DNA from: Muribaculaceae bacterium
GTDB lineage: Bacteria; Bacteroidota; Bacteroidia; Bacteroidales; Muribaculaceae
Assembly: GCA_017621225.1 (NCBI GenBank)
Contig: JAGATN010000021.1
Coordinates: 116,333 to 180,332, forward strand
Length of the DNA stretch: 64,000 bases
Direction: 5' to 3'
The notes under the pieces are model-generated. The model saw nothing but the letters and a program-made list of their open reading frames with translations. It was not told where the DNA came from and ran no database searches. How positions within the stretch are numbered: position 1 is the stretch's first letter; the number at the start of each line of letters is the position of its first letter. A program made the translations under genes and the position numbers. Below, piece after piece: positions 1 through 64,000 of the stretch.

Positions 1-20
1 ATTGTGCCGGAAACACTATG

Positions 21-773
21 TCAATCAAACTTCTTGCGATTGAATATAAATCCGCGTCCAAGATATTTTTCTCGTACAATGGGATTTTCAGCCAGTTCTT
101 CTGACGTTCCCTGAAATAAGATTTTGCCTTCAAACAGCAGATAGGCCCTGTCGGTTATGCTTAATGTTTCGGGCGCATTGTGGTCCGTGATCAGAATGCC
201 TATGTTCTTTTCTTTGAGCTTATATACGATATATTGAATGTCCTCTACGGCAATGGGATCAACTCCGGCGAACGGCTCGTCGAGCATTATGAATTTGGGG
301 TTTATGGCAAGGCATCGTGCTATCTCCGTGCGTCGGCGTTCGCCGCCCGACAATTGGTCGCCAAGATTTTTACGGACTTTTTCTAATCGGAATTCCGAAA
401 TTAGGCTTTCAAGCTTGTCGCGTTGCTCGGCCGGGGTTGAGTCGGTCATTTCAAGAACGGCACGAATATTGTTTTCGACGCTGAGTTTTCTGAATACAGA
501 TGGTTCCTGCGCAAGATACCCTATGCCATGTTGCGCGCGCTTATATACCGGAAATTTTGTTATGTTTAGGTCATTTAAAAATATTTCGCCTTCGTTGGGA
601 GTTATGAGGCCAACCGTCATATAAAACGTCGTGGTTTTCCCGGCTCCATTCGGGCCGAGCAATCCCACTATCTCCCCTTGCTTAACATTGATCGACACAT
701 GATTCACTACCGTTCGTTGACGATATTTCTTTACAAGATTTTGAGTGCTTAGCACCATCTTTTCGTTTTCCAT
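21..773 (-). CDS. lptB: LPS export ABC transporter ATP-binding protein LptB
   Basis: This is the cytoplasmic ATPase that powers LptFG extraction of lipopolysaccharide from the inner membrane and its transfer along the Lpt bridge. The 250-residue protein has the full ABC set: Walker A GPNGAGKT at residues 40-47, signature LSGGE near 142, Walker B FIMLDEP near 162 and the H-loop ITDHN near 196. The length and the signature [13 protein letters not shown] are typical of LptB rather than of a general importer ATPase. It lies 19 bases downstream of udk on the same strand with no promoter between, so the two are probably cotranscribed. The lptF, lptG, lptC and lptA genes are not in the window. Confidence 0.93.
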
Positions 774-792
774 ATACCGAATTATTGTATAG

Positions 793-1416
793 TCAATGTT
801 TTTTTGATTTATTTATTCGAGCTTCGATGTATTCAGTTAATAAGTTAACTGCCACGATATTGTCGCCACCTTGCGGCATTATTATGTCGGCATATCGTTT
901 TGTGGGCTCTATGTACATCGAATGCATCGGTTTCAGCACATTCTGGTATCTCTGTGTCACCATTTGAGGCGTGCGTCCGCGCTCGATGCAATCTCGCTCG
1001 ATGACGCGTATCAACCGCTCGTCGGCGTCCGCATCTACAAATACTTTCACGTCAAGCATATTTCTTAAATCCGGTTCGGTAAGAATCAGAATGCCCTCCA
1101 CAATCACGACTTCGCGGGGCTCTACCCTGACCGTTTCTTCCTGACGTGTGCATGTTAAATATGAATATGTGGGCATTTCGATTGATTTGCCACTTTTCAA
1201 GTCGTTGAGATGGCTGATCAGCAATGGCCACTCGATGGCAGCCGGTTCGTCGAAATTTATTTTGCTTCGTTCTTCGAATGGAATGTGGCTCGAATCGCGA
1301 TAATATGAATCCTGTGGAATTACCGCAACTTCACCTTGTGGAAGACTTGAAATAATTTTATTCACCACCGTTGTTTTGCCTGAGCCGGTGCCTCCGGAGA
1401 TTCCTATGATCAACAT
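793..1416 (-). CDS. udk: uridine kinase
   Basis: Phosphorylates uridine and cytidine to UMP and CMP with ATP or GTP in pyrimidine salvage. The 207-residue protein opens with the P-loop [12 protein letters not shown] (residues 6-17) and carries the family motif QDSYYRD, which contributes to nucleoside binding, followed by the conserved NFDEPAA segment. Length matches bacterial uridine kinases. It is first in a two-gene unit with lptB and has a recognisable promoter upstream on the minus strand. Confidence 0.93.
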
Positions 1417-1452
1417 ACTTTATATTCGTATTTATCTTTGCTTTTATCATTG

Positions 1453-1484
1453 CAAAGATAAATAAAAAGGTTGTAAAAAGCCAA
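1453..1484 (-). promoter_or_regulatory. Bacteroidetes-type promoter for udk-lptB
   Basis: On the minus strand TTGG (1484-1481) is followed after 20 bases by TATCTTTG (1460-1453), matching the -7 consensus TAnnTTTG and three of four bases of the -33 TTTG. It lies 37 bases before the udk start codon. Confidence 0.6.
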
Positions 1485-1566
1485 CGAAGCATGAATTAAT
1501 GCCAAATACGCCACTTTTTCACCCGTAAACGCGCCAAAACGGTAATATGGAATTACAAAAAATGAG

Positions 1567-1574
1567 TACCTTTG
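1567..1574 (+). promoter_or_regulatory. -7 element for mlaE-mlaF
   Basis: TACCTTTG fits TAnnTTTG exactly and lies 36 bases before the mlaE ATG. No clear TTTG is found at the -33 position, so only the -7 half is supported. Confidence 0.5.
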
Positions 1575-1609
1575 TATGTTGAAATTATATAATTGGAATT
1601 CATTTTCAT

Positions 1610-2359
1610 ATGATATTGACATCTTCACTTTCAAAATTTGGCAAATATTGGCTATTTATGTCAAGAGTATTTACAATACCGGATAAATGGAAGGTATTTT
1701 GTAGCCGTACAATATTCGAAATAACCAAGCTTGGCGTAGATTCCATACCGTTGGTAATGATAATATCGGTATTCATAGGTGCGGTAATTGCCATTCAGAT
1801 GCAGCTAAACATATCATCTCCCCTCATACCGAGCTATTCAGTGGGTTTGGCCACTCGCGACATCGTATTGCTTGAATTTTCAAACTCGATACTTTGTTTG
1901 ATTCTCGCCGGAAAGGTGGGCTCTAACATAGCATCGGAAATAGGCACAATGCGTGTCACCGAGCAGATCGACGCACTTGAAATAATGGGCGTAAATTCAT
2001 GCAATTTCCTGGTGCTTCCGAAAGTTGTTGGTTTTGTCCTGTTTATGCCGGTATTGGTAGCGTTCTGTATTGCCACTTCCCTTTTTGGAGGTTTCGGAGT
2101 CGCCGTATTCACCGATCTTATATCGGTATCGCGTTATGTATACGGATTGCAGGCTCTCTTTCAGGAGTGGTACGTGTGGTACGGTTTTATAAAGTCATTG
2201 TTTTTTGCATTCATAATAAGCTCCATATCCTCATTTTGCGGATACTATGTTCGCGGCGGAGCGCTCGAAGTCGGAAAAGCCAGTACCAATGCTGTGGTTT
2301 CGAGCAGCATATTCATATTGCTGATGGATGTCGTTCTCACTAAATTGTTGTTGCAATGA
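1610..2359 (+). CDS. mlaE: MlaE-family phospholipid ABC transporter permease
   Basis: Membrane permease of an MCE/Mla-type transporter that moves phospholipids between inner and outer membranes. The 249-residue protein is strongly hydrophobic after residue 45 and carries the MlaE-family pattern: a FIGAVIAIQMQL segment, then the cytoplasmic stretch GSNIASEIGTMRVTEQIDALE, the best-conserved part of the family, and helices to the C-terminus. It overlaps mlaF by four bases (ATGA). No MCE-domain protein (MlaD) follows: the next gene converges. The periplasmic partner must be encoded elsewhere if the system is complete. Confidence 0.9.
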   Translation: MILTSSLSKFGKYWLFMSRVFTIPDKWKVFCSRTIFEITKLGVDSIPLVMIISVFIGAVIAIQMQLNISSPLIPSYSVGLATRDIVLLEFSNSILCLILAGKVGSNIASEIGTMRVTEQIDALEIMGVNSCNFLVLPKVVGFVLFMPVLVAFCIATSLFGGFGVAVFTDLISVSRYVYGLQALFQEWYVWYGFIKSLFFAFIISSISSFCGYYVRGGALEVGKASTNAVVSSSIFILLMDVVLTKLLLQ

Positions 2360-3126
2360 TCGAAGTAAAGCATATCACCAAGTCGTTCGACGGTAAGACA
2401 ATATTACATAATGTCGATGCTACTTTCTATACAGGTAAAACCAATCTGATAATTGGTCAAAGTGGTTCCGGTAAGACCGTATTGATGAAATCGATAGTCG
2501 GTTTGGTTCGTCCGGAAGAAGGCGAAATACTATATGATGGCCGCGATCTGATGAAGATGGATCAGGCGCAAATAAAACATTTGCGCGAAGAAATCGGAAT
2601 GTTGTTTCAAGGATCGGCTCTTTTTGATTCGGAAACGGTGTTGGGCAATGTGATGTTCCCCTTGAATATGTTTACCGATATGTCGCCGGCCCAGATGAAA
2701 GAGCGTGCTCAATTTTGTCTTGAAAGAGTGAATTTGAAGGGCGCTGATAAGAAATATCCGGCTGAGTTGTCGGGCGGCATGCAAAAACGCGTGGCTATCG
2801 CGCGCGCGATAGCCCTTAATCCTAAATACCTGTTTTGCGACGAGCCTAATTCCGGTCTTGACCCAAAGACCTCAATACTGATAGACGAGTTGCTTAGCGA
2901 CATTACTCACGAATACAACATAACCACCATAATCAATACCCACGATATGAACTCGGTATTGGGAATTGGCGAAAACATCGTGTTCATCAATAAGGGTTAT
3001 CGTGAGTGGGTAGGTGACAAACAAGAGATATACCAAACCACAAACGAAGCGTTAAACGAATTTGTATTTGCCACCGATCTTTTCCAGAAGGTGAAGCAAT
3101 ACATAATTCAAAATGCACATCGGTAA
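2356..3126 (+). CDS. mlaF: MlaF-family phospholipid ABC transporter ATPase
   Basis: ATPase partner of the MlaE permease. The 256-residue protein has Walker A GQSGSGKT (near residues 33-40), Q-loop MLFQGSALFDSETV, signature LSGGMQKRVAIARA, Walker B YLFCDEPNSGLDP and H-loop NTHDM. The LSGGM signature and the SALFDS Q-loop sequence are characteristic of MlaF rather than amino-acid importers. Its ATG overlaps the stop of mlaE, implying coupled translation. It ends 18 bases before the convergent lipoprotein gene. Confidence 0.92.
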   Translation: MIEVKHITKSFDGKTILHNVDATFYTGKTNLIIGQSGSGKTVLMKSIVGLVRPEEGEILYDGRDLMKMDQAQIKHLREEIGMLFQGSALFDSETVLGNVMFPLNMFTDMSPAQMKERAQFCLERVNLKGADKKYPAELSGGMQKRVAIARAIALNPKYLFCDEPNSGLDPKTSILIDELLSDITHEYNITTIINTHDMNSVLGIGENIVFINKGYREWVGDKQEIYQTTNEALNEFVFATDLFQKVKQYIIQNAHR

Positions 3127-3144
3127 TGCCGTATTGACATCAGT

Positions 3145-3567
3145 TTAATCGTCACTCATATCGACGGGCTCCAATGAACTTTGAAGCTCGTCATATTTTT
3201 TCAGATACTTGTTAAGTGCCTTTGCGTTCTTGTCGTTCAGATTCGTGCGCTCAAGTAAGTTGACAAATAACTGGGAGTCGCGCTTAACGGCTTTCAGTAC
3301 GGTGTCGCCGGCAAACGACTCTATTGCCTTTATGGCGTTGGACGGATTAGAAGCAAATGCCGCATCGGCAATGCGCGACTGCATATATTTATATCCGTCG
3401 TTAAGCAATTGAATCATTTGGGCATATTCTTCTTGAGTAAGTACGGTATCCCCTTCTTCTATCCGCTTGACGAATGCCGATGACTCATTCATGTCGTAGC
3501 GAGGCTCATTGCAACCTGCCACCATTAATGCCATTAAGGCTATTATGAGATATTTTATTCGAAACAT
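3145..3567 (-). CDS. small predicted lipoprotein, unknown function
   Basis: I do not recognise a family. The reading frame can be opened further upstream, but the ATG at 3567 is preferred because it begins a lipoprotein signal peptide: MFRIKYLIIALMALMVAGC, with lipobox VAGC and acylated Cys at residue 19. The mature part of about 120 residues is charged and probably helical, with no visible catalytic motif. The first possible start (3633) would place 22 extra residues before the signal peptide and would overlap the hairpin that ends the upstream EF-G2 gene. Confidence 0.72.
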   Translation of the reverse strand: MFRIKYLIIALMALMVAGCNEPRYDMNESSAFVKRIEEGDTVLTQEEYAQMIQLLNDGYKYMQSRIADAAFASNPSNAIKAIESFAGDTVLKAVKRDSQLFVNLLERTNLNDKNAKALNKYLKKYDELQSSLEPVDMSDD

Positions 3568-3583
3568 AAACTCTATGACGTGA

Positions 3584-3617
3584 TAAGTGCAGCTCTCGTT
3601 ATGGGGAGCTGCACTTA
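3584..3617 (-). terminator. hairpin after the EF-G2 gene
   Basis: A perfect 12-base-pair stem, TAAGTGCAGCTC paired with GAGCTGCACTTA around a 10-base loop, lies between the EF-G2 stop and the lipoprotein start. It has no long T-tract on the minus strand, so it may be a weak terminator or an mRNA-processing hairpin. Confidence 0.6.
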
Positions 3618-3668
3618 TTAAACGGAGAAACAAGGAGAATGGTTCTATTGTATATTTTGTAATTTGAC

Positions 3669-5825
3669 CTATTCCTCTACATTCTTTTCTGCATATTCCT
3701 TGAGCAGTTTTTCCTGAACATCGCTCGGTACAAGTTCGTAAGAGGCAAACTTCATTGTGAACGATGAGCGGCCACCCGTAATGGAGCTTAGCGCAGTAGA
3801 GTAGCTTGACATTTCTTTCAAAGGCACTTTGGCCGAAATCTTTTCAAAGCCGTTTTCGCTCGACATGCCCATTATTATTGCACGTCGTCCTTGAAGATCG
3901 CTCATCACGTCGCCCATCACGTCGCTCGGAACCATTACGTCAACATCGTATATTGGTTCAAGAATCTTGGGATTGGCATTGCGGAATGCTTCGCTGAACG
4001 CGTTACGGCCGGCCAAACGGAATGAAATTTCGTTAGAGTCTACCGGATGCATCTTTCCATCATATATGCAAACTCTTACGTCGCGGGCATATGATCCGGT
4101 GAGCGGGCCTTGTTCTATGCGATCCATAAGGCCTTTTACTATTGCCGGGATAAAGCGTGCATCTATCGCACCGCCTACGATGCAATTGCATACCACAAGC
4201 TTTCCACCCCACTCCAATGGAATTTCCTGAGTGTCGCGCACGTTCATTTTGAATTCCTGGTTGCCGAATCTATAAGTGTCGGGCGCAGGCATGCCTTCAG
4301 TATAGGGTTCGATTACGATGTGTACCTCGCCGAATTGTCCGGCACCACCCGATTGTTTTTTATGTCTATAATCGGCACGCGATGCTTTCGTTATGGTTTC
4401 GCGATACGGAATCTTTGGCTCATCGAATACGATTGGAAGTTTATCGTTGTTTTCAACGCGCCACTTCAATGTGCGAAGGTGGAATTCACCCTGGCCCGAA
4501 AGTATGGTCTGCTTAAGCTCTTTGGATTGCTCTATTTGCCAAGTGGGATCTTCCTCATGCATACGAGTAAGAATGCCGCTTAGTTTTTCGGCATCAGCCT
4601 CGTTGGCCGGGCGTATCGCGCGCTGATATTTTGGAGCGGGGTATTTGATGAAGTCAAACGTCCAGTCGCATCCTTTTTCGTTAAGAGTATTGCCGGTTCT
4701 TACATCCTTCATTTTAACCGTTGCACCTATGTCACCGGCACACAGTTTGTCGACCGGAGTTTTTATTTGTCCGCATACGCAGTTCACCTGTGCAATGCGT
4801 TCTTTCGATCCGCGAGTCACGTTTTCGAGATCGACACCGGGTGTGAGCGTGCCCGACATTACTTTGAAGTAACTTACTTCGCCAATGTGCGGTTCAACGG
4901 TTGTCTTGAACACGAATACGCTGAGCGGTCCGTTGCTGTCGGGTTTCACTTCTTCGCCTGCCGTGTTTAACGGAGCTGGCATATCTTCTACAAATGGCAC
5001 TACGTTGCCAAGGAATTCCATCATTCGGCGTACTCCCATGTCCTTCATAGCGCTTACGCAGAAGACGGGGAATATCGATCGATCGGCAAGGCCTTTACGG
5101 ATGCCTTCGCGCATTTCGTCTTCGGTAAGATGGCCTTCGTCGAAGAATTTTTCCATAAGTGTTTCGTCGTTTTCAGCGGCAGCTTCAACCAATTGCTGAT
5201 GAAGCTTCTGAGCGCGCTCCTTCTCCGATTCGGGAATGTCTTCGATCGTAGGAACTCCGCCATCGGGTCCCCATGAATATTTCTTCATTAACAACACGTC
5301 GATCATTGCATTAAAATTGGGACCAACGTTGAGCGGATATTGAATGGCCACTATCTTGTTGCCAAATATTTCGCGCATCTGTTCAATTACATTCTCGTAA
5401 TCGGCTTTGTCGCCATCAAGCTGATTCATCGCGAATATCACGGGCTTGTGGAGCGATGCGCATGTGCGGAATATATTTTGAGTGCCTACTTCAACGCCAT
5501 ATTGTGCGTCTACTACAATTACACCGGTATCGGTAACGTTAAGAGCCGTAATTGCATTGCCAACAAAATCGTCGGCTCCCGGACAATCTATTACATTGAG
5601 TTTCTTATTAAGAAATTCGGCATAAAATACAGTGGAAAACACAGAGTATCCATACTCTTTTTCAACCGGGAAATAATCGCATACCGTATTTTTAGCATCA
5701 ATGGTGCCGCGACGTTTTATAACTCCACACTCAAAAAGCATAGCTTCTGCAAGTGTGGTTTTTCCCGAGCCTTTGCTTCCAAGCAAGGCTATATTCTTAA
5801 TTTCATTAGTTTGGTAAACTTTCAT
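3669..5825 (-). CDS. fusA2: EF-G paralogue (EF-G2 type) lacking the catalytic His
   Basis: A 718-residue translational GTPase with the EF-G domain order: G domain, domain II, then domains III-V. The P-loop is intact (GSKGSGKT, residues 16-23) and so is G3 as DCPG (80-83). The residue after it, His in canonical EF-G (DTPGH) and needed for GTP hydrolysis, is Ala84 here. The switch I RGIT motif is also missing (EYGYSV instead), and G4 is NQLD rather than NKxD. Bacteroides has a known second EF-G that supports translocation without GTP hydrolysis and matters for gut colonisation; this gene looks like its orthologue (inference). The canonical fusA is not in the window. Confidence 0.88.
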   Translation of the reverse strand: MKVYQTNEIKNIALLGSKGSGKTTLAEAMLFECGVIKRRGTIDAKNTVCDYFPVEKEYGYSVFSTVFYAEFLNKKLNVIDCPGADDFVGNAITALNVTDTGVIVVDAQYGVEVGTQNIFRTCASLHKPVIFAMNQLDGDKADYENVIEQMREIFGNKIVAIQYPLNVGPNFNAMIDVLLMKKYSWGPDGGVPTIEDIPESEKERAQKLHQQLVEAAAENDETLMEKFFDEGHLTEDEMREGIRKGLADRSIFPVFCVSAMKDMGVRRMMEFLGNVVPFVEDMPAPLNTAGEEVKPDSNGPLSVFVFKTTVEPHIGEVSYFKVMSGTLTPGVDLENVTRGSKERIAQVNCVCGQIKTPVDKLCAGDIGATVKMKDVRTGNTLNEKGCDWTFDFIKYPAPKYQRAIRPANEADAEKLSGILTRMHEEDPTWQIEQSKELKQTILSGQGEFHLRTLKWRVENNDKLPIVFDEPKIPYRETITKASRADYRHKKQSGGAGQFGEVHIVIEPYTEGMPAPDTYRFGNQEFKMNVRDTQEIPLEWGGKLVVCNCIVGGAIDARFIPAIVKGLMDRIEQGPLTGSYARDVRVCIYDGKMHPVDSNEISFRLAGRNAFSEAFRNANPKILEPIYDVDVMVPSDVMGDVMSDLQGRRAIIMGMSSENGFEKISAKVPLKEMSSYSTALSSITGGRSSFTMKFASYELVPSDVQEKLLKEYAEKNVEE

Positions 5826-6031
5826 AATATAGAGAGTTTATTAATGTGTTAATGACTATTTTTAGTTTTTAGTGCCCGCAAAGTAGTAATTTTTTTTCAA
5901 ATAGTGTGCTAAAAAAAATATGTTACAAAACACATTTTCCACCTTCTTAATCCGTATCATTTTGAAATGAACATTGTTAAGCAATTAATTTTTTAGTATA
6001 TGTACTTACTTATTGTGCCGTTGCCGCAACT

Positions 6032-6048
6032 TTGGCATGATATTTGCT
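6032..6048 (+). promoter_or_regulatory. sigma-54-like -24/-12 site upstream of lon
   Basis: TTGGCAT-N5-TTGCT matches the sigma-54 consensus TTGGCAC-N5-TTGCW with one mismatch, and GG and GC are separated by exactly 10 bases. It lies 30 bases before the chosen lon ATG. The overlapping GATATTTG (6039-6046) is one base from the vegetative -7 element but has no well-placed -33 TTTG, so a housekeeping reading remains possible. Confidence 0.45.
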
Positions 6049-6078
6049 GTAATCAGTAAAAACAATCATAAAAAGAAG

Positions 6079-8499
6079 ATGAACGAAGATAATCATAAGA
6101 TAGTATCGGTGGGCCAAATTGATATTTCGGGCGATAAATTTAACAAAGAGCCTGATTACGACAAGCTCCCGTTACTTCCTACTCGCGACCTCGTTATGTT
6201 TCCCGGCGTTACGTTTCCGATAACGCTAGGTAGGACACAATCAATAGATACGGCTGAATATGCTTCGGAGCATGAAATTCCGATAGGCATAGTATGCCAA
6301 CGCAATCCTTCGGTTGAAAAGCCCGAAGTGCCCGACGATTTATATGATTATGGCGTAGTTGCCGATATAATAAAGGTGTTTGAGATTCCTGACGGCCCTA
6401 AAACGGCCATCGTGAGAGCGCGCAACCGCATACGCATAATGGGTAAATGCGACGATCCCATAATACCGGGCTCATTGTCGGCCCAAACGAAACCCGTAAG
6501 CGACACCAACCCGAGACTGTCGGATAAGGAATTCGTGGCCGTATCGCATGCGATAAAAGAATCGGCGTTAAACATAATAAAGAAATCGGCGGAAGTTCCG
6601 ACTGATTTGATTTATAATATCCAGAATTTTCCCGATCCGGTAGGCATGGTGAATTTAATTGCCACGCATACCCCATTTCCGGCTGAATTTAAAATAGAGC
6701 TTCTAAAGGTAGGGAAAATCAAAGATCGCGCATTTAAGCTGCTTACCGAATTGGCCCGAAATGAGCAGATAATCAATTTGACTCATGACATACAAGAGCG
6801 CACGAAGCAAAGCATGAACGAGCAGCAGAAATCCATCTTTCTTCAACAACAGATGGAGTCGATACGTCAGGAGCTGTATGGCGATGACGATGACGCTGCA
6901 ATGTTTCGCAAAAAGGCAAAAGAGGTGGCTTTCCCCGATGAAGTTCGCAAATCGTTTGAACACGATGTCGAAAAACTAAATCGGCTCAACCCTCAGAGTC
7001 CCGACTATTCGGTGATGTATTCGTATCTTGAATTGCTGCTTGATTTGCCATGGGGAAAATACAGCCCATTGGCTACAAGTTTAAAGGAAGCCGAGGAGAT
7101 ACTTAATGCCGATCATTATGGGCTTGAAAAAGTAAAAGAGCGCATACTTGAGCAGTTGGCAGTGCTTATGCACACTCCCGACGGCAAAGCCCCGATATTG
7201 TGCCTCGTCGGCGCTCCCGGCGTTGGAAAAACGTCGTTGGGCCAGTCGATAGCAAAGTCGTTGGGGCGTAAATATCAACGAGTGGCATTGGGTGGACTTC
7301 ACGACGAAGCGGAGATACGCGGACACCGACGCACATACATAGGAGCAATGCCCGGTCGAATAATAGATGCAATACGTCGATGCGGCACGTCAAATCCGGT
7401 GTTGATGCTTGATGAAATAGACAAAATGGGATCGGATATAAAAGGCGATCCGTCAGCAGCGCTTCTCGAAGTGCTTGACCCCGAGCAGAATTGCCGCTTC
7501 CATGACAATTATGTCGACGTGGATTTTGACCTTTCAAAAGTCCTGTTCATTGCCACGGCCAATAGTTTGTCGTCATTGTCACAACCTCTGCTTGATAGAA
7601 TGGAAATAATCGACATATCCGGTTATCTGATTGAGGAAAAAACGGAAATAGCGCGACGATATCTTTTGCCCAAATTGCTTAAGGAAAATGGTTTTACGGA
7701 GAAAGACCTTGCCATCTCAACCGAAGCCATAGTAAGCATCATCGAAGGTTATACATCTGAAAGTGGCGTTCGACAGCTTGAAAAGCGGCTTGCTACCATA
7801 GTTCGTAAAACGGTGCTTAAAAAGGTTAGCAATAAACGATATCCCAAATTGATACAGCAGCACCACCTGCATGAATATCTTGGCGTGGAGCCGTATTCCA
7901 AAGACCGTTACGAAGGCAATGATTATGCCGGAGTGGTGACCGGACTTGCGTGGACTGCCGTAGGAGGAGAAATATTGTACATCGAATCATCCCTTGCCAA
8001 AGGCAAAGGCGAAAAGCTCACGCTTACAGGTAATCTTGGCGATGTAATGAAAGAGTCGGCCGTGATAGCACTGCAGTACGTGAAATCGCATGCCGATGTA
8101 TTTGGCATTCCCATTGAACGTTTTGACAAGTATCAGCTCCACATTCATGTGCCCGAGGGCGCTATACCGAAGGATGGACCGTCAGCCGGCATAACAATGG
8201 CCACGTCGATCGTATCGGCTTTTACCCAACGTAAGGTCAAGGATAGAGTTGCAATGACGGGTGAAATAACATTGCGTGGAAAGGTGCTGCCTGTTGGAGG
8301 CATAAAAGAGAAGATACTTGCTGCAAAACGAGCCGGCATAAACACCATAGTATTGTCGAAAAACAATAAGAAGGATGTTGAGGACATACCGGCAGTTTAT
8401 CTTAAAAACATAAGCTTTCACTACGTAGACGATGTTGCGGATGTGATAAAATTTGCACTTCTTGACGAGCAAGTGGCCGTTCCTCAGATTTTCGATTGA
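6079..8499 (+). CDS. lon: ATP-dependent Lon protease
   Basis: Cytoplasmic AAA+ serine protease that removes misfolded and regulatory proteins. From the chosen start the protein has 806 residues in canonical LonA order: N-terminal substrate-binding domain (LPLLPTRDLVMFPGV), coiled coil, AAA+ module with Walker A GAPGVGKTS and Walker B VLMLDEIDK, and a C-terminal protease domain with catalytic Ser in PKDGPSAGIT and Lys in GGIKEKILAAKRAG. The frame opens at 6013, but the ATG at 6079 is chosen because the extra 22 residues are not Lon-like and would overlap the promoter candidate. A rho-independent terminator follows the gene. Confidence 0.95.
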   Translation: MNEDNHKIVSVGQIDISGDKFNKEPDYDKLPLLPTRDLVMFPGVTFPITLGRTQSIDTAEYASEHEIPIGIVCQRNPSVEKPEVPDDLYDYGVVADIIKVFEIPDGPKTAIVRARNRIRIMGKCDDPIIPGSLSAQTKPVSDTNPRLSDKEFVAVSHAIKESALNIIKKSAEVPTDLIYNIQNFPDPVGMVNLIATHTPFPAEFKIELLKVGKIKDRAFKLLTELARNEQIINLTHDIQERTKQSMNEQQKSIFLQQQMESIRQELYGDDDDAAMFRKKAKEVAFPDEVRKSFEHDVEKLNRLNPQSPDYSVMYSYLELLLDLPWGKYSPLATSLKEAEEILNADHYGLEKVKERILEQLAVLMHTPDGKAPILCLVGAPGVGKTSLGQSIAKSLGRKYQRVALGGLHDEAEIRGHRRTYIGAMPGRIIDAIRRCGTSNPVLMLDEIDKMGSDIKGDPSAALLEVLDPEQNCRFHDNYVDVDFDLSKVLFIATANSLSSLSQPLLDRMEIIDISGYLIEEKTEIARRYLLPKLLKENGFTEKDLAISTEAIVSIIEGYTSESGVRQLEKRLATIVRKTVLKKVSNKRYPKLIQQHHLHEYLGVEPYSKDRYEGNDYAGVVTGLAWTAVGGEILYIESSLAKGKGEKLTLTGNLGDVMKESAVIALQYVKSHADVFGIPIERFDKYQLHIHVPEGAIPKDGPSAGITMATSIVSAFTQRKVKDRVAMTGEITLRGKVLPVGGIKEKILAAKRAGINTIVLSKNNKKDVEDIPAVYLKNISFHYVDDVADVIKFALLDEQVAVPQIFD

Positions 8500-8504
8500 A
8501 GTTA

Positions 8505-8545
8505 TTAAGGGCTGACTCCTGTAATGGGTGCCAGCCCTAATTTTG
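8505..8545 (+). terminator. rho-independent terminator of lon
   Basis: AGGGCTG (8508-8514) pairs with CAGCCCT (8532-8538), extended by flanking TTA/TAA, and is followed by AATTTTGT. It begins six bases after the lon stop codon. Confidence 0.75.
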
Positions 8546-8584
8546 TCCTATTTCAACTCAAATCTCCCCCGTCGCATTTTTCAA

Positions 8585-11148
8585 TTATATAATCGGCATA
8601 TAGGCTACCGATATATCAAGACGGCTTGATTTTGAGCCATTAAAAAATATAATAGGTTTATCAGGGTCAGTTTCAATGTATGGGTTCCAGTATGTGGTGC
8701 GGCGGTAGTTGGGAGTTACAGGCGGATTGATTGAGTAATCAGGATTATAAAATTCCACATCATAACGAGGATATCCATCAACCATGGCTTTTCTTATTCC
8801 CGGACTCATTATCGGTCGGTTGTCGGGATAATATTCGATGAAGACTACACAACCGTATTTACTTGCGTCATTCATAAGAATGTCCATTCTCGATTTGTTC
8901 ATGGTCTCTTTAATCATACGTGCCGAATATGTCATAATAACCTCTTGTTGAGTGTTGACATAGATTTTCTTTATAAAATCAATGGGAATATTCCCGGGAT
9001 TTATTCCTTGTTTCGGAGTATCTACGTCATCGGAAAACAAAATGTCTTCAACTCCAATTAGTTCGTCGATTACCCCTTTGTTCGAACCGAATTCAGGATT
9101 GGATATAAACAGAATTTGTTTGCCGTTATAACATAACGCCCCTTTATTGTAATGAAATTTCTTATCTAAATTGATTAGAGCATCCGGTAGATAACGTAAG
9201 TTCTTCTTCCCAGTGTCGCGCATGACATCCACTTCATGCATTATATCATAGCTGGCAATTGAGCTTTCCATATACCGGGCCATTTCCACGGCAGTGCCGT
9301 GCTTGGCGGTTACTTCCACCTCACTAAGCATTATGGTTCCGGGGACGGCAAAGCTTGTCTCCAATGTGTCGGCAACAGTGGTGATATTATGTTTTGTCGC
9401 GGGGATATGTAAGTCGGCCTGAAGTTCACCTACGTCGTAGCCGCGAGGTTCGGGGCGCTTGCTCAGGTCGAGGAGAATGCGGTTTTTGCTGCGTTGTTGC
9501 TTGTCGGATGAGAAAATTATCATCGTGTAGTCGCCGTATAGGGTGTCGCGAAACATAAATCGGCCGTTTTCGTCGGTGAAGAATGAGTGGGTTTTAGCTT
9601 TCGGGCCGATTCTGTTGGTAGTGTCAATAGGCAAGAGCATGGCGGAACCGAAGATGCCGGCTCGGGGTCGGTTGCGCGCACGTTCAAGCACTTGACCGCT
9701 AACTTCTATTCCTTGTTCGGGCAGGGAGTCGAGGCGGATTGGTTCCATTCCGGCAAGTTGACGCCAGGAGTAGCGCCGCCATCCCTGCACCATCAGCAGA
9801 TTGTCGAGGTCAGCCTCTCTGCCGGCTTCGAAATAGTAGGCCGGATTATGCACATAGCCCTTGATTTCGGAGGCGAGAAGCAGGTCGGCCATAATGTTTG
9901 AGCCGTAGGCAATATGGTTGTCGGCGTCGGTCACCGAGATGGAGAACGGAACTGAGATCGGTTCGCCCGTCTTGGAGTCTGTTGTCATAACTTTCAGCTC
10001 AATCTTTTCATACGGTCGGTATTGGTTTTTGTCAAATGTATATTCAACATTGACGAACTCATGCCTGTTGTGGAAAAACAGGCGGTCGGCAATCGATTGC
10101 CCCTCGGCGTTGAACAGGGTCAACTGAGCCCACGCCCGATGGCATTTGCCCCACAGGCAACTTGAATGTCGTGGATAACTGTTCCGTCAAATCGACTATG
10201 CTGCGTCCATAAAGCTCGCCTCGACACGTCATACTCACACCGACAGCCTCAGTAGGACAACGCCGGAGTGCGACTCACTGTGACTTCAACGCTGTCCGGC
10301 TCTTGCTGGCTGTTGACCCGCAGCGCTATGCCGTCGGGCTCGACCGCAGGAAGATCGCACCGATACCGCTTACCGTCAACCATCACTTCGGCGGAATATC
10401 GTCGGGCGGCGGGAGTGAAGTCGACGTAACCGCGCCCCATATGACCGCTTCGGAAAGTCGCCACAATGTTGTCGGTGGTGCGGTCGATGATTCGACCCGC
10501 AACATCCGATAGCGGTCTGCGGGCGGCATCCGTCAGTTCAAATGCGACCCTGGCCGGCAGACCGCTGACAAGGTGACCGCCTTCGGGGTAGAATCTCAGT
10601 TCGATTTTAGCCACTTTCTGCGGCTTCGGACGCAACATTTTCAATGTTTTTGAGTTATGCTTCAGAATGGTGCGTTCCGACCAGTCCCCTTCCTTCTGCG
10701 GTGGGGCATAAATCGGAATCACGCGCGAATATATGGCCGTGGGGCCGAAGTTTAGCATATAGCGGGTGTAGGTGCGGATTTCGTAGTAGCCGGAATAGAA
10801 CGGCGTCTCATTTGCCGGCAGAGAACCGTGGCAACGGCCATTTTCCGACTTGAGGACACAGCGATTTATGATTTTTCCGCTCGGATTGAGCAGCTCCACA
10901 TAGACGGTCTGACTAAGATTGGACGGCAGCAACTTCCCCGACGTCACCAGATAGCAGGCGAAGAAAATGCTGTCGCCACGATAATAAGATGTATTGTCGA
11001 GATGCAGATAAATCATTTCCTGCTGAATCTTGCCGGAGTTCCCGGCTGTTATGGCATGATACATCACTAACGAGTCAATCGTCGATGTCTGACTTATTGC
11101 CACCGTAGGCAGCAACATCGCAAATATAGAAATGAGGATGGTACGCAT
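8585..11148 (-). pseudogene. MG2/TonB-plug-like envelope protein, two frameshifts
   Basis: One gene of about 853 codons broken into three frames. The N-terminal part (11148 to about 10252) has a signal peptide (MRTILISIFAMLLPTVAIS) and an MG2-like beta-sandwich domain with the phrase MIYLHLDNTSYYRGDSIFF. It stops at 10249-10251, but the +1 frame continues with the homology (CRGELYGRSIVDL ... LPVGQMPSGV) to about 10130. A second +1 shift at a G run (GTGGGCT, near 10128-10133) restores the frame with AQLTLFNAEG, running through a carboxypeptidase-regulatory-like and plug-like region to 8585. Removing one base at each site restores the whole reading. This family is common in Bacteroidales, is exported, and its exact role is unknown. 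The GC-rich N-terminal half differs sharply from the AT-rich C-terminal part. Either true decay or two assembly indels could explain it. Confidence 0.8.
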
Positions 11149-11261
11149 AAGGTATGTCGGGGATTTACATATAATCTTCAAATATACTAATATTATTGCA
11201 TTTATACGAATAGGCGTTGTTTTTATAGAGCGTGTCAATGCGATACGAATACCGGGGGACC

Positions 11262-12548
11262 TTAATCGAATTTGAGCCTAAACACCGTATTGTTCTGTTG
11301 ATGTGTATAAGGTAAGAGCGTGAGCGTTCCACCGCTTGCGCTCATTATTTGTCGGCTTACGCTTAATCCTACCCCATTGCCATCGGTGCGCGTGGTAAAG
11401 AAAGGCACGAATATTTGCTCGGCCAATTCTGCAGATATCTTGTTTCCATTGTTCGCAACCTCAATATACACATGGTCGCCATCGTCGCAATAGGCCGAAA
11501 GCGTTATTTTACCTCCGGTTATGCCTTCCGTGGCATCTATGGCATTATTTATTAAGTTTGTAACCACTTGACCTATGAGCGATTCGTCGGCATATAGCAT
11601 CAAGTCGCAATCGCAACACCCTATGCTTATGTCGACGTTTTCACTTTTTGTTTTGGCGAAAGCAACCATTCGTTCAAGAAATGGATGTACGTAAAATATA
11701 ATCGGATTGGGATCGGGGCGGTGGGTTATGGCTCGGTATGATTCGACGAACCGAATAAGTCCATGGCTTGTGATGTTTATGGAATTCAAAGCATTGCGTA
11801 TATCATCAGGCAATGGCTTGTCGATCGATAGCAACGTTTGGCTGATGGATGTTATGGGAGTCAACGCATTCATAATTTCATGTATCAACACTCTTATGAG
11901 CTTTTGCCATGCAATGACTTCGCGTTCGTTCAGCTCTCGGCCGATGTCGTTTATTACGAACAGTCGCATGTTTTCGTTGTGTATTTTAATGACCGATAGC
12001 TCCAGTAGCAGATTTGAAACATCGTTCACACCACTGACGCTTATTTGCTGTCTGTCGCCCGACATCATTTCACGCATCAATGCCGGCAAATTATCCGACA
12101 GTCTTGAAAGTTGATTTATATGAGTCAATACTTCAATGTCAAACAGTTGCAATGCCCTCTTATTATGCTGATACACCATTCCCCTGTCATCCACTACAAT
12201 TACGCCTGATTTAATGGAATTTAGTATCATTTCATAATATCGTTCTTTTGATGCTGTCTTGTTTTTTTCGGCAGCCAATATCGATTTTATTTCATTGAGA
12301 TATCGATTTACGGATCGGTGTTGACCATTGTCGTGAAATTTTATTGACATATCATCGTTTTTTATTGCCTCGAATAAAAAACGAATCTTATTGTCATTGT
12401 AACGATATGATTTTATGAGCATCGCGGCTCCAATCAGCAGGATGATTGTTCCAAAGCCTATTTTTACGGCACTGAGTGTACAGATTCCGATGCCTATCGA
12501 TGTAGCTCCGACTGCAACGAGTAATATATATGAGAGGAATGCAGCCAT
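11262..12548 (-). CDS. NtrB-type sensor histidine kinase
   Basis: Membrane sensor of a two-component system. The 428-residue protein begins with two transmembrane helices (about residues 5-47) separated by a very short loop, so it probably lacks a large periplasmic sensor and reads a membrane or cytoplasmic cue. A PAS-like domain follows (ILNSIKSGVIVVDDRG), then the His-phosphotransfer helix LIHEIMNALTPI with the phospho-accepting His, and an HATPase domain with N-box LINNAIDATEG and G-box GNGVGLSVSRQIM. It overlaps the upstream regulator gene by one base (TAATG), so the pair is translated together. Confidence 0.9.
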   Translation of the reverse strand: MAAFLSYILLVAVGATSIGIGICTLSAVKIGFGTIILLIGAAMLIKSYRYNDNKIRFLFEAIKNDDMSIKFHDNGQHRSVNRYLNEIKSILAAEKNKTASKERYYEMILNSIKSGVIVVDDRGMVYQHNKRALQLFDIEVLTHINQLSRLSDNLPALMREMMSGDRQQISVSGVNDVSNLLLELSVIKIHNENMRLFVINDIGRELNEREVIAWQKLIRVLIHEIMNALTPITSISQTLLSIDKPLPDDIRNALNSINITSHGLIRFVESYRAITHRPDPNPIIFYVHPFLERMVAFAKTKSENVDISIGCCDCDLMLYADESLIGQVVTNLINNAIDATEGITGGKITLSAYCDDGDHVYIEVANNGNKISAELAEQIFVPFFTTRTDGNGVGLSVSRQIMSASGGTLTLLPYTHQQNNTVFRLKFD

Positions 12549-13891
12549 TATAAATCGAAGCGTTTCATTTTGTTGTATAATGTTTGACGTGTTATGCCAA
12601 GTTTCGATGCCACCATGCTTAAATTTCCATTACATTCTGAAATGGCTTTTATGATCATTGAGCGTTCCATCTCGGCCAAAGTGGATACTTCTGATTCGGA
12701 TGTCGATGAAACATTATGGGATGAAGCCGGAAGCATAAAATGTTGCACGTCCAACACATCGCCTTCGCTTACTATTACGGCTTTTTCCACCATATGCTGA
12801 AGCTCGCGTATGTTTCCCGGCCAATGATAGCCTTTCAGCATCTTTTCGGCATTTGCCGAAATGGAATTACAGTGTCGTGAATAAGCTTTTGAATATCTGT
12901 CCATAAACTTTTTTGCGAGTGGAACGATGTCGGGAACTCGTTGTCGCAAAGGTGGTAGATGCAAGCATATTGTATTTATGCGATATAATAGATCTTCTCT
13001 GAATTGTTTGGATGACACCAATGCATCTATGTCGGCATTGGTAGCGCATATGAGACGTACATCGACTGATTTAGGCGTATTAGATCCTAAGGGAACAACC
13101 GTTCGTGACTGTATTGCCACCAATAATTTAGACTGCATACGAAGTGGCAGATTGGCTATTTCGTCCAAAAACAGCGTGCCGCCTTTCGCGCTTTCCATCT
13201 TGCCTATTCGTTCGGAAGTAGCGCCGGTAAATGCGCCTTTGGTATGTCCGAAAAGCTCACTTTCGAAAAGCGTTTCACTCAATGCACCCATATCGATGGT
13301 AGTGAATGAATGGTCGCTACGCTGCGACAGTCTGTGGACCTCACGGGCAAGCACTTCTTTGCCGGTTCCGTTCTCGCCTGTTATGAGAATGTTTGCATCG
13401 GTAGGAGCTGTTTTTTCGAGCAGATTATGTAACTCGGCCATGGCTTCCGTATCGCCCCAATACATTTTTTGCACATCATTATTCAGATGCTTCTTATTGC
13501 CTGATTTTTTATTGCCTATTGCTTCAAACAGGGAGTTTGTCAATCGGTCATTGTCCCATGGCTTTATTATGAAATCGGTTGCGCCCTCCTTTATTCCCCT
13601 TACTGCCAACTCAATGTCGCCATAAGCCGTTAATAGAATAACGGGAATCTCTTTGTGCCGACTTTTTATTTCGTGAAGCCAATAAATGCCTTCATTGCCG
13701 GTATTTATTTTTGCTTTGAAATTCATGTCGAGCAATATGCATTCGGGCCTGTTTTCATCGATGGCGCTCATTATGTTTACGGGCGTTGACAGCGTAATGA
13801 TCTGCTCGAAATGCCGTGACAACAATAACTTCAACGCATCAAGTACGCCTTTGTTATCATCTACTATTATTATTTTATTGAACCGTTTCAT
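12548..13891 (-). CDS. NtrC-family sigma-54 response regulator
   Basis: Activates sigma-54 RNA polymerase when phosphorylated by the adjacent kinase. The 447-residue protein has a receiver domain (acidic pair D11-D12, phospho-acceptor D55 in LLDMNF, Lys in FIIKPWD), an AAA+ domain with Walker A GENGTGKE, the sigma-54-contacting loop GAFTGA, Walker B GGTLFLDEIA, and a Fis-type HTH at the C-terminus (SMVASKLGITRQTLYNKMK). All residues needed for sigma-54 activation are present. It is transcribed away from the permease-ATPase operon whose promoter region holds a -24/-12 candidate, so that operon is the likely target. The -7 element lies directly before the ATG. Confidence 0.93.
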   Translation of the reverse strand: MKRFNKIIIVDDNKGVLDALKLLLSRHFEQIITLSTPVNIMSAIDENRPECILLDMNFKAKINTGNEGIYWLHEIKSRHKEIPVILLTAYGDIELAVRGIKEGATDFIIKPWDNDRLTNSLFEAIGNKKSGNKKHLNNDVQKMYWGDTEAMAELHNLLEKTAPTDANILITGENGTGKEVLAREVHRLSQRSDHSFTTIDMGALSETLFESELFGHTKGAFTGATSERIGKMESAKGGTLFLDEIANLPLRMQSKLLVAIQSRTVVPLGSNTPKSVDVRLICATNADIDALVSSKQFREDLLYRINTICLHLPPLRQRVPDIVPLAKKFMDRYSKAYSRHCNSISANAEKMLKGYHWPGNIRELQHMVEKAVIVSEGDVLDVQHFMLPASSHNVSSTSESEVSTLAEMERSMIIKAISECNGNLSMVASKLGITRQTLYNKMKRFDL

Positions 13892-13895
13892 ATGG

Positions 13896-13926
13896 CAAAA
13901 TTAATCATTTGAATAGATTTTACAAT
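13896..13926 (-). promoter_or_regulatory. promoter of the two-component operon
   Basis: On the minus strand ATTG (13926-13923), 19 bases, TAATTTTG (13903-13896). The -7 element ends five bases before the ATG at 13891, so the transcript would start at or near the first codon. Confidence 0.6.
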
Positions 13927-14010
13927 GGTTGTTTTTTAATTGATTAATGCCTGATAATGTGCAATTAGGCATATTCATATTATGCAGTGACAACTAATTG
14001 TATGATTATT

Positions 14011-14026
14011 TTACACGCTGTGTCAA
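14011..14026. promoter_or_regulatory. palindrome, possible activator site
   Basis: TTACACGCTGTGTCAA is an imperfect inverted repeat (ACAC-N3-GTGT core, TTACAC against TTGACAC). It lies about 70 bases upstream of the -24 element of the permease operon, a usual distance for an NtrC-type enhancer. The assignment to the neighbouring regulator is an inference from position. Confidence 0.45.
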
Positions 14027-14090
14027 AAAAATTTACAACCTCAAAGCATACGGAATTAGATACTTGTTTAATTAACAGCGTATTATATGT

Positions 14091-14107
14091 TTGGCACGGT
14101 TTATGTA
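14091..14107 (+). promoter_or_regulatory. sigma-54-like promoter of the ABC operon
   Basis: TTGGCAC-N5-ATGTA: the -24 half is perfect, and the -12 half differs from TTGCW at two bases, reading GT in place of the GC expected 10 bases after GG. It lies 46 bases before the permease ATG, downstream of a palindrome and beside a sigma-54 activator gene. Confidence 0.6.
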
Positions 14108-14152
14108 TGCCTTATTAGGTGTATAATCATTATTTTTTCATTATTTTTTTCG

Positions 14153-16438
14153 ATGAAACAGATTTTTTATTCACTACAAACAATGCTTAATGCAAAGTGG
14201 ACCAACTTCATTAAAATAATTTCAGTGTCGTTGGGGCTATTTGCAACACTATTGCTGTTTTTGTTTTCGGCATATAATCATAGTTTTGATAAATGCTATA
14301 AAGATTATGACAATCTATATCAACTTTGGATGATATGGAATATAGACGGAAAAGAAAACGTCCCGTCGCAAAAATGCATAGGTAAACTGGCCGGAGGCGT
14401 GTTCGAGGAGATGAACGATGTCATAGAATCAGCAGCCACGTGCATTCGTTCAGGGTCGATATTGTATTCTGACAACAAAGAGTTCGAAGCACAGACCATA
14501 TGCGCCGACTCATTGTTCTTTCAAACAATGGGCATAGAAACATTGAGTGGCAATCCGATTCAAGATCTGTCGCTCCCCTCCACCATATACTTAAGCGATT
14601 ATTTAGCCCACGAAATGTTTGGAGACGAAAATCCAATCGGCAAAATTGTTTCCCTTGATAAAACGGAAATTCTTACTGTGAAAGGTGTATACAAGGGCTT
14701 GCCAAATAATATTACCCTGAATCACGATGCCGTAATATCATTGCCAACCATATGGGGACGATATGGCAACTATTCATGGAGTGGCGGCGACAGTTGGAAT
14801 GAATACATTCGTTTGAAAAAAGATGTATCGGTAAGCCATGAAAATCTGCTGATGAGAATAAACAATGTATTGCAAGCCAATGCGCCCGACACCGAAGATG
14901 TTAAGATAAGGGTAGATGCACGTCCAATAACCGACACTTACTTCAGCGATAGCAGAGTCAAGCAAGAGGACATAATAATATCGATACTTGCGTTGATACT
15001 GTTTTTGACCACGATATTCAATTATATATTGATTACGCTTGCGTCATTGAGCCGTCGTACAAAAGCTGTCGGGGTGCATAAATGCTGTGGAGCGACGGAT
15101 GGCTCGATATTACGCATGTTTTTATGGGAAACGACCATTGTAATGTTCATATCCATAATACTGATCATATTATTTTGTTTCGTAATGCAGAGATTCATGA
15201 CCACGGTTACGTTAGGACAATTATTGACCTCTGATCGGTTATGGATAGTAATTGTGATATTTGCTTTATTTTTCTTGATTGGAGGCGTAGTGCCCGGCCG
15301 AATTTTCAGTCGCATTCCTGTAACTCAAGTTTTTCGTAGGTTTACCGAGAACAAGAAGGCTTGGAAACGTGTATTGCTATTTTCTGAATTCTCATGCACT
15401 GCATTCATAACCGGAGTGTTGGCAATTTCTACCATTCAACATTCATTTCTTATGGATTACGATGTGGGTTACGATTCGGATTGCTTGGCATATGGATTTG
15501 TAAACAAAGAATGTGCCGATTGGTTGGAGTCGCGTCAATATGTGAAGGCCGTTACAAATTCTGCGAGCATGCCGATTTGGGGGTACAGCGGAGCAATGAT
15601 GAGAAACGAGAGCGGTAAGACGATGTTTTCCACTCGTTACGATTTCATATGGCCCAATTATTTCGATGTAATGGGAATACAATTAATAAAAGGACGCATG
15701 CCCAATGCTCCGACTGAAATAGTGGTAAATGAGCGATTCGTTCGTGAGATGCTATGGAATGATAGCGTGATAGGCCGTACGATACCAAACACCGAATTTT
15801 ACGATATGATGACGGTGGTTGGAGTGTGTCGCGATTTTAATATAGGAGGATTCATAGGCGAACAAAAACCGATTGCATTGCTGCCCAATCTCAATAAAAA
15901 TATGTACGATGTTACCGTAGTTCGACTGAATCAACCTGTCAAGGAAAATCTGAAACGCTTGAATGCGGAATTGGAAGAAGCATTTCCCGGTCGAGACATG
16001 CAATTTTATGATATGGGAGCATTGGTGAAGAATAGTTTTGCTCCTCTACGCGAATTTCGCAATTATGTATTGGTGGTTACGTTGATCATAATGTTCATAA
16101 CCGTAATCGGTATGACGGGATTTGTTCGTGACGAAGTGCAGCGCCGCAGAAAGGAGATAGCAATACGAAGGGTCAACGGTGCCGATTCGTCAACGATAAT
16201 CGATATGTTTGTTTCAAGTACGCTGAAAATCGCCATCCCCGCCACGGTGTTAGGATCGGTTGGCGCTTGGATATGCGGCCAATACATCGTCGGCATGTTT
16301 AGCATCAAGCCTAATTACTCCAATGCAATATATATATTGTCGGCATTAGTGGTGCTGATATTGATTGCACTGATGGTTGTCATGCTCATATGGAAGGCAT
16401 CGCGCGAAAATCCTGTTAACAATTTAAAATCGGAATAA
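14153..16438 (+). CDS. MacB/FtsX-type ABC transporter permease
   Basis: A 761-residue inner-membrane permease of the type VII (MacB-like) ABC superfamily. It has an N-terminal helix (about residues 18-42), a large periplasmic MacB-PCD-like domain, three helices of the first FtsX domain (about 275-395), then a second helix plus periplasmic domain and a last FtsX block with three helices at the C-terminus. The double-FtsX layout in one chain is common in Bacteroidetes. The ATG at 14153 is preferred over 14087 because the longer frame would overlap the promoter candidate. The ATPase follows after 13 bases. No membrane-fusion or outer-membrane partner is adjacent, so export of a lipid, peptide or signal by mechanotransmission is possible; the substrate is unknown. 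Confidence 0.87.
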   Translation: MKQIFYSLQTMLNAKWTNFIKIISVSLGLFATLLLFLFSAYNHSFDKCYKDYDNLYQLWMIWNIDGKENVPSQKCIGKLAGGVFEEMNDVIESAATCIRSGSILYSDNKEFEAQTICADSLFFQTMGIETLSGNPIQDLSLPSTIYLSDYLAHEMFGDENPIGKIVSLDKTEILTVKGVYKGLPNNITLNHDAVISLPTIWGRYGNYSWSGGDSWNEYIRLKKDVSVSHENLLMRINNVLQANAPDTEDVKIRVDARPITDTYFSDSRVKQEDIIISILALILFLTTIFNYILITLASLSRRTKAVGVHKCCGATDGSILRMFLWETTIVMFISIILIILFCFVMQRFMTTVTLGQLLTSDRLWIVIVIFALFFLIGGVVPGRIFSRIPVTQVFRRFTENKKAWKRVLLFSEFSCTAFITGVLAISTIQHSFLMDYDVGYDSDCLAYGFVNKECADWLESRQYVKAVTNSASMPIWGYSGAMMRNESGKTMFSTRYDFIWPNYFDVMGIQLIKGRMPNAPTEIVVNERFVREMLWNDSVIGRTIPNTEFYDMMTVVGVCRDFNIGGFIGEQKPIALLPNLNKNMYDVTVVRLNQPVKENLKRLNAELEEAFPGRDMQFYDMGALVKNSFAPLREFRNYVLVVTLIIMFITVIGMTGFVRDEVQRRRKEIAIRRVNGADSSTIIDMFVSSTLKIAIPATVLGSVGAWICGQYIVGMFSIKPNYSNAIYILSALVVLILIALMVVMLIWKASRENPVNNLKSE

Positions 16439-16451
16439 ATAACATAACACA

Positions 16452-17141
16452 ATGATAAAGATAGAAAATCTAACCAAGGTATTCCGCACGTCGGAAATAG
16501 AAACGGTAGCCCTTAACAATGTCAATCTCAATGTTGAGAGCGGGGAATTCGTAGCCGTAATGGGGCCTTCAGGCTGCGGTAAGTCGACGTTACTAAACAT
16601 CATAGGTCTTCTCGACAACCCTACGTCAGGTTTTTACGCTCTCAACGGCGTAGAGGTGTCTAATCTCAAAGAAAAGGAACGCACCGGATTCAGGAAAGGC
16701 AAAATAGGATTCGTGTTTCAGAGTTTCAATCTAATCGATGAACTGAATGTATCACAAAACGTCGAGTTGCCACTCATATATCTGGGCATCAGCGCATCGG
16801 AACGCAAGCGCAGAGTCAGCGAGATGCTCGAACGCATGAACATAAGCCATAGAGCGCACCATATGCCGCAACAACTGTCGGGCGGTCAACAGCAGCGCGT
16901 GGCCATTGCCAGAGCCATAGTGACCGCTCCGGGGCTCATATTGGCCGACGAACCTACGGGCAACCTCGATTCAAAGAATGGCAAGGAGGTAATGGAACTG
17001 TTGACCGAATTAAACCGTCAGGGCACCACCATAGTAATGGTTACGCACTCGGCCCACGATGCATCATATGCCCACAGGGTGGTGAATTTGTTTGATGGAG
17101 CAATAATATCTGAAAGCTCCAATCCCACCATGCTGATGTAG
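16452..17141 (+). CDS. MacB/LolD-type ABC transporter ATPase
   Basis: The ATPase subunit for the permease just upstream. The 229-residue protein has Walker A GPSGCGKST, Q-loop FVFQSFNLIDELNV, signature LSGGQQQRVAIARA, Walker [13 protein letters not shown] and H-loop VTHSAHD. The Q-loop and the [10 protein letters not shown] box place it with LolD/MacB/FtsE ATPases rather than importers. It ends the operon: a stem-loop follows 28 bases after the stop. Confidence 0.92.
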   Translation: MIKIENLTKVFRTSEIETVALNNVNLNVESGEFVAVMGPSGCGKSTLLNIIGLLDNPTSGFYALNGVEVSNLKEKERTGFRKGKIGFVFQSFNLIDELNVSQNVELPLIYLGISASERKRRVSEMLERMNISHRAHHMPQQLSGGQQQRVAIARAIVTAPGLILADEPTGNLDSKNGKEVMELLTELNRQGTTIVMVTHSAHDASYAHRVVNLFDGAIISESSNPTMLM

Positions 17142-17168
17142 ACACATACATATGACATATAATTGCTG

Positions 17169-17209
17169 CAGACGAATCGTAAGCGGGCTCCCCCATTTCG
17201 ATTCGTCTG
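17169..17209 (+). terminator. terminator of the ABC operon
   Basis: CAGACGAATCG (17169-17179) pairs perfectly with CGATTCGTCTG (17199-17209); an A-rich run follows after TATGCAT. It ends the permease-ATPase operon. Confidence 0.7.
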
Positions 17210-17298
17210 TATGCATAAAAAAAGGAGAAGAACTCTCACGAGTGCCCCTCCCTCCATTCATCACATTATGCTTATTAGTGCTATTTGTATTGTTGTTA

Positions 17299-17463
17299 AG
17301 AAACTGTTTAAATTTATTTGTCGAAGGAATTGAGAGGATTTGTCAAGTAGATTTTTGATATTTATGAAGAAGTTATGAGGTTCCATAATGACTGAATAAA
17401 TATCAACAAGATGCTGACAAAGACCTCAATGACATAACAAAATAAATTTTTAAACAGTTTCTG
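17299..17463. mobile_element. MITE-like palindromic element A
   Basis: About 165 bases with terminal inverted repeats: AGAAACTGTTTAAA at the left and its complement at the right, each continuing into TTTATTT(T)G with a small gap. No protein is encoded. Inside, TTGATATTTAT and ATAAATATCAA form perfect inner arms around a core GAAGAAG / TTATG hairpin / TGACTGAA (17366-17396). The arms outside these also pair imperfectly, so the whole element can fold back. The right end lies three bases from the sodB stop codon. No target-site duplication is visible. With the upstream terminator it accounts for the 325-base gap between genes here. Confidence 0.75.
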
Positions 17464-17466
17464 AGT

Positions 17467-18051
17467 TTAGTATCTGCTACTAACGACATCCCAGTCAACG
17501 ATGCTCCACAATTTTTTCAGGGCATCGGCTCGGCGATTCTGGTAGTCGAGGTAATATGCATGCTCCCATACGTCAAACGTTAGCAAGGGAATCAACCCGT
17601 CGGTAAGCGGATTACCGGCATTTGATTTCTGTACTATAAAAAGTTTTCCTAACGAATCCTTGGCGAGCCATACCCATCCGGAGCCGAATAACTTTACTCC
17701 GGCTTCTACAAATTCATTCTTGAAATTGTCGAACGATCCGAACTGATCGTCAATGGCTTTTCGCAAATCGCCGGTAGGCTCTCCTCCGCCATCGGGCGAG
17801 AAAGAGAAGAAATAGAATATGTGATTCCATGCCTGCGAAGCATTATTGAATAACGGACCATCCGATTTTTTAATTATATCTTCCAGATCCATATCGGCAT
17901 ATTCGGTGTTTTCAATCAGTTTATTCAGATTGTCGATATATGCCTTTTCATGCTTGCCATAATGAAAATCGACCGTCTCTTGCGAAATGGCGGGTGAAAG
18001 CTCATCGGGAGCATAGGGTAATTTGGGCTGTGTATAAACCATAACTTTCAT
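17467..18051 (-). CDS. sodB: Fe/Mn superoxide dismutase
   Basis: Converts superoxide to hydrogen peroxide and oxygen in the cytoplasm. The 194-residue protein has the family pattern: LPYAPDELSPAIS near the start, metal-binding His in HYGKHEKAY, His in NHIFYF, the glycine-rich GSGWVWL, and the DVWEHAYYLDY segment with the last Asp and His ligands. Length is usual for bacterial Fe- or cambialistic SODs; the metal cannot be settled from sequence alone. Start at 18051, with an in-frame ATG three codons later as alternative. It is the last gene before MITE-like element A, which abuts its stop codon. Confidence 0.95.
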   Translation of the reverse strand: MKVMVYTQPKLPYAPDELSPAISQETVDFHYGKHEKAYIDNLNKLIENTEYADMDLEDIIKKSDGPLFNNASQAWNHIFYFFSFSPDGGGEPTGDLRKAIDDQFGSFDNFKNEFVEAGVKLFGSGWVWLAKDSLGKLFIVQKSNAGNPLTDGLIPLLTFDVWEHAYYLDYQNRRADALKKLWSIVDWDVVSSRY

Positions 18052-18126
18052 TGTAGTTTGTGTTATTATTTACCGATAAAACACAACACCGCTGAAATGG
18101 TTCGAAACGACAGCCTGACGATATGT

Positions 18127-19125
18127 TTATTTAACAGTTGAAAGCCATTTGAAAATATAATCATACAATGGTTCTCTGACGTTTCGTGACGATAATATCA
18201 GGTCGTGCACGCCACCAACCACTTTCGTGCAATTCACTTTGGGGCCAAGCATCAGGCCATAATGCTTAATGTCGTTCACGTCAAGCACTATGTCTGATTT
18301 GTTGGCACCGGGTGCCCATTCCGAATACCCGGCACTTTTTGACGAATACATCAGCAATATCGGTATTTTTATGGCTCCGACATGTTTGCGAAGCGTGCGT
18401 TGTGCTTCATCTACGGCTCGTACCCATCCGGCGTCTACGTCGGGCGATTTTCGCAATTTCCAGTTCGTATCGTAATGCCACTCTCCATGCCCTCCATCTT
18501 TAAGCAAGCTTTCGCTATAAGCCGTACCATCGCCCTGTTCTATTTTGAAGTCAGGACAAAATTTCCCCAAAAAACTAACCAATGGCACTAACGACTCCAT
18601 GTCGCCTAAATTCCAGTCAAGAAACGGGCTGTTTAAGATTAGCGCGTCGATCGACGCATTGTTGGTGGTGACCATATAATATGATGCCACCAATCCACCC
18701 GTAGAGTGTCCGGCTAATATAATCTCACCTACTCCGGCATTTTTTATTTCTGCAATTGCCGAATCAACGTCAGCTACATATTCATCGAAATTTCGCACCT
18801 GAAACTTTTTTTGTCCAGGCATTATCGACCTGCCATATTTTCGGAGATCAACGGCATAAAAATCATATCCATTTGAATTGAATTTCAATGCCATTTCCGT
18901 TTGAAAGAAATAGTCATTAAATCCATGAATGTACAGAACGGCCTTATCATGCCTGCCGGTTGGTGACAATCGGCGAATTATGGTGGACCGTACTTTACCC
19001 GAATAATCGATGCCTTGGTCGACATAGCTCATTTCGAATCCATTTTTAAGTATATCGGGCTGCCAACTTCGAGCAGAGACGCATATTGATGAGAAAAGTA
19101 AAATTATCGAGATGCAGACTTTCAT
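18127..19125 (-). CDS. exported alpha/beta hydrolase, lysophospholipase-like
   Basis: A 332-residue alpha/beta-hydrolase (Hydrolase_4 / monoacylglycerol-lipase type). A signal peptide (MKVCISIILLFSSICVSA) sends it to the periplasm or outside. The oxyanion region is YIHGFNDYFFQ, the nucleophile elbow is AGHSTGG with catalytic Ser, and the C-terminal VVGGVHDLILS supplies the catalytic His. A serine esterase or lysophospholipase activity is likely; the substrate is not known. A -7 element lies upstream on the minus strand, so it is probably transcribed alone or together with sodB 75 bases downstream. Confidence 0.85.
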   Translation of the reverse strand: MKVCISIILLFSSICVSARSWQPDILKNGFEMSYVDQGIDYSGKVRSTIIRRLSPTGRHDKAVLYIHGFNDYFFQTEMALKFNSNGYDFYAVDLRKYGRSIMPGQKKFQVRNFDEYVADVDSAIAEIKNAGVGEIILAGHSTGGLVASYYMVTTNNASIDALILNSPFLDWNLGDMESLVPLVSFLGKFCPDFKIEQGDGTAYSESLLKDGGHGEWHYDTNWKLRKSPDVDAGWVRAVDEAQRTLRKHVGAIKIPILLMYSSKSAGYSEWAPGANKSDIVLDVNDIKHYGLMLGPKVNCTKVVGGVHDLILSSRNVREPLYDYIFKWLSTVK

Positions 19126-19146
19126 AATAAGAACCGTTTAGGCTAA

Positions 19147-19154
19147 CAAATATA
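19147..19154 (-). promoter_or_regulatory. -7 element for the hydrolase gene
   Basis: On the minus strand TATATTTG fits TAnnTTTG and lies 21 bases before the hydrolase ATG. The -33 position is not convincing. Confidence 0.45.
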
Positions 19155-19204
19155 TGTTTTTTTCTTAAAAAAACGGATAATATATATTAATTGTTTTGTC
19201 GGAA

Positions 19205-19236
19205 TTTGGTGAACACACAATTAATGACTACATTTG
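19205..19236 (+). promoter_or_regulatory. Bacteroidetes promoter for the agmatine operon
   Basis: TTTG (19205-19208), 20 bases, TACATTTG (19229-19236): an exact match to the -33/-7 consensus. It drives the small gene at 19311 and probably aguA-aguB. Confidence 0.7.
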
Positions 19237-19310
19237 AGAACATTTTTGTATACAAAATTCAACATAATACCAATTAAATTCTAATTGACACATTTTTAGT
19301 CGCTAACGAG

Positions 19311-19550
19311 GTGAATACAACTGATATAACAAAAGTATTCGATTCTTTCATAGAAGAATATGAAAGCGTTGACATTGCCGAGTCCGAATTTAAAAAATGC
19401 ATTCATGAAGATTCAGATCTCCGTAATCAATATCGTGAATGGTGCAATGTGGTGGGAAGCACCGAGAAAAGGGGCTTCGCTGATTATTGTGAAGAATACA
19501 TAAATACCCAAAATGATGTTTGGGATGTACTCAACGATTATGATGAATAA
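19311..19550 (+). CDS. small acidic protein, unknown function
   Basis: A 79-residue acidic protein starting with GTG. It is rich in Asp and Glu, has two Cys (CIHED, WCNVV) plus one in DYCEEY, and is predicted mostly helical with no membrane segment or signal. I do not recognise a named family. It begins 75 bases after a strong promoter and its last bases overlap the start region of aguA, so it belongs to the agmatine operon; a regulatory or stabilising role is only a guess. Confidence 0.7.
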   Translation: MNTTDITKVFDSFIEEYESVDIAESEFKKCIHEDSDLRNQYREWCNVVGSTEKRGFADYCEEYINTQNDVWDVLNDYDE

Positions 19551-20577
19551 GACATTGACATTGCCGGCCGAATGGGAAACAGACGGTACGATATTGTTGG
19601 CTTGGCCTCACGCCGATACCGATTGGTCATATATGCTAAATGAGGTTACCGATTGCTATGTCGACATCGTTAAAGCCATAGCCAATCGTCAACCGGTTGC
19701 GATAGTGGCTCCCGATTGCCAAATTGTAAAGGATCGGCTTTCCGAGATATCGACAAAATATCCCATATATTACATTACTTTGCCTACAAACGACACTTGG
19801 GCGCGCGACTTCGGTCCACTATCAGTGGTCGACGATGCAGGCCAATGGCATATATGCGATTTTAAGTTTAACGGCTGGGGGCTGAAATTTGCTGCCGATA
19901 AGGACAATATGGTCACTCGCGGATTATGTGACTCGAAGTTCTTGGTTGGCCGTTATGACAATAATCTTGGTTTCGTGCTTGAAGGCGGTTCCATTGAAAG
20001 CGATGGTAAAGGTACCATACTCACCACGTCGAGATGTCTGCTGTCGCCGAATCGAAACGGTGAAATGTCAAAGGGCGAAATTGAACGGGAATTAAAACGG
20101 CGACTTGGAGCTTCACGGATACTTTGGCTCAATCACGGCTTTTTGGCCGGCGATGATACTGACAGCCATATAGACACGTTGGCTCGACTGGCACCTAACG
20201 ACACCATAATATATGTGGGGTGCAATGATGAGACTGACGAGCATTATGCCGAGCTGAATGCCATGAAGCATGAATTGCAAAATCTCAAGACAGCCGATGG
20301 CAATCCATATAATTTGGTGGAGTTGCCATTTCCTGATAAGATATTTGATTACGATGGATTAAGGCTTCCGGCTACATATGCCAACTTTTTGGTTACGCCG
20401 CATGCCGTATATATGCCCACGTACGGGCAACCGCAAAACGATCTTCTCGCGCATCAGATGCTTAAGATAGTTTTTCAACAAGACATAGTGGACGTGGATT
20501 GCCGTCCGTTAATTAAACAACATGGGTCGCTGCACTGTGTCACCATGCAGCTGCCTCGACAAGTAATATGCATATGA
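19543..20577 (+). CDS. aguA: agmatine deiminase
   Basis: Hydrolyses agmatine to N-carbamoylputrescine and ammonia, the first step from agmatine to putrescine. The 344-residue protein shows the peptidylarginine-deiminase-like features: LPAEWE near the N-terminus, TNDTWARDFGP (substrate-binding Asp), the GGSIESDGKGT block, GDDTDSHIDTLAR with catalytic His, and the nucleophilic Cys in GSLHCVTMQ near the end. Two adjacent ATG codons (19540, 19543) overlap the stop of the preceding gene; either may start translation. It overlaps aguB by four bases. Confidence 0.94.
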   Translation: MNKTLTLPAEWETDGTILLAWPHADTDWSYMLNEVTDCYVDIVKAIANRQPVAIVAPDCQIVKDRLSEISTKYPIYYITLPTNDTWARDFGPLSVVDDAGQWHICDFKFNGWGLKFAADKDNMVTRGLCDSKFLVGRYDNNLGFVLEGGSIESDGKGTILTTSRCLLSPNRNGEMSKGEIERELKRRLGASRILWLNHGFLAGDDTDSHIDTLARLAPNDTIIYVGCNDETDEHYAELNAMKHELQNLKTADGNPYNLVELPFPDKIFDYDGLRLPATYANFLVTPHAVYMPTYGQPQNDLLAHQMLKIVFQQDIVDVDCRPLIKQHGSLHCVTMQLPRQVICI

Positions 20578-21458
20578 ACGAATTGAAAGTAGGAATAATA
20601 CAATTGAGCAAAGTGGCCGACGTTGAAACAAATCGTCGCAGATTGGCAAAAAAAATACGCGAGGTAGCCGCTTCCGGAGCTTCGATCATAGTCAATCAGG
20701 AACTCCATGATTCGTTGTACTTCTGTCAGACGGAATCGACTGACAATTGTGATTATGCAGTTGAAATTCCCGGAAAAGCCACCGAACTGTATGCGTCGCT
20801 TGCCAAGGAACTCGGCGTAGTCATAGTAACGTCGTTGTACGAACGTCGGGCCCCCGGATTGTACCACAACACTGCCGTGGTTTTTGAAAAAGATGGATCG
20901 ATAGCCGGAAAATATCGTACGATGCATATTCCGGACGATCCGGCTTATTACGAAAAATTTTATTTTACGCCCGGTGACATGGGTTTTGAGCCGATCGACA
21001 CTTCATTAGGACGATTGGGCGTGCTCGTGTGCTGGGATCAATGGTATCCTGAAGCAGCCAGATTAATGGCTCTGAAAGGTGCCGACATTTTGATTTATCC
21101 TACCGCAATAGGTTGGGAATCGACCGATTCTGATGACGAAAAAGCTCGTCAGCGTGATGCGTGGGTAACAATTCAACGAGCCCATGGAGTGGCAAACGGC
21201 ATACCCGTTGTAACCGTGAATCGCGTAGGCCATGAGCCGGATCCGTCGGGCGCAACCAATGGCATTCAATTTTGGGGCTCGAGTTTCGTATGTGGGCCTC
21301 AGGGCGAATTGCTGTATGAATCGCCCTCCGATGCCGAGGACGTAGCCGTTGTGTCGGTAGATATGAAACGCAGCGAACACGTAAGGCGGTGGTGGCCATT
21401 TTTACGTGATCGCCGCATTGATGCGTATGGCAATCTGACAAAACGTTTTATCGATTGA
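20574..21458 (+). CDS. aguB: N-carbamoylputrescine amidase
   Basis: Releases putrescine, CO2 and ammonia from N-carbamoylputrescine, completing the agmatine route. The 294-residue nitrilase-superfamily protein has the Glu-Lys-Cys triad: Glu in NQELHDS, Lys in GKYRTMHIPDD, and Cys in VLVCWDQWYPEAAR. The last motif is characteristic of this amidase rather than of general nitrilases. The start ATG at 20574 overlaps the aguA stop (ATGA); an ATG two codons earlier is also possible. It converges with lysA after 22 bases. Confidence 0.94.
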   Translation: MNELKVGIIQLSKVADVETNRRRLAKKIREVAASGASIIVNQELHDSLYFCQTESTDNCDYAVEIPGKATELYASLAKELGVVIVTSLYERRAPGLYHNTAVVFEKDGSIAGKYRTMHIPDDPAYYEKFYFTPGDMGFEPIDTSLGRLGVLVCWDQWYPEAARLMALKGADILIYPTAIGWESTDSDDEKARQRDAWVTIQRAHGVANGIPVVTVNRVGHEPDPSGATNGIQFWGSSFVCGPQGELLYESPSDAEDVAVVSVDMKRSEHVRRWWPFLRDRRIDAYGNLTKRFID

Positions 21459-21480
21459 TATAGTCCGTTTTTTGCGCTCG

Positions 21481-22629
21481 TTATTTCGCGAGCACGTCGG
21501 GAAGCTGTCGGCAATTATATTGCGATGCCATTATTTCGCCGTATGCTCCGGCCGAACGTATCGCTATCAGGTCGCCGCGATGCGTAACCGGCAATGTCTC
21601 TTGTTCGCCAAAGCAATCTGACGATTCGCATATTGGCCCTACTACGTCATATTTTTCCGATCCGCCATGTCCGGTGAGATTCTCAATTTTATGATGTGCT
21701 TGATAAAGGGCCGGACGTATCAGATCGCTGAATCCAGCGTCTACTATGACGAAGTTTTTAACTACTCCATTCTTTACATACAGCACCTTTGTTATCAACG
21801 ACCCGCATTGACACACTACTGAGCGACCGAGCTCGAAATGGAGCTCTTGACCCTCGCGTAAATTTAGGTGTTTGTTGAATGTTTCAAAATAACTTTTGAA
21901 ATCAGGAATGGGTTCTGCTTCGGGATCGTCATAATTGATGCCGAGTCCGCCTCCCACATTTATGGTTTCGAAATAAATGCCTTTTTCGTTATATTTATCT
22001 TGAATCTCGTTTATGCGTTTGCAGAGATTTTCGAATGGTGTCGTTTCTGTAATCTGAGAACCGATATGGAAATGCAGCCCTTTTAATTTTATGCAATCGG
22101 AGTTTTGGCAGCGAGCTATTATTTCATCGAGTTTCTCGATGTCTATGCCAAATTTATTTTCCGACAAACCGGTCGTGATATAGTGATGGGTATGTGCGTC
22201 GACATTCGGATTGACTCGCAATGCCACGCATACGCTTTTGCCCATTCGATGGCATATTTCCTCTATTACTTCGAGTTCGGCCATCGATTCGACATTCAGA
22301 CAAGCTATGTTCTTGTTCAGCGCCAATTCTATTTCCCAATCGGCCTTGCCCACTCCGGCATATACGATGGTGTCATTGGTAAATCCGGCATTTATGGCGG
22401 CTGAAAGTTCTCCCCCGCTCACTACGTCGGCTCCAAATCCGGCATCTGCGATGCGTTTTAGTATGATCGGATTAGCATTGGCTTTTACTGCGTAATGCAC
22501 TTTATACCCCGGGTATGCGCTATGTTCGCGTATGCTCGACAACGTATCGTCAAGCAACTTCAAGTCATAGTAATAAAACGGTGTGCGGGGCTGTTGTTCA
22601 AACGCTCCGACTGGTAATTTGTAATCCAT
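21481..22629 (-). CDS. lysA: diaminopimelate decarboxylase
   Basis: Decarboxylates meso-diaminopimelate to L-lysine with PLP, the last step of lysine synthesis. The 382-residue fold-type III protein has the PLP-binding Lys in HYAVKANANP, the glycine loop GGGLGI, and the active-site CESSDCFGE. The frame extends to 22737, but the ATG at 22629 (MDYKLPVGAFEQ) is chosen since the extra 36 residues overlap lysC and look non-homologous. It lies 16 bases after lysC, forming a lysine-branch operon. Confidence 0.94.
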   Translation of the reverse strand: MDYKLPVGAFEQQPRTPFYYYDLKLLDDTLSSIREHSAYPGYKVHYAVKANANPIILKRIADAGFGADVVSGGELSAAINAGFTNDTIVYAGVGKADWEIELALNKNIACLNVESMAELEVIEEICHRMGKSVCVALRVNPNVDAHTHHYITTGLSENKFGIDIEKLDEIIARCQNSDCIKLKGLHFHIGSQITETTPFENLCKRINEIQDKYNEKGIYFETINVGGGLGINYDDPEAEPIPDFKSYFETFNKHLNLREGQELHFELGRSVVCQCGSLITKVLYVKNGVVKNFVIVDAGFSDLIRPALYQAHHKIENLTGHGGSEKYDVVGPICESSDCFGEQETLPVTHRGDLIAIRSAGAYGEIMASQYNCRQLPDVLAK

Positions 22630-22645
22630 CTGACAATTTGATATG

Positions 22646-23959
22646 TTAAGAAAAAAGGTGTTTGCTGAGATTTTTGAGTGCTTGAATTTTATCTTCTTTG
22701 CGTACGAGCAATGATATGTTATAATTGCTGCCGCCATACGAAATCATACGAACCGGAATATCCTTCAATGCATTGACCACTTCAGCCTCAAAGCCTCTGT
22801 TTTGCCATTCGAGATCGCCCACTACGCATATTATCACCATATCGCGATCTATCGTCACCGTTCCAAATTTCTTGAGGTCATCAAGAATCGGCTGGATGTT
22901 CCTTTCATTGTCGATCGTCACGCTTACGCCTACTTCCGACGTCACGATCATATCTATGGCAGTACGATGTGTTTCGAATATTTCAAATACCTTGCGCAAG
23001 AATCCGTATGCCAATAACATTCTGCCGCTTTTGATTTTTATGGCGGTAATGTTGTCTTTGGCCGCAACGGCTTTTATTGTATGAGTTGCCGATGTGTTGT
23101 AAATCAATGTTCCCGGAGCATCGGGCTGCATAGTATTCAGTAGTCTGACCGGAATATTGTTTAGCTTGGCCGGAAGCACGCAAGTAGGATGCAGTATTTT
23201 TGCTCCAAAATAAGCCAATTCAGCAGCTTCTTCAAAATGTAACTGGCTGACCGGTTTGGTGCCTTCTACATATCGGGGATCATTGTTGTGCATGCCGTCA
23301 ATGTCGGTCCATATCTCTATTTCGTCGGCTTTTATTGCTGCGCCAATTAATGATGCCGTATAGTCGCTTCCGCCTCGTTGCAGATTGTCTATTTCGCCAT
23401 ATGCGTTTCTGCATATGTAACCCTGAGTAAGATACAAGTCTACGTCAGGATTTTCATCCAATATAGCAGTCAGTTTCTTCTGTATGTATTCGCTATCGGG
23501 TTCTGCATTTTTATCGGTTCTCATAAAATCGAGAGCCGGTATGAGCAATGAATTTATTCCTTGCTCGTGCATATAGTGATTTATTAATGTGGTCGACAAT
23601 AATTCACCCTGTGCAAGAATCTCTTTTTCTTCAAATAGAGTAAATATGTCTTTATTGAATGAACGGATAAAATCGAAACGCGCTTTTACGTCGGTTATGG
23701 CTTTTTCGCGATATTCAGCGGTATCGTAAAGTTGGGAGATGGTATCCATATATTTGCTTTCAAGGGCATTGATGGTCTCTTTTGCTCCTGAAAGATTCTT
23801 TTTATATAGATAATCCGATATTTCAACCAAAGAATTGGTCGTTCCTGACATGGCCGACAATACGACAATGTTTTTTCCTCGCTTCGATACCAAGCGAACT
23901 ACGTCTTTCATCCTTTGTGCGGAGCCAACCGATGTGCCTCCAAATTTCAATACGTTCAT
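22646..23959 (-). CDS. lysC: aspartate kinase, lysine-sensitive type
   Basis: Phosphorylates L-aspartate, the first step toward lysine, threonine and methionine. The 437-residue monofunctional enzyme starts VLKFGGTSVGS (kinase motif), has the GRGGSDYTA-like block as QRGGSDYTASLIG, and two C-terminal ACT domains for feedback control (IKSGRML, and DLEWQNRGFEAEVVNALKDI). It is not fused to homoserine dehydrogenase, which fits the AKIII class. The ATG at 23959 is preferred over 23995 because it gives the standard N-terminus. Its place before lysA implies lysine-linked regulation. Confidence 0.94.
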   Translation of the reverse strand: MNVLKFGGTSVGSAQRMKDVVRLVSKRGKNIVVLSAMSGTTNSLVEISDYLYKKNLSGAKETINALESKYMDTISQLYDTAEYREKAITDVKARFDFIRSFNKDIFTLFEEKEILAQGELLSTTLINHYMHEQGINSLLIPALDFMRTDKNAEPDSEYIQKKLTAILDENPDVDLYLTQGYICRNAYGEIDNLQRGGSDYTASLIGAAIKADEIEIWTDIDGMHNNDPRYVEGTKPVSQLHFEEAAELAYFGAKILHPTCVLPAKLNNIPVRLLNTMQPDAPGTLIYNTSATHTIKAVAAKDNITAIKIKSGRMLLAYGFLRKVFEIFETHRTAIDMIVTSEVGVSVTIDNERNIQPILDDLKKFGTVTIDRDMVIICVVGDLEWQNRGFEAEVVNALKDIPVRMISYGGSNYNISLLVRKEDKIQALKNLSKHLFS

Positions 23960-23992
23960 TCTATTGAGAATTGTTATGATGCAATTATTTTG

Positions 23993-24000
23993 CAAAATTA
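23993..24000 (-). promoter_or_regulatory. -7 element for lysC-lysA
   Basis: On the minus strand TAATTTTG fits TAnnTTTG and lies 33 bases before the lysC ATG. No good -33 tetramer is found. Confidence 0.45.
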
Positions 24001-24102
24001 CAAAAATGCTTTACAATCTATGTTATTTGACAAAAAAACTTCAATGTTTATATCAAATATCTCTTATTTTTCGAAAAAATGAGAGATGTCGCCATATAAT
24101 CG

Positions 24103-24768
24103 TCAATCTTCTACGATGCTTTTGTTTTCGCATCGCACCAGCCGCGCCGGGAATTGTTCGACTAATGCCAGGTTATGCGTAGCCATAACCACGGCGGTGC
24201 CTTTGCGCGCTATCTCATGCAATCGATTCACTATTTGTTCGCCTGTGGCTGGATCGAGATTTCCCGTAGGCTCGTCGGCGAGTATCAGACGAGGGCGATT
24301 GAGCAACGCACGTGCTATCACAATGCGTTGCTGCTCTCCACCCGATAATTCATGGGGCATCTTATACGACTTATTGAGCATTCCGACCTCTTTGAGCACT
24401 TCTTCGATACGTATGTCGATGGATTGTTTATCGCTCCAACCGGTGGCATTTAAAACGAATTTCAGATTGTTGCGAACGTTCCTATCCGACAATAACTGAA
24501 AATCTTGAAACACAATGCCTATTTGCCGGCGCAAATACGGTATCTCTTTTCTGCGTATGTTGGTCAGATTATATCCGAACACTTCGGCATCGCCCGATTT
24601 TACCGGTATTTCGCAATACATCGATTTCAGAAGACTACTTTTGCCGCTGCCCACTCGTCCTATAAGATATACGAATTCTCCTTCAGAAAGATTGAAGTTC
24701 ACGTGCTTTAGCACTACCATTTCTTTCTGATGTATTTCTACGTTTTTGTAATTGATTACGTTGCCCAT
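24103..24768 (-). CDS. ftsE: FtsE-type cell-division ABC ATPase
   Basis: ATPase that with FtsX controls peptidoglycan hydrolases at the division site. The 221-residue protein has Walker [11 protein letters not shown]-loop [16 protein letters not shown], signature [14 protein letters not shown], Walker [14 protein letters not shown] and H-loop ATHN. FQDFQLL and the short length favour FtsE over LolD. FtsX is not adjacent, so the pairing is inferred. It follows recQ after 27 bases and is the last gene of the clpP-clpX-recQ-ftsE run. Confidence 0.85.
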
Positions 24769-24795
24769 TGCAATTTCAGGTGTTTAGCTATTTTG

Positions 24796-26976
24796 TCAAT
24801 ACCCCATTTCAGACAAAAACTTAATTCTCATAAGGCGTATCTCATCTTCGGTGTATTCATTTCCGAGTTCCTTGTAAGCATCGTTCAAATCACCGCTTTC
24901 GCTCTCTTTGAAGTATTCAAATATATCTTCTTGCTGATCTTCATCGAGCAATTCATCGATGTAATAATTGATGTTTATTTTGGTTCCGGAATTGAGTATG
25001 GCCTCGATGTCGTCAAGCAACTCATTGAATTCAAGTCCTTTGGATGCCGCTATTTCGTCAAGCTGTATTTTTCGGTCAATGGCCTGTATTATCGATATTT
25101 TCACCTTGCTTTTATTCGCAACGCTCCTTACTATCAGATCCTCAGGACGTTCTATCTCATTCTCCTCCACATGCCGTTTTATGACTTTTATGAATTCTTC
25201 GCCATAACGTTTGGCTTTTCCGGCACCTACGCCCGATATGTTCGATAATTCTTCGATAGTTATCGGGTATGTGGTGGCCATAGCTTCAAGCGAGGGCTCT
25301 TGAAATATTACATACGGTGGTAACGACAAACGCTTTGCAACTTTCTTGCACAGGTCCTTTAAGATGGAATACAGTTCGGGGTCGGCTGCACAATTTGCTC
25401 CCCCATTCATTTCTTCCGGTTCTATTTCGTCATTGAATTCCGTATCTTCAACTATTTTGAACGACTTGGGCGATGCTGCAAATGCCTTGCCTGAATCGGT
25501 TACTCGTAGCAAACCGTAATTTTCTATGTCACGGTCGAGATATCCGGCTATCACGGCTTGGCGTATTACGGCATTTAGATACCGTTCATCCGATTTTTCG
25601 GCACATCCGAATACTTCAAGTTCATTATGATGATACGACTTTACGTCGTTCGTGGCTTTGCCTCGCATCACATCTATTATATGGTCGGCTTTAAATTTTT
25701 CTTTAAGCGCAACGATTGTTTCAATTACTGCGCATAAATCGTCTTTAGCTTCCACTTTCTTCTTGGGATTTAAACAATTATCGCAGTTGCCACAATTATC
25801 CTGGTTGAATTCCTCACCAAAATAGTGAAGCAGCAATTGTCGGCGACAAACGCTCGACTCTGCGTAGCTTGCTGTTTCGAGCAGCAACTGTTTGCCTATT
25901 TCTTGTTCGGCAATAGGTTTATTCTGCATAAACTTCTCCATTTTCTGGAGATCTTTGGCTGCATAAAATGTTATGCACTGCCCTTCTCCTCCGTCGCGTC
26001 CGGCTCGTCCGGTTTCCTGATAATATCCTTCGAGAGATTTTGGCATGTCGTAATGTATCACAAACCGTACATCCGGCTTGTCTATGCCCATTCCGAATGC
26101 TATGGTGGCTACTATCACGTCTACTTTTTCAAGCAGGAAAGCATCTTGGTTTGCCGATCGCGTAGCGCTATCCATTCCCGCATGGTATGGCAACGCCCTT
26201 ATTTCGTTTATTCGAAGCAATTCGGCCAATTCCTCTACTTTTTTGCGACTGAGGCAATAAATTATTCCTGATTTATTTTCGCGGCTTTTAATGTATTTAA
26301 TTATATCTTTATCAATTGACGACGTCTTTGGACGCACTTCGTAATATAAATTCGTTCGATTGAATGACGACTTGAAAACTTTGGCGTCCAACATGCCAAG
26401 ATTCTTTTGTATGTCATGTTGCACTTTCGGTGTGGCAGTGGCGGTAAGCGCTATTACCGGACGTGGACTTATTTCGTTTATTATCGGGCGTATGCGTCTG
26501 TATTCCGGTCGGAAGTCATGTCCCCATTCCGATATACAGTGAGCTTCGTCTACGGCGTAAAACGAAATTTTCACCGATTTCAGAAATTCTATGTTTTCCT
26601 CTTTTGTGAGCGATTCGGGCGCTACGTAAAGCAACTTGGTTTTGCCTGATGCCACATCGCATTTCACTTTATCGATAGCCGTCTTGTTTAACGACGAATT
26701 CAGGAAGTGCGCCACGTCATCCTCCGCGCTGAAATTGCGCATTGCGTCGACTTGATTTTTCATCAACGCTATCAGTGGCGATATTACAATGGCCGTACCA
26801 TCCATCATTAATGAGGGCAACTGATAGCATAGTGATTTGCCGCCTCCCGTAGGCATTAGCACAAAAGTGTCATTGCCGTCAAGCAGACTGGTTATTATGG
26901 CTTCTTGGTTGCCTTTGAACGTGTCAAATCCGAAATGCTTTTTAAGCGCTTCCGTAAGGAGAGTTTTAGCAGTCAT
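24796..26976 (-). CDS. recQ: ATP-dependent DNA helicase RecQ
   Basis: A 3'-5' DNA helicase used in recombination and fork repair. The 726-residue protein has the superfamily 2 motifs: GGGKSLCYQLP (Walker A), VDEAHCISEWGHDFRPEY (DEAH and aromatic loop), ALTATATP, and YQETGRAGRDG. The RQC region with a zinc site (CGNCDNC) and winged helix follows, then an HRDC domain near residues 560-630 and a C-terminal acidic extension. The long C-terminus is usual for Bacteroidetes RecQ. It sits 44 bases after clpX. Confidence 0.95.
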   Translation of the reverse strand: MTAKTLLTEALKKHFGFDTFKGNQEAIITSLLDGNDTFVLMPTGGGKSLCYQLPSLMMDGTAIVISPLIALMKNQVDAMRNFSAEDDVAHFLNSSLNKTAIDKVKCDVASGKTKLLYVAPESLTKEENIEFLKSVKISFYAVDEAHCISEWGHDFRPEYRRIRPIINEISPRPVIALTATATPKVQHDIQKNLGMLDAKVFKSSFNRTNLYYEVRPKTSSIDKDIIKYIKSRENKSGIIYCLSRKKVEELAELLRINEIRALPYHAGMDSATRSANQDAFLLEKVDVIVATIAFGMGIDKPDVRFVIHYDMPKSLEGYYQETGRAGRDGGEGQCITFYAAKDLQKMEKFMQNKPIAEQEIGKQLLLETASYAESSVCRRQLLLHYFGEEFNQDNCGNCDNCLNPKKKVEAKDDLCAVIETIVALKEKFKADHIIDVMRGKATNDVKSYHHNELEVFGCAEKSDERYLNAVIRQAVIAGYLDRDIENYGLLRVTDSGKAFAASPKSFKIVEDTEFNDEIEPEEMNGGANCAADPELYSILKDLCKKVAKRLSLPPYVIFQEPSLEAMATTYPITIEELSNISGVGAGKAKRYGEEFIKVIKRHVEENEIERPEDLIVRSVANKSKVKISIIQAIDRKIQLDEIAASKGLEFNELLDDIEAILNSGTKININYYIDELLDEDQQEDIFEYFKESESGDLNDAYKELGNEYTEDEIRLMRIKFLSEMGY

Positions 26977-27020
26977 AAATGATGAATGTTTTCAATATTG
27001 ATAAAAATATGTGGGGTACG

Positions 27021-28277
27021 TCAATTATATGTTCCTGTTTCGAAATTAGCTTTTTTAAGCTTCTCCAAAGCGTATTCAGCCGTTATTTCAAATGACTTTT
27101 GGTCAGATGACGGCATGTCATACATAAGATCAATCACAATCGATTCGACGATGGAACGGAGTCCGCGCGCGCCGAGCTTGTATTCAATTGCTTTGTCCAC
27201 GATCAAATCAAGCGTCTCGGGGGTGAACGTCAAATCAATGCCATCCATCTTAAACAATTTCTCGTATTGTTTTATTATGGCATTCTTGGGCTCTGTCAGA
27301 ATTCTGCGCAACGCATCCCTGTCGAGCGGATCAAGATGCATAAGAATTGGCAGTCGGCCGATTATTTCGGGTATCAGTCCGAACGACTTCAAATCCTGAG
27401 GCGCCACGTATTGCATCATATTGTCGCGTTTTAAGCTATGACGCTCGGCATTGGTCGAGTATCCGACCACATGGGTGTTGAGCCTCTGCGCTATTTTACG
27501 TTCAATTCCGTCAAATGCGCCGCCACATATGAACAATATGTTTTTCGTGTCTACCGGAATCATTCGTTGCTCGGGGTGCTTGCGACCTCCTTGCGGCGGT
27601 ACGTTTACGATTGATCCTTCGAGCAATTTCAATAATCCCTGCTGTACGCCCTCGCCGCTCACGTCGCGCGTTATCGATGGATTGTCGCCTTTGCGGGCTA
27701 TCTTGTCAATCTCGTCGATGAATACGATGCCACGTTCGGCTTTCTTTACGTCGTAGTCGGCCGCTTGAAGCAATCGCGTCAGAAGGCTCTCAATGTCCTC
27801 CCCCACATATCCCGCTTCGGTAAGCACCGTGGCATCGACGATGGTAAACGGCACGTCGAGCAGTCGCGCTATCGTTTTTGCCAATAATGTCTTGCCGGTT
27901 CCGGTAGGTCCGACCATTATTATGTTGCTCTTTTCAATGTCAACGTCGTTGACATCTTGAGCCAATCGCTTGTAATGGTTGTATACCGCTACTGCAAGAT
28001 ATTTTTTCGCCTCGTCTTGCCCTATTACATAGCTGTCAAGAAATTCGCGAATCTCTTTGGGCTTCGGGAGCTTGCTTAAAGCATCCTTTTCAGAAGCATT
28101 AGTCGAGTCCGATTCCTTAGCCTGCGATTTATTGTAATCAGCCAACAAAGCATTTATCTGTTCAACACAATCCGAACAAATGAGACAGTCGCCGATGGGG
28201 CTTGGAACCATCACCGGCACCTGAGCGTACGTTCGTCCGCAAAATCCGCAACAAGCTTGTGTAGTTTTTTTTGCCAT
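27021..28277 (-). CDS. clpX: ClpXP unfoldase subunit ClpX
   Basis: AAA+ unfoldase that selects substrates and feeds them to ClpP. The 418-residue protein has the N-terminal zinc-binding domain (CGFC and CLICSDC pairs), Walker [13 protein letters not shown], Walker [11 protein letters not shown], the arginine-rich sensor region, and the IGF-like loop region for ClpP docking. It is 43 bases downstream of clpP, the usual pairing, and precedes recQ. Confidence 0.96.
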
Positions 28278-28320
28278 TTAGCTTTATTATTTTGTAGTTC
28301 GTTGCTATGATTTTAGCCCA

Positions 28321-28995
28321 TCAATGCTTTGCTTTGACAAGAACTTCATCAATCATGCCATATTCCTTGGCTTCGGTTGCGGTCATCCAGTAGTCGCGGT
28401 CCGAGTCGCGCTCAACCTTTTCAAACGGCACGCCCGAATGATCGGAAATAATGGTGTACAATTCCTTCTTCAGTTTCTGTATCTCGCGCGCGGTGATTTC
28501 TATATCCGAAGCTTGTCCTTGCGCGCCACCCATGGGTTGATGTATCATGACGCGAGAATGCTTCAGAGCAAATCTTTTTCCGGCGGTGCCTGATACGAGA
28601 AGCACGGCGGCCATCGACGCGGCCATACCGGTGCATATGGTTGCTACGTCGCTCGATATGTATTGCATCGTATCGTATATGCCAAGTCCGGCATAAACCG
28701 ATCCGCCGGGCGAGTTGATGTAAATGCTCACATCTTTGCCGGGATCGGCTGAATCGAGATACAATAATTGAGCCTGAATCACATTTGCCGTATAGTCATT
28801 TACATCAGTGCCCAGAAATATTATTCGGTCCATCATGAGGCGAGAAAACACATCCATTTGGGCCACGTTAAGTTGGCGTTCTTCTATAATTGTCGGAGAA
28901 ATGTAGCTTGAAGTTATTGACGAAGCGTATTGATCAAGGGCAAGTCCATTAAGCCCAAGATGTTTCACTGCATAATCCCTAAAATCATTCTTCAT
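28321..28995 (-). CDS. clpP: ClpP protease subunit
   Basis: Serine peptidase of the ClpXP and ClpAP complexes. The 224-residue protein has the catalytic Ser in [11 protein letters not shown], His in [11 protein letters not shown] and Asp in [15 protein letters not shown]. The ATG at 28995 ([14 protein letters not shown]) is preferred to 29040 because the shorter N-terminus fits Bacteroidetes ClpP and leaves a leader after the strong promoter at 29038-29069. Trigger factor (tig), which often precedes clpP, is absent; a divergent GH97 gene is there instead. Confidence 0.94.
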
Positions 28996-29037
28996 ATATT
29001 TTACTATTGAAATGTTATTAAAGTCGGTTTTGTTAGT

Positions 29038-29069
29038 CAAAGTTACGAATAAAAAAGAAATTCAGCAAA
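29038..29069 (-). promoter_or_regulatory. promoter of the clpP operon
   Basis: On the minus strand TTTG (29069-29066), 20 bases, TAACTTTG (29045-29038): an exact -33/-7 match, 42 bases before the clpP ATG. Confidence 0.72.
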
Positions 29070-29108
29070 TAAAACAACGCCTATAATCGATTTTTTATTT
29101 GGTCATTT

Positions 29109-29139
29109 ATTGTCATTATTCAAATATTTGCTATGTTTG
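29109..29139 (+). promoter_or_regulatory. promoter of the GH97 gene
   Basis: ATTG (29109-29112), 19 bases, TATGTTTG (29132-29139). The -7 is exact and the -33 has one mismatch. It leaves a leader of about 75 bases. Confidence 0.6.
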
Positions 29140-29219
29140 CAAAAAATAACATATATACTCCGATTAATTATATGTGATAGTGCTTATTCTTTGTATAATT
29201 CATCATTAAGATAGTAGAC

Positions 29220-31184
29220 ATGAAAATCAAAATAGCTTTAGCAACGATTCTTGCAATATATTCGTCGACGGATATGGCATATGCCGCAAAGCGTTCAATA
29301 AAAAGCCCCGACGGCAAACTTGAAGTAATCACTGACGTAAAAGCCGGCACTCCGACATATATGGTAAAATATCTTGATAAGATAATGATTGACGAGTCGC
29401 CTTTGGGATTCAAGGCTGACATTGGCGATTTCAGCTCCGGAATGACGGATGTGAAGCAAGTTGAACGAAACGTCCGGAAACATTACAATCAGGATCGCAT
29501 AAAACGTAGCGACATAGACTATGAAGCAAACGTGCTCGAAGTGACTTATGCCGATGCCGATGGACGGCAAATGATGGTTGAATGGCAAGTAAGCGATAAC
29601 AATGTGGCGTTCCGCTACCACATACCTAACGGCAAGGAGCGTAGAAGCGCAGTAATCGAAAAAGAGGAAAGCAGTTTTAAATTCCCGCCCTACACCACCA
29701 CGTTCATAACGCCTCAAAGCAATCCGATGATAGGATGGAAGCGCACCAAGCCAAGCTATGAGGAACCGTATACAAACGACTCCCCTATGTCGGCAAAATC
29801 GTTATACGGCAAGGGATATACATTTCCCGCGCTGTTCCATGTAGGCAACGACGGATGGGTATTGTTAAGCGAAACCGGCGTTGACGGAAATTATTGCGGA
29901 AGCAGACTGTCGGAATGCAAAGATGGAACATATTCGATTGCATATCCAATGGAGGGTGAAAACAACGGAAACGGATCCTCGTCGCCTGGAATTTCATTGC
30001 CGGGAACTACGCCTTGGCGCACCATCACCGTTGGCAACACGCTCGACCCGATTGTTGAGACGACCATTCCATGGGATCTCGTCGAACCGTTGTATGAAAC
30101 CAAAGCGGCAACCGCGCCCGGCCGTGGCACTTGGAGCTGGCTGTTATGGCAAGATGGTAGCATAAACTATGAGGATCAGGTGAAATTCATAGATCTTGCC
30201 GCCAATATGGGATATGAAAACGCGCTGATCGACAATTGGTGGGATAAAAACATCGGTAAAGATGGCATTGAACGCCTCTCGGCATATGCGCGGTCGAAAA
30301 ATGTAAATCTTATTCTATGGTTCTCGTCAAGCGGATACTGGAACGACATCGAACAAAGCCCTACAAATGTCATGAGTCGTCCGATTCCTCGAAAGAAGGC
30401 GATGAAATGGATGCAGGATAATGGCATAAGCAAAATAAAGGTAGACTTTTTCGGCGGCGACAAACAAGAGACCATTCGCCTGTATGAAGATATTCTCAGC
30501 GACGCAAACGATTACGGCATATCGGTAATATTCCATGGTTGCACGCTACCTCGCGGCTGGGAGCGTATGTATCCGAATTATATAGGGAGCGAGGCCGTGC
30601 TTGCTTCGGAAAACCTCGTTTTCGGACAAGATTTTTGCAACAATGAGGCCTTCAATGCCACGTTGCATCCGTTTATCCGCAATGCCGTGGGCTCCATGGA
30701 GTATGGCGGCACGATACTCAACCACCGGTTGAACCGCGACAACAATGGCGGCACAATACGTATGACTACCGACGCATTCCAATTGGCAACTGCCATATTA
30801 TTCCAGAATCCGGTGCAGAATTTCGCGCTTGCCCCCAACAACCTTGAGGATGCCCCTGCCGCAGCGATTGAATTCATGAAAAATGTTCCCACCACATGGG
30901 ATGACACAAAGTTGATCAAGGGATACCCCGGAAAATATGTGGTGCTCGCGCGCCGAAACAAAAACAAGTGGTATGTATCGGGAGTTAATGCTACATCCGA
31001 CAAGCTAAAGCTTCGTCTCGACTTAAGTTCCATACTGCCTAATGGCCGACAAACGGCGCCGGTCTATGTAAGCGACAAGAACGAAGGCGTGAAAACGAAG
31101 TCTGTCAAAATCAAAAACGGAATAGCTTCGGAATTGACCGTATTGCCGTCCGATGGATTCGTTATGATAATTGACGCTGATTGA
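29220..31184 (+). CDS. GH97 alpha-glycosidase (SusB-like)
   Basis: A secreted or periplasmic glycoside hydrolase of family GH97, which includes the starch-utilisation enzyme SusB and alpha-galactosidases. The 654-residue protein has a signal peptide (MKIKIALATILAIYSSTDMAYA), an N-terminal beta-sandwich, and a TIM barrel with conserved LIDNWWDKNIG and KVDFFGGDKQ. The Asp in KVDFF is a candidate nucleophile for the retaining subgroup, but the inverting group cannot be excluded without an alignment. It is a single gene with its own promoter and no SusC/SusD pair nearby, so it is not part of a visible polysaccharide-utilisation locus. It converges with dacB. Confidence 0.9.
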   Translation: MKIKIALATILAIYSSTDMAYAAKRSIKSPDGKLEVITDVKAGTPTYMVKYLDKIMIDESPLGFKADIGDFSSGMTDVKQVERNVRKHYNQDRIKRSDIDYEANVLEVTYADADGRQMMVEWQVSDNNVAFRYHIPNGKERRSAVIEKEESSFKFPPYTTTFITPQSNPMIGWKRTKPSYEEPYTNDSPMSAKSLYGKGYTFPALFHVGNDGWVLLSETGVDGNYCGSRLSECKDGTYSIAYPMEGENNGNGSSSPGISLPGTTPWRTITVGNTLDPIVETTIPWDLVEPLYETKAATAPGRGTWSWLLWQDGSINYEDQVKFIDLAANMGYENALIDNWWDKNIGKDGIERLSAYARSKNVNLILWFSSSGYWNDIEQSPTNVMSRPIPRKKAMKWMQDNGISKIKVDFFGGDKQETIRLYEDILSDANDYGISVIFHGCTLPRGWERMYPNYIGSEAVLASENLVFGQDFCNNEAFNATLHPFIRNAVGSMEYGGTILNHRLNRDNNGGTIRMTTDAFQLATAILFQNPVQNFALAPNNLEDAPAAAIEFMKNVPTTWDDTKLIKGYPGKYVVLARRNKNKWYVSGVNATSDKLKLRLDLSSILPNGRQTAPVYVSDKNEGVKTKSVKIKNGIASELTVLPSDGFVMIIDAD

Positions 31185-31211
31185 AGTTGACCGTCGAAGC
31201 CCGATGGCGAT

Positions 31212-32564
31212 TCATTCGGGGAAAGTATTAAGCAAAAGATTTTCCACTTCAGTCTTGACCTTGCCTCTTGAGCACGCAAAGTTATTCACTATTACCACTA
31301 TGACGTGTGTAGGATAACCATTTTTGTCAAGTTTATAACCTGCGTAACTCTGAACGCCCTTCATGCTGCCGGTTTTCATGGCTATGGAGCCTTTGAGATG
31401 CGATTCGTTCAAAAAGTATTTCATCGTTCCATCCAAACCGGCCTTAGGAAACAGGCTCACATAGTCAGAAGCTTTGAGATGGGAAGCCATCCATACGAAT
31501 ATATCGGCGAGAAAATATGGCGTAAGGCGATTGTTTACCGACAATCCGCTGCCATCTTCGATTACTATTCCGCATGTGTCGACGTCGCGTATTGTCCAGA
31601 GTTGCAGCTCGCGTTTCGTCGCCTCCGTCCTAGTTTCGCCGGGCGCGAATGCGCGTAGCATCGATTCAGCCATCATATTGTCGCTTCGAAACATGAGACT
31701 ACGCATTATGTCAATCAGCTTTGGCGATTGATGAACATATATTTCGGTGGCAACGTCATGCTTGTTTAATTGCGTATTGCCAATGTTGATGCCATTCTTG
31801 CGTATGGCCGACAATACTGCATAACACATGGATTTGCCCGGCAACGGATTGGCGAGGGTCATGCTTTGCCCTTTCTTCGGGATGATGCCCTTCGACAATA
31901 TCACGCTACTGTTGCGCTTTCGGTCGACTTTCAATTTTGACTTGGCACTCGTATGGCTGACCTTTAATCCGGGAATGTGTGGAATCGATTTTTTAGACGG
32001 GAGCGTGAGTATGAATTTGTTGTCTTTGAAGTTTGCGGCATGATGCGATGTGCCGTACGACCACACAAGGTCTTCGTCGGCCCATCCCAACGGAATGTCT
32101 TCTTCCGGTACGGCCGACTGATCCACCACCACGGTGCCGGTAATTTCAGATATGCCCAACCGCTCCAGTCCGGCGACTATGCTGTCGGCAAATCCGGCAT
32201 ATTCTTTAAAATATGATGATTCGATGGTTGGATCACCTACCGCCTTTATTATTACGTCGCCATTCAGCTTGCCACCTTTAATGGTACCTGCGGCCAGAAC
32301 CCTCGTTTCGAATTTGTCGGAAGCCGGCTTCATGCTTAGCAGCGTAGCGGTCGTGACCGATTTTGTTATGCTTGCCGGTATTAACGGAGTTTCGCCATTG
32401 ACATCATATAAAACATCGCCGGTGGCGAGATCTTCTATGTACAACCCAACCACTGCTTTGGGCGAGTTCGACAAATTCAACGGATTGTCGTAGCAAGTAT
32501 CAGCATACGATGATACATAGACAGTTAACTGTAAGATTAGTGCTATAATTACCTTTATATTCAT
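31212..32564 (-). CDS. dacB: D-alanyl-D-alanine carboxypeptidase, PBP4 family
   Basis: A class C low-molecular-mass penicillin-binding protein that trims or cleaves peptidoglycan peptides in the periplasm. The 450-residue protein has a signal peptide and the three serine-acyltransferase motifs: SITK (nucleophile Ser and Lys in PASITKS), SDN in FRSDNMMAE, and KTG in MKTGSMKG. The long insertion between the first two motifs is the PBP4 hallmark. It is divergent from tetR; on the minus strand TAATTTCG, near the -7 consensus, lies upstream. Confidence 0.92.
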   Translation of the reverse strand: MNIKVIIALILQLTVYVSSYADTCYDNPLNLSNSPKAVVGLYIEDLATGDVLYDVNGETPLIPASITKSVTTATLLSMKPASDKFETRVLAAGTIKGGKLNGDVIIKAVGDPTIESSYFKEYAGFADSIVAGLERLGISEITGTVVVDQSAVPEEDIPLGWADEDLVWSYGTSHHAANFKDNKFILTLPSKKSIPHIPGLKVSHTSAKSKLKVDRKRNSSVILSKGIIPKKGQSMTLANPLPGKSMCYAVLSAIRKNGINIGNTQLNKHDVATEIYVHQSPKLIDIMRSLMFRSDNMMAESMLRAFAPGETRTEATKRELQLWTIRDVDTCGIVIEDGSGLSVNNRLTPYFLADIFVWMASHLKASDYVSLFPKAGLDGTMKYFLNESHLKGSIAMKTGSMKGVQSYAGYKLDKNGYPTHVIVVIVNNFACSRGKVKTEVENLLLNTFPE

Positions 32565-32695
32565 TCAAACTCAATTTTGGGACAACGAAATTACAAAAAA
32601 AGGCACAATAACTCAGTTTTTTAAGCGTGCTTTGCCGTTTATTAAGGATTTTTGTTTAATTTCGCACAGAAAAAGAAAAAATGAGCAATTGAAAT

Positions 32696-33277
32696 ATGGT
32701 AATTAAGACTCGCGAAAAGCTTATTGATGTAGCGCGACAATTGTTTGCTTACAAGGGAGTGGAGAACACTACCATGAACGACATCGCAGCTGCATCCGAC
32801 AAAGGCAGGCGCACGATATACACATATTTCAAAAACAAACGCGAGATATATAATGCCGTAATAGAGCGCGAAAGCGATAGGCTTATATGTCAGTTGCGGG
32901 AGGTGGCAGATTCAAATATGCCACCTGAAATAAAGCTTGAAAAATATTTAATGCTGCGTTTCAATGTAGTTGTCGACAGGACTCCTAAGCATGATACGCT
33001 GAGATACATATTTGGTCGGGATTACAGGAGAATAGAACGCATATGGAGGCTTGCCATTGACAAGGAGAGCGTATTGTTCAAAAAAGTATTGAACGAAGGA
33101 GTGGCAGCCGGAGTATATGATGCGGAGCAGGCATCGAGACTGCCGGTTCTTGAGGCTCTGATGTTTCAAGGCATAGATTATTGCCATATGCGCGACAATT
33201 TCGATAGTGTTGGCCCCGACATCAACCGCATACGCGACGAAGTCATTAAATTTATAATACAAGGAATCAAAAAATAA
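32696..33277 (+). CDS. TetR/AcrR-family regulator
   Basis: A 193-residue one-component regulator. The HTH is near residues 25-45 (TTMNDIAAASDKGRRTIYTYF), followed by the usual all-helical ligand-binding domain. It is seven bases upstream of fabH on the same strand, so it is cotranscribed with fabH-fabG and may sense acyl-CoA or acyl-ACP and repress its own operon; this is inferred from position only. TAATTTCG at 32658-32665 is the nearest -7-like sequence. Confidence 0.88.
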   Translation: MVIKTREKLIDVARQLFAYKGVENTTMNDIAAASDKGRRTIYTYFKNKREIYNAVIERESDRLICQLREVADSNMPPEIKLEKYLMLRFNVVVDRTPKHDTLRYIFGRDYRRIERIWRLAIDKESVLFKKVLNEGVAAGVYDAEQASRLPVLEALMFQGIDYCHMRDNFDSVGPDINRIRDEVIKFIIQGIKK

Positions 33278-33284
33278 TTCAAAT

Positions 33285-34229
33285 ATGTTTATCAATTCTA
33301 CAGGATATTACATTCCGTCGGGTCGTGTTGACAATGAGCATTTTTTCAATGTCAACGGACTTACGAGCGATTGGATATTGAAGCGAACGGGCATCTCTAC
33401 CCGCTCTAAGGCCGGAGAGAACGAAGGCCACGACTCAATGGGGCTTGAAGCCATAAACGATGCCCTTAAAAAGTTGCCATATGACATAAAGGATGTCGAT
33501 TTGATAGTATCGGCCGCATACTCCGCCTACGACACCGTGGCCACTCTTGCACATGTGGCACAGCAAAAATACGACATAGCCGGAGCAAAGGCCGTATATG
33601 CTTCGTCGGCATGCTCGTCGTTTGTCAACGGCTTGGAAATAGTAGAAGGTTACTTCGCTATGGACAAAGCCAAGAAAGCATTGCTCGTTTGTTCGGAACA
33701 CAATACATATTACAGCAACGAAAGCGATCCCAAATGCGGGCATCTGTGGGGCGATGGTGCCGTGGCCATGTTCTTGTCGGCCGAGCCGGTTGCGCCAAAC
33801 GAACCCGAAATCAAACAGATATACACTTGTGGACTCGGAAATGTGAGCAAAGGCCCGGAAGGAGTAAAATTACGTCCCAAGGAAGATGGCATAACCATGC
33901 CCGACGGGCGCGACGTGTTCATGCATGCCTGCAAGTACATGGTGCATGCGCTCGATCAGGTTTCCAAACCCGAAGGGCTTGCCATTACCGACCTTGATTA
34001 CATAATCTGCCATCAGGCCAATAAACGCATCGTAGCCAACGTAGCCAATCAATTATCGTTGCCTGATGACAGATTCCTGAACAATATTGAAGAATTTGGT
34101 AACACTGGATCGGCTTCGGCAGCCATTGTATTCGCACAAAACAGAGAGAAATTCAAAAAAGGCCAACGCGTAGGGCTGACCGTATTTGGCGGCGGCTATT
34201 CATGCGGAGCCTTTATGGTTGAAATATAA
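33285..34229 (+). CDS. fabH: 3-oxoacyl-ACP synthase III (KAS III)
   Basis: Condenses an acyl-CoA primer with malonyl-ACP to start fatty-acid synthesis, or acts in a related condensation. The 314-residue thiolase-fold enzyme has the KAS III Cys-His-Asn triad: Cys in SSACSSFVNG, His in IICHQANKRI and Asn in EFGNTGSAS. The QANKRI motif for ACP docking is intact. It lies between tetR and fabG. A role in a special acyl product rather than bulk lipid synthesis cannot be ruled out, because such regulators can accompany secondary fabH copies. Confidence 0.9.
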   Translation: MFINSTGYYIPSGRVDNEHFFNVNGLTSDWILKRTGISTRSKAGENEGHDSMGLEAINDALKKLPYDIKDVDLIVSAAYSAYDTVATLAHVAQQKYDIAGAKAVYASSACSSFVNGLEIVEGYFAMDKAKKALLVCSEHNTYYSNESDPKCGHLWGDGAVAMFLSAEPVAPNEPEIKQIYTCGLGNVSKGPEGVKLRPKEDGITMPDGRDVFMHACKYMVHALDQVSKPEGLAITDLDYIICHQANKRIVANVANQLSLPDDRFLNNIEEFGNTGSASAAIVFAQNREKFKKGQRVGLTVFGGGYSCGAFMVEI

Positions 34230-34246
34230 TACATTAAACAGAAATT

Positions 34247-34993
34247 ATGAAATTACTTGAAGGAAAGACCGCGTTGATTACAGGCGCGGCACGCGGTATT
34301 GGTAAGGCACTTGCCCTTAAATTTGCCCAGGAAGGAGCCAATGTAGCATTCACCGACCTTGTAATTGACGAAAACGGAAAAGAAACAGAAGCGGAGATAG
34401 CCGCTTATGGCGTTAAATCGAAAGGATATGCATCAAATGCCGCTGATTTCGAACAAACCAAGCAGGTGGTTGAGCAGGTGAAAGAAGATTTTGGACGCAT
34501 TGATATTTTGGTAAATAATGCCGGCATAACCAAGGACGGATTGATGATGCGCATGACCGAACAGCAGTGGGATGCCGTTATCAACGTCAATCTCAAGAGC
34601 GCATTTAATTTTATCCATGCGGTTCTCCCCATAATGATGCGTCAGCGCGGTGGCAGCATCATAAATATGGCTTCGGTTGTAGGCGTACATGGAAATGCCG
34701 GACAGTCGAACTATGCAGCATCAAAGGCAGGCTTGATAGCTCTTGCAAAGAGCATAGCACAGGAAGTTGGATCGAGAGGCATAAGGGCAAACGCCATTGC
34801 TCCGGGCTTCATCGAAACGGCCATGACGGCAGCTCTGCCCGAAAGCGTTCGTGCAGAATGGGCACAGAAGATACCCTTGCGTCGTGCCGGTCAAACCGAC
34901 GACATTGCAAATGTAGCCACGTTCCTCGCCTCTGATATGTCAAGCTACGTTACCGGTCAGGTAATACAGGTTGACGGAGGCATGAATATGTAA
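34247..34993 (+). CDS. fabG: 3-oxoacyl-ACP reductase
   Basis: NADPH-dependent short-chain dehydrogenase that reduces 3-oxoacyl-ACP in the elongation cycle. The 248-residue protein has the cofactor motif TGAARGIG, NNAG, the catalytic Ser in INMASVVG, the YxxxK pair in NYAASKAG, and the ending YVTGQVIQVDGGM typical of FabG. It follows fabH after 17 bases and is ended by a strong terminator. Confidence 0.93.
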   Translation: MKLLEGKTALITGAARGIGKALALKFAQEGANVAFTDLVIDENGKETEAEIAAYGVKSKGYASNAADFEQTKQVVEQVKEDFGRIDILVNNAGITKDGLMMRMTEQQWDAVINVNLKSAFNFIHAVLPIMMRQRGGSIINMASVVGVHGNAGQSNYAASKAGLIALAKSIAQEVGSRGIRANAIAPGFIETAMTAALPESVRAEWAQKIPLRRAGQTDDIANVATFLASDMSSYVTGQVIQVDGGMNM

Positions 34994-35026
34994 TGCGAGG
35001 TTACTCTCGTAAATATAAAAATACTT

Positions 35027-35064
35027 AAATCTCGCCGACTTATAGGATGAAGTCGGCGAGATTT
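35027..35064 (+). terminator. rho-independent terminator of tetR-fabH-fabG
   Basis: AAATCTCGCCGACTT pairs perfectly with AAGTCGGCGAGATTT around an eight-base loop, followed by TCTTCTATTT. The 15-pair stem is the strongest terminator in the window. Confidence 0.88.
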
Positions 35065-35088
35065 TCTTCTATTTAATAGGAAATTGTG

Positions 35089-35096
35089 TAACTTTG
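35089..35096 (+). promoter_or_regulatory. -7 element for the DUF4290-rimM genes
   Basis: TAACTTTG fits TAnnTTTG and lies 17 bases before the ATG at 35114, just after the fabG terminator. The -33 position is weak. Confidence 0.5.
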
Positions 35097-35113
35097 AGGA
35101 AATTTATTTCGAT

Positions 35114-35704
35114 ATGTTAAGTTATAATACTCAACTAAAGAAACTTGTGTTGCCTGAATATGGGCGTAATATACAGCGTATGGTCGATCATTGCATGACA
35201 ATAAGCGACCGCGAAGAACGTAACATATGCGCGCGCTCGATAATAGCAACAATGGGAAACCTATTCCCCGAATTACGCGACGTAGACGATTACAAACATA
35301 AACTGTGGGATCATCTTGCCATAATGTCGGATTTCAGCCTCGACATTGACTATCCTTTTGATGTGATTCGTCCGGACAACCTGATGTCGCATCCCGCCCC
35401 CGTGCCATACATGTCGCACAACATACGTTATCGCCATTACGGCAAGTCGATTGAGTGGATCATAAATCGGGCAATGGAAATGCCTGAAGGAGATGAGCGT
35501 AATGTACTCATATCGCTCATTGCCAATCATATGAAGAAACTTATGTTGGCTGTCAACAAGGATGGCGTTGACGATGCCAAGATATTCAAAGACTTGGCTG
35601 AGATGTCGCACGGTGCGATACGCATAGATCCGTCGATGCTTAAGCTGCACGAATTCAAGGAAGTGCCGGTTCCGACAACAGGAAAAAAGAAAAAGAAAAA
35701 ATAA
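35114..35704 (+). CDS. DUF4290 family protein
   Basis: A 196-residue cytoplasmic protein of a family almost confined to Bacteroidetes (DUF4290), with unknown function. It starts MLSYNTQLKKLVLPEYGRNI, has the conserved DHLAIMSDF region and a highly basic C-terminus ending in a run of lysines (KKKKKK) that could contact RNA or DNA. The ATG at 35114 is preferred over 35084 because the latter overlaps the promoter. It is followed 12 bases later by rimM, which makes a role near ribosome assembly or translation worth considering (inference). Confidence 0.85.
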   Translation: MLSYNTQLKKLVLPEYGRNIQRMVDHCMTISDREERNICARSIIATMGNLFPELRDVDDYKHKLWDHLAIMSDFSLDIDYPFDVIRPDNLMSHPAPVPYMSHNIRYRHYGKSIEWIINRAMEMPEGDERNVLISLIANHMKKLMLAVNKDGVDDAKIFKDLAEMSHGAIRIDPSMLKLHEFKEVPVPTTGKKKKKK

Positions 35705-35716
35705 CAGCTCATTCAG

Positions 35717-36244
35717 ATGATAACCATCGAAAGTGTAAGCCAAATAGGTAGATTCAACAAACCGCATGGAATAAAAGGCGAGATATCGGCTACGTTCGAC
35801 ATTGATTTCGACATAAGTTCTCTGCGATGCATAATTATGGATGTCGATGGCATACTCGTGCCTTTTTTCATCTCCGGAATACGTCCAAAGAGTGCCGATA
35901 CGTTGCTGATTACCATCGATGGCGTTTCAGATGAAACGATGGCCCAGGATTTTTCCAACAAGCCAATCTACGCACTTAAATCGGACCTTAACGTCAACGA
36001 ATCGGATGAAGACGGATTTTATGCGTCGGATTTTATCGGGTTTGACGTAATCGACGGCGATTCGGGCACAAAACTGGGAACCATAGCCGACATTGAAGAT
36101 TCGACGCAAAATATGCTTTTCATATTAGATACGCCGAACAACGATACGTTGTACATACCCATAGTTGATGAATTCATAACCGACATTGACATTAATGACA
36201 AAAAAATAACCATGACATTACCCGAGGGGATGTCAGACTTATAA
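35717..36244 (+). CDS. rimM: ribosome maturation factor RimM
   Basis: Binds S19 in the 30S head and helps 16S rRNA processing. The 175-residue protein has the RimM N-terminal barrel (IGRFNKPHGIKGEISATF) and a C-terminal PRC-barrel domain (FYASDFIGFDVID ... TLYIPIVDEFITDID). The HGIKGE motif is diagnostic. It sits between DUF4290 and a small acidic gene; trmD, the usual partner elsewhere, is not here. Confidence 0.92.
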   Translation: MITIESVSQIGRFNKPHGIKGEISATFDIDFDISSLRCIIMDVDGILVPFFISGIRPKSADTLLITIDGVSDETMAQDFSNKPIYALKSDLNVNESDEDGFYASDFIGFDVIDGDSGTKLGTIADIEDSTQNMLFILDTPNNDTLYIPIVDEFITDIDINDKKITMTLPEGMSDL

Positions 36245-36256
36245 AACATACCGAAT

Positions 36257-36565
36257 ATGGAATATGACGAAAATAAAGCCATTGAATATATGCGTCGCAG
36301 TCTTCCCGATGACGTGGCAAAATCATATGACGATGATGAATATCTGAACGTCATCGACCTGATTTGGGATTTTTATGAAGAAAACGGGTTGCTCGACATC
36401 GATGGCGACGAAGACATAGAGGAAGATGCTCTGCTCGACGATCTGATTGAATATGCCAAGCGTATGATCAAAAAGGACAAGAGTGCCGTGATGCGACTCG
36501 AGCATATCGAACCGATAATAAAAGCGGAAATAGAATATGAGTCAACCCTTGACGAAGGCATATAA
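36257..36565 (+). CDS. small acidic conserved protein, unknown function
   Basis: A 102-residue acidic protein with many Asp and Glu residues and no signal or membrane segment. It looks helical and starts MEYDENKAIEYMRRSLP. I do not recognise a named domain. It is 12 bases after rimM and 21 before the OmpA-family gene, so it is part of the same transcript. Confidence 0.7.
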   Translation: MEYDENKAIEYMRRSLPDDVAKSYDDDEYLNVIDLIWDFYEENGLLDIDGDEDIEEDALLDDLIEYAKRMIKKDKSAVMRLEHIEPIIKAEIEYESTLDEGI

Positions 36566-36586
36566 ACGAAACTCATTTTTATTAAT

Positions 36587-37258
36587 ATGAATCCCCATAA
36601 TATAATTCGTAATCTGACAAGTTTGATTGTCATTGCCATAATGTCAATGACTCATAACCTTCAGGCGCAAAATTCGCATTCCGGTAACTCGGATTTCAAG
36701 TATAGCGAAGAATTTTTTATGGATATGGATTTTGAGCCTAATCTTGCCACGCCGAAAATTCCCGAAAAAGAGAAAGCGGCAGTAAAGCAATATGTCAGAA
36801 AAGTAGCCGAGGGGTTATCGAAAGATGTCACCGTCGATCTCATGCGAGATGATGAAGTGTTCATCGTCACCATACCTACCGACGAACTGTTTCTTCCAAA
36901 TGACTCATTGCTTATGGATGATGCATCGAATAGGTTTGATCCTTTTTTCAAGCTTATGTCAGATCCATTGATGTACAAGATTGTGCTTGCGATGCATACT
37001 GATGATACGGGATCAAAAAAATATTGCGATTATTTATCCACGGTTCGAATGAATTCCATATACGATATGTTTATGGAAAAGATTGAAAATGGCGAACTCA
37101 GCGAGGATCTCGTCATAATTCCGTTTGCCATGGGTTCGTCTCTGCCGTTGGTTCCTAACGACACTCGTAAAAACAGGAGCGAAAACAGGCGTCTTGAAAT
37201 ATATTTCATCCCCGGACCCAAAATGATAGAATTGGCTCATAAAAAAGCACTGCAATAA
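36587..37258 (+). CDS. OmpA C-terminal-domain protein
   Basis: A 223-residue exported protein with a signal peptide ending at LQAQ. The N-terminal part has no clear family; the C-terminal half is an OmpA-like peptidoglycan-binding domain with the SxxR and NRR.E pattern (LSTVRMNS, and NRSENRRLEIYF). It probably tethers to the cell wall in the periplasm. The lack of a lipobox and of a beta barrel sets it apart from Pal and OmpA themselves. Confidence 0.8.
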   Translation: MNPHNIIRNLTSLIVIAIMSMTHNLQAQNSHSGNSDFKYSEEFFMDMDFEPNLATPKIPEKEKAAVKQYVRKVAEGLSKDVTVDLMRDDEVFIVTIPTDELFLPNDSLLMDDASNRFDPFFKLMSDPLMYKIVLAMHTDDTGSKKYCDYLSTVRMNSIYDMFMEKIENGELSEDLVIIPFAMGSSLPLVPNDTRKNRSENRRLEIYFIPGPKMIELAHKKALQ

Positions 37259-37264
37259 ATGTCG

Positions 37265-37303
37265 ACATGATGCTTATCATGTGGCTATTGTTTAGTATTT
37301 TTG
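37265..37303 (+). promoter_or_regulatory. short hairpin and -7 element before proS
   Basis: ACATGAT-GCTT-ATCATGT (37265-37282) is a perfect seven-pair hairpin that may end the upstream operon. TATTTTTG (37296-37303) fits TAnnTTTG and lies 43 bases before the proS ATG. No good -33 tetramer is seen. Confidence 0.5.
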
Positions 37304-37346
37304 CAAATTAATTGAAAAGAAATATAATTAAATCATCATAATTACA

Positions 37347-38828
37347 ATGGCAAAAGAACTCAAAGACTTGACCAAGAGAGCGGAAAACTATTCTCAATGG
37401 TATAATGAACTGGTTGTTAAAGCCGATTTGGCCGAACAGTCGGCAGTAAGAGGTTGTATGGTAATCAAGCCGTATGGATATGCCATATGGGAAAAAATGC
37501 AACAGCATCTCGACCGTATGTTTAAGGAAACAGGCGTTCAAAACGCATATTTCCCATTGTTGATTCCAAAGTCATTCTTAAGCCGAGAAGCTGACCACGT
37601 AGAGGGATTTGCCAAAGAATGTGCGGTAGTAACGCATTATCGACTGAAGAATGCGCCTGATGGAAGCGGAGTGGTCGTAGACCCTGAAGCTAAATTGGAA
37701 GAAGAATTCGTGATACGTCCTACGTCTGAAACCATCATATGGAATACTTATAAAAACTGGATTCATTCATATCGCGATCTGCCCTTGTTGATAAATCAGT
37801 GGGCCAACGTGTTCCGTTGGGAAATGCGCACACGAATGTTCCTTAGAACGGCCGAATTCCTGTGGCAAGAAGGACATACCGCACACGCCACCATGCAAGA
37901 GGCCATGGAGGAAGCCATACGAATGGTAAACGTATATGCCGATTTTGCCGAAAAGTATATGGCTGTGCCCGTAATAAAGGGAACCAAGAGTGCAAACGAA
38001 CGATTCGCCGGTGCCATTGAGACATATACCATCGAAGCCATGATGCAGGATGGAAAAGCATTGCAAAGCGGCACTTCGCACTTCCTCGGTCAGAACTTTG
38101 CAAAAGCATTTGACGTAACGTTCGTAAATAAAGAAAATAAGCCTGAATATGTATGGGCCACGTCATGGGGCGTATCGACCCGCTTGATGGGTGCCTTGAT
38201 CATGACCCACTCCGACGATAACGGCCTTGTATTGCCACCTCATTTAGCACCTATTCAGGTAGTAATAGTTCCCATTCACAAGAATGCCGAGCAACTTAAG
38301 GCCATTACCGAAGTCGTAGAGCCCATCGTACTTCAATTACGTGAAATGGGCATTAGCGTTAAGTACGACGATGCCGACAATCGACGTCCCGGATTTAAAT
38401 TTGCCGATTACGAATTAAAGGGCGTGCCCGTTCGCTTGGCTCTCGGTGCCCGCGACATAGAGAATGGCACGATTGAAATAATGAGACGTGACACCCTCGA
38501 AAAGAGCGAGGTGGAAAGAGAAGGCATTGCAGCGCGCGTGCGCGATTTGCTCGAAGATATTCAGAACAACATATATCGCAAGGCATTGCGCCACCGCGAA
38601 GAACATACATACGTTGCCAACTCATACGACGAATTCAAAGAACTCATTGAAAAAGGTGGATTCGTACTCGCTCACTGGGATGGCACTACCGAAACCGAAG
38701 AACGCGTAAAAGATGAAACCAAGGCTACCATACGCTGCATACCGTTGGATGGCGATAAGACACCCGGAACTTGCATATTTACCGGAAAGCCATCGGCACA
38801 AAGGGTTATATTTGCACGTAACTATTGA
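37347..38828 (+). CDS. proS: prolyl-tRNA synthetase, eukaryote/archaeal type
   Basis: Charges tRNA-Pro. The 493-residue class II synthetase has the compact form without the bacterial editing insertion: motif 2 region [23 protein letters not shown], motif 3 [12 protein letters not shown], an anticodon-binding domain (QVVIVPI), and a C-terminal zinc-like domain ending in a Tyr. This type is usual in Bacteroidetes. It starts with its own -7 element and is followed 9 bases later by the GT2 gene. Confidence 0.95.
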
Positions 38829-38837
38829 TGTTTTGGT

Positions 38838-39788
38838 ATGTCACTGCCTGTAATAGCCATTGTAATACCATGTTATAACGAAGAAGAAGCCCTACCTTTT
38901 TCGATTGAACGCATATTGTCGATATTGCGATGCCTTGACCAACAAGGCATCGCATCATCGCATAGCTACATATTGTGTTGCAACGATGGCAGTACGGATG
39001 ATACCTGGGGCATAATAAAGAAGCTCCATAGCCAAAACAGCAGCGTAAAAGGCATATCATTGTCGCATAACAGAGGACACCAATATGCGCTGCTTGCCGG
39101 ACTCATGACCGTAAAAGATCGTTGTGACGCTGCAATATCCATCGATGCCGACCTTCAAGATGATCCGAATGCCATAATTGAAATGGTCAAAAAGTTCAAT
39201 GAGGGATGCGAAATTGTATATGGCGTAAGAGCCAGCCGGGCATCCGATTCGTGGTTCAAGCGCACGACGGCACGAGGCTTTTACTCATTCCAAAAAAGCA
39301 TGGGCCTCGATACGGTGTATGACCATGCCGATTACCGTTTGATGAGCAACAGAGCGCTCAATCTTCTTAGCGAATATGGCGAAAGCAATCTGTTTTTGAG
39401 AGGCATCGTTCCGTTGATCGGCCTAAAGACCGATGTCGTAACCTACGATCGCCACGAACGAGTCGCCGGAAAGTCAAAATATCCGTTGGGAAAAATGCTT
39501 AGTTTCTCAATCGATGGAATAACGTCGTTCTCGGCACGCCCCATTCGCATGATATTTATAATCGGGCTGATATTGCTGTTGCTCGACGTTGCAATGTCGA
39601 TATATGTATTCATATCGTATTTCGGGCACGACGTAATACCCGGATGGACTTCGTTGATGCTGTCGGTATGGTTCCTCGGAAGCTTGATACTGATGGGCTT
39701 GGGCGTGGTAGGCGAATACATCGGAAAGATATTTGTCGAAGTGAAACAGCGACCGCGCTATGCCATTAGTGATTATTTAATTGATTAA
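38838..39788 (+). CDS. GT2 glycosyltransferase, polyprenyl-phosphate type
   Basis: A 316-residue GT-A enzyme of the DPM1/GtrB type that transfers a sugar from a nucleotide donor to a polyprenyl phosphate at the inner membrane. It has the family motifs CNDGSTDDTW and SIDADLQDDP (metal-binding Asp), and two C-terminal transmembrane helices (about residues 233-258 and 270-292). The lipid-linked sugar would serve envelope glycan decoration; the sugar cannot be predicted. Element B begins at its stop codon. Confidence 0.9.
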   Translation: MSLPVIAIVIPCYNEEEALPFSIERILSILRCLDQQGIASSHSYILCCNDGSTDDTWGIIKKLHSQNSSVKGISLSHNRGHQYALLAGLMTVKDRCDAAISIDADLQDDPNAIIEMVKKFNEGCEIVYGVRASRASDSWFKRTTARGFYSFQKSMGLDTVYDHADYRLMSNRALNLLSEYGESNLFLRGIVPLIGLKTDVVTYDRHERVAGKSKYPLGKMLSFSIDGITSFSARPIRMIFIIGLILLLLDVAMSIYVFISYFGHDVIPGWTSLMLSVWFLGSLILMGLGVVGEYIGKIFVEVKQRPRYAISDYLID

Positions 39789-39952
39789 GAGTATGTTTAC
39801 ATTTAACTTTATGAAATCTTTCGAGTCCTTTCAGATTTGTTTGGCGATTTCATTCAGTCGTTATGGCGCCCCCATAACTCCTTCAATCAATCTACAAACA
39901 TACTCTGAAATACTCTCTAAATCTTAACATAAGCCCAAAGTAAACATACTCT
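39788..39952. mobile_element. MITE-like palindromic element B, with nested second end
   Basis: About 165 bases with ends AGAGTATGTTTAC (left) and its complement (right). An additional AAACATACTCT copy at 39896-39906 lies inside, so the element is a shorter unit (39788-39906) with a 46-base duplication of its right end. Arms GTTTG-NN-GATT pair around the core, which on the minus strand reads GAAGGAG / TTATGG hairpin / CGACTGAA (39885-39853). It touches the GT2 stop codon and ends six bases before the HU ATG, so it fills the space where the HU leader should be. No promoter-like sequence for HU is seen inside it. Confidence 0.75.
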
Positions 39953-39958
39953 GAAATT

Positions 39959-40234
39959 ATGAATTATGATACATTCACGGACGAATTGGCCAATGCCATG
40001 GGTCTGGAATCATCGAAAATAGACGTTTTGACTCAAGCGTTGTCGCAAACCATCGAAGGTTTTTGTGCCGATTTGGATGCAGTGGCAATACCGGGGTTCG
40101 GAACTTTCCAACCGGTAAAGACTAACGAAAAGCTGGAAGAAGATCCGTCTACCGGCAAACGCATATTGCTGCCGCCTGCCATATGCATTGAGTTTAAATC
40201 AAGTGTTGTACTGCGAAAACAACTGAATCGATGA
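39959..40234 (+). CDS. HU-family DNA-binding protein
   Basis: A 91-residue HU/IHF-fold protein: helical N-terminal part (TFTDELANAMGLESSKI) and beta-arm region (AIPGFGTFQPVKTNEKLEEDPSTGKRI) with the Pro near the arm tip. It is smaller and less basic than canonical HU. It overlaps the next HU-like gene by four bases (ATGA), so the two are made together and may form a heterodimer (inference). Its upstream space is occupied by element B. Confidence 0.85.
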   Translation: MNYDTFTDELANAMGLESSKIDVLTQALSQTIEGFCADLDAVAIPGFGTFQPVKTNEKLEEDPSTGKRILLPPAICIEFKSSVVLRKQLNR

Positions 40235-41157
40235 ATGAAAAAATTCCAATAAAGCAATTATCGCTGAAATTAGCGGCACATGCAGGATGCACCGACACTG
40301 ATGCCGAATCTTTCATAAAAAATTTTTTCACGCTCATAGCCGAAAAGCTTCATAATGGCGATGACGTAACCATTAAAGGTCTCGGGCGATTCACTCTGTC
40401 GGGATCGACATCCGAGCCGGTCGTATTTATACCGGACGACGAATTAGCCAATAGGATAAACGCTCCGTTTGCCATATTCGAGCCTGAAATTCTTAATGAT
40501 AGCGTAACGTCGCAGATGCTCGACGATGTAGATTCGGAAGCGCAAGTTGTCGACAGTGCCGATGAGTCGACTTGCAGCGACGTTGTTGAAAACGTAGAAC
40601 CAAAATCGGAGGCCGCCGATGTAGTGTCGAATCTTGAGGATATCGAGACTGATACCGTGAAAGAGCTTGAAGAAATGCCCTCGATGGAGGTAGACGATAG
40701 CGAAGTTCCGGTTGCTGAAATCGGAGAAGTATCGGTTGTGGTAGATGATGAATTGCCAAACGATGATTCGACCGAAACGTGCGTTGACGAAACACCACTC
40801 CCCTCGGCCGTCGACGTTCAACAGATGGATGTAAAGCCTGTCGACGATTCAACGATCGAAGAAAACGAGTCAAGCAACGACGTTGACAAAGCCGTTGATG
40901 AAAGTGTTGTGGTAGAAGTAGAGCACTCTACTACCCCCACGCTGTCAGAGCCGCCACACATCGACACGACTTCCCTTGTCGTCGGCTCGCCTGTAATCGC
41001 AGAGGCTGAATCGACGCCCGTAGTTTCAGCCGAACCGGCCATTCCGACGGAGGATGCCGGCAATCATATGAAATGGTTCTTTTTGGGTCTTGTGGTCGGA
41101 CTTGCCATTGGCGCGCTCGCTCTCGCAGGCTATGCTATTTATTATGTTAATAGCTAA
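40231..41157 (+). CDS. HU-like protein with acidic linker and C-terminal membrane anchor
   Basis: A 308-residue protein in three parts. Residues 1-90 are an HU-like domain (LSLKLAAHAGCTDTDAESFIK, VTIKGLGRFTLSG). Residues 90-278 are an acidic linker rich in Glu, Asp, Val and Ser with low complexity. Residues 279-305 are one hydrophobic helix (WFFLGLVVGLAIGALALAGYAIYY) next to the end. The layout suggests a DNA-binding head on a flexible arm anchored in the inner membrane. It is coupled to the HU gene before it. Function is unknown; nucleoid tethering is one reading. Confidence 0.8.
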   Translation: MNEKIPIKQLSLKLAAHAGCTDTDAESFIKNFFTLIAEKLHNGDDVTIKGLGRFTLSGSTSEPVVFIPDDELANRINAPFAIFEPEILNDSVTSQMLDDVDSEAQVVDSADESTCSDVVENVEPKSEAADVVSNLEDIETDTVKELEEMPSMEVDDSEVPVAEIGEVSVVVDDELPNDDSTETCVDETPLPSAVDVQQMDVKPVDDSTIEENESSNDVDKAVDESVVVEVEHSTTPTLSEPPHIDTTSLVVGSPVIAEAESTPVVSAEPAIPTEDAGNHMKWFFLGLVVGLAIGALALAGYAIYYVNS

Positions 41158-41227
41158 CCATTCATAATGGTAAACTATTAATAAATAAAATTAACATCCA
41201 ATTTTCACGTTTAGCTGTTATAATATA

Positions 41228-41255
41228 TAATTTTGTGCTTGAAATGCTTCAAGCA
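41228..41255 (+). promoter_or_regulatory. promoter of the bat operon with overlapping palindrome
   Basis: TAATTTTG (41228-41235) fits TAnnTTTG, 60 bases before the moxR ATG. TGCTTGAA-ATGC-TTCAAGCA (41236-41255) is a perfect eight-pair inverted repeat just after it, covering the expected start site. It could be an operator or a 5' hairpin in the mRNA. The -33 position (TTTC) is weak. Confidence 0.5.
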
Positions 41256-41295
41256 TTAACTTATATCGTAAACTATTTATTGTATCAATATCATT

Positions 41296-42291
41296 ATGAA
41301 CGAATCGGTTAATATCAGAGAACTCAACGATCTCGTCGCAAGTAAGAACGATTTTGTAAACCTGGTGACACGCGGCATGGATCAGGCCATCGTAGGCCAG
41401 AAACACCTTGTCGACTCATTGCTCATAGCATTACTGTCAAATGGTCACGTACTCCTCGAAGGTGTTCCGGGGTTGGCAAAGACATTGGCCATAAAGACAT
41501 TGGCTCAGGTTATCGATGCCAAATTCAGCCGCATCCAGTTTACGCCCGACCTCTTGCCTGCCGACGTAACGGGCACCATGGTATATAGCGTGCAGAAGGA
41601 ACAGTTCCAAATCAAACGCGGCCCCATATTCGCCAATTTCGTTCTTGCCGATGAAATAAACCGTGCTCCGGCAAAGGTGCAGAGTGCATTGCTCGAAGCC
41701 ATGCAGGAACGTCAGGTTACTATCGGCGAACGTACGTTCAAACTCGACGATCCGTTCCTGGTAATGGCCACGCAAAACCCCATCGAGCAAGAAGGTACCT
41801 ATCCGTTGCCCGAAGCACAGGTCGATCGTTTCTTGCTCAAAGTGGTAATCGGTTATCCTACCAAAGACGACGAAAAGCTGATCATACGTCAGAACATATC
41901 GCCTCGCAAAGTGGAGATAAAGCCATTGCTCAAACCCGATGAAATAATTGACGCCCAAAAGATTGTCGAACAGATATATCTTGACGAAAAAATAGAACGC
42001 TACATTGTCGACATCGTATTCGCCACCCGTTTCCCCGGCGATTACGAGTTGAAAGACCTTACCAATATAATTTCGTTCGGCGCTTCGCCACGTGCATCAA
42101 TAAGCCTTGCAAAAGCCGCTCGTTCGTATGCGTTCTTGCGTCAGCGCGGATACGTGATTCCCGAAGATGTTCGTGCCGTTTGCCACGACGTATTGCGTCA
42201 TCGTATCGGATTGTCGTACGAGGCTGAAGCCAACAACATAACCACCGACGAAATCATATCGGAAATACTCGACAAGGTTGAAGTACCCTGA
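41296..42291 (+). CDS. MoxR-family AAA ATPase of the Bat operon
   Basis: A 331-residue MoxR AAA+ ATPase, thought to act as a chaperone for the VWA-domain partners encoded downstream. It has Walker A GVPGLAKT, Walker B FVLADEINRAP, sensor 1 MATQNP and the lid domain (FGASPRASISLAKAARS). It is the first gene of the operon, 86 bases before the DUF58 gene. Confidence 0.93.
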   Translation: MNESVNIRELNDLVASKNDFVNLVTRGMDQAIVGQKHLVDSLLIALLSNGHVLLEGVPGLAKTLAIKTLAQVIDAKFSRIQFTPDLLPADVTGTMVYSVQKEQFQIKRGPIFANFVLADEINRAPAKVQSALLEAMQERQVTIGERTFKLDDPFLVMATQNPIEQEGTYPLPEAQVDRFLLKVVIGYPTKDDEKLIIRQNISPRKVEIKPLLKPDEIIDAQKIVEQIYLDEKIERYIVDIVFATRFPGDYELKDLTNIISFGASPRASISLAKAARSYAFLRQRGYVIPEDVRAVCHDVLRHRIGLSYEAEANNITTDEIISEILDKVEVP

Positions 42292-42377
42292 TAATTTCGA
42301 CCATTAGGTTTTGCATAGCACTATTTACTTAGTAAAAAAATTGAGACATCTAACATTCACGTATTAGCCAATGCACT

Positions 42378-43253
42378 ATGGAAGCATCTGAATTGCTTAA
42401 AAAAGTTCGGAAAATAGAAATAAAGACACGCGGTTTGTCGCAAAACATTTTCGCGGGCGAATATCATACTGCTTTTAAAGGACGAGGCATGACTTTCGCC
42501 GAGGTACGTGAATACCAATATGGCGACGATGTACGTGACATAGACTGGAACGTTACTGCCCGTCATAATCACCCATACGTGAAAGTGTATGAGGAGGAGC
42601 GCGAGCTCACGGTGATGCTTCTGGTCGACGTTTCGAATAGCCGCAACTTTGGAGCCGTAGGCGAAATGAAGCGTGAAATGATAGCTGAAGTTGCCGCCAC
42701 GATTGCATTTTCGGCCATTCAAAACAACGACAAGATAGGCGTTATATTCTTCTCCGATAAAATAGAGAAATTCATACCGCCTAAAAAGGGCCGAAAGCAC
42801 ATATTGTTCATAATACGCGAACTACTGGATTTCAAGCCCGAAAATAGCGGTACGGACATCTCGTTGGTACTCAAATATTTTACCGATGCCTTGAAAAAAA
42901 GATGCACCACATTCTTGATTTCAGACTTTATCGATCAGCATGATTATCAGACCTCATTGTCGGTAGCCGGAAACAAACACGATGTCATAGGCATACAGAT
43001 ATATGACAAGCGTGATTCACAGCTCCCCAACGTGGGTCTGATTAAAATACAGGATCTTGAGAGCGGTAGAGAACAATGGGTGAACACATCGTCGGGCAAG
43101 GTGCGAAAAACGTACAACAGATGGTGGTACGAGCGTCAGCAATATATGACTGACACTCTCCAGAAATGCCGCGTGGATTCAATTTCAATAGCTACCGACG
43201 AAGACTATGTCAAGTCGTTGATGGAATTGTTCAAAAAAAGAGGTGTAAGATAA
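42378..43253 (+). CDS. DUF58 protein of the Bat operon
   Basis: A 291-residue cytoplasmic DUF58 protein, a VWA-like fold found beside MoxR ATPases. It has the diagnostic TRGLSQNIFAGEYHTAFKGRG and FAEVREYQYGDDVRDIDWNVTARHN segments and a later MLLVDVSNSRNFG. It probably works with MoxR and the membrane-bound BatA/BatB. Exact role unknown. Confidence 0.9.
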   Translation: MEASELLKKVRKIEIKTRGLSQNIFAGEYHTAFKGRGMTFAEVREYQYGDDVRDIDWNVTARHNHPYVKVYEEERELTVMLLVDVSNSRNFGAVGEMKREMIAEVAATIAFSAIQNNDKIGVIFFSDKIEKFIPPKKGRKHILFIIRELLDFKPENSGTDISLVLKYFTDALKKRCTTFLISDFIDQHDYQTSLSVAGNKHDVIGIQIYDKRDSQLPNVGLIKIQDLESGREQWVNTSSGKVRKTYNRWWYERQQYMTDTLQKCRVDSISIATDEDYVKSLMELFKKRGVR

Positions 43254-43269
43254 ATCAATTAACGTTCTG

Positions 43270-44271
43270 ATGAAACATTATATACGACATATTCTTATTT
43301 GTGGAGCAGTGTTAAGCCTTTCGGCCATGCCAATGTCGGGCGCTCCCGACATAACCATAAAAGCCGAACTTGATTCAGCTTATCTACTTATGGGTAAGCG
43401 TACTGCTATGCATATCGAAGTAGTGGGCGAACTTAATGAAAAGGGTGAAATATTGACCCCCGATTCACTATGGACCGACGTTGAAGTTTCATCGATAACG
43501 GAGCCGGTCATAACTGATCTCGGGAATGGTCGAAAGGAATTGAAGCAAGACATAATATTGCAATCGTTTGACTCGGGCCTGTATAATCTGCCTCCGGTAA
43601 TATATTACCAAGGCGATGAAATGGCACAATCAAACAGACTGGCACTTAAAGTCATTCCGGTACCTGTCGACACCTTGAAAACGGTTCACGACTATGCCGA
43701 TATTAAAAATCCGCCTCGACACGTGTTTGATTTCATGCCTGACTGGGCAACCGATTACGGATTGTGGATAATATTGGCATTGCTCGTCATAGGCGCGTCG
43801 ATATTCGTATATCTCAAATGGCTCAGAAAAGGTAAGATTCCTCTCATACCCACCAAGAAGCCGATACCGCCTTACGAATTGGCAATTAAGCAGCTTGAAG
43901 ATCTGAAAGAAGAAAAGCTTTGCGAACGAGGAGAAGAAAAGGCATTCTACACTCGCCTTACCGACATATTGCGCGTTTATCTTGAAACTCGATTCGGCAT
44001 AAACGCCATGGAAATGACCACTACTCAGATTCTAAAAGCACTTACTTCAAACGAAGCAACCAGAGTGCCAAAGAAATATATGTCTGAAATTCTACGGACA
44101 GCCGATTTCGTTAAATTTGCAAACGTGCGCCCGTTACCCGACGACAATGTGCAGTCATTCCGCTCGGCATTGAAATTTGTTGAAGATACAAAGCCGGTTG
44201 AAGTGCCGGAAAACGAGGCGGCGGACGACGCAACTTCTAATGACGACTCTTTAAAAGACAAAAAAGATTAA
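43270..44271 (+). CDS. Bat operon membrane protein with periplasmic domain
   Basis: A 333-residue protein with a signal peptide (to about residue 24), an extracytoplasmic beta-rich domain of about 130 residues, one transmembrane helix (LWIILALLVIGASIFVYL, about 165-182) and a cytoplasmic helical domain resembling DUF4381 (YELAIKQLEDLKEE, FYTRLTDILRVYLETRFGI). It is always placed between DUF58 and batA in Bacteroides-type operons. Unnamed, function unknown. Confidence 0.8.
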   Translation: MKHYIRHILICGAVLSLSAMPMSGAPDITIKAELDSAYLLMGKRTAMHIEVVGELNEKGEILTPDSLWTDVEVSSITEPVITDLGNGRKELKQDIILQSFDSGLYNLPPVIYYQGDEMAQSNRLALKVIPVPVDTLKTVHDYADIKNPPRHVFDFMPDWATDYGLWIILALLVIGASIFVYLKWLRKGKIPLIPTKKPIPPYELAIKQLEDLKEEKLCERGEEKAFYTRLTDILRVYLETRFGINAMEMTTTQILKALTSNEATRVPKKYMSEILRTADFVKFANVRPLPDDNVQSFRSALKFVEDTKPVEVPENEAADDATSNDDSLKDKKD

Positions 44272-44274
44272 GAT

Positions 44275-45261
44275 ATGCTTTTAGCTCATCCTAAATACTT
44301 ATGGTTGTTACTGGTCCTCGTACCTTATATAATATGGTACGTCAGATCGCAACGTAAATTGTATGCATCATTGAGCATGTCGACAACATTGCCATTTGCA
44401 AAGCTGCCACGCTCTTATAAAGAATATCTTTTACATTTTGCATTCGTGCTGCGATTATTGACCATTGCCACATTGATAGTGATAATGGCGCGCCCGCAGA
44501 CGCATGACAAATGGAGCACTACGAAAACCGAGGGCACTGACATAATTCTTGCTCTCGACATATCGACCAGTATGCTTGCTCGCGATTTCAAGCCCGACAG
44601 GTTTGAAGCGGCAAAAAATGTGGCGTCGAAATTCGTAGCCGGGCGCGAATCCGACAACATAGGCGTTGTGATATTTGCCGGTGAAAGCTTTACGGCAGTG
44701 CCCATGACTACGGATCGATCGCTTCTTTCGAATTACATACATGACATCCGCATGGGAATGCTTCAGGACAACACCGCCATAGGCGATGGCCTGGCAACGT
44801 CGATAAATCGAATAAAGGAAGGCAATGCAAAATCGAAAAGCATAATATTGCTTACCGATGGTTCGAACAATACAGGGAACGTTGCGCCGATTACCGCTGC
44901 TGAAATAGCTAAAAAGTTAGGCATTAAGGTCTACACCATAGGCATTGGCCGAAATGGCATGGCCCCCTATCCCACCGAAAATGCATTCGGTAGAATAGAA
45001 TATGTGAATATGCCCGTGGTAATAGACGAAGCGACGCTGCAAACAATAGCCAACATTACCGGCGGAAAGTATTTCAGAGCTACCGGAAACAATGTCCTTT
45101 CCGAAATATTCGATGAAATAGATAAATTGGAAAAGACTCAGATAGATGTAAAGAATTATAGCCACACCGAAGACAATTATCTTCTATGGGCTTTATTGGC
45201 TTTAATATTGTTGACTTTGGAACTCGTAATGCGAAATACCATTTTACGACGCATTCCATAG
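44275..45261 (+). CDS. batA: BatA, VWA-domain membrane protein
   Basis: A 328-residue protein with transmembrane helices near residues 5-22 and 55-75, a periplasm-facing or cytoplasmic VWA domain with an intact MIDAS (LALDISTSM, and LTDGSNNTGN), and a C-terminal helix (LLWALLALILLTLELV). The Bat proteins are linked to aerotolerance and stress survival in Bacteroides. It is three bases after the preceding gene. Confidence 0.92.
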   Translation: MLLAHPKYLWLLLVLVPYIIWYVRSQRKLYASLSMSTTLPFAKLPRSYKEYLLHFAFVLRLLTIATLIVIMARPQTHDKWSTTKTEGTDIILALDISTSMLARDFKPDRFEAAKNVASKFVAGRESDNIGVVIFAGESFTAVPMTTDRSLLSNYIHDIRMGMLQDNTAIGDGLATSINRIKEGNAKSKSIILLTDGSNNTGNVAPITAAEIAKKLGIKVYTIGIGRNGMAPYPTENAFGRIEYVNMPVVIDEATLQTIANITGGKYFRATGNNVLSEIFDEIDKLEKTQIDVKNYSHTEDNYLLWALLALILLTLELVMRNTILRRIP

Positions 45262-45285
45262 CTTGATCATTAAAATATCAGAAGT

Positions 45286-46338
45286 ATGATTAGTTTTGCC
45301 TATCCACATATGTTGTATCTCCTCCTGCTGATACCGGTTATCGGAGGATTGTTTATTTGGGCCCATTGGGCTCGGCTACGTAAGCTCGAACGTTTTGGCC
45401 AACTTAAAGTCATAGCTAATCTTATGCCGGATTCATCGCGCTATATGGGATGGATTAAATTGACGATAGGGCTGTTTGCCCTGGCATTTATGGTCATCGC
45501 TCTCGCGCGCCCGTTCGTGCCCGGAGGCGAAGGCGAAAAGACGGAGGAACAGTCGACTCGCGGCATCGAAGTAATGATATGTCTTGACGTGTCAAACTCC
45601 ATGCTGGCTTCTTCGACCGACGACCCCAATGGCGTGAGCAGATTGCAACGAGCAAAATTCATACTTGAAAAATTGATTGATAAAATGAGCGACGACAAAG
45701 TAGGACTAATAGTCTTTGCCGGCGATTCATATACTCAGTTACCCATAACGTCTGACTACATATCGGCTAAGATGTTTCTTAACGATATTTCGACAGACAT
45801 GGTACCGACACAAGGTACTGCCATCGGAGCGGCCATCGACATGGCGATAAACTCATTTACGCCTGATTCCGATTTCCAGAGGGCCATAGTTATCATTACC
45901 GACGGCGAAAACTTTGAAGATAATGCAGTAGAAGAAGCCAAGAGGGCTTCCGATGCCGGAATACAAGTCGACGTAATAGGAATAGGCACGCCCAAAGGCG
46001 CTCCGATACCCATCAATTCGTCGCGAAACGCATTTATGCGCGATCAAAACGGACAGGAAGTCATAACGGCCCTAAATGAAAAAATGGCATCCGAAATAGC
46101 AAGCGCAGGCAAAGGAATATATGTTTCGGGGAATAATACTTCTGTGGTGAGCGACCTTGATGCGGAATTGAGCAAGCTGTCAAAATCCGAATATCATCGA
46201 GTTGCAGCCGTGAATCCCGCCGGCGAGTTATTTCCGATAGCCATAGTAATAGCATTGGTGTTGCTCCTGATTGATACGTTGCTCCCATACAGCAAGATTC
46301 AATGGCTAAAAGACATTAATTTCTTCTCTAAAAATTAG
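45286..46338 (+). CDS. batB: BatB, VWA-domain membrane protein
   Basis: A 350-residue paralogue of BatA with helices near residues 7-27 and 55-78, a VWA domain with MIDAS residues (ICLDVSNSM, and IITDGENFED) and a C-terminal helix (FPIAIVIALVLLLIDTLL). The two VWA proteins probably form a membrane complex with the TPR proteins BatC and BatE. It is 24 bases downstream of batA. Confidence 0.92.
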   Translation: MISFAYPHMLYLLLLIPVIGGLFIWAHWARLRKLERFGQLKVIANLMPDSSRYMGWIKLTIGLFALAFMVIALARPFVPGGEGEKTEEQSTRGIEVMICLDVSNSMLASSTDDPNGVSRLQRAKFILEKLIDKMSDDKVGLIVFAGDSYTQLPITSDYISAKMFLNDISTDMVPTQGTAIGAAIDMAINSFTPDSDFQRAIVIITDGENFEDNAVEEAKRASDAGIQVDVIGIGTPKGAPIPINSSRNAFMRDQNGQEVITALNEKMASEIASAGKGIYVSGNNTSVVSDLDAELSKLSKSEYHRVAAVNPAGELFPIAIVIALVLLLIDTLLPYSKIQWLKDINFFSKN

Positions 46339-46348
46339 AACGACAGCG

Positions 46349-47173
46349 ATGAATAGAATAAATAGTTCCATAATATGTATGTTATTGCTTTTCAACATTG
46401 CCGCAATGCCGGCCAATGCTGCAGATGCCGATGATAATACATTGACCACAAAGCAAGAACGCAACTTCATTCGTAACGGAAATAAGCTATATCGTGAAAA
46501 GCGTTTTGCCGACGCTGAAGTACAATATAGAAAAGCCTTGAACGAAGTTCCTTCATCTGAAACGGCCGCATTCAATTTGGCGGCATCGTTGATACGTCAG
46601 TCGGGCTCGGCCGATCCGAATGCCGAAAACAATCCCTTGCAATCTGCACAACAGATTCTTGGTGATTTATCAAAAACGGCTAAAGACATCAACATAGCCG
46701 AACTCGCATTTTACAATCTGGGCAACATCGCTTTTAATCAAGAAAATTATGAGCGAAGCATTGAAATGTATAAAAACTCCCTACGTAAAAATCCTGACAA
46801 TGACTTGACAAGAGAGAATCTGCGACTTGCTCAAATAAAGCTCAAAGAGCAACAAGACTCAAAGTCAAATAAAGAACAGAATAAGGATCAGGAGGAAAAC
46901 AAAGACCAGAACAAAGATCAGAATAAGGATCAAAATCAAAACCAAGATAAGAATCAAGACCAAAACAAAGATCAAAATAAAGATCAGGACAAACAAGAAG
47001 ATAAAGACGATAAAAAGAAGCAACAGCCACAGCAACAGGGCATAAGCGATGCAAATGCCGATAAGATTCTTAAGGCTATGGAAAACGAGGAAGCGGCTAC
47101 TCGCCGCCGAGTCGAAGCTGAAAAGAAGAAAGCTGCTGCAACTCAACGTAAACGTGTGATAAATCCTTGGTAA
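46349..47173 (+). CDS. batC: BatC, TPR protein with low-complexity tail
   Basis: A 274-residue exported protein with signal peptide (to about residue 25), about two to three TPR repeats (KLYREKRFADAEVQYRKAL, AFYNLGNIAFNQENYERSIEMYKNSL), then a long linker made of NKDQ-type repeats and a basic, Gln-rich end. TPRs give a protein-binding platform; the repeat linker is probably disordered and its copy number may vary between strains. Confidence 0.88.
   Translation: MNRINSSIICMLLLFNIAAMPANAADADDNTLTTKQERNFIRNGNKLYREKRFADAEVQYRKALNEVPSSETAAFNLAASLIRQSGSADPNAENNPLQSAQQILGDLSKTAKDINIAELAFYNLGNIAFNQENYERSIEMYKNSLRKNPDNDLTRENLRLAQIKLKEQQDSKSNKEQNKDQEENKDQNKDQNKDQNQNQDKNQDQNKDQNKDQDKQEDKDDKKKQQPQQQGISDANADKILKAMENEEAATRRRVEAEKKKAAATQRKRVINPW
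46879..47011 (+). repeat. in-frame 12-base repeat encoding NKDQ units in batC
   Basis: Imperfect tandem units such as AACAAAGATCAG encode repeated Asn-Lys-Asp-Gln. Units differ mostly at synonymous or K/Q positions and the frame stays open, so length changes by slippage would be in-frame. The flanks are ordinary batC coding sequence. Confidence 0.8.
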
Positions 47174-47185
47174 TAGATACGATTT

Positions 47186-49009
47186 ATGAAACGAAGCATA
47201 TTTACATTAACCTTTATAATCGCCATGGCATCCTTGGCGTTTGCTCAGGTATCGTTCACCTTGATCGCACCTTCAAGAGTTGCTGTCGGTGAACGGTTTC
47301 CGGTGACATTTCAATTGAAAAATGCCGAAGGTTCATCACTAAAAGCACCAACCATCAGCGGGTGTAAGCTCCTTATGGGGCCGAGCGAATCGACGAGCCG
47401 CAGCTCGTACATCGTAAACGGTCGTATGACATCTTCTTCGCGACATGACTATACGTATTATTACCGCGCGGAAGCAGAAGGTACATATACCATTGGCGAG
47501 GCTTCCATAATTGCCGATGGCAAACCAATGACCACCAAGTCGGCTACGCTGACCATCGTTCCCGCTCCTTCGGGCGCGCAGTCGGGTTCCGCGCAGCAAG
47601 CCCCGGTCGACATTGATGACATCAACACGCAGTCGGCCGACAGATCAGTGTCGTCAAACGATGTATTCGTAAAGATATATCTGTCAAAGGCTACCGCTTA
47701 CGAGCAAGAAGCCATTGAATGTACCATAAAGTTATACACCAAATATTCAATTTCATCGTTCTTCCCCACCAAGCAGCCGAGCTTTGATGGTTTCTTGATT
47801 CAGGAACTCGATTTGCAGCCGGCGTTAAACGAAATTGAGCAGTATAACGGTCAAAACTACATGACTGCCATTTTAAAGAAATGCATAATATTCCCTCAAA
47901 AATCGGGTAAGCTTACCATCAACTCGGGCAATTATGACATAAAGGTGGTGCAATACGACAATGTAAACATGGGATTCTTTACCGTTCGCAATCCACAGGA
48001 ACGCGACATAAAGGTAAGCTCAAATTCCGCTTCGATAAATATAAAGCCACTCCCCTTCCCGCAACCCGACGGATTTACCGGTGCAGTAGGTAAATTCAAC
48101 ATCGACAGCCGACTCGTAGGAAATTCATTCCGAACCAACGAACCGGCAACGCTCATATACACCATTTCAGGCACGGGAAACATTAAGTACATAAAGGAAC
48201 CCGTAATTGATTTCCCCTCGGAGTTCGAACAATACACACCTAAGAGTGACATCGTTGACAATGTAGTGGGCGGCAATGTAACGGGCAAAATGACCATTGA
48301 GTACACGTTCGTACCACAGAGCGTCGGAGATTTCAAAATCGGTAGTGACGACTTCGTCTACTTTGACGTCGATAAGAAAGAGTATGTGACCATAACTACT
48401 CCGGCTTACAACATAAAAGTAGTCAAGGGCCTGACATCGGCATCTACCGAAACGGGAAAACAAAACATTGCAGCCAAAAACACCGACATACTTCACATAC
48501 ATCTTGGCGACAAGAATCTGAAATCGGATCATACACCCGTAATAGAGCGTTGGTGGTATTGGATGATATACGTCATTATCATCATGGCATTTTCAGGAGT
48601 GCTTTACGTGTATAGCCGAAACATCAAGCGTTCGGCCGACGTAACCGGATTGCGTCTCGCCAAAGCCAACAAGGTTGCACAACGATGCCTTAAGCTATCG
48701 CATAAATTCATGGTTGAAAACAACACCGACCTTTTCTATGAGGAAATGTTGAAGGCCATATGGGGCTATTTGAGCGACAAACTGTCGATTCCGGCCTCAC
48801 AATTGTCGCGTGACAACATATCATCCGAGCTTGCCAAATTCGGAGCTCCCGACAATTTGTCTCAATCGATAATCGAAGTGCTTGACGATTGCGAAATGGC
48901 TCGATATGCTCCCGTTCAGACCCAAGGTCAAACTGAAGCAATATATGCCAAAGCTACCGAAGCCATAAATAATATGGAAAATCTGAAACGCAAAAAATCA
49001 AAAGTATAA
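47186..49009 (+). CDS. batD: BatD, large periplasmic protein
   Basis: A 607-residue protein with a signal peptide (to about residue 20), a long series of beta-sandwich domains (SFTLIAPSRVAVGERFPVTF, YLSKATAYEQEAIECTIKLYTKYSI) and one transmembrane helix (WWYWMIYVIIIMAFSGVLYVY, about 455-475) before a cytoplasmic helical tail. The architecture and place match BatD (Pfam 'oxygen tolerance'). Function in the Bat complex is not settled. Confidence 0.9.
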   Translation: MKRSIFTLTFIIAMASLAFAQVSFTLIAPSRVAVGERFPVTFQLKNAEGSSLKAPTISGCKLLMGPSESTSRSSYIVNGRMTSSSRHDYTYYYRAEAEGTYTIGEASIIADGKPMTTKSATLTIVPAPSGAQSGSAQQAPVDIDDINTQSADRSVSSNDVFVKIYLSKATAYEQEAIECTIKLYTKYSISSFFPTKQPSFDGFLIQELDLQPALNEIEQYNGQNYMTAILKKCIIFPQKSGKLTINSGNYDIKVVQYDNVNMGFFTVRNPQERDIKVSSNSASINIKPLPFPQPDGFTGAVGKFNIDSRLVGNSFRTNEPATLIYTISGTGNIKYIKEPVIDFPSEFEQYTPKSDIVDNVVGGNVTGKMTIEYTFVPQSVGDFKIGSDDFVYFDVDKKEYVTITTPAYNIKVVKGLTSASTETGKQNIAAKNTDILHIHLGDKNLKSDHTPVIERWWYWMIYVIIIMAFSGVLYVYSRNIKRSADVTGLRLAKANKVAQRCLKLSHKFMVENNTDLFYEEMLKAIWGYLSDKLSIPASQLSRDNISSELAKFGAPDNLSQSIIEVLDDCEMARYAPVQTQGQTEAIYAKATEAINNMENLKRKKSKV

Positions 49010-49010
49010 T

Positions 49011-49790
49011 ATGAGAACCATATATCTGTTTGCAATATTAGTACTCACATCCGTTTTGTCATGCAAGGCATCCGATTCGCTCGTTGCACGAGCCGATTCG
49101 GCATATTCCGAGGACAACTTTGCTGAAGCACTCCAATTATACAACGAAGCGTCCACCCACGGCACGTCGTCGTCATTATACTACAACATCGGCAATTGCC
49201 ACTATCGCCTGGGGCAATTGGGGCAATCGATAGTGGCATATGAGCGCGCGCTGCGACTCGACCCCAATAATGCCGACGCAAAAGCCAATTTAGCTTTCGT
49301 AAATGATAAGATAATCGATCGACAGGGTGAACGAGGAACATTCATAAGCAACACGTTCGATAACATCTCATTCTTTTTGGGATCCGACTCGTGGGCTTGG
49401 ATTTCGCTCGTTTTATTCATCGTATTCATAGCCGCAGTGGCCATATACACCTTCACGTCGAACATTCCGCTTCGAAAGGTCGGATTTTTTGGTGGCATAA
49501 TAGTTCTGTTGCTTTGCATAAGTTGTATGATATTCTCATTTCATAGCGCATCATTGAGCAACAACAAGAATTTTGCCATAATAACGGCTCCTTCCACCAT
49601 ATTAAGCACATCGCCGCGTGTGCCCAAGGATCGAAACGAGGAGGCCATGTTGCTCCATGAAGGTACTAAAGTTGAAATCCGTGACTCCGTGTCATCACAT
49701 AATGATTCTACCAACGTAAAATGGTATGACGTTCAGGTAGATAACGCACACAGAGCATGGATTAAGTCATCTGACATCGAAAAAATTTAA
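49011..49790 (+). CDS. batE: BatE, TPR and SH3-like protein
   Basis: A 259-residue protein with a lipoprotein-like N-terminus (LTSVLSC, Cys near residue 18), TPR repeats (SLYYNIGNCHYRLGQLGQSIVAYERALRL), two transmembrane helices (about 125-175), and a C-terminal SH3-like domain (WYDVQVDNAHRAWIKSSDIEKI). It completes the eight-gene operon. It starts one base after the batD stop. Confidence 0.88.
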   Translation: MRTIYLFAILVLTSVLSCKASDSLVARADSAYSEDNFAEALQLYNEASTHGTSSSLYYNIGNCHYRLGQLGQSIVAYERALRLDPNNADAKANLAFVNDKIIDRQGERGTFISNTFDNISFFLGSDSWAWISLVLFIVFIAAVAIYTFTSNIPLRKVGFFGGIIVLLLCISCMIFSFHSASLSNNKNFAIITAPSTILSTSPRVPKDRNEEAMLLHEGTKVEIRDSVSSHNDSTNVKWYDVQVDNAHRAWIKSSDIEKI

Positions 49791-49916
49791 GCTCATATGT
49801 TATAAAACACATGATTATTACGGCTTAAAATTTGTATGTTTAAAATATATGGCCTATATTTATGTCGATTATTTAAACACTGAATTTATTTATTTACCAA
49901 TAAAACTTATAGCATT

Positions 49917-50174
49917 ATGGCTAAAACAATTACCTTCAACGATCTACGCCGTCTGAAAGATAGTCTTCCCGATGGCGCTACCCATCAAATCGCCGACAAG
50001 TTAAACATAACCGTTCAAACCGTTCGCAATTATTTTGGGGGAAGCAATTATGAGTTCGGTAAAAATTGCGGCGTTCACATTGAACCCGGACCTGACGGGG
50101 GCATTGTAGTGCTCGATGATACTACCATATACGATATGGCAGTCGAAATACTCAAGGAACAGAATAAAGACTGA
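49917..50174 (+). CDS. small HTH-like DNA-binding protein
   Basis: An 85-residue protein whose N-terminal half resembles a helix-turn-helix (GATHQIADKLNITVQTVRNYF), where the LNITVQTVRNYF part looks like a recognition helix. The C-terminal half (GGIVVLDDTTIYDMAVEIL) is a short beta-helix unit. I do not recognise a named family. It stands alone, 126 bases after batE; that gap holds no clear promoter. Confidence 0.75.
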   Translation: MAKTITFNDLRRLKDSLPDGATHQIADKLNITVQTVRNYFGGSNYEFGKNCGVHIEPGPDGGIVVLDDTTIYDMAVEILKEQNKD

Positions 50175-50261
50175 CGCAAGAGCACAACAAATAAACAATA
50201 CTCATATCTTCTCTCTCCACTTACCCCCTTTATTCCTTGACACACATTAATTTGATTGAAT

Positions 50262-51374
50262 ATGGTTGACCGATTGATTACCGTTGCCATCCACACCTAC
50301 GACAGGGCTCTGGAATTGAAAAGCCTTTTGGAAAGCGAAGGCATCACCGTTTCGCTTCAAAATGTCAACCTCGATCACCCGATAGTTGCATCCGGAGTAA
50401 GGGTGCGCATCATGGAGCGCGACCTCCCATTGGCGCTAAGAATAATCGAAAACGCTGAAATATTTTCAAATCCCAAGATATCGGCCGACTCAACACGCAC
50501 TAAATCACCCATAATCGTCCCGGTCGACTTTTCCGATTATTCACGTCGGGCATGCGATTTTGCTTTTCATTTGGCAATGTCGCATAAAACGTCGATAACC
50601 ATACTCCATTCATACGTCAATCCCAATATATCAAATTCGCTGCAACTTACCGATACGCTAAGCTACGACATAGCAAATACTGAAAATTACGAATGTTTTG
50701 AGCAGGAAGCCCATCGTCAGATGGATCGATTTATCGCCGACATCCGCAATAACATAAAAGAAGGCTTGTTGCCGCCCGTAAAATTCAATTTTGAAATTGC
50801 CGAAGGCATCCCCGAAGATGTAATCAATCAGTATGCAAAGGATCATAATCCGCAACTGATAGTAATGGGAACGCGCGGCACCGACACGAAGGAGCGCGAA
50901 CTCGTTGGCAGCGTTACGGCCGAAGTGCTTGACACATGTCGATATCCGGTATTTACAATTCCGGAGTCTGTCAACATATCATCTGACGCCGACATAAACC
51001 ATGCCGTATTCTTCAGCAACCTCGATCAGGAAGACATATTGGCCCTCGACTCGTTGCATCGTCTTCTGCCCGATAGGCATCTGACCGTAACATTGGTTAA
51101 TATACCGTCGAAGAAGCAGCCTTCAAACGTTGACGGGCCCATAAATGCCCTGTTGAAATATTGCAGCGAACATTACGTTGACTACGACTTCAATCTCGAG
51201 AAGCTGAATCTAAAAAGCCTTGACGACGACTACAAACGCATTAGCAAAAACCACGTAGATCTGATTGTGGTGCCAAACAAGCGGAAAAACATATTTGCCC
51301 GTTTGTTTAATCCCGGCATAGCGCACAGATTGTTGTTTCACTCCGACATTGCCATGATGGTAATACCGGTGTGA
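50262..51374 (+). CDS. universal stress protein with N-terminal DUF2007-like domain
   Basis: A 370-residue protein. Residues 1-70 resemble DUF2007 (ITVAIHTYDRALELKSLLESEGI), then come two UspA-type folds: the first is complete (IIVPVDFSDYSRRACDFAFHLA, with nucleotide loop VMGTRGTDTKERELVGSVTAEVL), the second degenerate. The ATG at 50262 is chosen over a TTG two codons upstream. Function is probably ATP-linked stress signalling; the fusion is less usual. Confidence 0.82.
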   Translation: MVDRLITVAIHTYDRALELKSLLESEGITVSLQNVNLDHPIVASGVRVRIMERDLPLALRIIENAEIFSNPKISADSTRTKSPIIVPVDFSDYSRRACDFAFHLAMSHKTSITILHSYVNPNISNSLQLTDTLSYDIANTENYECFEQEAHRQMDRFIADIRNNIKEGLLPPVKFNFEIAEGIPEDVINQYAKDHNPQLIVMGTRGTDTKERELVGSVTAEVLDTCRYPVFTIPESVNISSDADINHAVFFSNLDQEDILALDSLHRLLPDRHLTVTLVNIPSKKQPSNVDGPINALLKYCSEHYVDYDFNLEKLNLKSLDDDYKRISKNHVDLIVVPNKRKNIFARLFNPGIAHRLLFHSDIAMMVIPV

Positions 51375-51401
51375 AAACAATCCGTTATAAGCAGTAAAAA
51401 A

Positions 51402-52715
51402 TTACTTTCTGTAAATTCTTGCGCCCAATGAATTCAATCGGGCGTCAATGTCCTCGTATCCGCGATCAATTTGACTGATATTCCCAATTTCGCTCGTGCC
51501 GGTAGCCGACATTGCGGCAATCAGCATGGCTATGCCGGCCCTGATGTCGGGCGAAAGCATATGGTTGGCTCTCAATGGGAATTTGTGGTCAAGACCTATG
51601 ACGACGGCTCTGTGAGGATCGCACAACATTATTTGGGCGCCCATGTCAATGAGCCTGTCGACAAAAAACAATCGGCTTTCAAACATCTTCTGATGTATAA
51701 GCACGCTACCGCTACACTGCGTCGCCACGACGAGCATGACGCTAAGCAAATCAGGCGTCAGCCCCGGCCAGGGAGCATCGGCTATTGTTAGAATCGAGCC
51801 GTCAAGGGCAGTCTCAATCTCATAACAGTCCTGTTCGGGAACATATATGTCATCGTTTACCTGCTCAAGGGCAATGCCGAGACGTTTGAAGCTATCGGGT
51901 ATTATGCCCAGATTGTCATACGACACATTTTTTATGGTTATGGCACTTCTGTTAAGCGCTGCCATGCCGATGAAGCTACCTACTTCAATCATATCGGGCA
52001 GAATGGTATGCTCGGTTCCTTTGATGGATTCCGTGCCGTGTATGCGCAGTAAGTTCGACCCCAAGCCTTCAATCTCTACCCCCATTGCCATGAGCATGCG
52101 GCATAGCTGCTGTATGTATGGTTCGCATGCGGCATTGTATATCGTCGTTACCCCCTCGGCGAGCGCGGATGCCATTATTATGTTGGCGGTTCCCGTAACG
52201 GAGGCTTCGTCAAGTAGCATATATGTGCCTTTCAACCTACCGCTCTCACCTACCGTAAGATGATATGCCTTTTTCGTGTCGTCATAGTCAAGGTTGGCTC
52301 CCAGATTTACGAGACCGGTTATATGCGTGTCAACTTTTCGTCTGCCTATTTTGTCGCCACCGGGCTTCGCGAAATATGCCATGCCGAAATGGCTGAGCAA
52401 CGGCCCCACTACCATTACCGAACCTCTAAGCGAAGCGCAACGCTCCACGAATTCGCGACTCGATATGTAATCGGTGTTTATGTCATCGGCTTGAAACACG
52501 TACTTTCCCTTGCCCAAACGCCTTACTTTTACACCCATACCCTCCAGGAGCGCTATCAGATTGCGCACGTCCAATATTTCAGGTATGTTTGATACGGTTA
52601 CCGGCGATGATGTGAGAAGCGTAGCGCTTATTATTTGCAGAGCCTCGTTTTTGGCACCTTGAGGTTCTATCGACCCCGACAATTTATGTCCGCCTTCTAT
52701 TATGAATGTATTCAT
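51402..52715 (-). CDS. murA: UDP-GlcNAc enolpyruvyl transferase MurA, Cys-to-Asp active site
   Basis: Transfers enolpyruvate from PEP to UDP-GlcNAc, the first committed step of peptidoglycan synthesis. The 437-residue protein has the EPSP-synthase fold, the N-terminal KNEAL motif and the DEASVTGTANI segment. The active-site loop reads KPGGDKIGRRKVD, with Asp121 where most bacteria have the fosfomycin-targeted Cys (PGGC). Asp in this place keeps activity but prevents covalent attack by fosfomycin, as in mycobacteria and chlamydiae. It is 18 bases after murB, forming a two-gene wall operon. Confidence 0.93.
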   Translation of the reverse strand: MNTFIIEGGHKLSGSIEPQGAKNEALQIISATLLTSSPVTVSNIPEILDVRNLIALLEGMGVKVRRLGKGKYVFQADDINTDYISSREFVERCASLRGSVMVVGPLLSHFGMAYFAKPGGDKIGRRKVDTHITGLVNLGANLDYDDTKKAYHLTVGESGRLKGTYMLLDEASVTGTANIIMASALAEGVTTIYNAACEPYIQQLCRMLMAMGVEIEGLGSNLLRIHGTESIKGTEHTILPDMIEVGSFIGMAALNRSAITIKNVSYDNLGIIPDSFKRLGIALEQVNDDIYVPEQDCYEIETALDGSILTIADAPWPGLTPDLLSVMLVVATQCSGSVLIHQKMFESRLFFVDRLIDMGAQIMLCDPHRAVVIGLDHKFPLRANHMLSPDIRAGIAMLIAAMSATGTSEIGNISQIDRGYEDIDARLNSLGARIYRK

Positions 52716-52733
52716 TTGTAGCTTATTCTATAT

Positions 52734-53738
52734 TTATTTTACATGGTCAACCTCAGGATGCAATTCGATGCCGAAGCGCAACCTAACGCTATCTATTATT
52801 TTGTTTTCCAATTCAATCACATCGTTGGGAGTCGCATGTCCGTCCGAATTCACTATTATGAGTGGCTGCTTATGCCATACGGCGGCTCCGCCATGAGTGC
52901 TACCCTTCCACCCGCACTGCTCTATGAGCCATGCAGCGGGTATCTTAACCCCTCCTTCTACGTCGTAATGCGGAACGTTGCAATCCTGACTTATGCTTTC
53001 GTATAATTCGCGGCTCACTATCGGATTCTTAAAAAAGCTCCCCGCGCTCCCCACCGATTCAACGGCCGGTAGCTTGGAGGCGCGTATGCGTCCTACGGCA
53101 CTCCTGACATCCGATGGCGTGGGATTGTCCGCGACTTCCGATTTTAGATTGCCGTAATCGAGATTTGCCGTTCCGTCATATTGTAGTATCATTTTTAAGC
53201 CCGTCACTATATATCGTTTCCGATTTTCAGGGCGTTTGAATATGGAGTCTCGATAACCGTATGCGCACTCCGCGTTTTTGAATTCACGGAATGCATTGGT
53301 CATTACGTCATAACATTCCACGCTTTCTATCACGTCTTTTACCTCTACGCCATATGCACCTATGTTTTGTACTGCGGCAGCGCCCGCCTCTCCGGGTATG
53401 TCCGAAAGATTTTCTATGCCCCAAAGATTGCGTGTGCAAGCCCAATCGATCAAATCGTCAAATTTCAGACCGGCGCCGACGCTTACGCGCACTTTTCTGT
53501 CATCGAGCATTTCAACTTCGATTCCGGCTATGCGTGAGTGCAATATGTAGCCATCGTAATCACCGGTAAACAGCAGATTGCTTCCGCCGCCTATGTGCAT
53601 CCATTTCTTGTCTTTTATTTCAGATGCTATTGACGGCAAGTCGTGTATTGAATCATATTCAATCCAATCATTGCACTTCACCGTCATTCCAAAAGTGTTG
53701 TGCTTAGTAATGTCGTAATCGGGTATTCGTATTACCAT
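52734..53738 (-). CDS. murB: UDP-N-acetylenolpyruvoylglucosamine reductase MurB
   Basis: Reduces the MurA product to UDP-MurNAc using FAD and NADPH. The 334-residue protein has the FAD-binding segment HIGGGSNLLF, the domain around GIENLSDIPGEAGAAAVQNIGAYGVE, and the catalytic Ser in SAGSFFKNP. The short second domain with YGYRDSIFK shows the type I (E. coli-like) form. The ATG at 53738 is preferred to the TTG at 53747. It has a strong promoter of its own and precedes murA. Confidence 0.94.
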   Translation of the reverse strand: MVIRIPDYDITKHNTFGMTVKCNDWIEYDSIHDLPSIASEIKDKKWMHIGGGSNLLFTGDYDGYILHSRIAGIEVEMLDDRKVRVSVGAGLKFDDLIDWACTRNLWGIENLSDIPGEAGAAAVQNIGAYGVEVKDVIESVECYDVMTNAFREFKNAECAYGYRDSIFKRPENRKRYIVTGLKMILQYDGTANLDYGNLKSEVADNPTPSDVRSAVGRIRASKLPAVESVGSAGSFFKNPIVSRELYESISQDCNVPHYDVEGGVKIPAAWLIEQCGWKGSTHGGAAVWHKQPLIIVNSDGHATPNDVIELENKIIDSVRLRFGIELHPEVDHVK

Positions 53739-53761
53739 GGTCGTCAACGTTTATGCCTTTA

Positions 53762-53792
53762 CAAAAATAAGCATTTTCCGTCATCCCACAAA
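53762..53792 (-). promoter_or_regulatory. promoter of murB-murA
   Basis: On the minus strand TTTG (53792-53789), 19 bases, TATTTTTG (53769-53762): an exact consensus match, 23 bases before the murB ATG. Confidence 0.72.
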
Positions 53793-53806
53793 ATGAAAGC
53801 CTGTCA

Positions 53807-56362
53807 TTAAAACGTGAAATGCAATGCTATGCGAAGGCCGCTTTTGTCGATGCCCGGATTGCCGAGATACGTAAGACGCCAAACGTAATCAACTCGAAGG
53901 AACTTAAAGATGTTTTCAACTCCCACACCTACTTCTACATACGGCGTATGATTCATTTTTTGAGTGTGGGCATCGGCCGGAAAACGAAATAGCATGTCGT
54001 TGTATGCCGGATCATTTCGTTTGCTCAAATGTCCGAACAATCCCCTGCATGAAAACACTTCGCGCAGCTTCAGTTTTTTGAAATAGGGTATGTAGTTGAA
54101 TATGGTGCCATTGGCATAATATGTCACATCCCAACCCGCATAACTGTCGTTGATGAATTCCATGGCATTCATAAGTGAATAACTCTCAGGCTGAATGGTG
54201 TATGACAGATTGGCATTCGGCAGCAATAGATTGGGATAAGCCGAGCGGCTCCATACATGCCCCCCTTTCAATATTATGTCGGTATAGCCGAACGCCGAAA
54301 ACCAAAATCGCTTCTGTATGCTCATTTCGGTCTTATTTATGTCAAACATGCTTCCGAGAAAATTTTTTGGGGAATATGTGTGCGTCAACACGAATATCGG
54401 AGCGTCGAAATTTATGGGAATGCGATAACTTTTTGTCTGATAAAATTTTTCGCCCGGAGCATAACGCAGTTGCAGGCTCCATTGAGCCTGATCGTAATGG
54501 CCGAATGAACGTCCGAATCCATTCGTAAACGGCATGTAGACGGTCGATTCTTGACGTTCGAATTTAAAGCCGGCCAAAATGGAAAAATTGTTGCGTAGCT
54601 CGAGAGTATATTCAAGTTGCGACACTTGATGATATGTCATCTGGGTGTCACTCTTTCGTTTGAGCGACAAGAACATATTGTCGGCATTTGTGAATTCATA
54701 GTGCTGCCCGAGCATATCTACGTCATACATCTGCGTGGCTCTCAGTGAATGTATCGGAAATTCACGAGAATGATACGTTTTGTCGTGAAACGAATATTCC
54801 ACCTCGCCGCGATACTTCCATTTGTGATCTTTTGTGCCATATGCGCCATATCCGCGCATAAACCATCGTTTCGACAAATTCGCCGTTGTCATTCCGCCCG
54901 CGCGCATACGCAATCCCTCAATGGTGTTTCCGCTGATGGTGGTGTTCATCGGGCCTACGTCGAATTTGCTGTTTTTACCGGTCTGGATGTAGCCGCTCAC
55001 CAATATCTTGACAACCTTTTCAGTCCAGTAATACAGCGGCATCGAGCGCAATTTGGTCACCATGCTCTCCACGTTGTTTTCGCTGTCCGACATCGGTATC
55101 AGCCTGTGGTCATCCCAAAACTCCGTGGTCTTGTTTATGGCATCTTTCATTTCCACGATTCGTTCCATGGGCTTGAACAATTCTTTTTCATCGCTTCGTC
55201 GAGCGAAGTCGTGGTCGGAATACGCCGTATTTCGGCGAACGTACATTCCTTGCATTCCGGGCACAATGCTCATTTCAGCCGTCATGTCGTCGCGCGTCTT
55301 CAATCTCGAGCCATCGGGTGCCCTATCAAACTCCTGTTCGATATACAGCTTATCGATGAAGTTGAGATTTATATCCTTGGGCACGCCCATCGTCACTTTT
55401 TTAATAAACATGGTCGAATCGGCCGTCGACACATATATTCGTCCCGTAAAGCCAAATGTCTGCGAATTGCGTGGCACGAACAGCAATTCGATGCATGGCT
55501 CGTTGCCCATTTCTATTGTATCGTTAATGTAAAATTTATAGAAATCAGCGGCAATTCTCGACAACGGACTGACGAATTTGTTTTGCAGCATCGTTACGTC
55601 ATTACCATATAAATCTATTTCACGCAACACATCTTCGTAAAATGTCTGAAGGCTTTGTTGGTCAAGAAAGTCATCAAGCCCTACCCTGCGTATTCCGGTT
55701 ACATATTCCTTTTCGTCTTTGGGATTTTTTCGATAATGTATTTGCGACGATTTTTCGCGTGTGGATATATTCAATATCGGATGCCCCGACACTTCGGATG
55801 TGTCAACGTGATCTTTTAAGAACTTGAATTTCCGCACTAACGAATTTTGCCCGGAATCGGGATTAAAGTCATTCAGGGCTATGTTTATGCGTTCATATTT
55901 ATTGTAATTGTAAAAATCATTCCGACGTGGATCGGTAAGTTCCTTAGCCGAAATTATTCTATTAAGCAATTCTACTGCAGGGTTATTCTTTTTCGAATAC
56001 TTATCTTTTTGCTTCGTTACGACTACTTCGTTTAACTGTACGCCATCGGGGGCAAGGTCTATTACAATGTCGGATGCAGTGCGGCGACGAGCCGGAACCC
56101 GCTTGGATGTATATCCGAGCAAGCTTACTTCAACCATCGAAAATGATTTGCCGGTTTTAACCTCAAAACGTCCGTTTTCATCCGTAAGTCCACCTATGCC
56201 GCTACCCACTAACAGGTATGATGCATACGGCAATGGTTCGTGCGTCACGGAATCTCTGACAAGCCCTTTCAGATGAGTAATTGGTGCATTTTGCGCCCGG
56301 CCGATGCCAACCGACATCACGGTCAACAACGAAAATATGATGTATCTGATTATTCCTCTCAT
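53807..56362 (-). CDS. DUF5686 / carboxypeptidase-regulatory-like outer-membrane protein
   Basis: An 851-residue exported protein with a signal peptide (to about residue 23), an N-terminal carboxypeptidase-regulatory-like beta-sandwich (HLKGLVRDSVTHEPLPYASYLL), and a long C-terminal DUF5686 region rich in amphipathic beta strands that ends in Phe (GLRIALHFTF), a usual outer-membrane barrel ending. It is probably an outer-membrane barrel of unknown role, possibly in envelope assembly. A promoter with -7 eight bases before the ATG is present. Confidence 0.88.
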   Translation of the reverse strand: MRGIIRYIIFSLLTVMSVGIGRAQNAPITHLKGLVRDSVTHEPLPYASYLLVGSGIGGLTDENGRFEVKTGKSFSMVEVSLLGYTSKRVPARRRTASDIVIDLAPDGVQLNEVVVTKQKDKYSKKNNPAVELLNRIISAKELTDPRRNDFYNYNKYERINIALNDFNPDSGQNSLVRKFKFLKDHVDTSEVSGHPILNISTREKSSQIHYRKNPKDEKEYVTGIRRVGLDDFLDQQSLQTFYEDVLREIDLYGNDVTMLQNKFVSPLSRIAADFYKFYINDTIEMGNEPCIELLFVPRNSQTFGFTGRIYVSTADSTMFIKKVTMGVPKDINLNFIDKLYIEQEFDRAPDGSRLKTRDDMTAEMSIVPGMQGMYVRRNTAYSDHDFARRSDEKELFKPMERIVEMKDAINKTTEFWDDHRLIPMSDSENNVESMVTKLRSMPLYYWTEKVVKILVSGYIQTGKNSKFDVGPMNTTISGNTIEGLRMRAGGMTTANLSKRWFMRGYGAYGTKDHKWKYRGEVEYSFHDKTYHSREFPIHSLRATQMYDVDMLGQHYEFTNADNMFLSLKRKSDTQMTYHQVSQLEYTLELRNNFSILAGFKFERQESTVYMPFTNGFGRSFGHYDQAQWSLQLRYAPGEKFYQTKSYRIPINFDAPIFVLTHTYSPKNFLGSMFDINKTEMSIQKRFWFSAFGYTDIILKGGHVWSRSAYPNLLLPNANLSYTIQPESYSLMNAMEFINDSYAGWDVTYYANGTIFNYIPYFKKLKLREVFSCRGLFGHLSKRNDPAYNDMLFRFPADAHTQKMNHTPYVEVGVGVENIFKFLRVDYVWRLTYLGNPGIDKSGLRIALHFTF

Positions 56363-56369
56363 TATTTTG

Positions 56370-56400
56370 CAAAGTTAAGCATTCCTGCTATTATGGCAAT
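56370..56400 (-). promoter_or_regulatory. promoter of the DUF5686 gene
   Basis: On the minus strand ATTG (56400-56397), 19 bases, TAACTTTG (56377-56370). The -7 element ends eight bases before the ATG, leaving almost no leader. Confidence 0.65.
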
Positions 56401-56450
56401 CATTACATTTTATTTTCAAAATTATTCAACTTATGTGCCAATAAAACTAT

Positions 56451-56645
56451 TAAGTAACTCGTATAAATTAGCTGATACATAATTATGAAGGGTTTTCGAG
56501 TGATTTTCGCGATGGAGAGAAGGAGTGTAGCGAGCTACACGACTGAACGACAGCGTGAAAAGCGCCGAAAAGACGAATAAGGATGTGTCAGCCCGTAAAG
56601 CTACTCGAGTTTTTTTAATTATAACTAATTTATAAGAGTTACTTA
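56451..56645. mobile_element. MITE-like palindromic element C
   Basis: About 195 bases with long inverted ends: TAAGTAACTC, one variable base, TATAAATTAG at the left, and the complement at the right (21 positions, 20 matching). Inside, TTTTCG ... TTTTC arms pair around the core GAAGGAG / TGTAG-CGAG-CTACA hairpin / CGACTGAA (56519-56547). A second CTCGAG-containing pair lies at its flanks. No protein is encoded. It fills most of the 339-base gap between the divergent DUF5686 and rsmG genes. No target-site duplication is visible. Confidence 0.75.
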
Positions 56646-56689
56646 TTAAATAAATGCCATCCGAATTACTTGATTAAGATAATAATGAT

Positions 56690-56697
56690 TAATTTTG
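56690..56697 (+). promoter_or_regulatory. -7 element immediately before rsmG
   Basis: TAATTTTG fits TAnnTTTG and ends four bases before the rsmG ATG at 56702. The -33 position is not convincing. Confidence 0.45.
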
Positions 56698-56701
56698 CAA
56701 T

Positions 56702-57322
56702 ATGGAAGAGATACTTAAATATTTCCCCTATTTAACTGAAAATCAGGTGGGACAATTCACTAAAATCGGGAAATTATATCCCGAGTGGAACAATAAAATA
56801 AATGTGATATCGCGTAAAGACATCGAAAATCTTTACGTACACCATATATTGCATTCTATTTCAATAGCCAAATTCATAACGCCAATTGACGGCACTTCGT
56901 TTTTAGACCTTGGAACCGGTGGCGGCTTTCCCGGAATACCGCTTGCCATTTTATGGCCAAATTGCAAGTTCCATTTGATTGACCGCATTGGTAAAAAAAT
57001 AAAAGTCGCTTCTGAAATCGCAAATGAGATAGGATTAAAAAACGTTACGTTTCAACATGGCGACAGCGGAGAGTGTCATCAGAAGTTTGACTATGTGGTG
57101 AGCCGAGCCGTAATGCCGCTCGACAAACTGGTTGCTCTGATAAGAAAAAATATTTTGCCCAAAGACAAGAACGCCTTCCCCAATGGATTGTTATGCTTAA
57201 AAGGAGGCGATCTTTCCGATGAAATGGATGGTGTAAAATATCCTATAATCGAAGTTCCGCTATCCGACTATTTTAGCGACCCGTTTTTTGAGACTAAAAA
57301 ACTTATTTACGTTGAATTATGA
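56702..57322 (+). CDS. rsmG: 16S rRNA (guanine-N7) methyltransferase RsmG
   Basis: Methylates N7 of G527 (E. coli numbering) in 16S rRNA, using SAM. The 206-residue protein has the GidB/RsmG fold with LDLGTGGGFPGIPLAI (SAM motif), the QHGDSGE segment, and VVSRAVMPLD. The N-terminus (MEEILKYFPYL) matches the family, so the start is secure even though a -7 element lies only four bases upstream. It overlaps the next gene by four bases (ATGA). Confidence 0.93.
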   Translation: MEEILKYFPYLTENQVGQFTKIGKLYPEWNNKINVISRKDIENLYVHHILHSISIAKFITPIDGTSFLDLGTGGGFPGIPLAILWPNCKFHLIDRIGKKIKVASEIANEIGLKNVTFQHGDSGECHQKFDYVVSRAVMPLDKLVALIRKNILPKDKNAFPNGLLCLKGGDLSDEMDGVKYPIIEVPLSDYFSDPFFETKKLIYVEL

Positions 57323-57966
57323 AAATAAAAAGTTTCGAGTTTAACCTTTTCGGTGTAAATACATATGTGGTGTGGAACGAATCCACGCATGAAGCCGCCG
57401 TTATCGACCCCGGGATGGAAAACGTTCGAGAAGAAGCCATATTCACTGATTTTATATCAGATAACAATCTTAAAATCACACATCTCATCAATACTCATCT
57501 GCATATTGACCATACATTTGGCAATGACTTCATTGAACAGCATTACAATGTAGGACTTGAAGCTTGCGATGACGACGATTTTCTCGGCAAAGCCAGGGCA
57601 CAGCAAGCCCAGATGTTTCACTTGCGAATATCGCCTCTCTCGCCTCTCCAAATATCGGTACATTTAAGAGAATCGGATAAGATAAGTATTGGCGACGAAT
57701 ATTTAAAGGTGATTGAAGTTCCCGGACATTCGCCCGGCTCCATCGTGCTGTATTCGCCGGTCGATCACTTTTTGATTTCGGGCGACGTGTTATTTGACGG
57801 AAGCATTGGACGAACTGACTTACCGGGTGGAAGTCAGAGGCAATTGATTGATGGCATACGGAACAAATTGCTCATTTTACCCGACGATACCGTTGTATAT
57901 CCGGGCCATGGGCCTTCTACTACCATCGGATACGAACGATTGCACAATCCTTATTTATTTGGCTGA
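57319..57966 (+). CDS. metallo-beta-lactamase-fold hydrolase, glyoxalase II-like
   Basis: A 215-residue MBL-fold hydrolase with two-metal binding motif THLHIDHTFG, then PGHSPGS, SGDVLFDGSIGRTDL and YPGHGPST. The pattern is that of glyoxalase II-like thioester hydrolases; the true substrate is not known. It is coupled to rsmG by ATGA overlap and ends 12 bases into the convergent TPR gene. Confidence 0.88.
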   Translation: MKIKSFEFNLFGVNTYVVWNESTHEAAVIDPGMENVREEAIFTDFISDNNLKITHLINTHLHIDHTFGNDFIEQHYNVGLEACDDDDFLGKARAQQAQMFHLRISPLSPLQISVHLRESDKISIGDEYLKVIEVPGHSPGSIVLYSPVDHFLISGDVLFDGSIGRTDLPGGSQRQLIDGIRNKLLILPDDTVVYPGHGPSTTIGYERLHNPYLFG

Positions 57967-59400
57967 AAAAGGGTCTATGTCGTTGATGTTTCCGTCGTCA
58001 AGACCTTTTATTATGTTGATCATGGTGGCCAATTTGAATGCTACGCCGATTGTCTGAAGATGTTCTTCTACCGTATCGGGCACGTAGTTGCTTTTCGTGA
58101 TTGTAGCGAAAGCCGATTCAAGCATTTCCAAAAGCCCCTCTTTCTTCCCTATTCTTAAACGAGCCATCGCATATAGCCAAAACGACATATTCGACAATCT
58201 TTTGTCCTCCGATTTCGTTTCGTTAAAATGCTCATACGTTTTTACCACGTCAATGAACCATCCGGCCCTATAAAACACAAGAATGAGACGATCGACATCT
58301 GATATGTTGCCGCTATTGCGCAAGAATGTCTTGAGTATCGTAGCCGAAGCCATATAATGGCCTTCATCATATTGTGCTTTAGCCCATTTTTGCCAGTCAT
58401 CCTCAATTTTCATATCCGTCGACAGATAAAAATCATCCATGACCGGCTCCATCCCCCGTCCTTCGGATATGGTCAGCATATAGTCGACCGTATTTTTATC
58501 GTCTTTGTGTTTCGTTATGTATTTGTCAAGGATGTCCATGGCCGCAGCCACATCATTATTTCTTGATATTTTTACGAATGCCAGATAATTTACCGCAATC
58601 GAATCGTCGGGGTCCGATTCGATAAGTCGCTCAAGCGACGATTCGACTTCATCGAACGACATTCCAAGCTCATACATACATTGAGCTTTCAGCAGCAAGG
58701 CTTTGCGCGAATCGGGATTTATGGCCAAAGCATAGTCTACGGCATTGAGTGCCGCGTTTGCATCGCTGAAATACATAATGTCCATACCCGCGAGCATTTC
58801 CCAAAACTCGCTGTTAAACGGCTCGAGCATGGTCAATTCCTCAAGCAGTCCTATGGCATATTTGTAATCGCCGCTCATTTCGGCCAAATTGACCATCTCG
58901 TAAAGATATGTCTGAGGATAATCGGTCAATGCCATTATCTTCGACTTATTATCCTTAAGCCAATTGTACAACCCGAAATCGCCGGCCGTATCGACAAGTT
59001 GTATTATTTCTTCGTCACTGAAATCAGCTCCGGTACACACTATTTCATCAAGACGCTGTATGGCCTGATCATGATCCGACACATTTATGCGCGTATCGAG
59101 CAATCGCTTTATCACCGACGAATCCGGGAGCTTGTCGATTACGTTTTTGGCAGCCTCATGGTTTCCGATGTCGTAATACAGGTATGCCTTACGTTCTGCA
59201 AGCTCCACGCTATCGGGAAAAAGACGAGCCCCGCACAAAAGCACCTCCATACGGGCAAAATCATCGTTTGCATCCGATGCGGCATCATATATGTCGATCA
59301 GTTCATTTTCGTCAAAATAAACCGTTTGTGGCGAATTTGCAATTTCGTCCAAAAATCGACGATATAGGTCAATGCGGTCGTCTTGCTGATTGTCCTCCAT
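57955..59400 (-). CDS. TPR-repeat protein, unknown function
   Basis: A 481-residue protein built mostly of TPR-like helical pairs (for example ALNAVDYALAINPDSRKALLLKAQCMYEL and ERLIESDPDDSIAVNYLAFVKIS). It has no signal peptide or membrane segment, so it is cytoplasmic. The C-terminal 12 bases overlap the convergent MBL gene. It follows glnS after 18 bases on the same strand. TPR scaffolds bind proteins; the partner is unknown. Confidence 0.82.
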   Translation of the reverse strand: MEDNQQDDRIDLYRRFLDEIANSPQTVYFDENELIDIYDAASDANDDFARMEVLLCGARLFPDSVELAERKAYLYYDIGNHEAAKNVIDKLPDSSVIKRLLDTRINVSDHDQAIQRLDEIVCTGADFSDEEIIQLVDTAGDFGLYNWLKDNKSKIMALTDYPQTYLYEMVNLAEMSGDYKYAIGLLEELTMLEPFNSEFWEMLAGMDIMYFSDANAALNAVDYALAINPDSRKALLLKAQCMYELGMSFDEVESSLERLIESDPDDSIAVNYLAFVKISRNNDVAAAMDILDKYITKHKDDKNTVDYMLTISEGRGMEPVMDDFYLSTDMKIEDDWQKWAKAQYDEGHYMASATILKTFLRNSGNISDVDRLILVFYRAGWFIDVVKTYEHFNETKSEDKRLSNMSFWLYAMARLRIGKKEGLLEMLESAFATITKSNYVPDTVEEHLQTIGVAFKLATMINIIKGLDDGNINDIDPFSAK

Positions 59401-59418
59401 ACTATGAGCTGTGACTCG

Positions 59419-61125
59419 TTATTTGTTTTTCTGGGTCTTTTCCCAACTGTCCTTTAACGCTATTGTGCGGTTGAATATCAAGTTATCGGATGTAGAGTCT
59501 TTATCGGGCGTGAAGTAACCTATGCGCTGGAACTGGAACGGGCGTCCGGGAGTAGCGTTTTCGGCAAGGAATGGCTCTACCTTTATGTTCTCTATTACTT
59601 GAAGTGAATCGGGATTCAGCATCTCACGGAAGTCGCGATCAGGTTCAGCTGCCGGATTCTCGACATTAAACAATCTATCGTATATACGGGCGGTAGCATT
59701 TATGGCATGCTTTGCCGACACCCAATGGAGCGTACCTTTTACCTTGCGCATGCTTCCGGGCATGCCGCTAAGCGTATCAGGATCGTACGTACAATAAATT
59801 TCTTCGATTTCGCCTTCGGCATTCTTCTTCACTCCGGTACATTTGATTATGTATCCGCCTTTCAGTCTGACTTCGCCATCGGGTGCAAGTCTGAAGAATT
59901 TTTTTGGCGGATTTTCCATAAAGTCGTCGCGCTCTATGTATATTTCTCGGCTAAACGGCATTGAATGAGTGCCGCTTTCCGAATCTTCGGGATTGTTCTC
60001 CATTGTCACCATTTCCACCTTATCCTCGGGATAATTGGTAATGACTACCTTTACCGGATTGATTACGGCCATTACTCGGGTGGCTATGTTGTTAAGATCT
60101 TCACGAACGGCATGCTCCAACAACGAGATGCTGTTAAGGGCTTCATATTTAGTATATCCGATCTTATCTACGAAATTGCGTATCGAACGAGCCGTAAATC
60201 CGCGACGACGCATACCTGAAATGGTCGGCATTCGAGGATCATCCCATCCGGCCACGAGCCCTTCTTTCACAAGTTGCAGCAACTTGCGCTTGCTCATAAC
60301 CGTATATGTAAGGTTAAGGCGATTGAATTCAATCTGTCGGGGGCAATAGCTTTCGTCGGCAAGCTCTTTTACGAAATATTCATACAGCGGACGATGTACC
60401 TCAAACTCCAACGTACATATTGAATGTGTAACGCCTTCGAAATAATCGCTTTGGCCATGTGCAAAGTCGTACATCGGATACACGTTCCATTTGTTGCCCG
60501 TGCGATGGTGCGGATGCTTTATGATTCGATACATTATCGGATCGCGAAAATGCATGTTGGGCGACGCCATATCGATTTTAGCTCTCAACACTCTGGCGCC
60601 TTCGTCGAATTCACCTGCATTCATACGTTTGAACAGGTCAAGATTTTCTTCGACCGATCTGTTTCGATACGGACTTTCGGTTCCCGGAACCGTAGGCGAG
60701 CCCTTCTGCTGTGCAATTTCTTCGGAAGTCTGATCGTCGACATACGCCTTTCCTTCGGTGATGAGACGTATGGCCAAATCATATAACTGGGGGAAGTAAT
60801 CGCTTGCATAATACTCTCTGTTGCCCCAATCAAATCCGAGCCAGTGAATGTCTTCGCGTATCGAATCTACATATTCCACATCCTCTTTCACAGGATTGGT
60901 GTCGTCAAAACGCAAATTGCAAGTGCCGCCGAATTTCTCGGCTACTCCAAAGTCCATGCATATTGCCTTTGCATGTCCGATGTGTAGGTAGCCGTTGGGC
61001 TCTGGCGGGAATCGGGTGTTTAGTCGTCCACCGTTTTTACCGGCGCATAAATCATCCCATACTATTTGCTCAACGAAGTTAAGCCCTTTTTTCTCAGCGT
61101 TTTCAGATTCAACATTTTCCGCCAT
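59419..61125 (-). CDS. glnS: glutaminyl-tRNA synthetase
   Basis: Charges tRNA-Gln directly. The 568-residue class I synthetase has the HIGH motif PNGYLHIGHAK, the KMSKS equivalent VMSKRKLLQLV, and a C-terminal beta-barrel anticodon-binding region. Its presence suggests direct glutaminylation rather than the GatCAB route. It has a tandem promoter region, and part of the outer promoter lies in repeat element D. Confidence 0.95.
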   Translation of the reverse strand: MAENVESENAEKKGLNFVEQIVWDDLCAGKNGGRLNTRFPPEPNGYLHIGHAKAICMDFGVAEKFGGTCNLRFDDTNPVKEDVEYVDSIREDIHWLGFDWGNREYYASDYFPQLYDLAIRLITEGKAYVDDQTSEEIAQQKGSPTVPGTESPYRNRSVEENLDLFKRMNAGEFDEGARVLRAKIDMASPNMHFRDPIMYRIIKHPHHRTGNKWNVYPMYDFAHGQSDYFEGVTHSICTLEFEVHRPLYEYFVKELADESYCPRQIEFNRLNLTYTVMSKRKLLQLVKEGLVAGWDDPRMPTISGMRRRGFTARSIRNFVDKIGYTKYEALNSISLLEHAVREDLNNIATRVMAVINPVKVVITNYPEDKVEMVTMENNPEDSESGTHSMPFSREIYIERDDFMENPPKKFFRLAPDGEVRLKGGYIIKCTGVKKNAEGEIEEIYCTYDPDTLSGMPGSMRKVKGTLHWVSAKHAINATARIYDRLFNVENPAAEPDRDFREMLNPDSLQVIENIKVEPFLAENATPGRPFQFQRIGYFTPDKDSTSDNLIFNRTIALKDSWEKTQKNK

Positions 61126-61172
61126 AGCCTTTATGTTTTATATGTTACTATCTATTATTACTAAATTAGCTA

Positions 61173-61203
61173 CAAATTTAATGCTAATTATTCAATCGAC
61201 AAA
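61173..61203 (-). promoter_or_regulatory. promoter of glnS, next to repeat D
   Basis: On the minus strand TTTG (61203-61200), 19 bases, TAAATTTG (61180-61173): an exact match, 48 bases before the glnS ATG. A second candidate overlaps: ATTG (61230-61227), 19 bases, TAATTTTG (61207-61200), whose -33 lies inside repeat D. Confidence 0.65.
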
Positions 61204-61207
61204 ATTA

Positions 61208-61260
61208 AGAGTATGTTTGAATTTGGCAATACTTCATAAAGTTAAAAGTAAACATACTTT
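61208..61260. repeat. short element D, deletion form of element B
   Basis: Fifty-three bases with ends AGAGTATGTTT and AAACATACTTT. Its complement reads GTATGTTTACTTTTAACTTTATGAA, matching the left end of element B with one mismatch over 25 positions given here as two parts: GTATGTTTACTTTTA and ACTTTATGAA. The central hairpin core is missing, so it is a deletion derivative. It lies between the rpsP terminator and the glnS promoter. Confidence 0.7.
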
Positions 61261-61300
61261 AAAAGGGTGAGCATTAAGCCTTACCGGCAATGCCCACCCT
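61260..61300 (-). terminator. rho-independent terminator of rpsP
   Basis: AGGGTGGGCATT and AATGCTCACCCT (minus-strand sense) pair with one mismatch around a 13-base loop and are followed by TTTT. It is 23 bases past the rpsP stop. Confidence 0.75.
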
Positions 61301-61322
61301 CTATTGTTTGCAATCAAGCAAC

Positions 61323-61874
61323 TTATTCAGCTGCCGGAGCTGCTTCTTCAGCCGTTTCGGCAGCGGCTTCCTCAGCTGCTGCGGCTGCTTCAGCTTCGGC
61401 CTTTGCAGCTGCTATTTCAGCTTTCTTCTTAGCTACTGCTTCAGCTTTGGCTTGATTTTTAGCTTGTTCGTCGGCAAGACGCTGCTTGGCATCAAGTTCC
61501 TTCTTTGTTGCCATTGAAGTGCGCTGAGCATCTACAGATGCCTGCTTCTTGGTTTTCCAAGCTTCAAAACGACGCTGAGCTTCAGCTTCGTCGAATGCAC
61601 CCTTCTTAACGCCGGTGAGGAGATGCTTCATCAAAAGCACGCCTTCCTGCGACAAAATGGTGCGCACTGTGTCGGTGGGTTGAGCACCAACATTTACCCA
61701 ATACAAAGCCCGTTCGAAGTTCAATGTTATTGTAGCAGGATTAGTGTTCGGATTATAAGAACCTATCCTTTCAATAAATCTACCATCTCGTGGTGCCCTG
61801 CTATCGGCGATAACAATAGGATAAAACGCATAGTTCTTGCGACCATGACGTTGTAATCTGATTTTTGTTGCCAT
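61323..61874 (-). CDS. rpsP: 30S ribosomal protein S16 with long Ala-rich tail
   Basis: A core protein of the 30S body. The first 85 residues are canonical S16 ([33 protein letters not shown]). The 183-residue total is about twice the E. coli protein: residues 95-183 are an Ala-, Glu- and Lys-rich extension, probably helical and solvent-exposed. Such tails occur in Bacteroidetes S16. It has its own promoter and terminator, so it is monocistronic here rather than paired with rimM as in many phyla. Confidence 0.95.
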
Positions 61875-61916
61875 TTAAAAATTTAATTAATTTGGTTTTG
61901 TATTGTTTTGCGGGTG

Positions 61917-61948
61917 CAAAATTACACATTTTTTACTTCCCGAACAAT
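61917..61948 (-). promoter_or_regulatory. promoter of rpsP
   Basis: On the minus strand ATTG (61948-61945), 20 bases, TAATTTTG (61924-61917), 42 bases before the rpsP ATG. The -7 is exact and the -33 has one mismatch. Confidence 0.65.
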
Positions 61949-62030
61949 TATTTATCTATTATTTTTTGGCCGTTTTTGTCGTATTACCGACGTTTTACAG
62001 TCGTGGTAAGGGATTTTTCGAGAGTTATGG

Positions 62031-63440
62031 TCACCTAATGGTCAACTTAACGACGTTTTCCACATGTTGCGTATGAGGAAACATATCAACGGGCTGTATG
62101 GCATCGACCACATATTTGGCATCGAGCAACGCGAGGTCGCGCGCTTGCGTTGCCGGATTGCAGCTTACGTACACGATGCGTCGCGGTTGGGCGTTGAGAA
62201 TTACGTTTACCACATCTTCGTGCATTCCGGCTCGGGGCGGATCGATTATCATAACGTCCGGACGACCATGCTCGTTAATGAACTCTTCGGTAAGTATGTC
62301 CTTCATGTCGCCGGCATAGAATTCGGTATTCGTAATTCCATTCACCGCTGAATTGATTTTTGCGTCGGCAATGGCGTCGGCCACATATTCTATTCCTATT
62401 ACGTGCTTGGCTTTTCGGGCTACGAAATTTGCAATGGTGCCGGTGCCGGTGTACAAATCGTAGACCAGCTCATTGCCGGTGAGATCCGCGAACTCGCGCG
62501 CCACCTTATACAATTCGTAGGCCTGTATGGAATTGGTCTGATAAAACGACTTGGGCCCTACCCTAAACTTCAAGCCTTCCATTTCTTCTTCTATGTAAGG
62601 CATGCCTCGGTAAAGCACTATGTTTTGGTCGGCTATGGTGTCGTTTACCTTAGTGTTGACCACGTATTGAAGCGATGTGATCTCGGGGAATTCATTAGCT
62701 ATGGCTTCCATCAGTTCGTTTATGCGCTCTCGGTCATCGCAGCCAAATACCATTACGGCCATTACGTGCCCGGTCGACGCGATGCGCAGCATCAACGTGC
62801 GCAACAATCCTTGCTGCGCTTTCAAATCATAAAAGGTGTAGCCATGCTCTTTCCCGAAATTTTTCACGAACAATCTGATTTTGTTCGACAGGTCGTCCTG
62901 CAAATGACATTTTTTGATGTCAAGCACCTTGTCGAATGCTCCGGGGATGTGAAATCCTGCGGCATCGCGATCGGGAAAATCCAATCCGCTTCGAAGTTGC
63001 TCGAATGTAAGCCATGCTTTGTTCGAGAACGTATACTCCATTTTATTACGGTATTCCCATATGTTTTTCGAAGCCAATATCGGCGATATCTCCGGAATGT
63101 CGATTTTTGCAATGCGCTCAAGGGCATCTTTGACCTGGCGTTGCTTGCATTTCAATTGATATTCGTATGGCAAATGCTGCCATCTGCATCCGCCGCACAC
63201 GGTGAAATGCTCACATTTGGGCGTCATCCTTATTGGCGACGGGGTTACGATTCGCTCAATGTGCCCTTCGGCATAATTGCGCTTTTTCCTATCTATTTTA
63301 ACGTCTACTATGTCGCCGGGCGCGCCGTATGGTACGAATACTACAAAGTCGTCGACTTTCGCCAAGCTGTTGCCTTCGGCAGCCACATCTACTATCTGTA
63401 TTTCAGAGAGCAATGGAAGTTCTTTTCGTTTACGTGCCAC
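62031..63440 (-). CDS. rlmD: 23S rRNA (uracil-5-)-methyltransferase RlmD
   Basis: Methylates a 23S rRNA uracil with SAM. The 469-residue protein has an N-terminal TRAM domain, an iron-sulfur Cys set (CEHFTVCGGC with a further Cys near residue 187), a Rossmann SAM domain (DLYTGTGTIANFVA) and the catalytic Cys in VSCNPATQARDL. The start is a GTG at 63440 (VARKRKELP). A TTG at 63473 would open the frame further, but its bases lie within the -7 element, so it cannot be a translation start. The RlmD or RlmCD sub-family cannot be fixed from sequence alone. Confidence 0.9.
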   Translation of the reverse strand: MARKRKELPLLSEIQIVDVAAEGNSLAKVDDFVVFVPYGAPGDIVDVKIDRKKRNYAEGHIERIVTPSPIRMTPKCEHFTVCGGCRWQHLPYEYQLKCKQRQVKDALERIAKIDIPEISPILASKNIWEYRNKMEYTFSNKAWLTFEQLRSGLDFPDRDAAGFHIPGAFDKVLDIKKCHLQDDLSNKIRLFVKNFGKEHGYTFYDLKAQQGLLRTLMLRIASTGHVMAVMVFGCDDRERINELMEAIANEFPEITSLQYVVNTKVNDTIADQNIVLYRGMPYIEEEMEGLKFRVGPKSFYQTNSIQAYELYKVAREFADLTGNELVYDLYTGTGTIANFVARKAKHVIGIEYVADAIADAKINSAVNGITNTEFYAGDMKDILTEEFINEHGRPDVMIIDPPRAGMHEDVVNVILNAQPRRIVYVSCNPATQARDLALLDAKYVVDAIQPVDMFPHTQHVENVVKLTIR

Positions 63441-63470
63441 TTGTTTGTGATTAATTGATAAAACAAGTTG

Positions 63471-63478
63471 CAAAGCTA
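63471..63478 (-). promoter_or_regulatory. -7 element for rlmD
   Basis: On the minus strand TAGCTTTG fits TAnnTTTG and ends 31 bases before the GTG start. No clear -33 tetramer is found. Confidence 0.5.
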
Positions 63479-63551
63479 CACATTAAACATAAAATATCGG
63501 CCATTTCTAATAAAATCTTTAAAAATAATTTCAAATACGGGAATAAAGTTC

Positions 63552-63559
63552 TATTTTTG
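63552..63559 (+). promoter_or_regulatory. -7 element for ppdK
   Basis: TATTTTTG fits TAnnTTTG and leaves a leader of about 80 bases before the ppdK ATG. The -33 position reads TTTC at best. Confidence 0.5.
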
Positions 63560-63638
63560 CAGTAAACTCTCCTCGGACTAATAAAATCAAATGGATTTTT
63601 ACGTTATCGAAATTCAATATTAATTTAATTTTCAACCA

Positions 63639-64000
63639 ATGAAAAGAGTCTACACGTTTGGAGATGGCAAAGCTGAAGGCAACGCTTCAATGCGCAATCT
63701 CCTTGGCGGTAAAGGCGCTAATCTCGCCGAAATGAACTTGCTGGGCATGCCAGTACCTCCCGGCTTCACAATCACTACTGAAGTTTGTACCGAATACACC
63801 CAGTATGGTCGTGACGAAGTAGTGAAAAGAATCAAGAAGGAAGTCGAAGAAGCTATTTCTCACGTTGAACAACTCACCAAAACCAAATTCAACGATCCGG
63901 CTAATCCCCTGCTCGTATCCGTTCGCTCCGGTGCGCGCGCGTCCATGCCGGGTATGATGGACACCGTACTTAATTTTGGCATGAACGATGCTACCGTGGC
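63639..64000 (+). CDS. ppdK: pyruvate phosphate dikinase, N-terminal fragment
   Basis: The first 120 residues of pyruvate,phosphate dikinase, cut by the window edge. It converts PEP, AMP and PPi to pyruvate, ATP and phosphate. The start ATG at 63639 is followed by [15 protein letters not shown], then [12 protein letters not shown] and GLPVPPGF-like [12 protein letters not shown] of the nucleotide-binding domain, and [17 protein letters not shown], which is diagnostic for PPDK. A -7 element lies upstream. Confidence 0.93.

Follow-up and report, generated by a model that had tools for sequence, protein, structure and literature searches.

A tip-spaced hairpin with tandem G.A modules in Bacteroidales miniature inverted-repeat transposable elements and one IS5-family clade: a putative mobility signal

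The window, a stretch of 64,000 nucleotides from a Muribaculaceae genome (2.53 Mb in 47 contigs, 93.8% complete), carries three dispersed copies of a short hairpin core whose stem differs in sequence between copies and retains its pairing. What kind of element bears this hairpin, and what might the folded strand be for? A pattern scan of the window placed all three cores where the initial annotation had put them, and the pattern GAAGNAG..GACTGAA matched three times against 0.02 expected, a count reached in 0 of 100 shuffles. Core A (17366..17396, forward strand) consists of GAAGAAG, the stem TTATG..CATAA and then TGACTGAA; core B (39853..39884, reverse strand) has GAAGGAG, the same stem and CGACTGAA; and core C (56519..56547, forward strand) has GAAGGAG, the stem TGTAG CGAG CTACA and again CGACTGAA. 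Pairs 2, 3 and 4 of the five stem pairs differ between C and A or B with pairing kept in each, as had been stated. Two tandem G.A modules had also been proposed for the flanks; they are present in B and C, but not in A, where GAAGAAG sets AA opposite GA in the inner module.

All three elements belong to the miniature inverted-repeat transposable elements (MITEs). The initial annotation spoke of dispersed elements and did not foresee that these are MITEs with terminal inverted repeats (TIRs) in which the core is placed at a fixed distance from the tip. TIR pairs located by script show the three cores to be tip regions of complete TIR-bounded elements. Element A is a non-coding 162-bp MITE (17300..17461, forward strand) with TIR GAAACTGTTTAAA... 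and flanks TAA and TGA, and its core starts 66 nt from the left tip. Element B, also non-coding and 163 bp in length (39789..39951, reverse strand), has TIR GAGTATGTTTAC... and flanks TCA and TTA, with the core starting 67 nt from its tip. No open reading frame of at least 80 amino acids in the window's list overlaps A or B. Element C, likewise non-coding, spans 195 bp (56451..56645, forward strand), with TIR TAAGTAACTCNTATAAATTAG and an inverted-repeat pair at 56451..56471 (forward strand) and 56625..56645 (reverse strand); both ends are TA, and the distance of the core start from the T in TAAGTAAC is 68 nt, which falls to 66 nt should TA be the target duplication. End-to-end RNA folding gave z values of -9.2 (A), -8.3 (B) and -9.3 (C).

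A and B are IS5/IS1031-type MITEs. For the IS1031 subgroup, a TNA 3-bp duplication rule and TIR GAACCTGTCTA... are described (PMC12016507). Shared with IS5/IS1031 are an IS5-family transposase (Pfam DUF4096 and DDE_Tnp_1; NCBIfam NF033580), elements of 860-890 bp, GA-starting TIRs and TNA duplication; what differs here is the folded G.A-module core ∼66 nt inward of the tip, located at either end of elements in one clade. When MITEs and insertion sequences with the A TIR type were taken together, a 3-bp TNA duplication was found in 33/42 (shuffled mean 13.7, maximum 23), and the B TIR type gave 14/18 (shuffled mean 7.5, maximum 13). In the window copies of A and B themselves, the flanking triplets are one base apart (TAA/TGA and TCA/TTA). 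A partner matching A, with TIR GAAACTGTTTAAA, is an IS5 element in a related genome (G130), not the window's own. The TIR of the window genome's own IS5 element (GAGAGTGTTTGAATTT, contig C41 of G000) is related, not identical, to that of B. This element (G000:C41:1648-2379) is coreless, has a 273-amino acid open frame and is the sole NF033580 match in that genome (E 1e-20). The TIR of C, TAAGTAASTC, neither starts with GA nor shows the TNA duplication of the IS5/IS1031 type, and duplications of 2, 3 and 4 bp outside the TIR occurred in 2, 0 and 0 of 27 C-type elements, the same as in shuffled data; TA is a possible target duplication. With one mismatch allowed, the C TIR type is present in 27/149 relatives; no autonomous partner or mobiliser for it was found.

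Alignment A1 was built from 30 of 33 candidate sequences; given that its seeds were picked by flank pattern and stem presence, its apical pairing and G.A columns are partly by construction. Five stemless pattern matches (L028, L029, L032, L048 and L052) were left out as chance. RNAalifold returned the fold from A1 unprompted, with two-sided changes in 19/22 pairs. The named structure has two-sided changes in 21/25 pairs, and 87.2% of its cells are paired, compared with 62.8% after shuffling and 34.5-45.1% after sliding. The outer helix, which had no role in seed choice, shows two-sided changes in 15/15 pairs and is 81.8% paired. Of 66 distinct pattern sequences taken from the matches listed for the 149 genomes, 56 have a total length of 29-31; all five outer stem pairs form in 45 of these 56, four in 6 and fewer in 5, and the 10/66 of other lengths are unpaired or almost so. 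As a null, at least four of the five stem pairs form in 9 of the first 120 pattern matches listed in viral contigs, and all five in one (L213). Because stem changes keep pairing across many genomes, the conserved thing is a folded single strand. The strand with the G.A modules folds more stably than its complement in 106/108 cases as RNA and 103/108 as DNA. In one C-type MITE (L502, 1501-1714), additional sequence lies within the apical region of the core.

Covariation had originally been taken to suggest selection on a folded strand. The pairing does hold across many genomes, but covariation alone is no proof of selection, since template-switch repair is able to rebuild hairpin arms. Across 24 family-A copies, diversity is no lower in the core flanks (0.042) than in the remaining sequence (0.017), and no purifying selection was seen. 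More telling in this respect are the retained G.A mismatches and the spacing. In the distal part of the hairpin, two Watson-Crick pairs separate tandem G.A modules. From 286 rows of model matches, removal of those under 65 nt and merging of near copies left 109 representatives, 62 chosen by pattern and 47 without the exact pattern. GA/GA occupies the outer module in 94 of the 109 and the inner module in 100, and the module is fully paired, as GA/TC or TC/GA, in 6 and 3, respectively. Among the 47 matches without the exact pattern, whose detection by the model still favours GA/GA, the values are 32/47 (outer) and 38/47 (inner); between the two modules, 18 have AG/CT pairs and 19 have GG/CC. Tandem G.A pairs are found in the kink-turn and in other sheared G.A RNA motifs; the core differs from the kink-turn in that A1 has symmetric 2x2 loops and no 3-nt bulge beside the tandem G.A. 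Some copies resemble a C/D-box (TGATGA..CTGA), a likeness that is not general.

The second feature is the distance between tip and core. At 145/151 ends of six TIR types, tip and core start are 65-67 nt apart, as scanned over 110 nt upstream for the nearest TIR match (one mismatch for longer patterns), many of these ends being close kin. The exact distance was 66 nt in 30/31 ends of the GAAACTG type, 56/63 of GACCCC, 11/16 of GAGCC, 15/20 of GAGGTT and 4/4 of GAGATTG, and 67 nt in 16/17 of GAGTATG. For the C type, measured from the outer T of TAAGTAA, it was 68 nt in 24/34 ends and 67-69 nt in 28/34, which becomes 66 in most ends if the two bases of TA are set aside as target. A distance of exactly 66 nt recurs with TIR GAGCATG in Saprospiraceae (L118) and Chitinophagales (L195), and L360 has 67. 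In 26 longer elements of three TIR types, two cores, each at 65-67 nt, were read in 9 (GACCCC 7/10, GAGCC 2/10, GAGGTT 0/6), and one single core lies at 21. The other side of the core is nearly fixed at 64-66 nt in A-type (39/42) and B-type (16/16) MITEs; in 42 C-type elements it measures at least 53 to 129 nt, by a script whose fuzzy match moves many C-type starts by 3, and in three of these the core was read 129-148 from the first tip. When the spacer consensuses of five TIR types are compared, they agree at 32-65%; these spacers may therefore be distant relatives that have stayed free of indels, with a spacing that could be a matter of descent. Twelve stem-loops are each found with two or more TIR types, and such recurrence suggests module swapping.

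A convergent two-core arrangement is present at many loci, including 35/38 neighbouring pairs (<500 bp) in genomes G092 and G057, and two of the three non-convergent pairs there overlap a proper pair. Transposase remnants beside two-core loci exceed the cut-offs of Pfam DDE_Tnp_1 and DUF4096; scored with NF033580, the NCBIfam model of the IS5 family, both fragments tested stayed below the cut-off. One two-core locus (L341) has a 257-amino acid open frame without the C-terminal part, a second (L329) has its transposase frame in two pieces, and a 287-amino acid open frame (L330) has the left core and lacks the right one; no intact insertion sequence with a complete transposase and two cores was seen. 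By eye, L330 resembles L335 and L344, which are coreless, in domain content. In a quick tree of 48 transposases, with core labels assigned by the analyst from locus readings, 16/16 core-labelled rows fall in one clade (SH-aLRT 95), which also holds the coreless L338 and the unlabelled L445; the other 30 coreless rows lie outside. The core label changes twice on this tree, against about 13.7 times when shuffled. Cores beside L415, L428 and L360 were counted as those of neighbouring MITEs because TIRs lie between. One IS5 clade has the core at both ends, facing inward, and the strand with the G.A modules is the one whose 5' end is the tip. Across the 149 genomes, the core-clade transposase fragment is associated with cores (p 0.0003-0.0004), and complete NF033580 genes show no significant association (p 0.15-0.24). 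In two loci (L351 and L333), the left and right cores of one insertion sequence have an identical stem (CGATGGGG..), unlike the other two-core elements read.

No core was found at the ends of the 31 coreless-labelled tree rows or of four named-plasmid IS5 loci. Coreless IS5 elements of the sister clade are multi-copy, with seven in G092 (one truncated) and 9-10 in G130; the core is therefore no general need of IS5 transposition. Their TIR tips are those of core MITEs, as in the G130 IS5 and family A and in G092, where a coreless IS5 and the adjacent core MITE have the common tip GAGATTGTCTAAA. At L415-L418 (G092), L428 (G051) and L360 (G696), a coreless IS5 element abuts or lies near a core MITE whose TIR is identical or related to its own, an arrangement in which the two might move as one unit. 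Same-TIR pairs without a core numbered 0/73, a count of little weight because nearly all loci were chosen for their core.

The covariance-model search suggested with the initial annotation gave 56 matches to model R1 in the window's own genome and many in Bacteroidales relatives, and a looser core pattern gave 27 copies in the whole genome compared with one for a reversed control. Four contigs of this genome (C4, C14, C20 and C37 of G000) have a core-model match 25-32 bases from their start; they begin inside core elements, so the repeats break assemblies. The stricter pattern is present in 51/149 family genomes, with the reversed control giving a single match in each of 17. At least 116 stretches with the pattern, mostly in Bacteroidales as judged by record title, were found in a scan of named genomes, and R1 (E up to 0.01) confirmed 70/80 of the first loci and 35/36 of those remaining, two of these 35 weakly. 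Carriers include Prevotella, Hoylesella, Barnesiella and Alistipes, with Paramuribaculum intestinale, Hoylesella loescheii and Prevotella conceptionensis among the named species, as well as the Saprospiraceae and Chitinophagales loci L118 and L195. Matches in Paenibacillus and Lachnoclostridium metagenome-assembled genomes (L101 and L200) may lie on misbinned contigs, as perhaps may those in an Alistipes assembly of the same series. In Sulfurovum (L145, L151 and L192), a core-like hairpin (37-45 bits) lies directly 3' of the stop codon of a putative rplS, as read from translation; its tip distance is 47-48, its kinship to the core family is uncertain, and it may be an old insertion or some other structure. 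A phylum-wide model search of 296 genomes, with 16 candidates scored in each, matched only the window's own genome, which is weak evidence of absence. Plasmid DNA searched with A and C, and phage DNA searched with the L341 element, gave no match.

Host-gene regulation through MITE orientation was considered and set aside: in 53 of 56 matches examined, the left/right neighbour strands were -/+ in 14, -/- in 12, +/- in 8, +/+ in 7 and undecided in 12, no clear bias. An intrinsic terminator is not favoured either, a T-run being absent by eye after the hairpin.

Conservation of the core in gene-less MITEs, its presence at both ends, its polarity and its distance from the tip together point to a putative cis role in the element's own movement. 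The fold, covariation, TIRs, A/B-type duplications, clade link, inward orientation and spacing are observed; recognition of the hairpin, the factor that would recognise it and the DNA or RNA nature of the folded strand are inferences. The proposal, to which we give about even chances, is that in A, B and C the tip-spaced hairpin marks a putative signal for the element's mobility. Here, A and B would be mobilised in trans by IS5-family transposases; while the element moves, the transposase or a host factor would recognise a single strand folded a constant number of nucleotides from the cleavage site, so that the folded hairpin would act as a strand-specific mark. DNA as the folded strand is favoured by the fixed tip distance; RNA fits the excess of G.U.

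An unlikely but serious alternative is control at the RNA level, whereby the hairpin forms in transcripts that run into the element and, much like the 5' UTR folds of other insertion sequences, blocks or modulates expression of the transposase, and MITEs keep a relic or decoy RNA. In L330 and L341 the left core does precede the transposase frame, and wobble is tolerated: the outer helix of the 109 representatives has 135 G.U compared with 49 A.C cells, and the pair adjoining the module is G.U in 59, G-C in 48 and A-U in 2. However, G.T is also among the better mismatches in DNA, the right-end hairpin faces inward and so cannot govern the transposase mRNA, gene-less MITEs retain the hairpin, and neighbouring genes show no clear sense bias. 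The tip, to which the distance is fixed, is moreover a feature of the DNA, but a promoter lying within the TIR would have the same effect.

Absence of any selected function is, in our estimate, quite improbable. An ancestral hairpin would then have had its arms kept by template-switch (quasipalindrome) correction and its length by descent and recent spread, consistent with the near identity of family copies within one genome, the recurrence of whole stem-loops with different TIR types, as swapping or templated copying would give, and the near-fixed length of A- and B-type MITEs on both sides of the core. Such correction should nevertheless erase the G.A mismatches, which persist in the great majority of representatives; strand polarity is maintained; and the tip distance holds even where the spacers agree at just 32-45%, whereas in C-type elements the length on the other side drifts.

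A RAYT-like partner had been suggested at the outset. Movement of a REPIN/RAYT-like element in single-stranded form through a Y1 transposase would suit the many inverted hairpin pairs but is largely refuted and very improbable, given that Y1_Tnp had 0 matches at E 1e-6 in the window's genome and no association with cores across 149 genomes, that TIRs and 3-bp duplications indicate a DDE enzyme, and that the replication-strand bias of unpaired G092 cores (22/34, p 0.12, with skew taken from 20 samples of 20 kb) is not significant.

The mobility signal favoured here may be set beside known systems. REPINs and REP doublets (PMC3116915) are likewise short extragenic elements with inverted hairpin doublets; the elements here differ in having TIRs, target duplications and G.A modules, with Y1/RAYT not found. 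The BrickBuilt MITE of Porphyromonas gingivalis (PMC4596501) is also an intergenic MITE in Bacteroidales, but its base is a 23-nt tandem repeat, none of which was seen here by eye. ISPpu9 has a structured 5' UTR (PMC8450116), a fold similarly upstream of the transposase frame; the core fold occurs at the right end and in gene-less MITEs as well. Rfam gave no match for the window, none for C at E 5 and two sub-threshold hits for L329 (E 0.12 and 2.1). In the limited open-licence literature searched, no description of a G.A-module hairpin at a fixed tip distance was found, a result that does not show absence from print. Elements with these sizes and TIR types belong to a known kind; what may be new is the hairpin with G.A modules and its fixed spacing.

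Recognition of DDE insertion sequences is generally taken to involve double-stranded ends. A folded mark in families with different TIRs would be a shared end module, and we advance, as a doubtful extension, that such ends may be read twice, as the double-stranded TIR and as a folded sheared-G.A strand 66 nt inside; the reader would probably be a host factor, or reading would take place during replication or supercoil extrusion. A covarying, tip-spaced hairpin that spans different TIRs and the ends of an IS5 clade suggests a second, structural signal. The 15-nt motif and its spacing offer a simple handle for a mobility assay, and the covariance model permits annotation of a repeat that is widespread in Bacteroidales.
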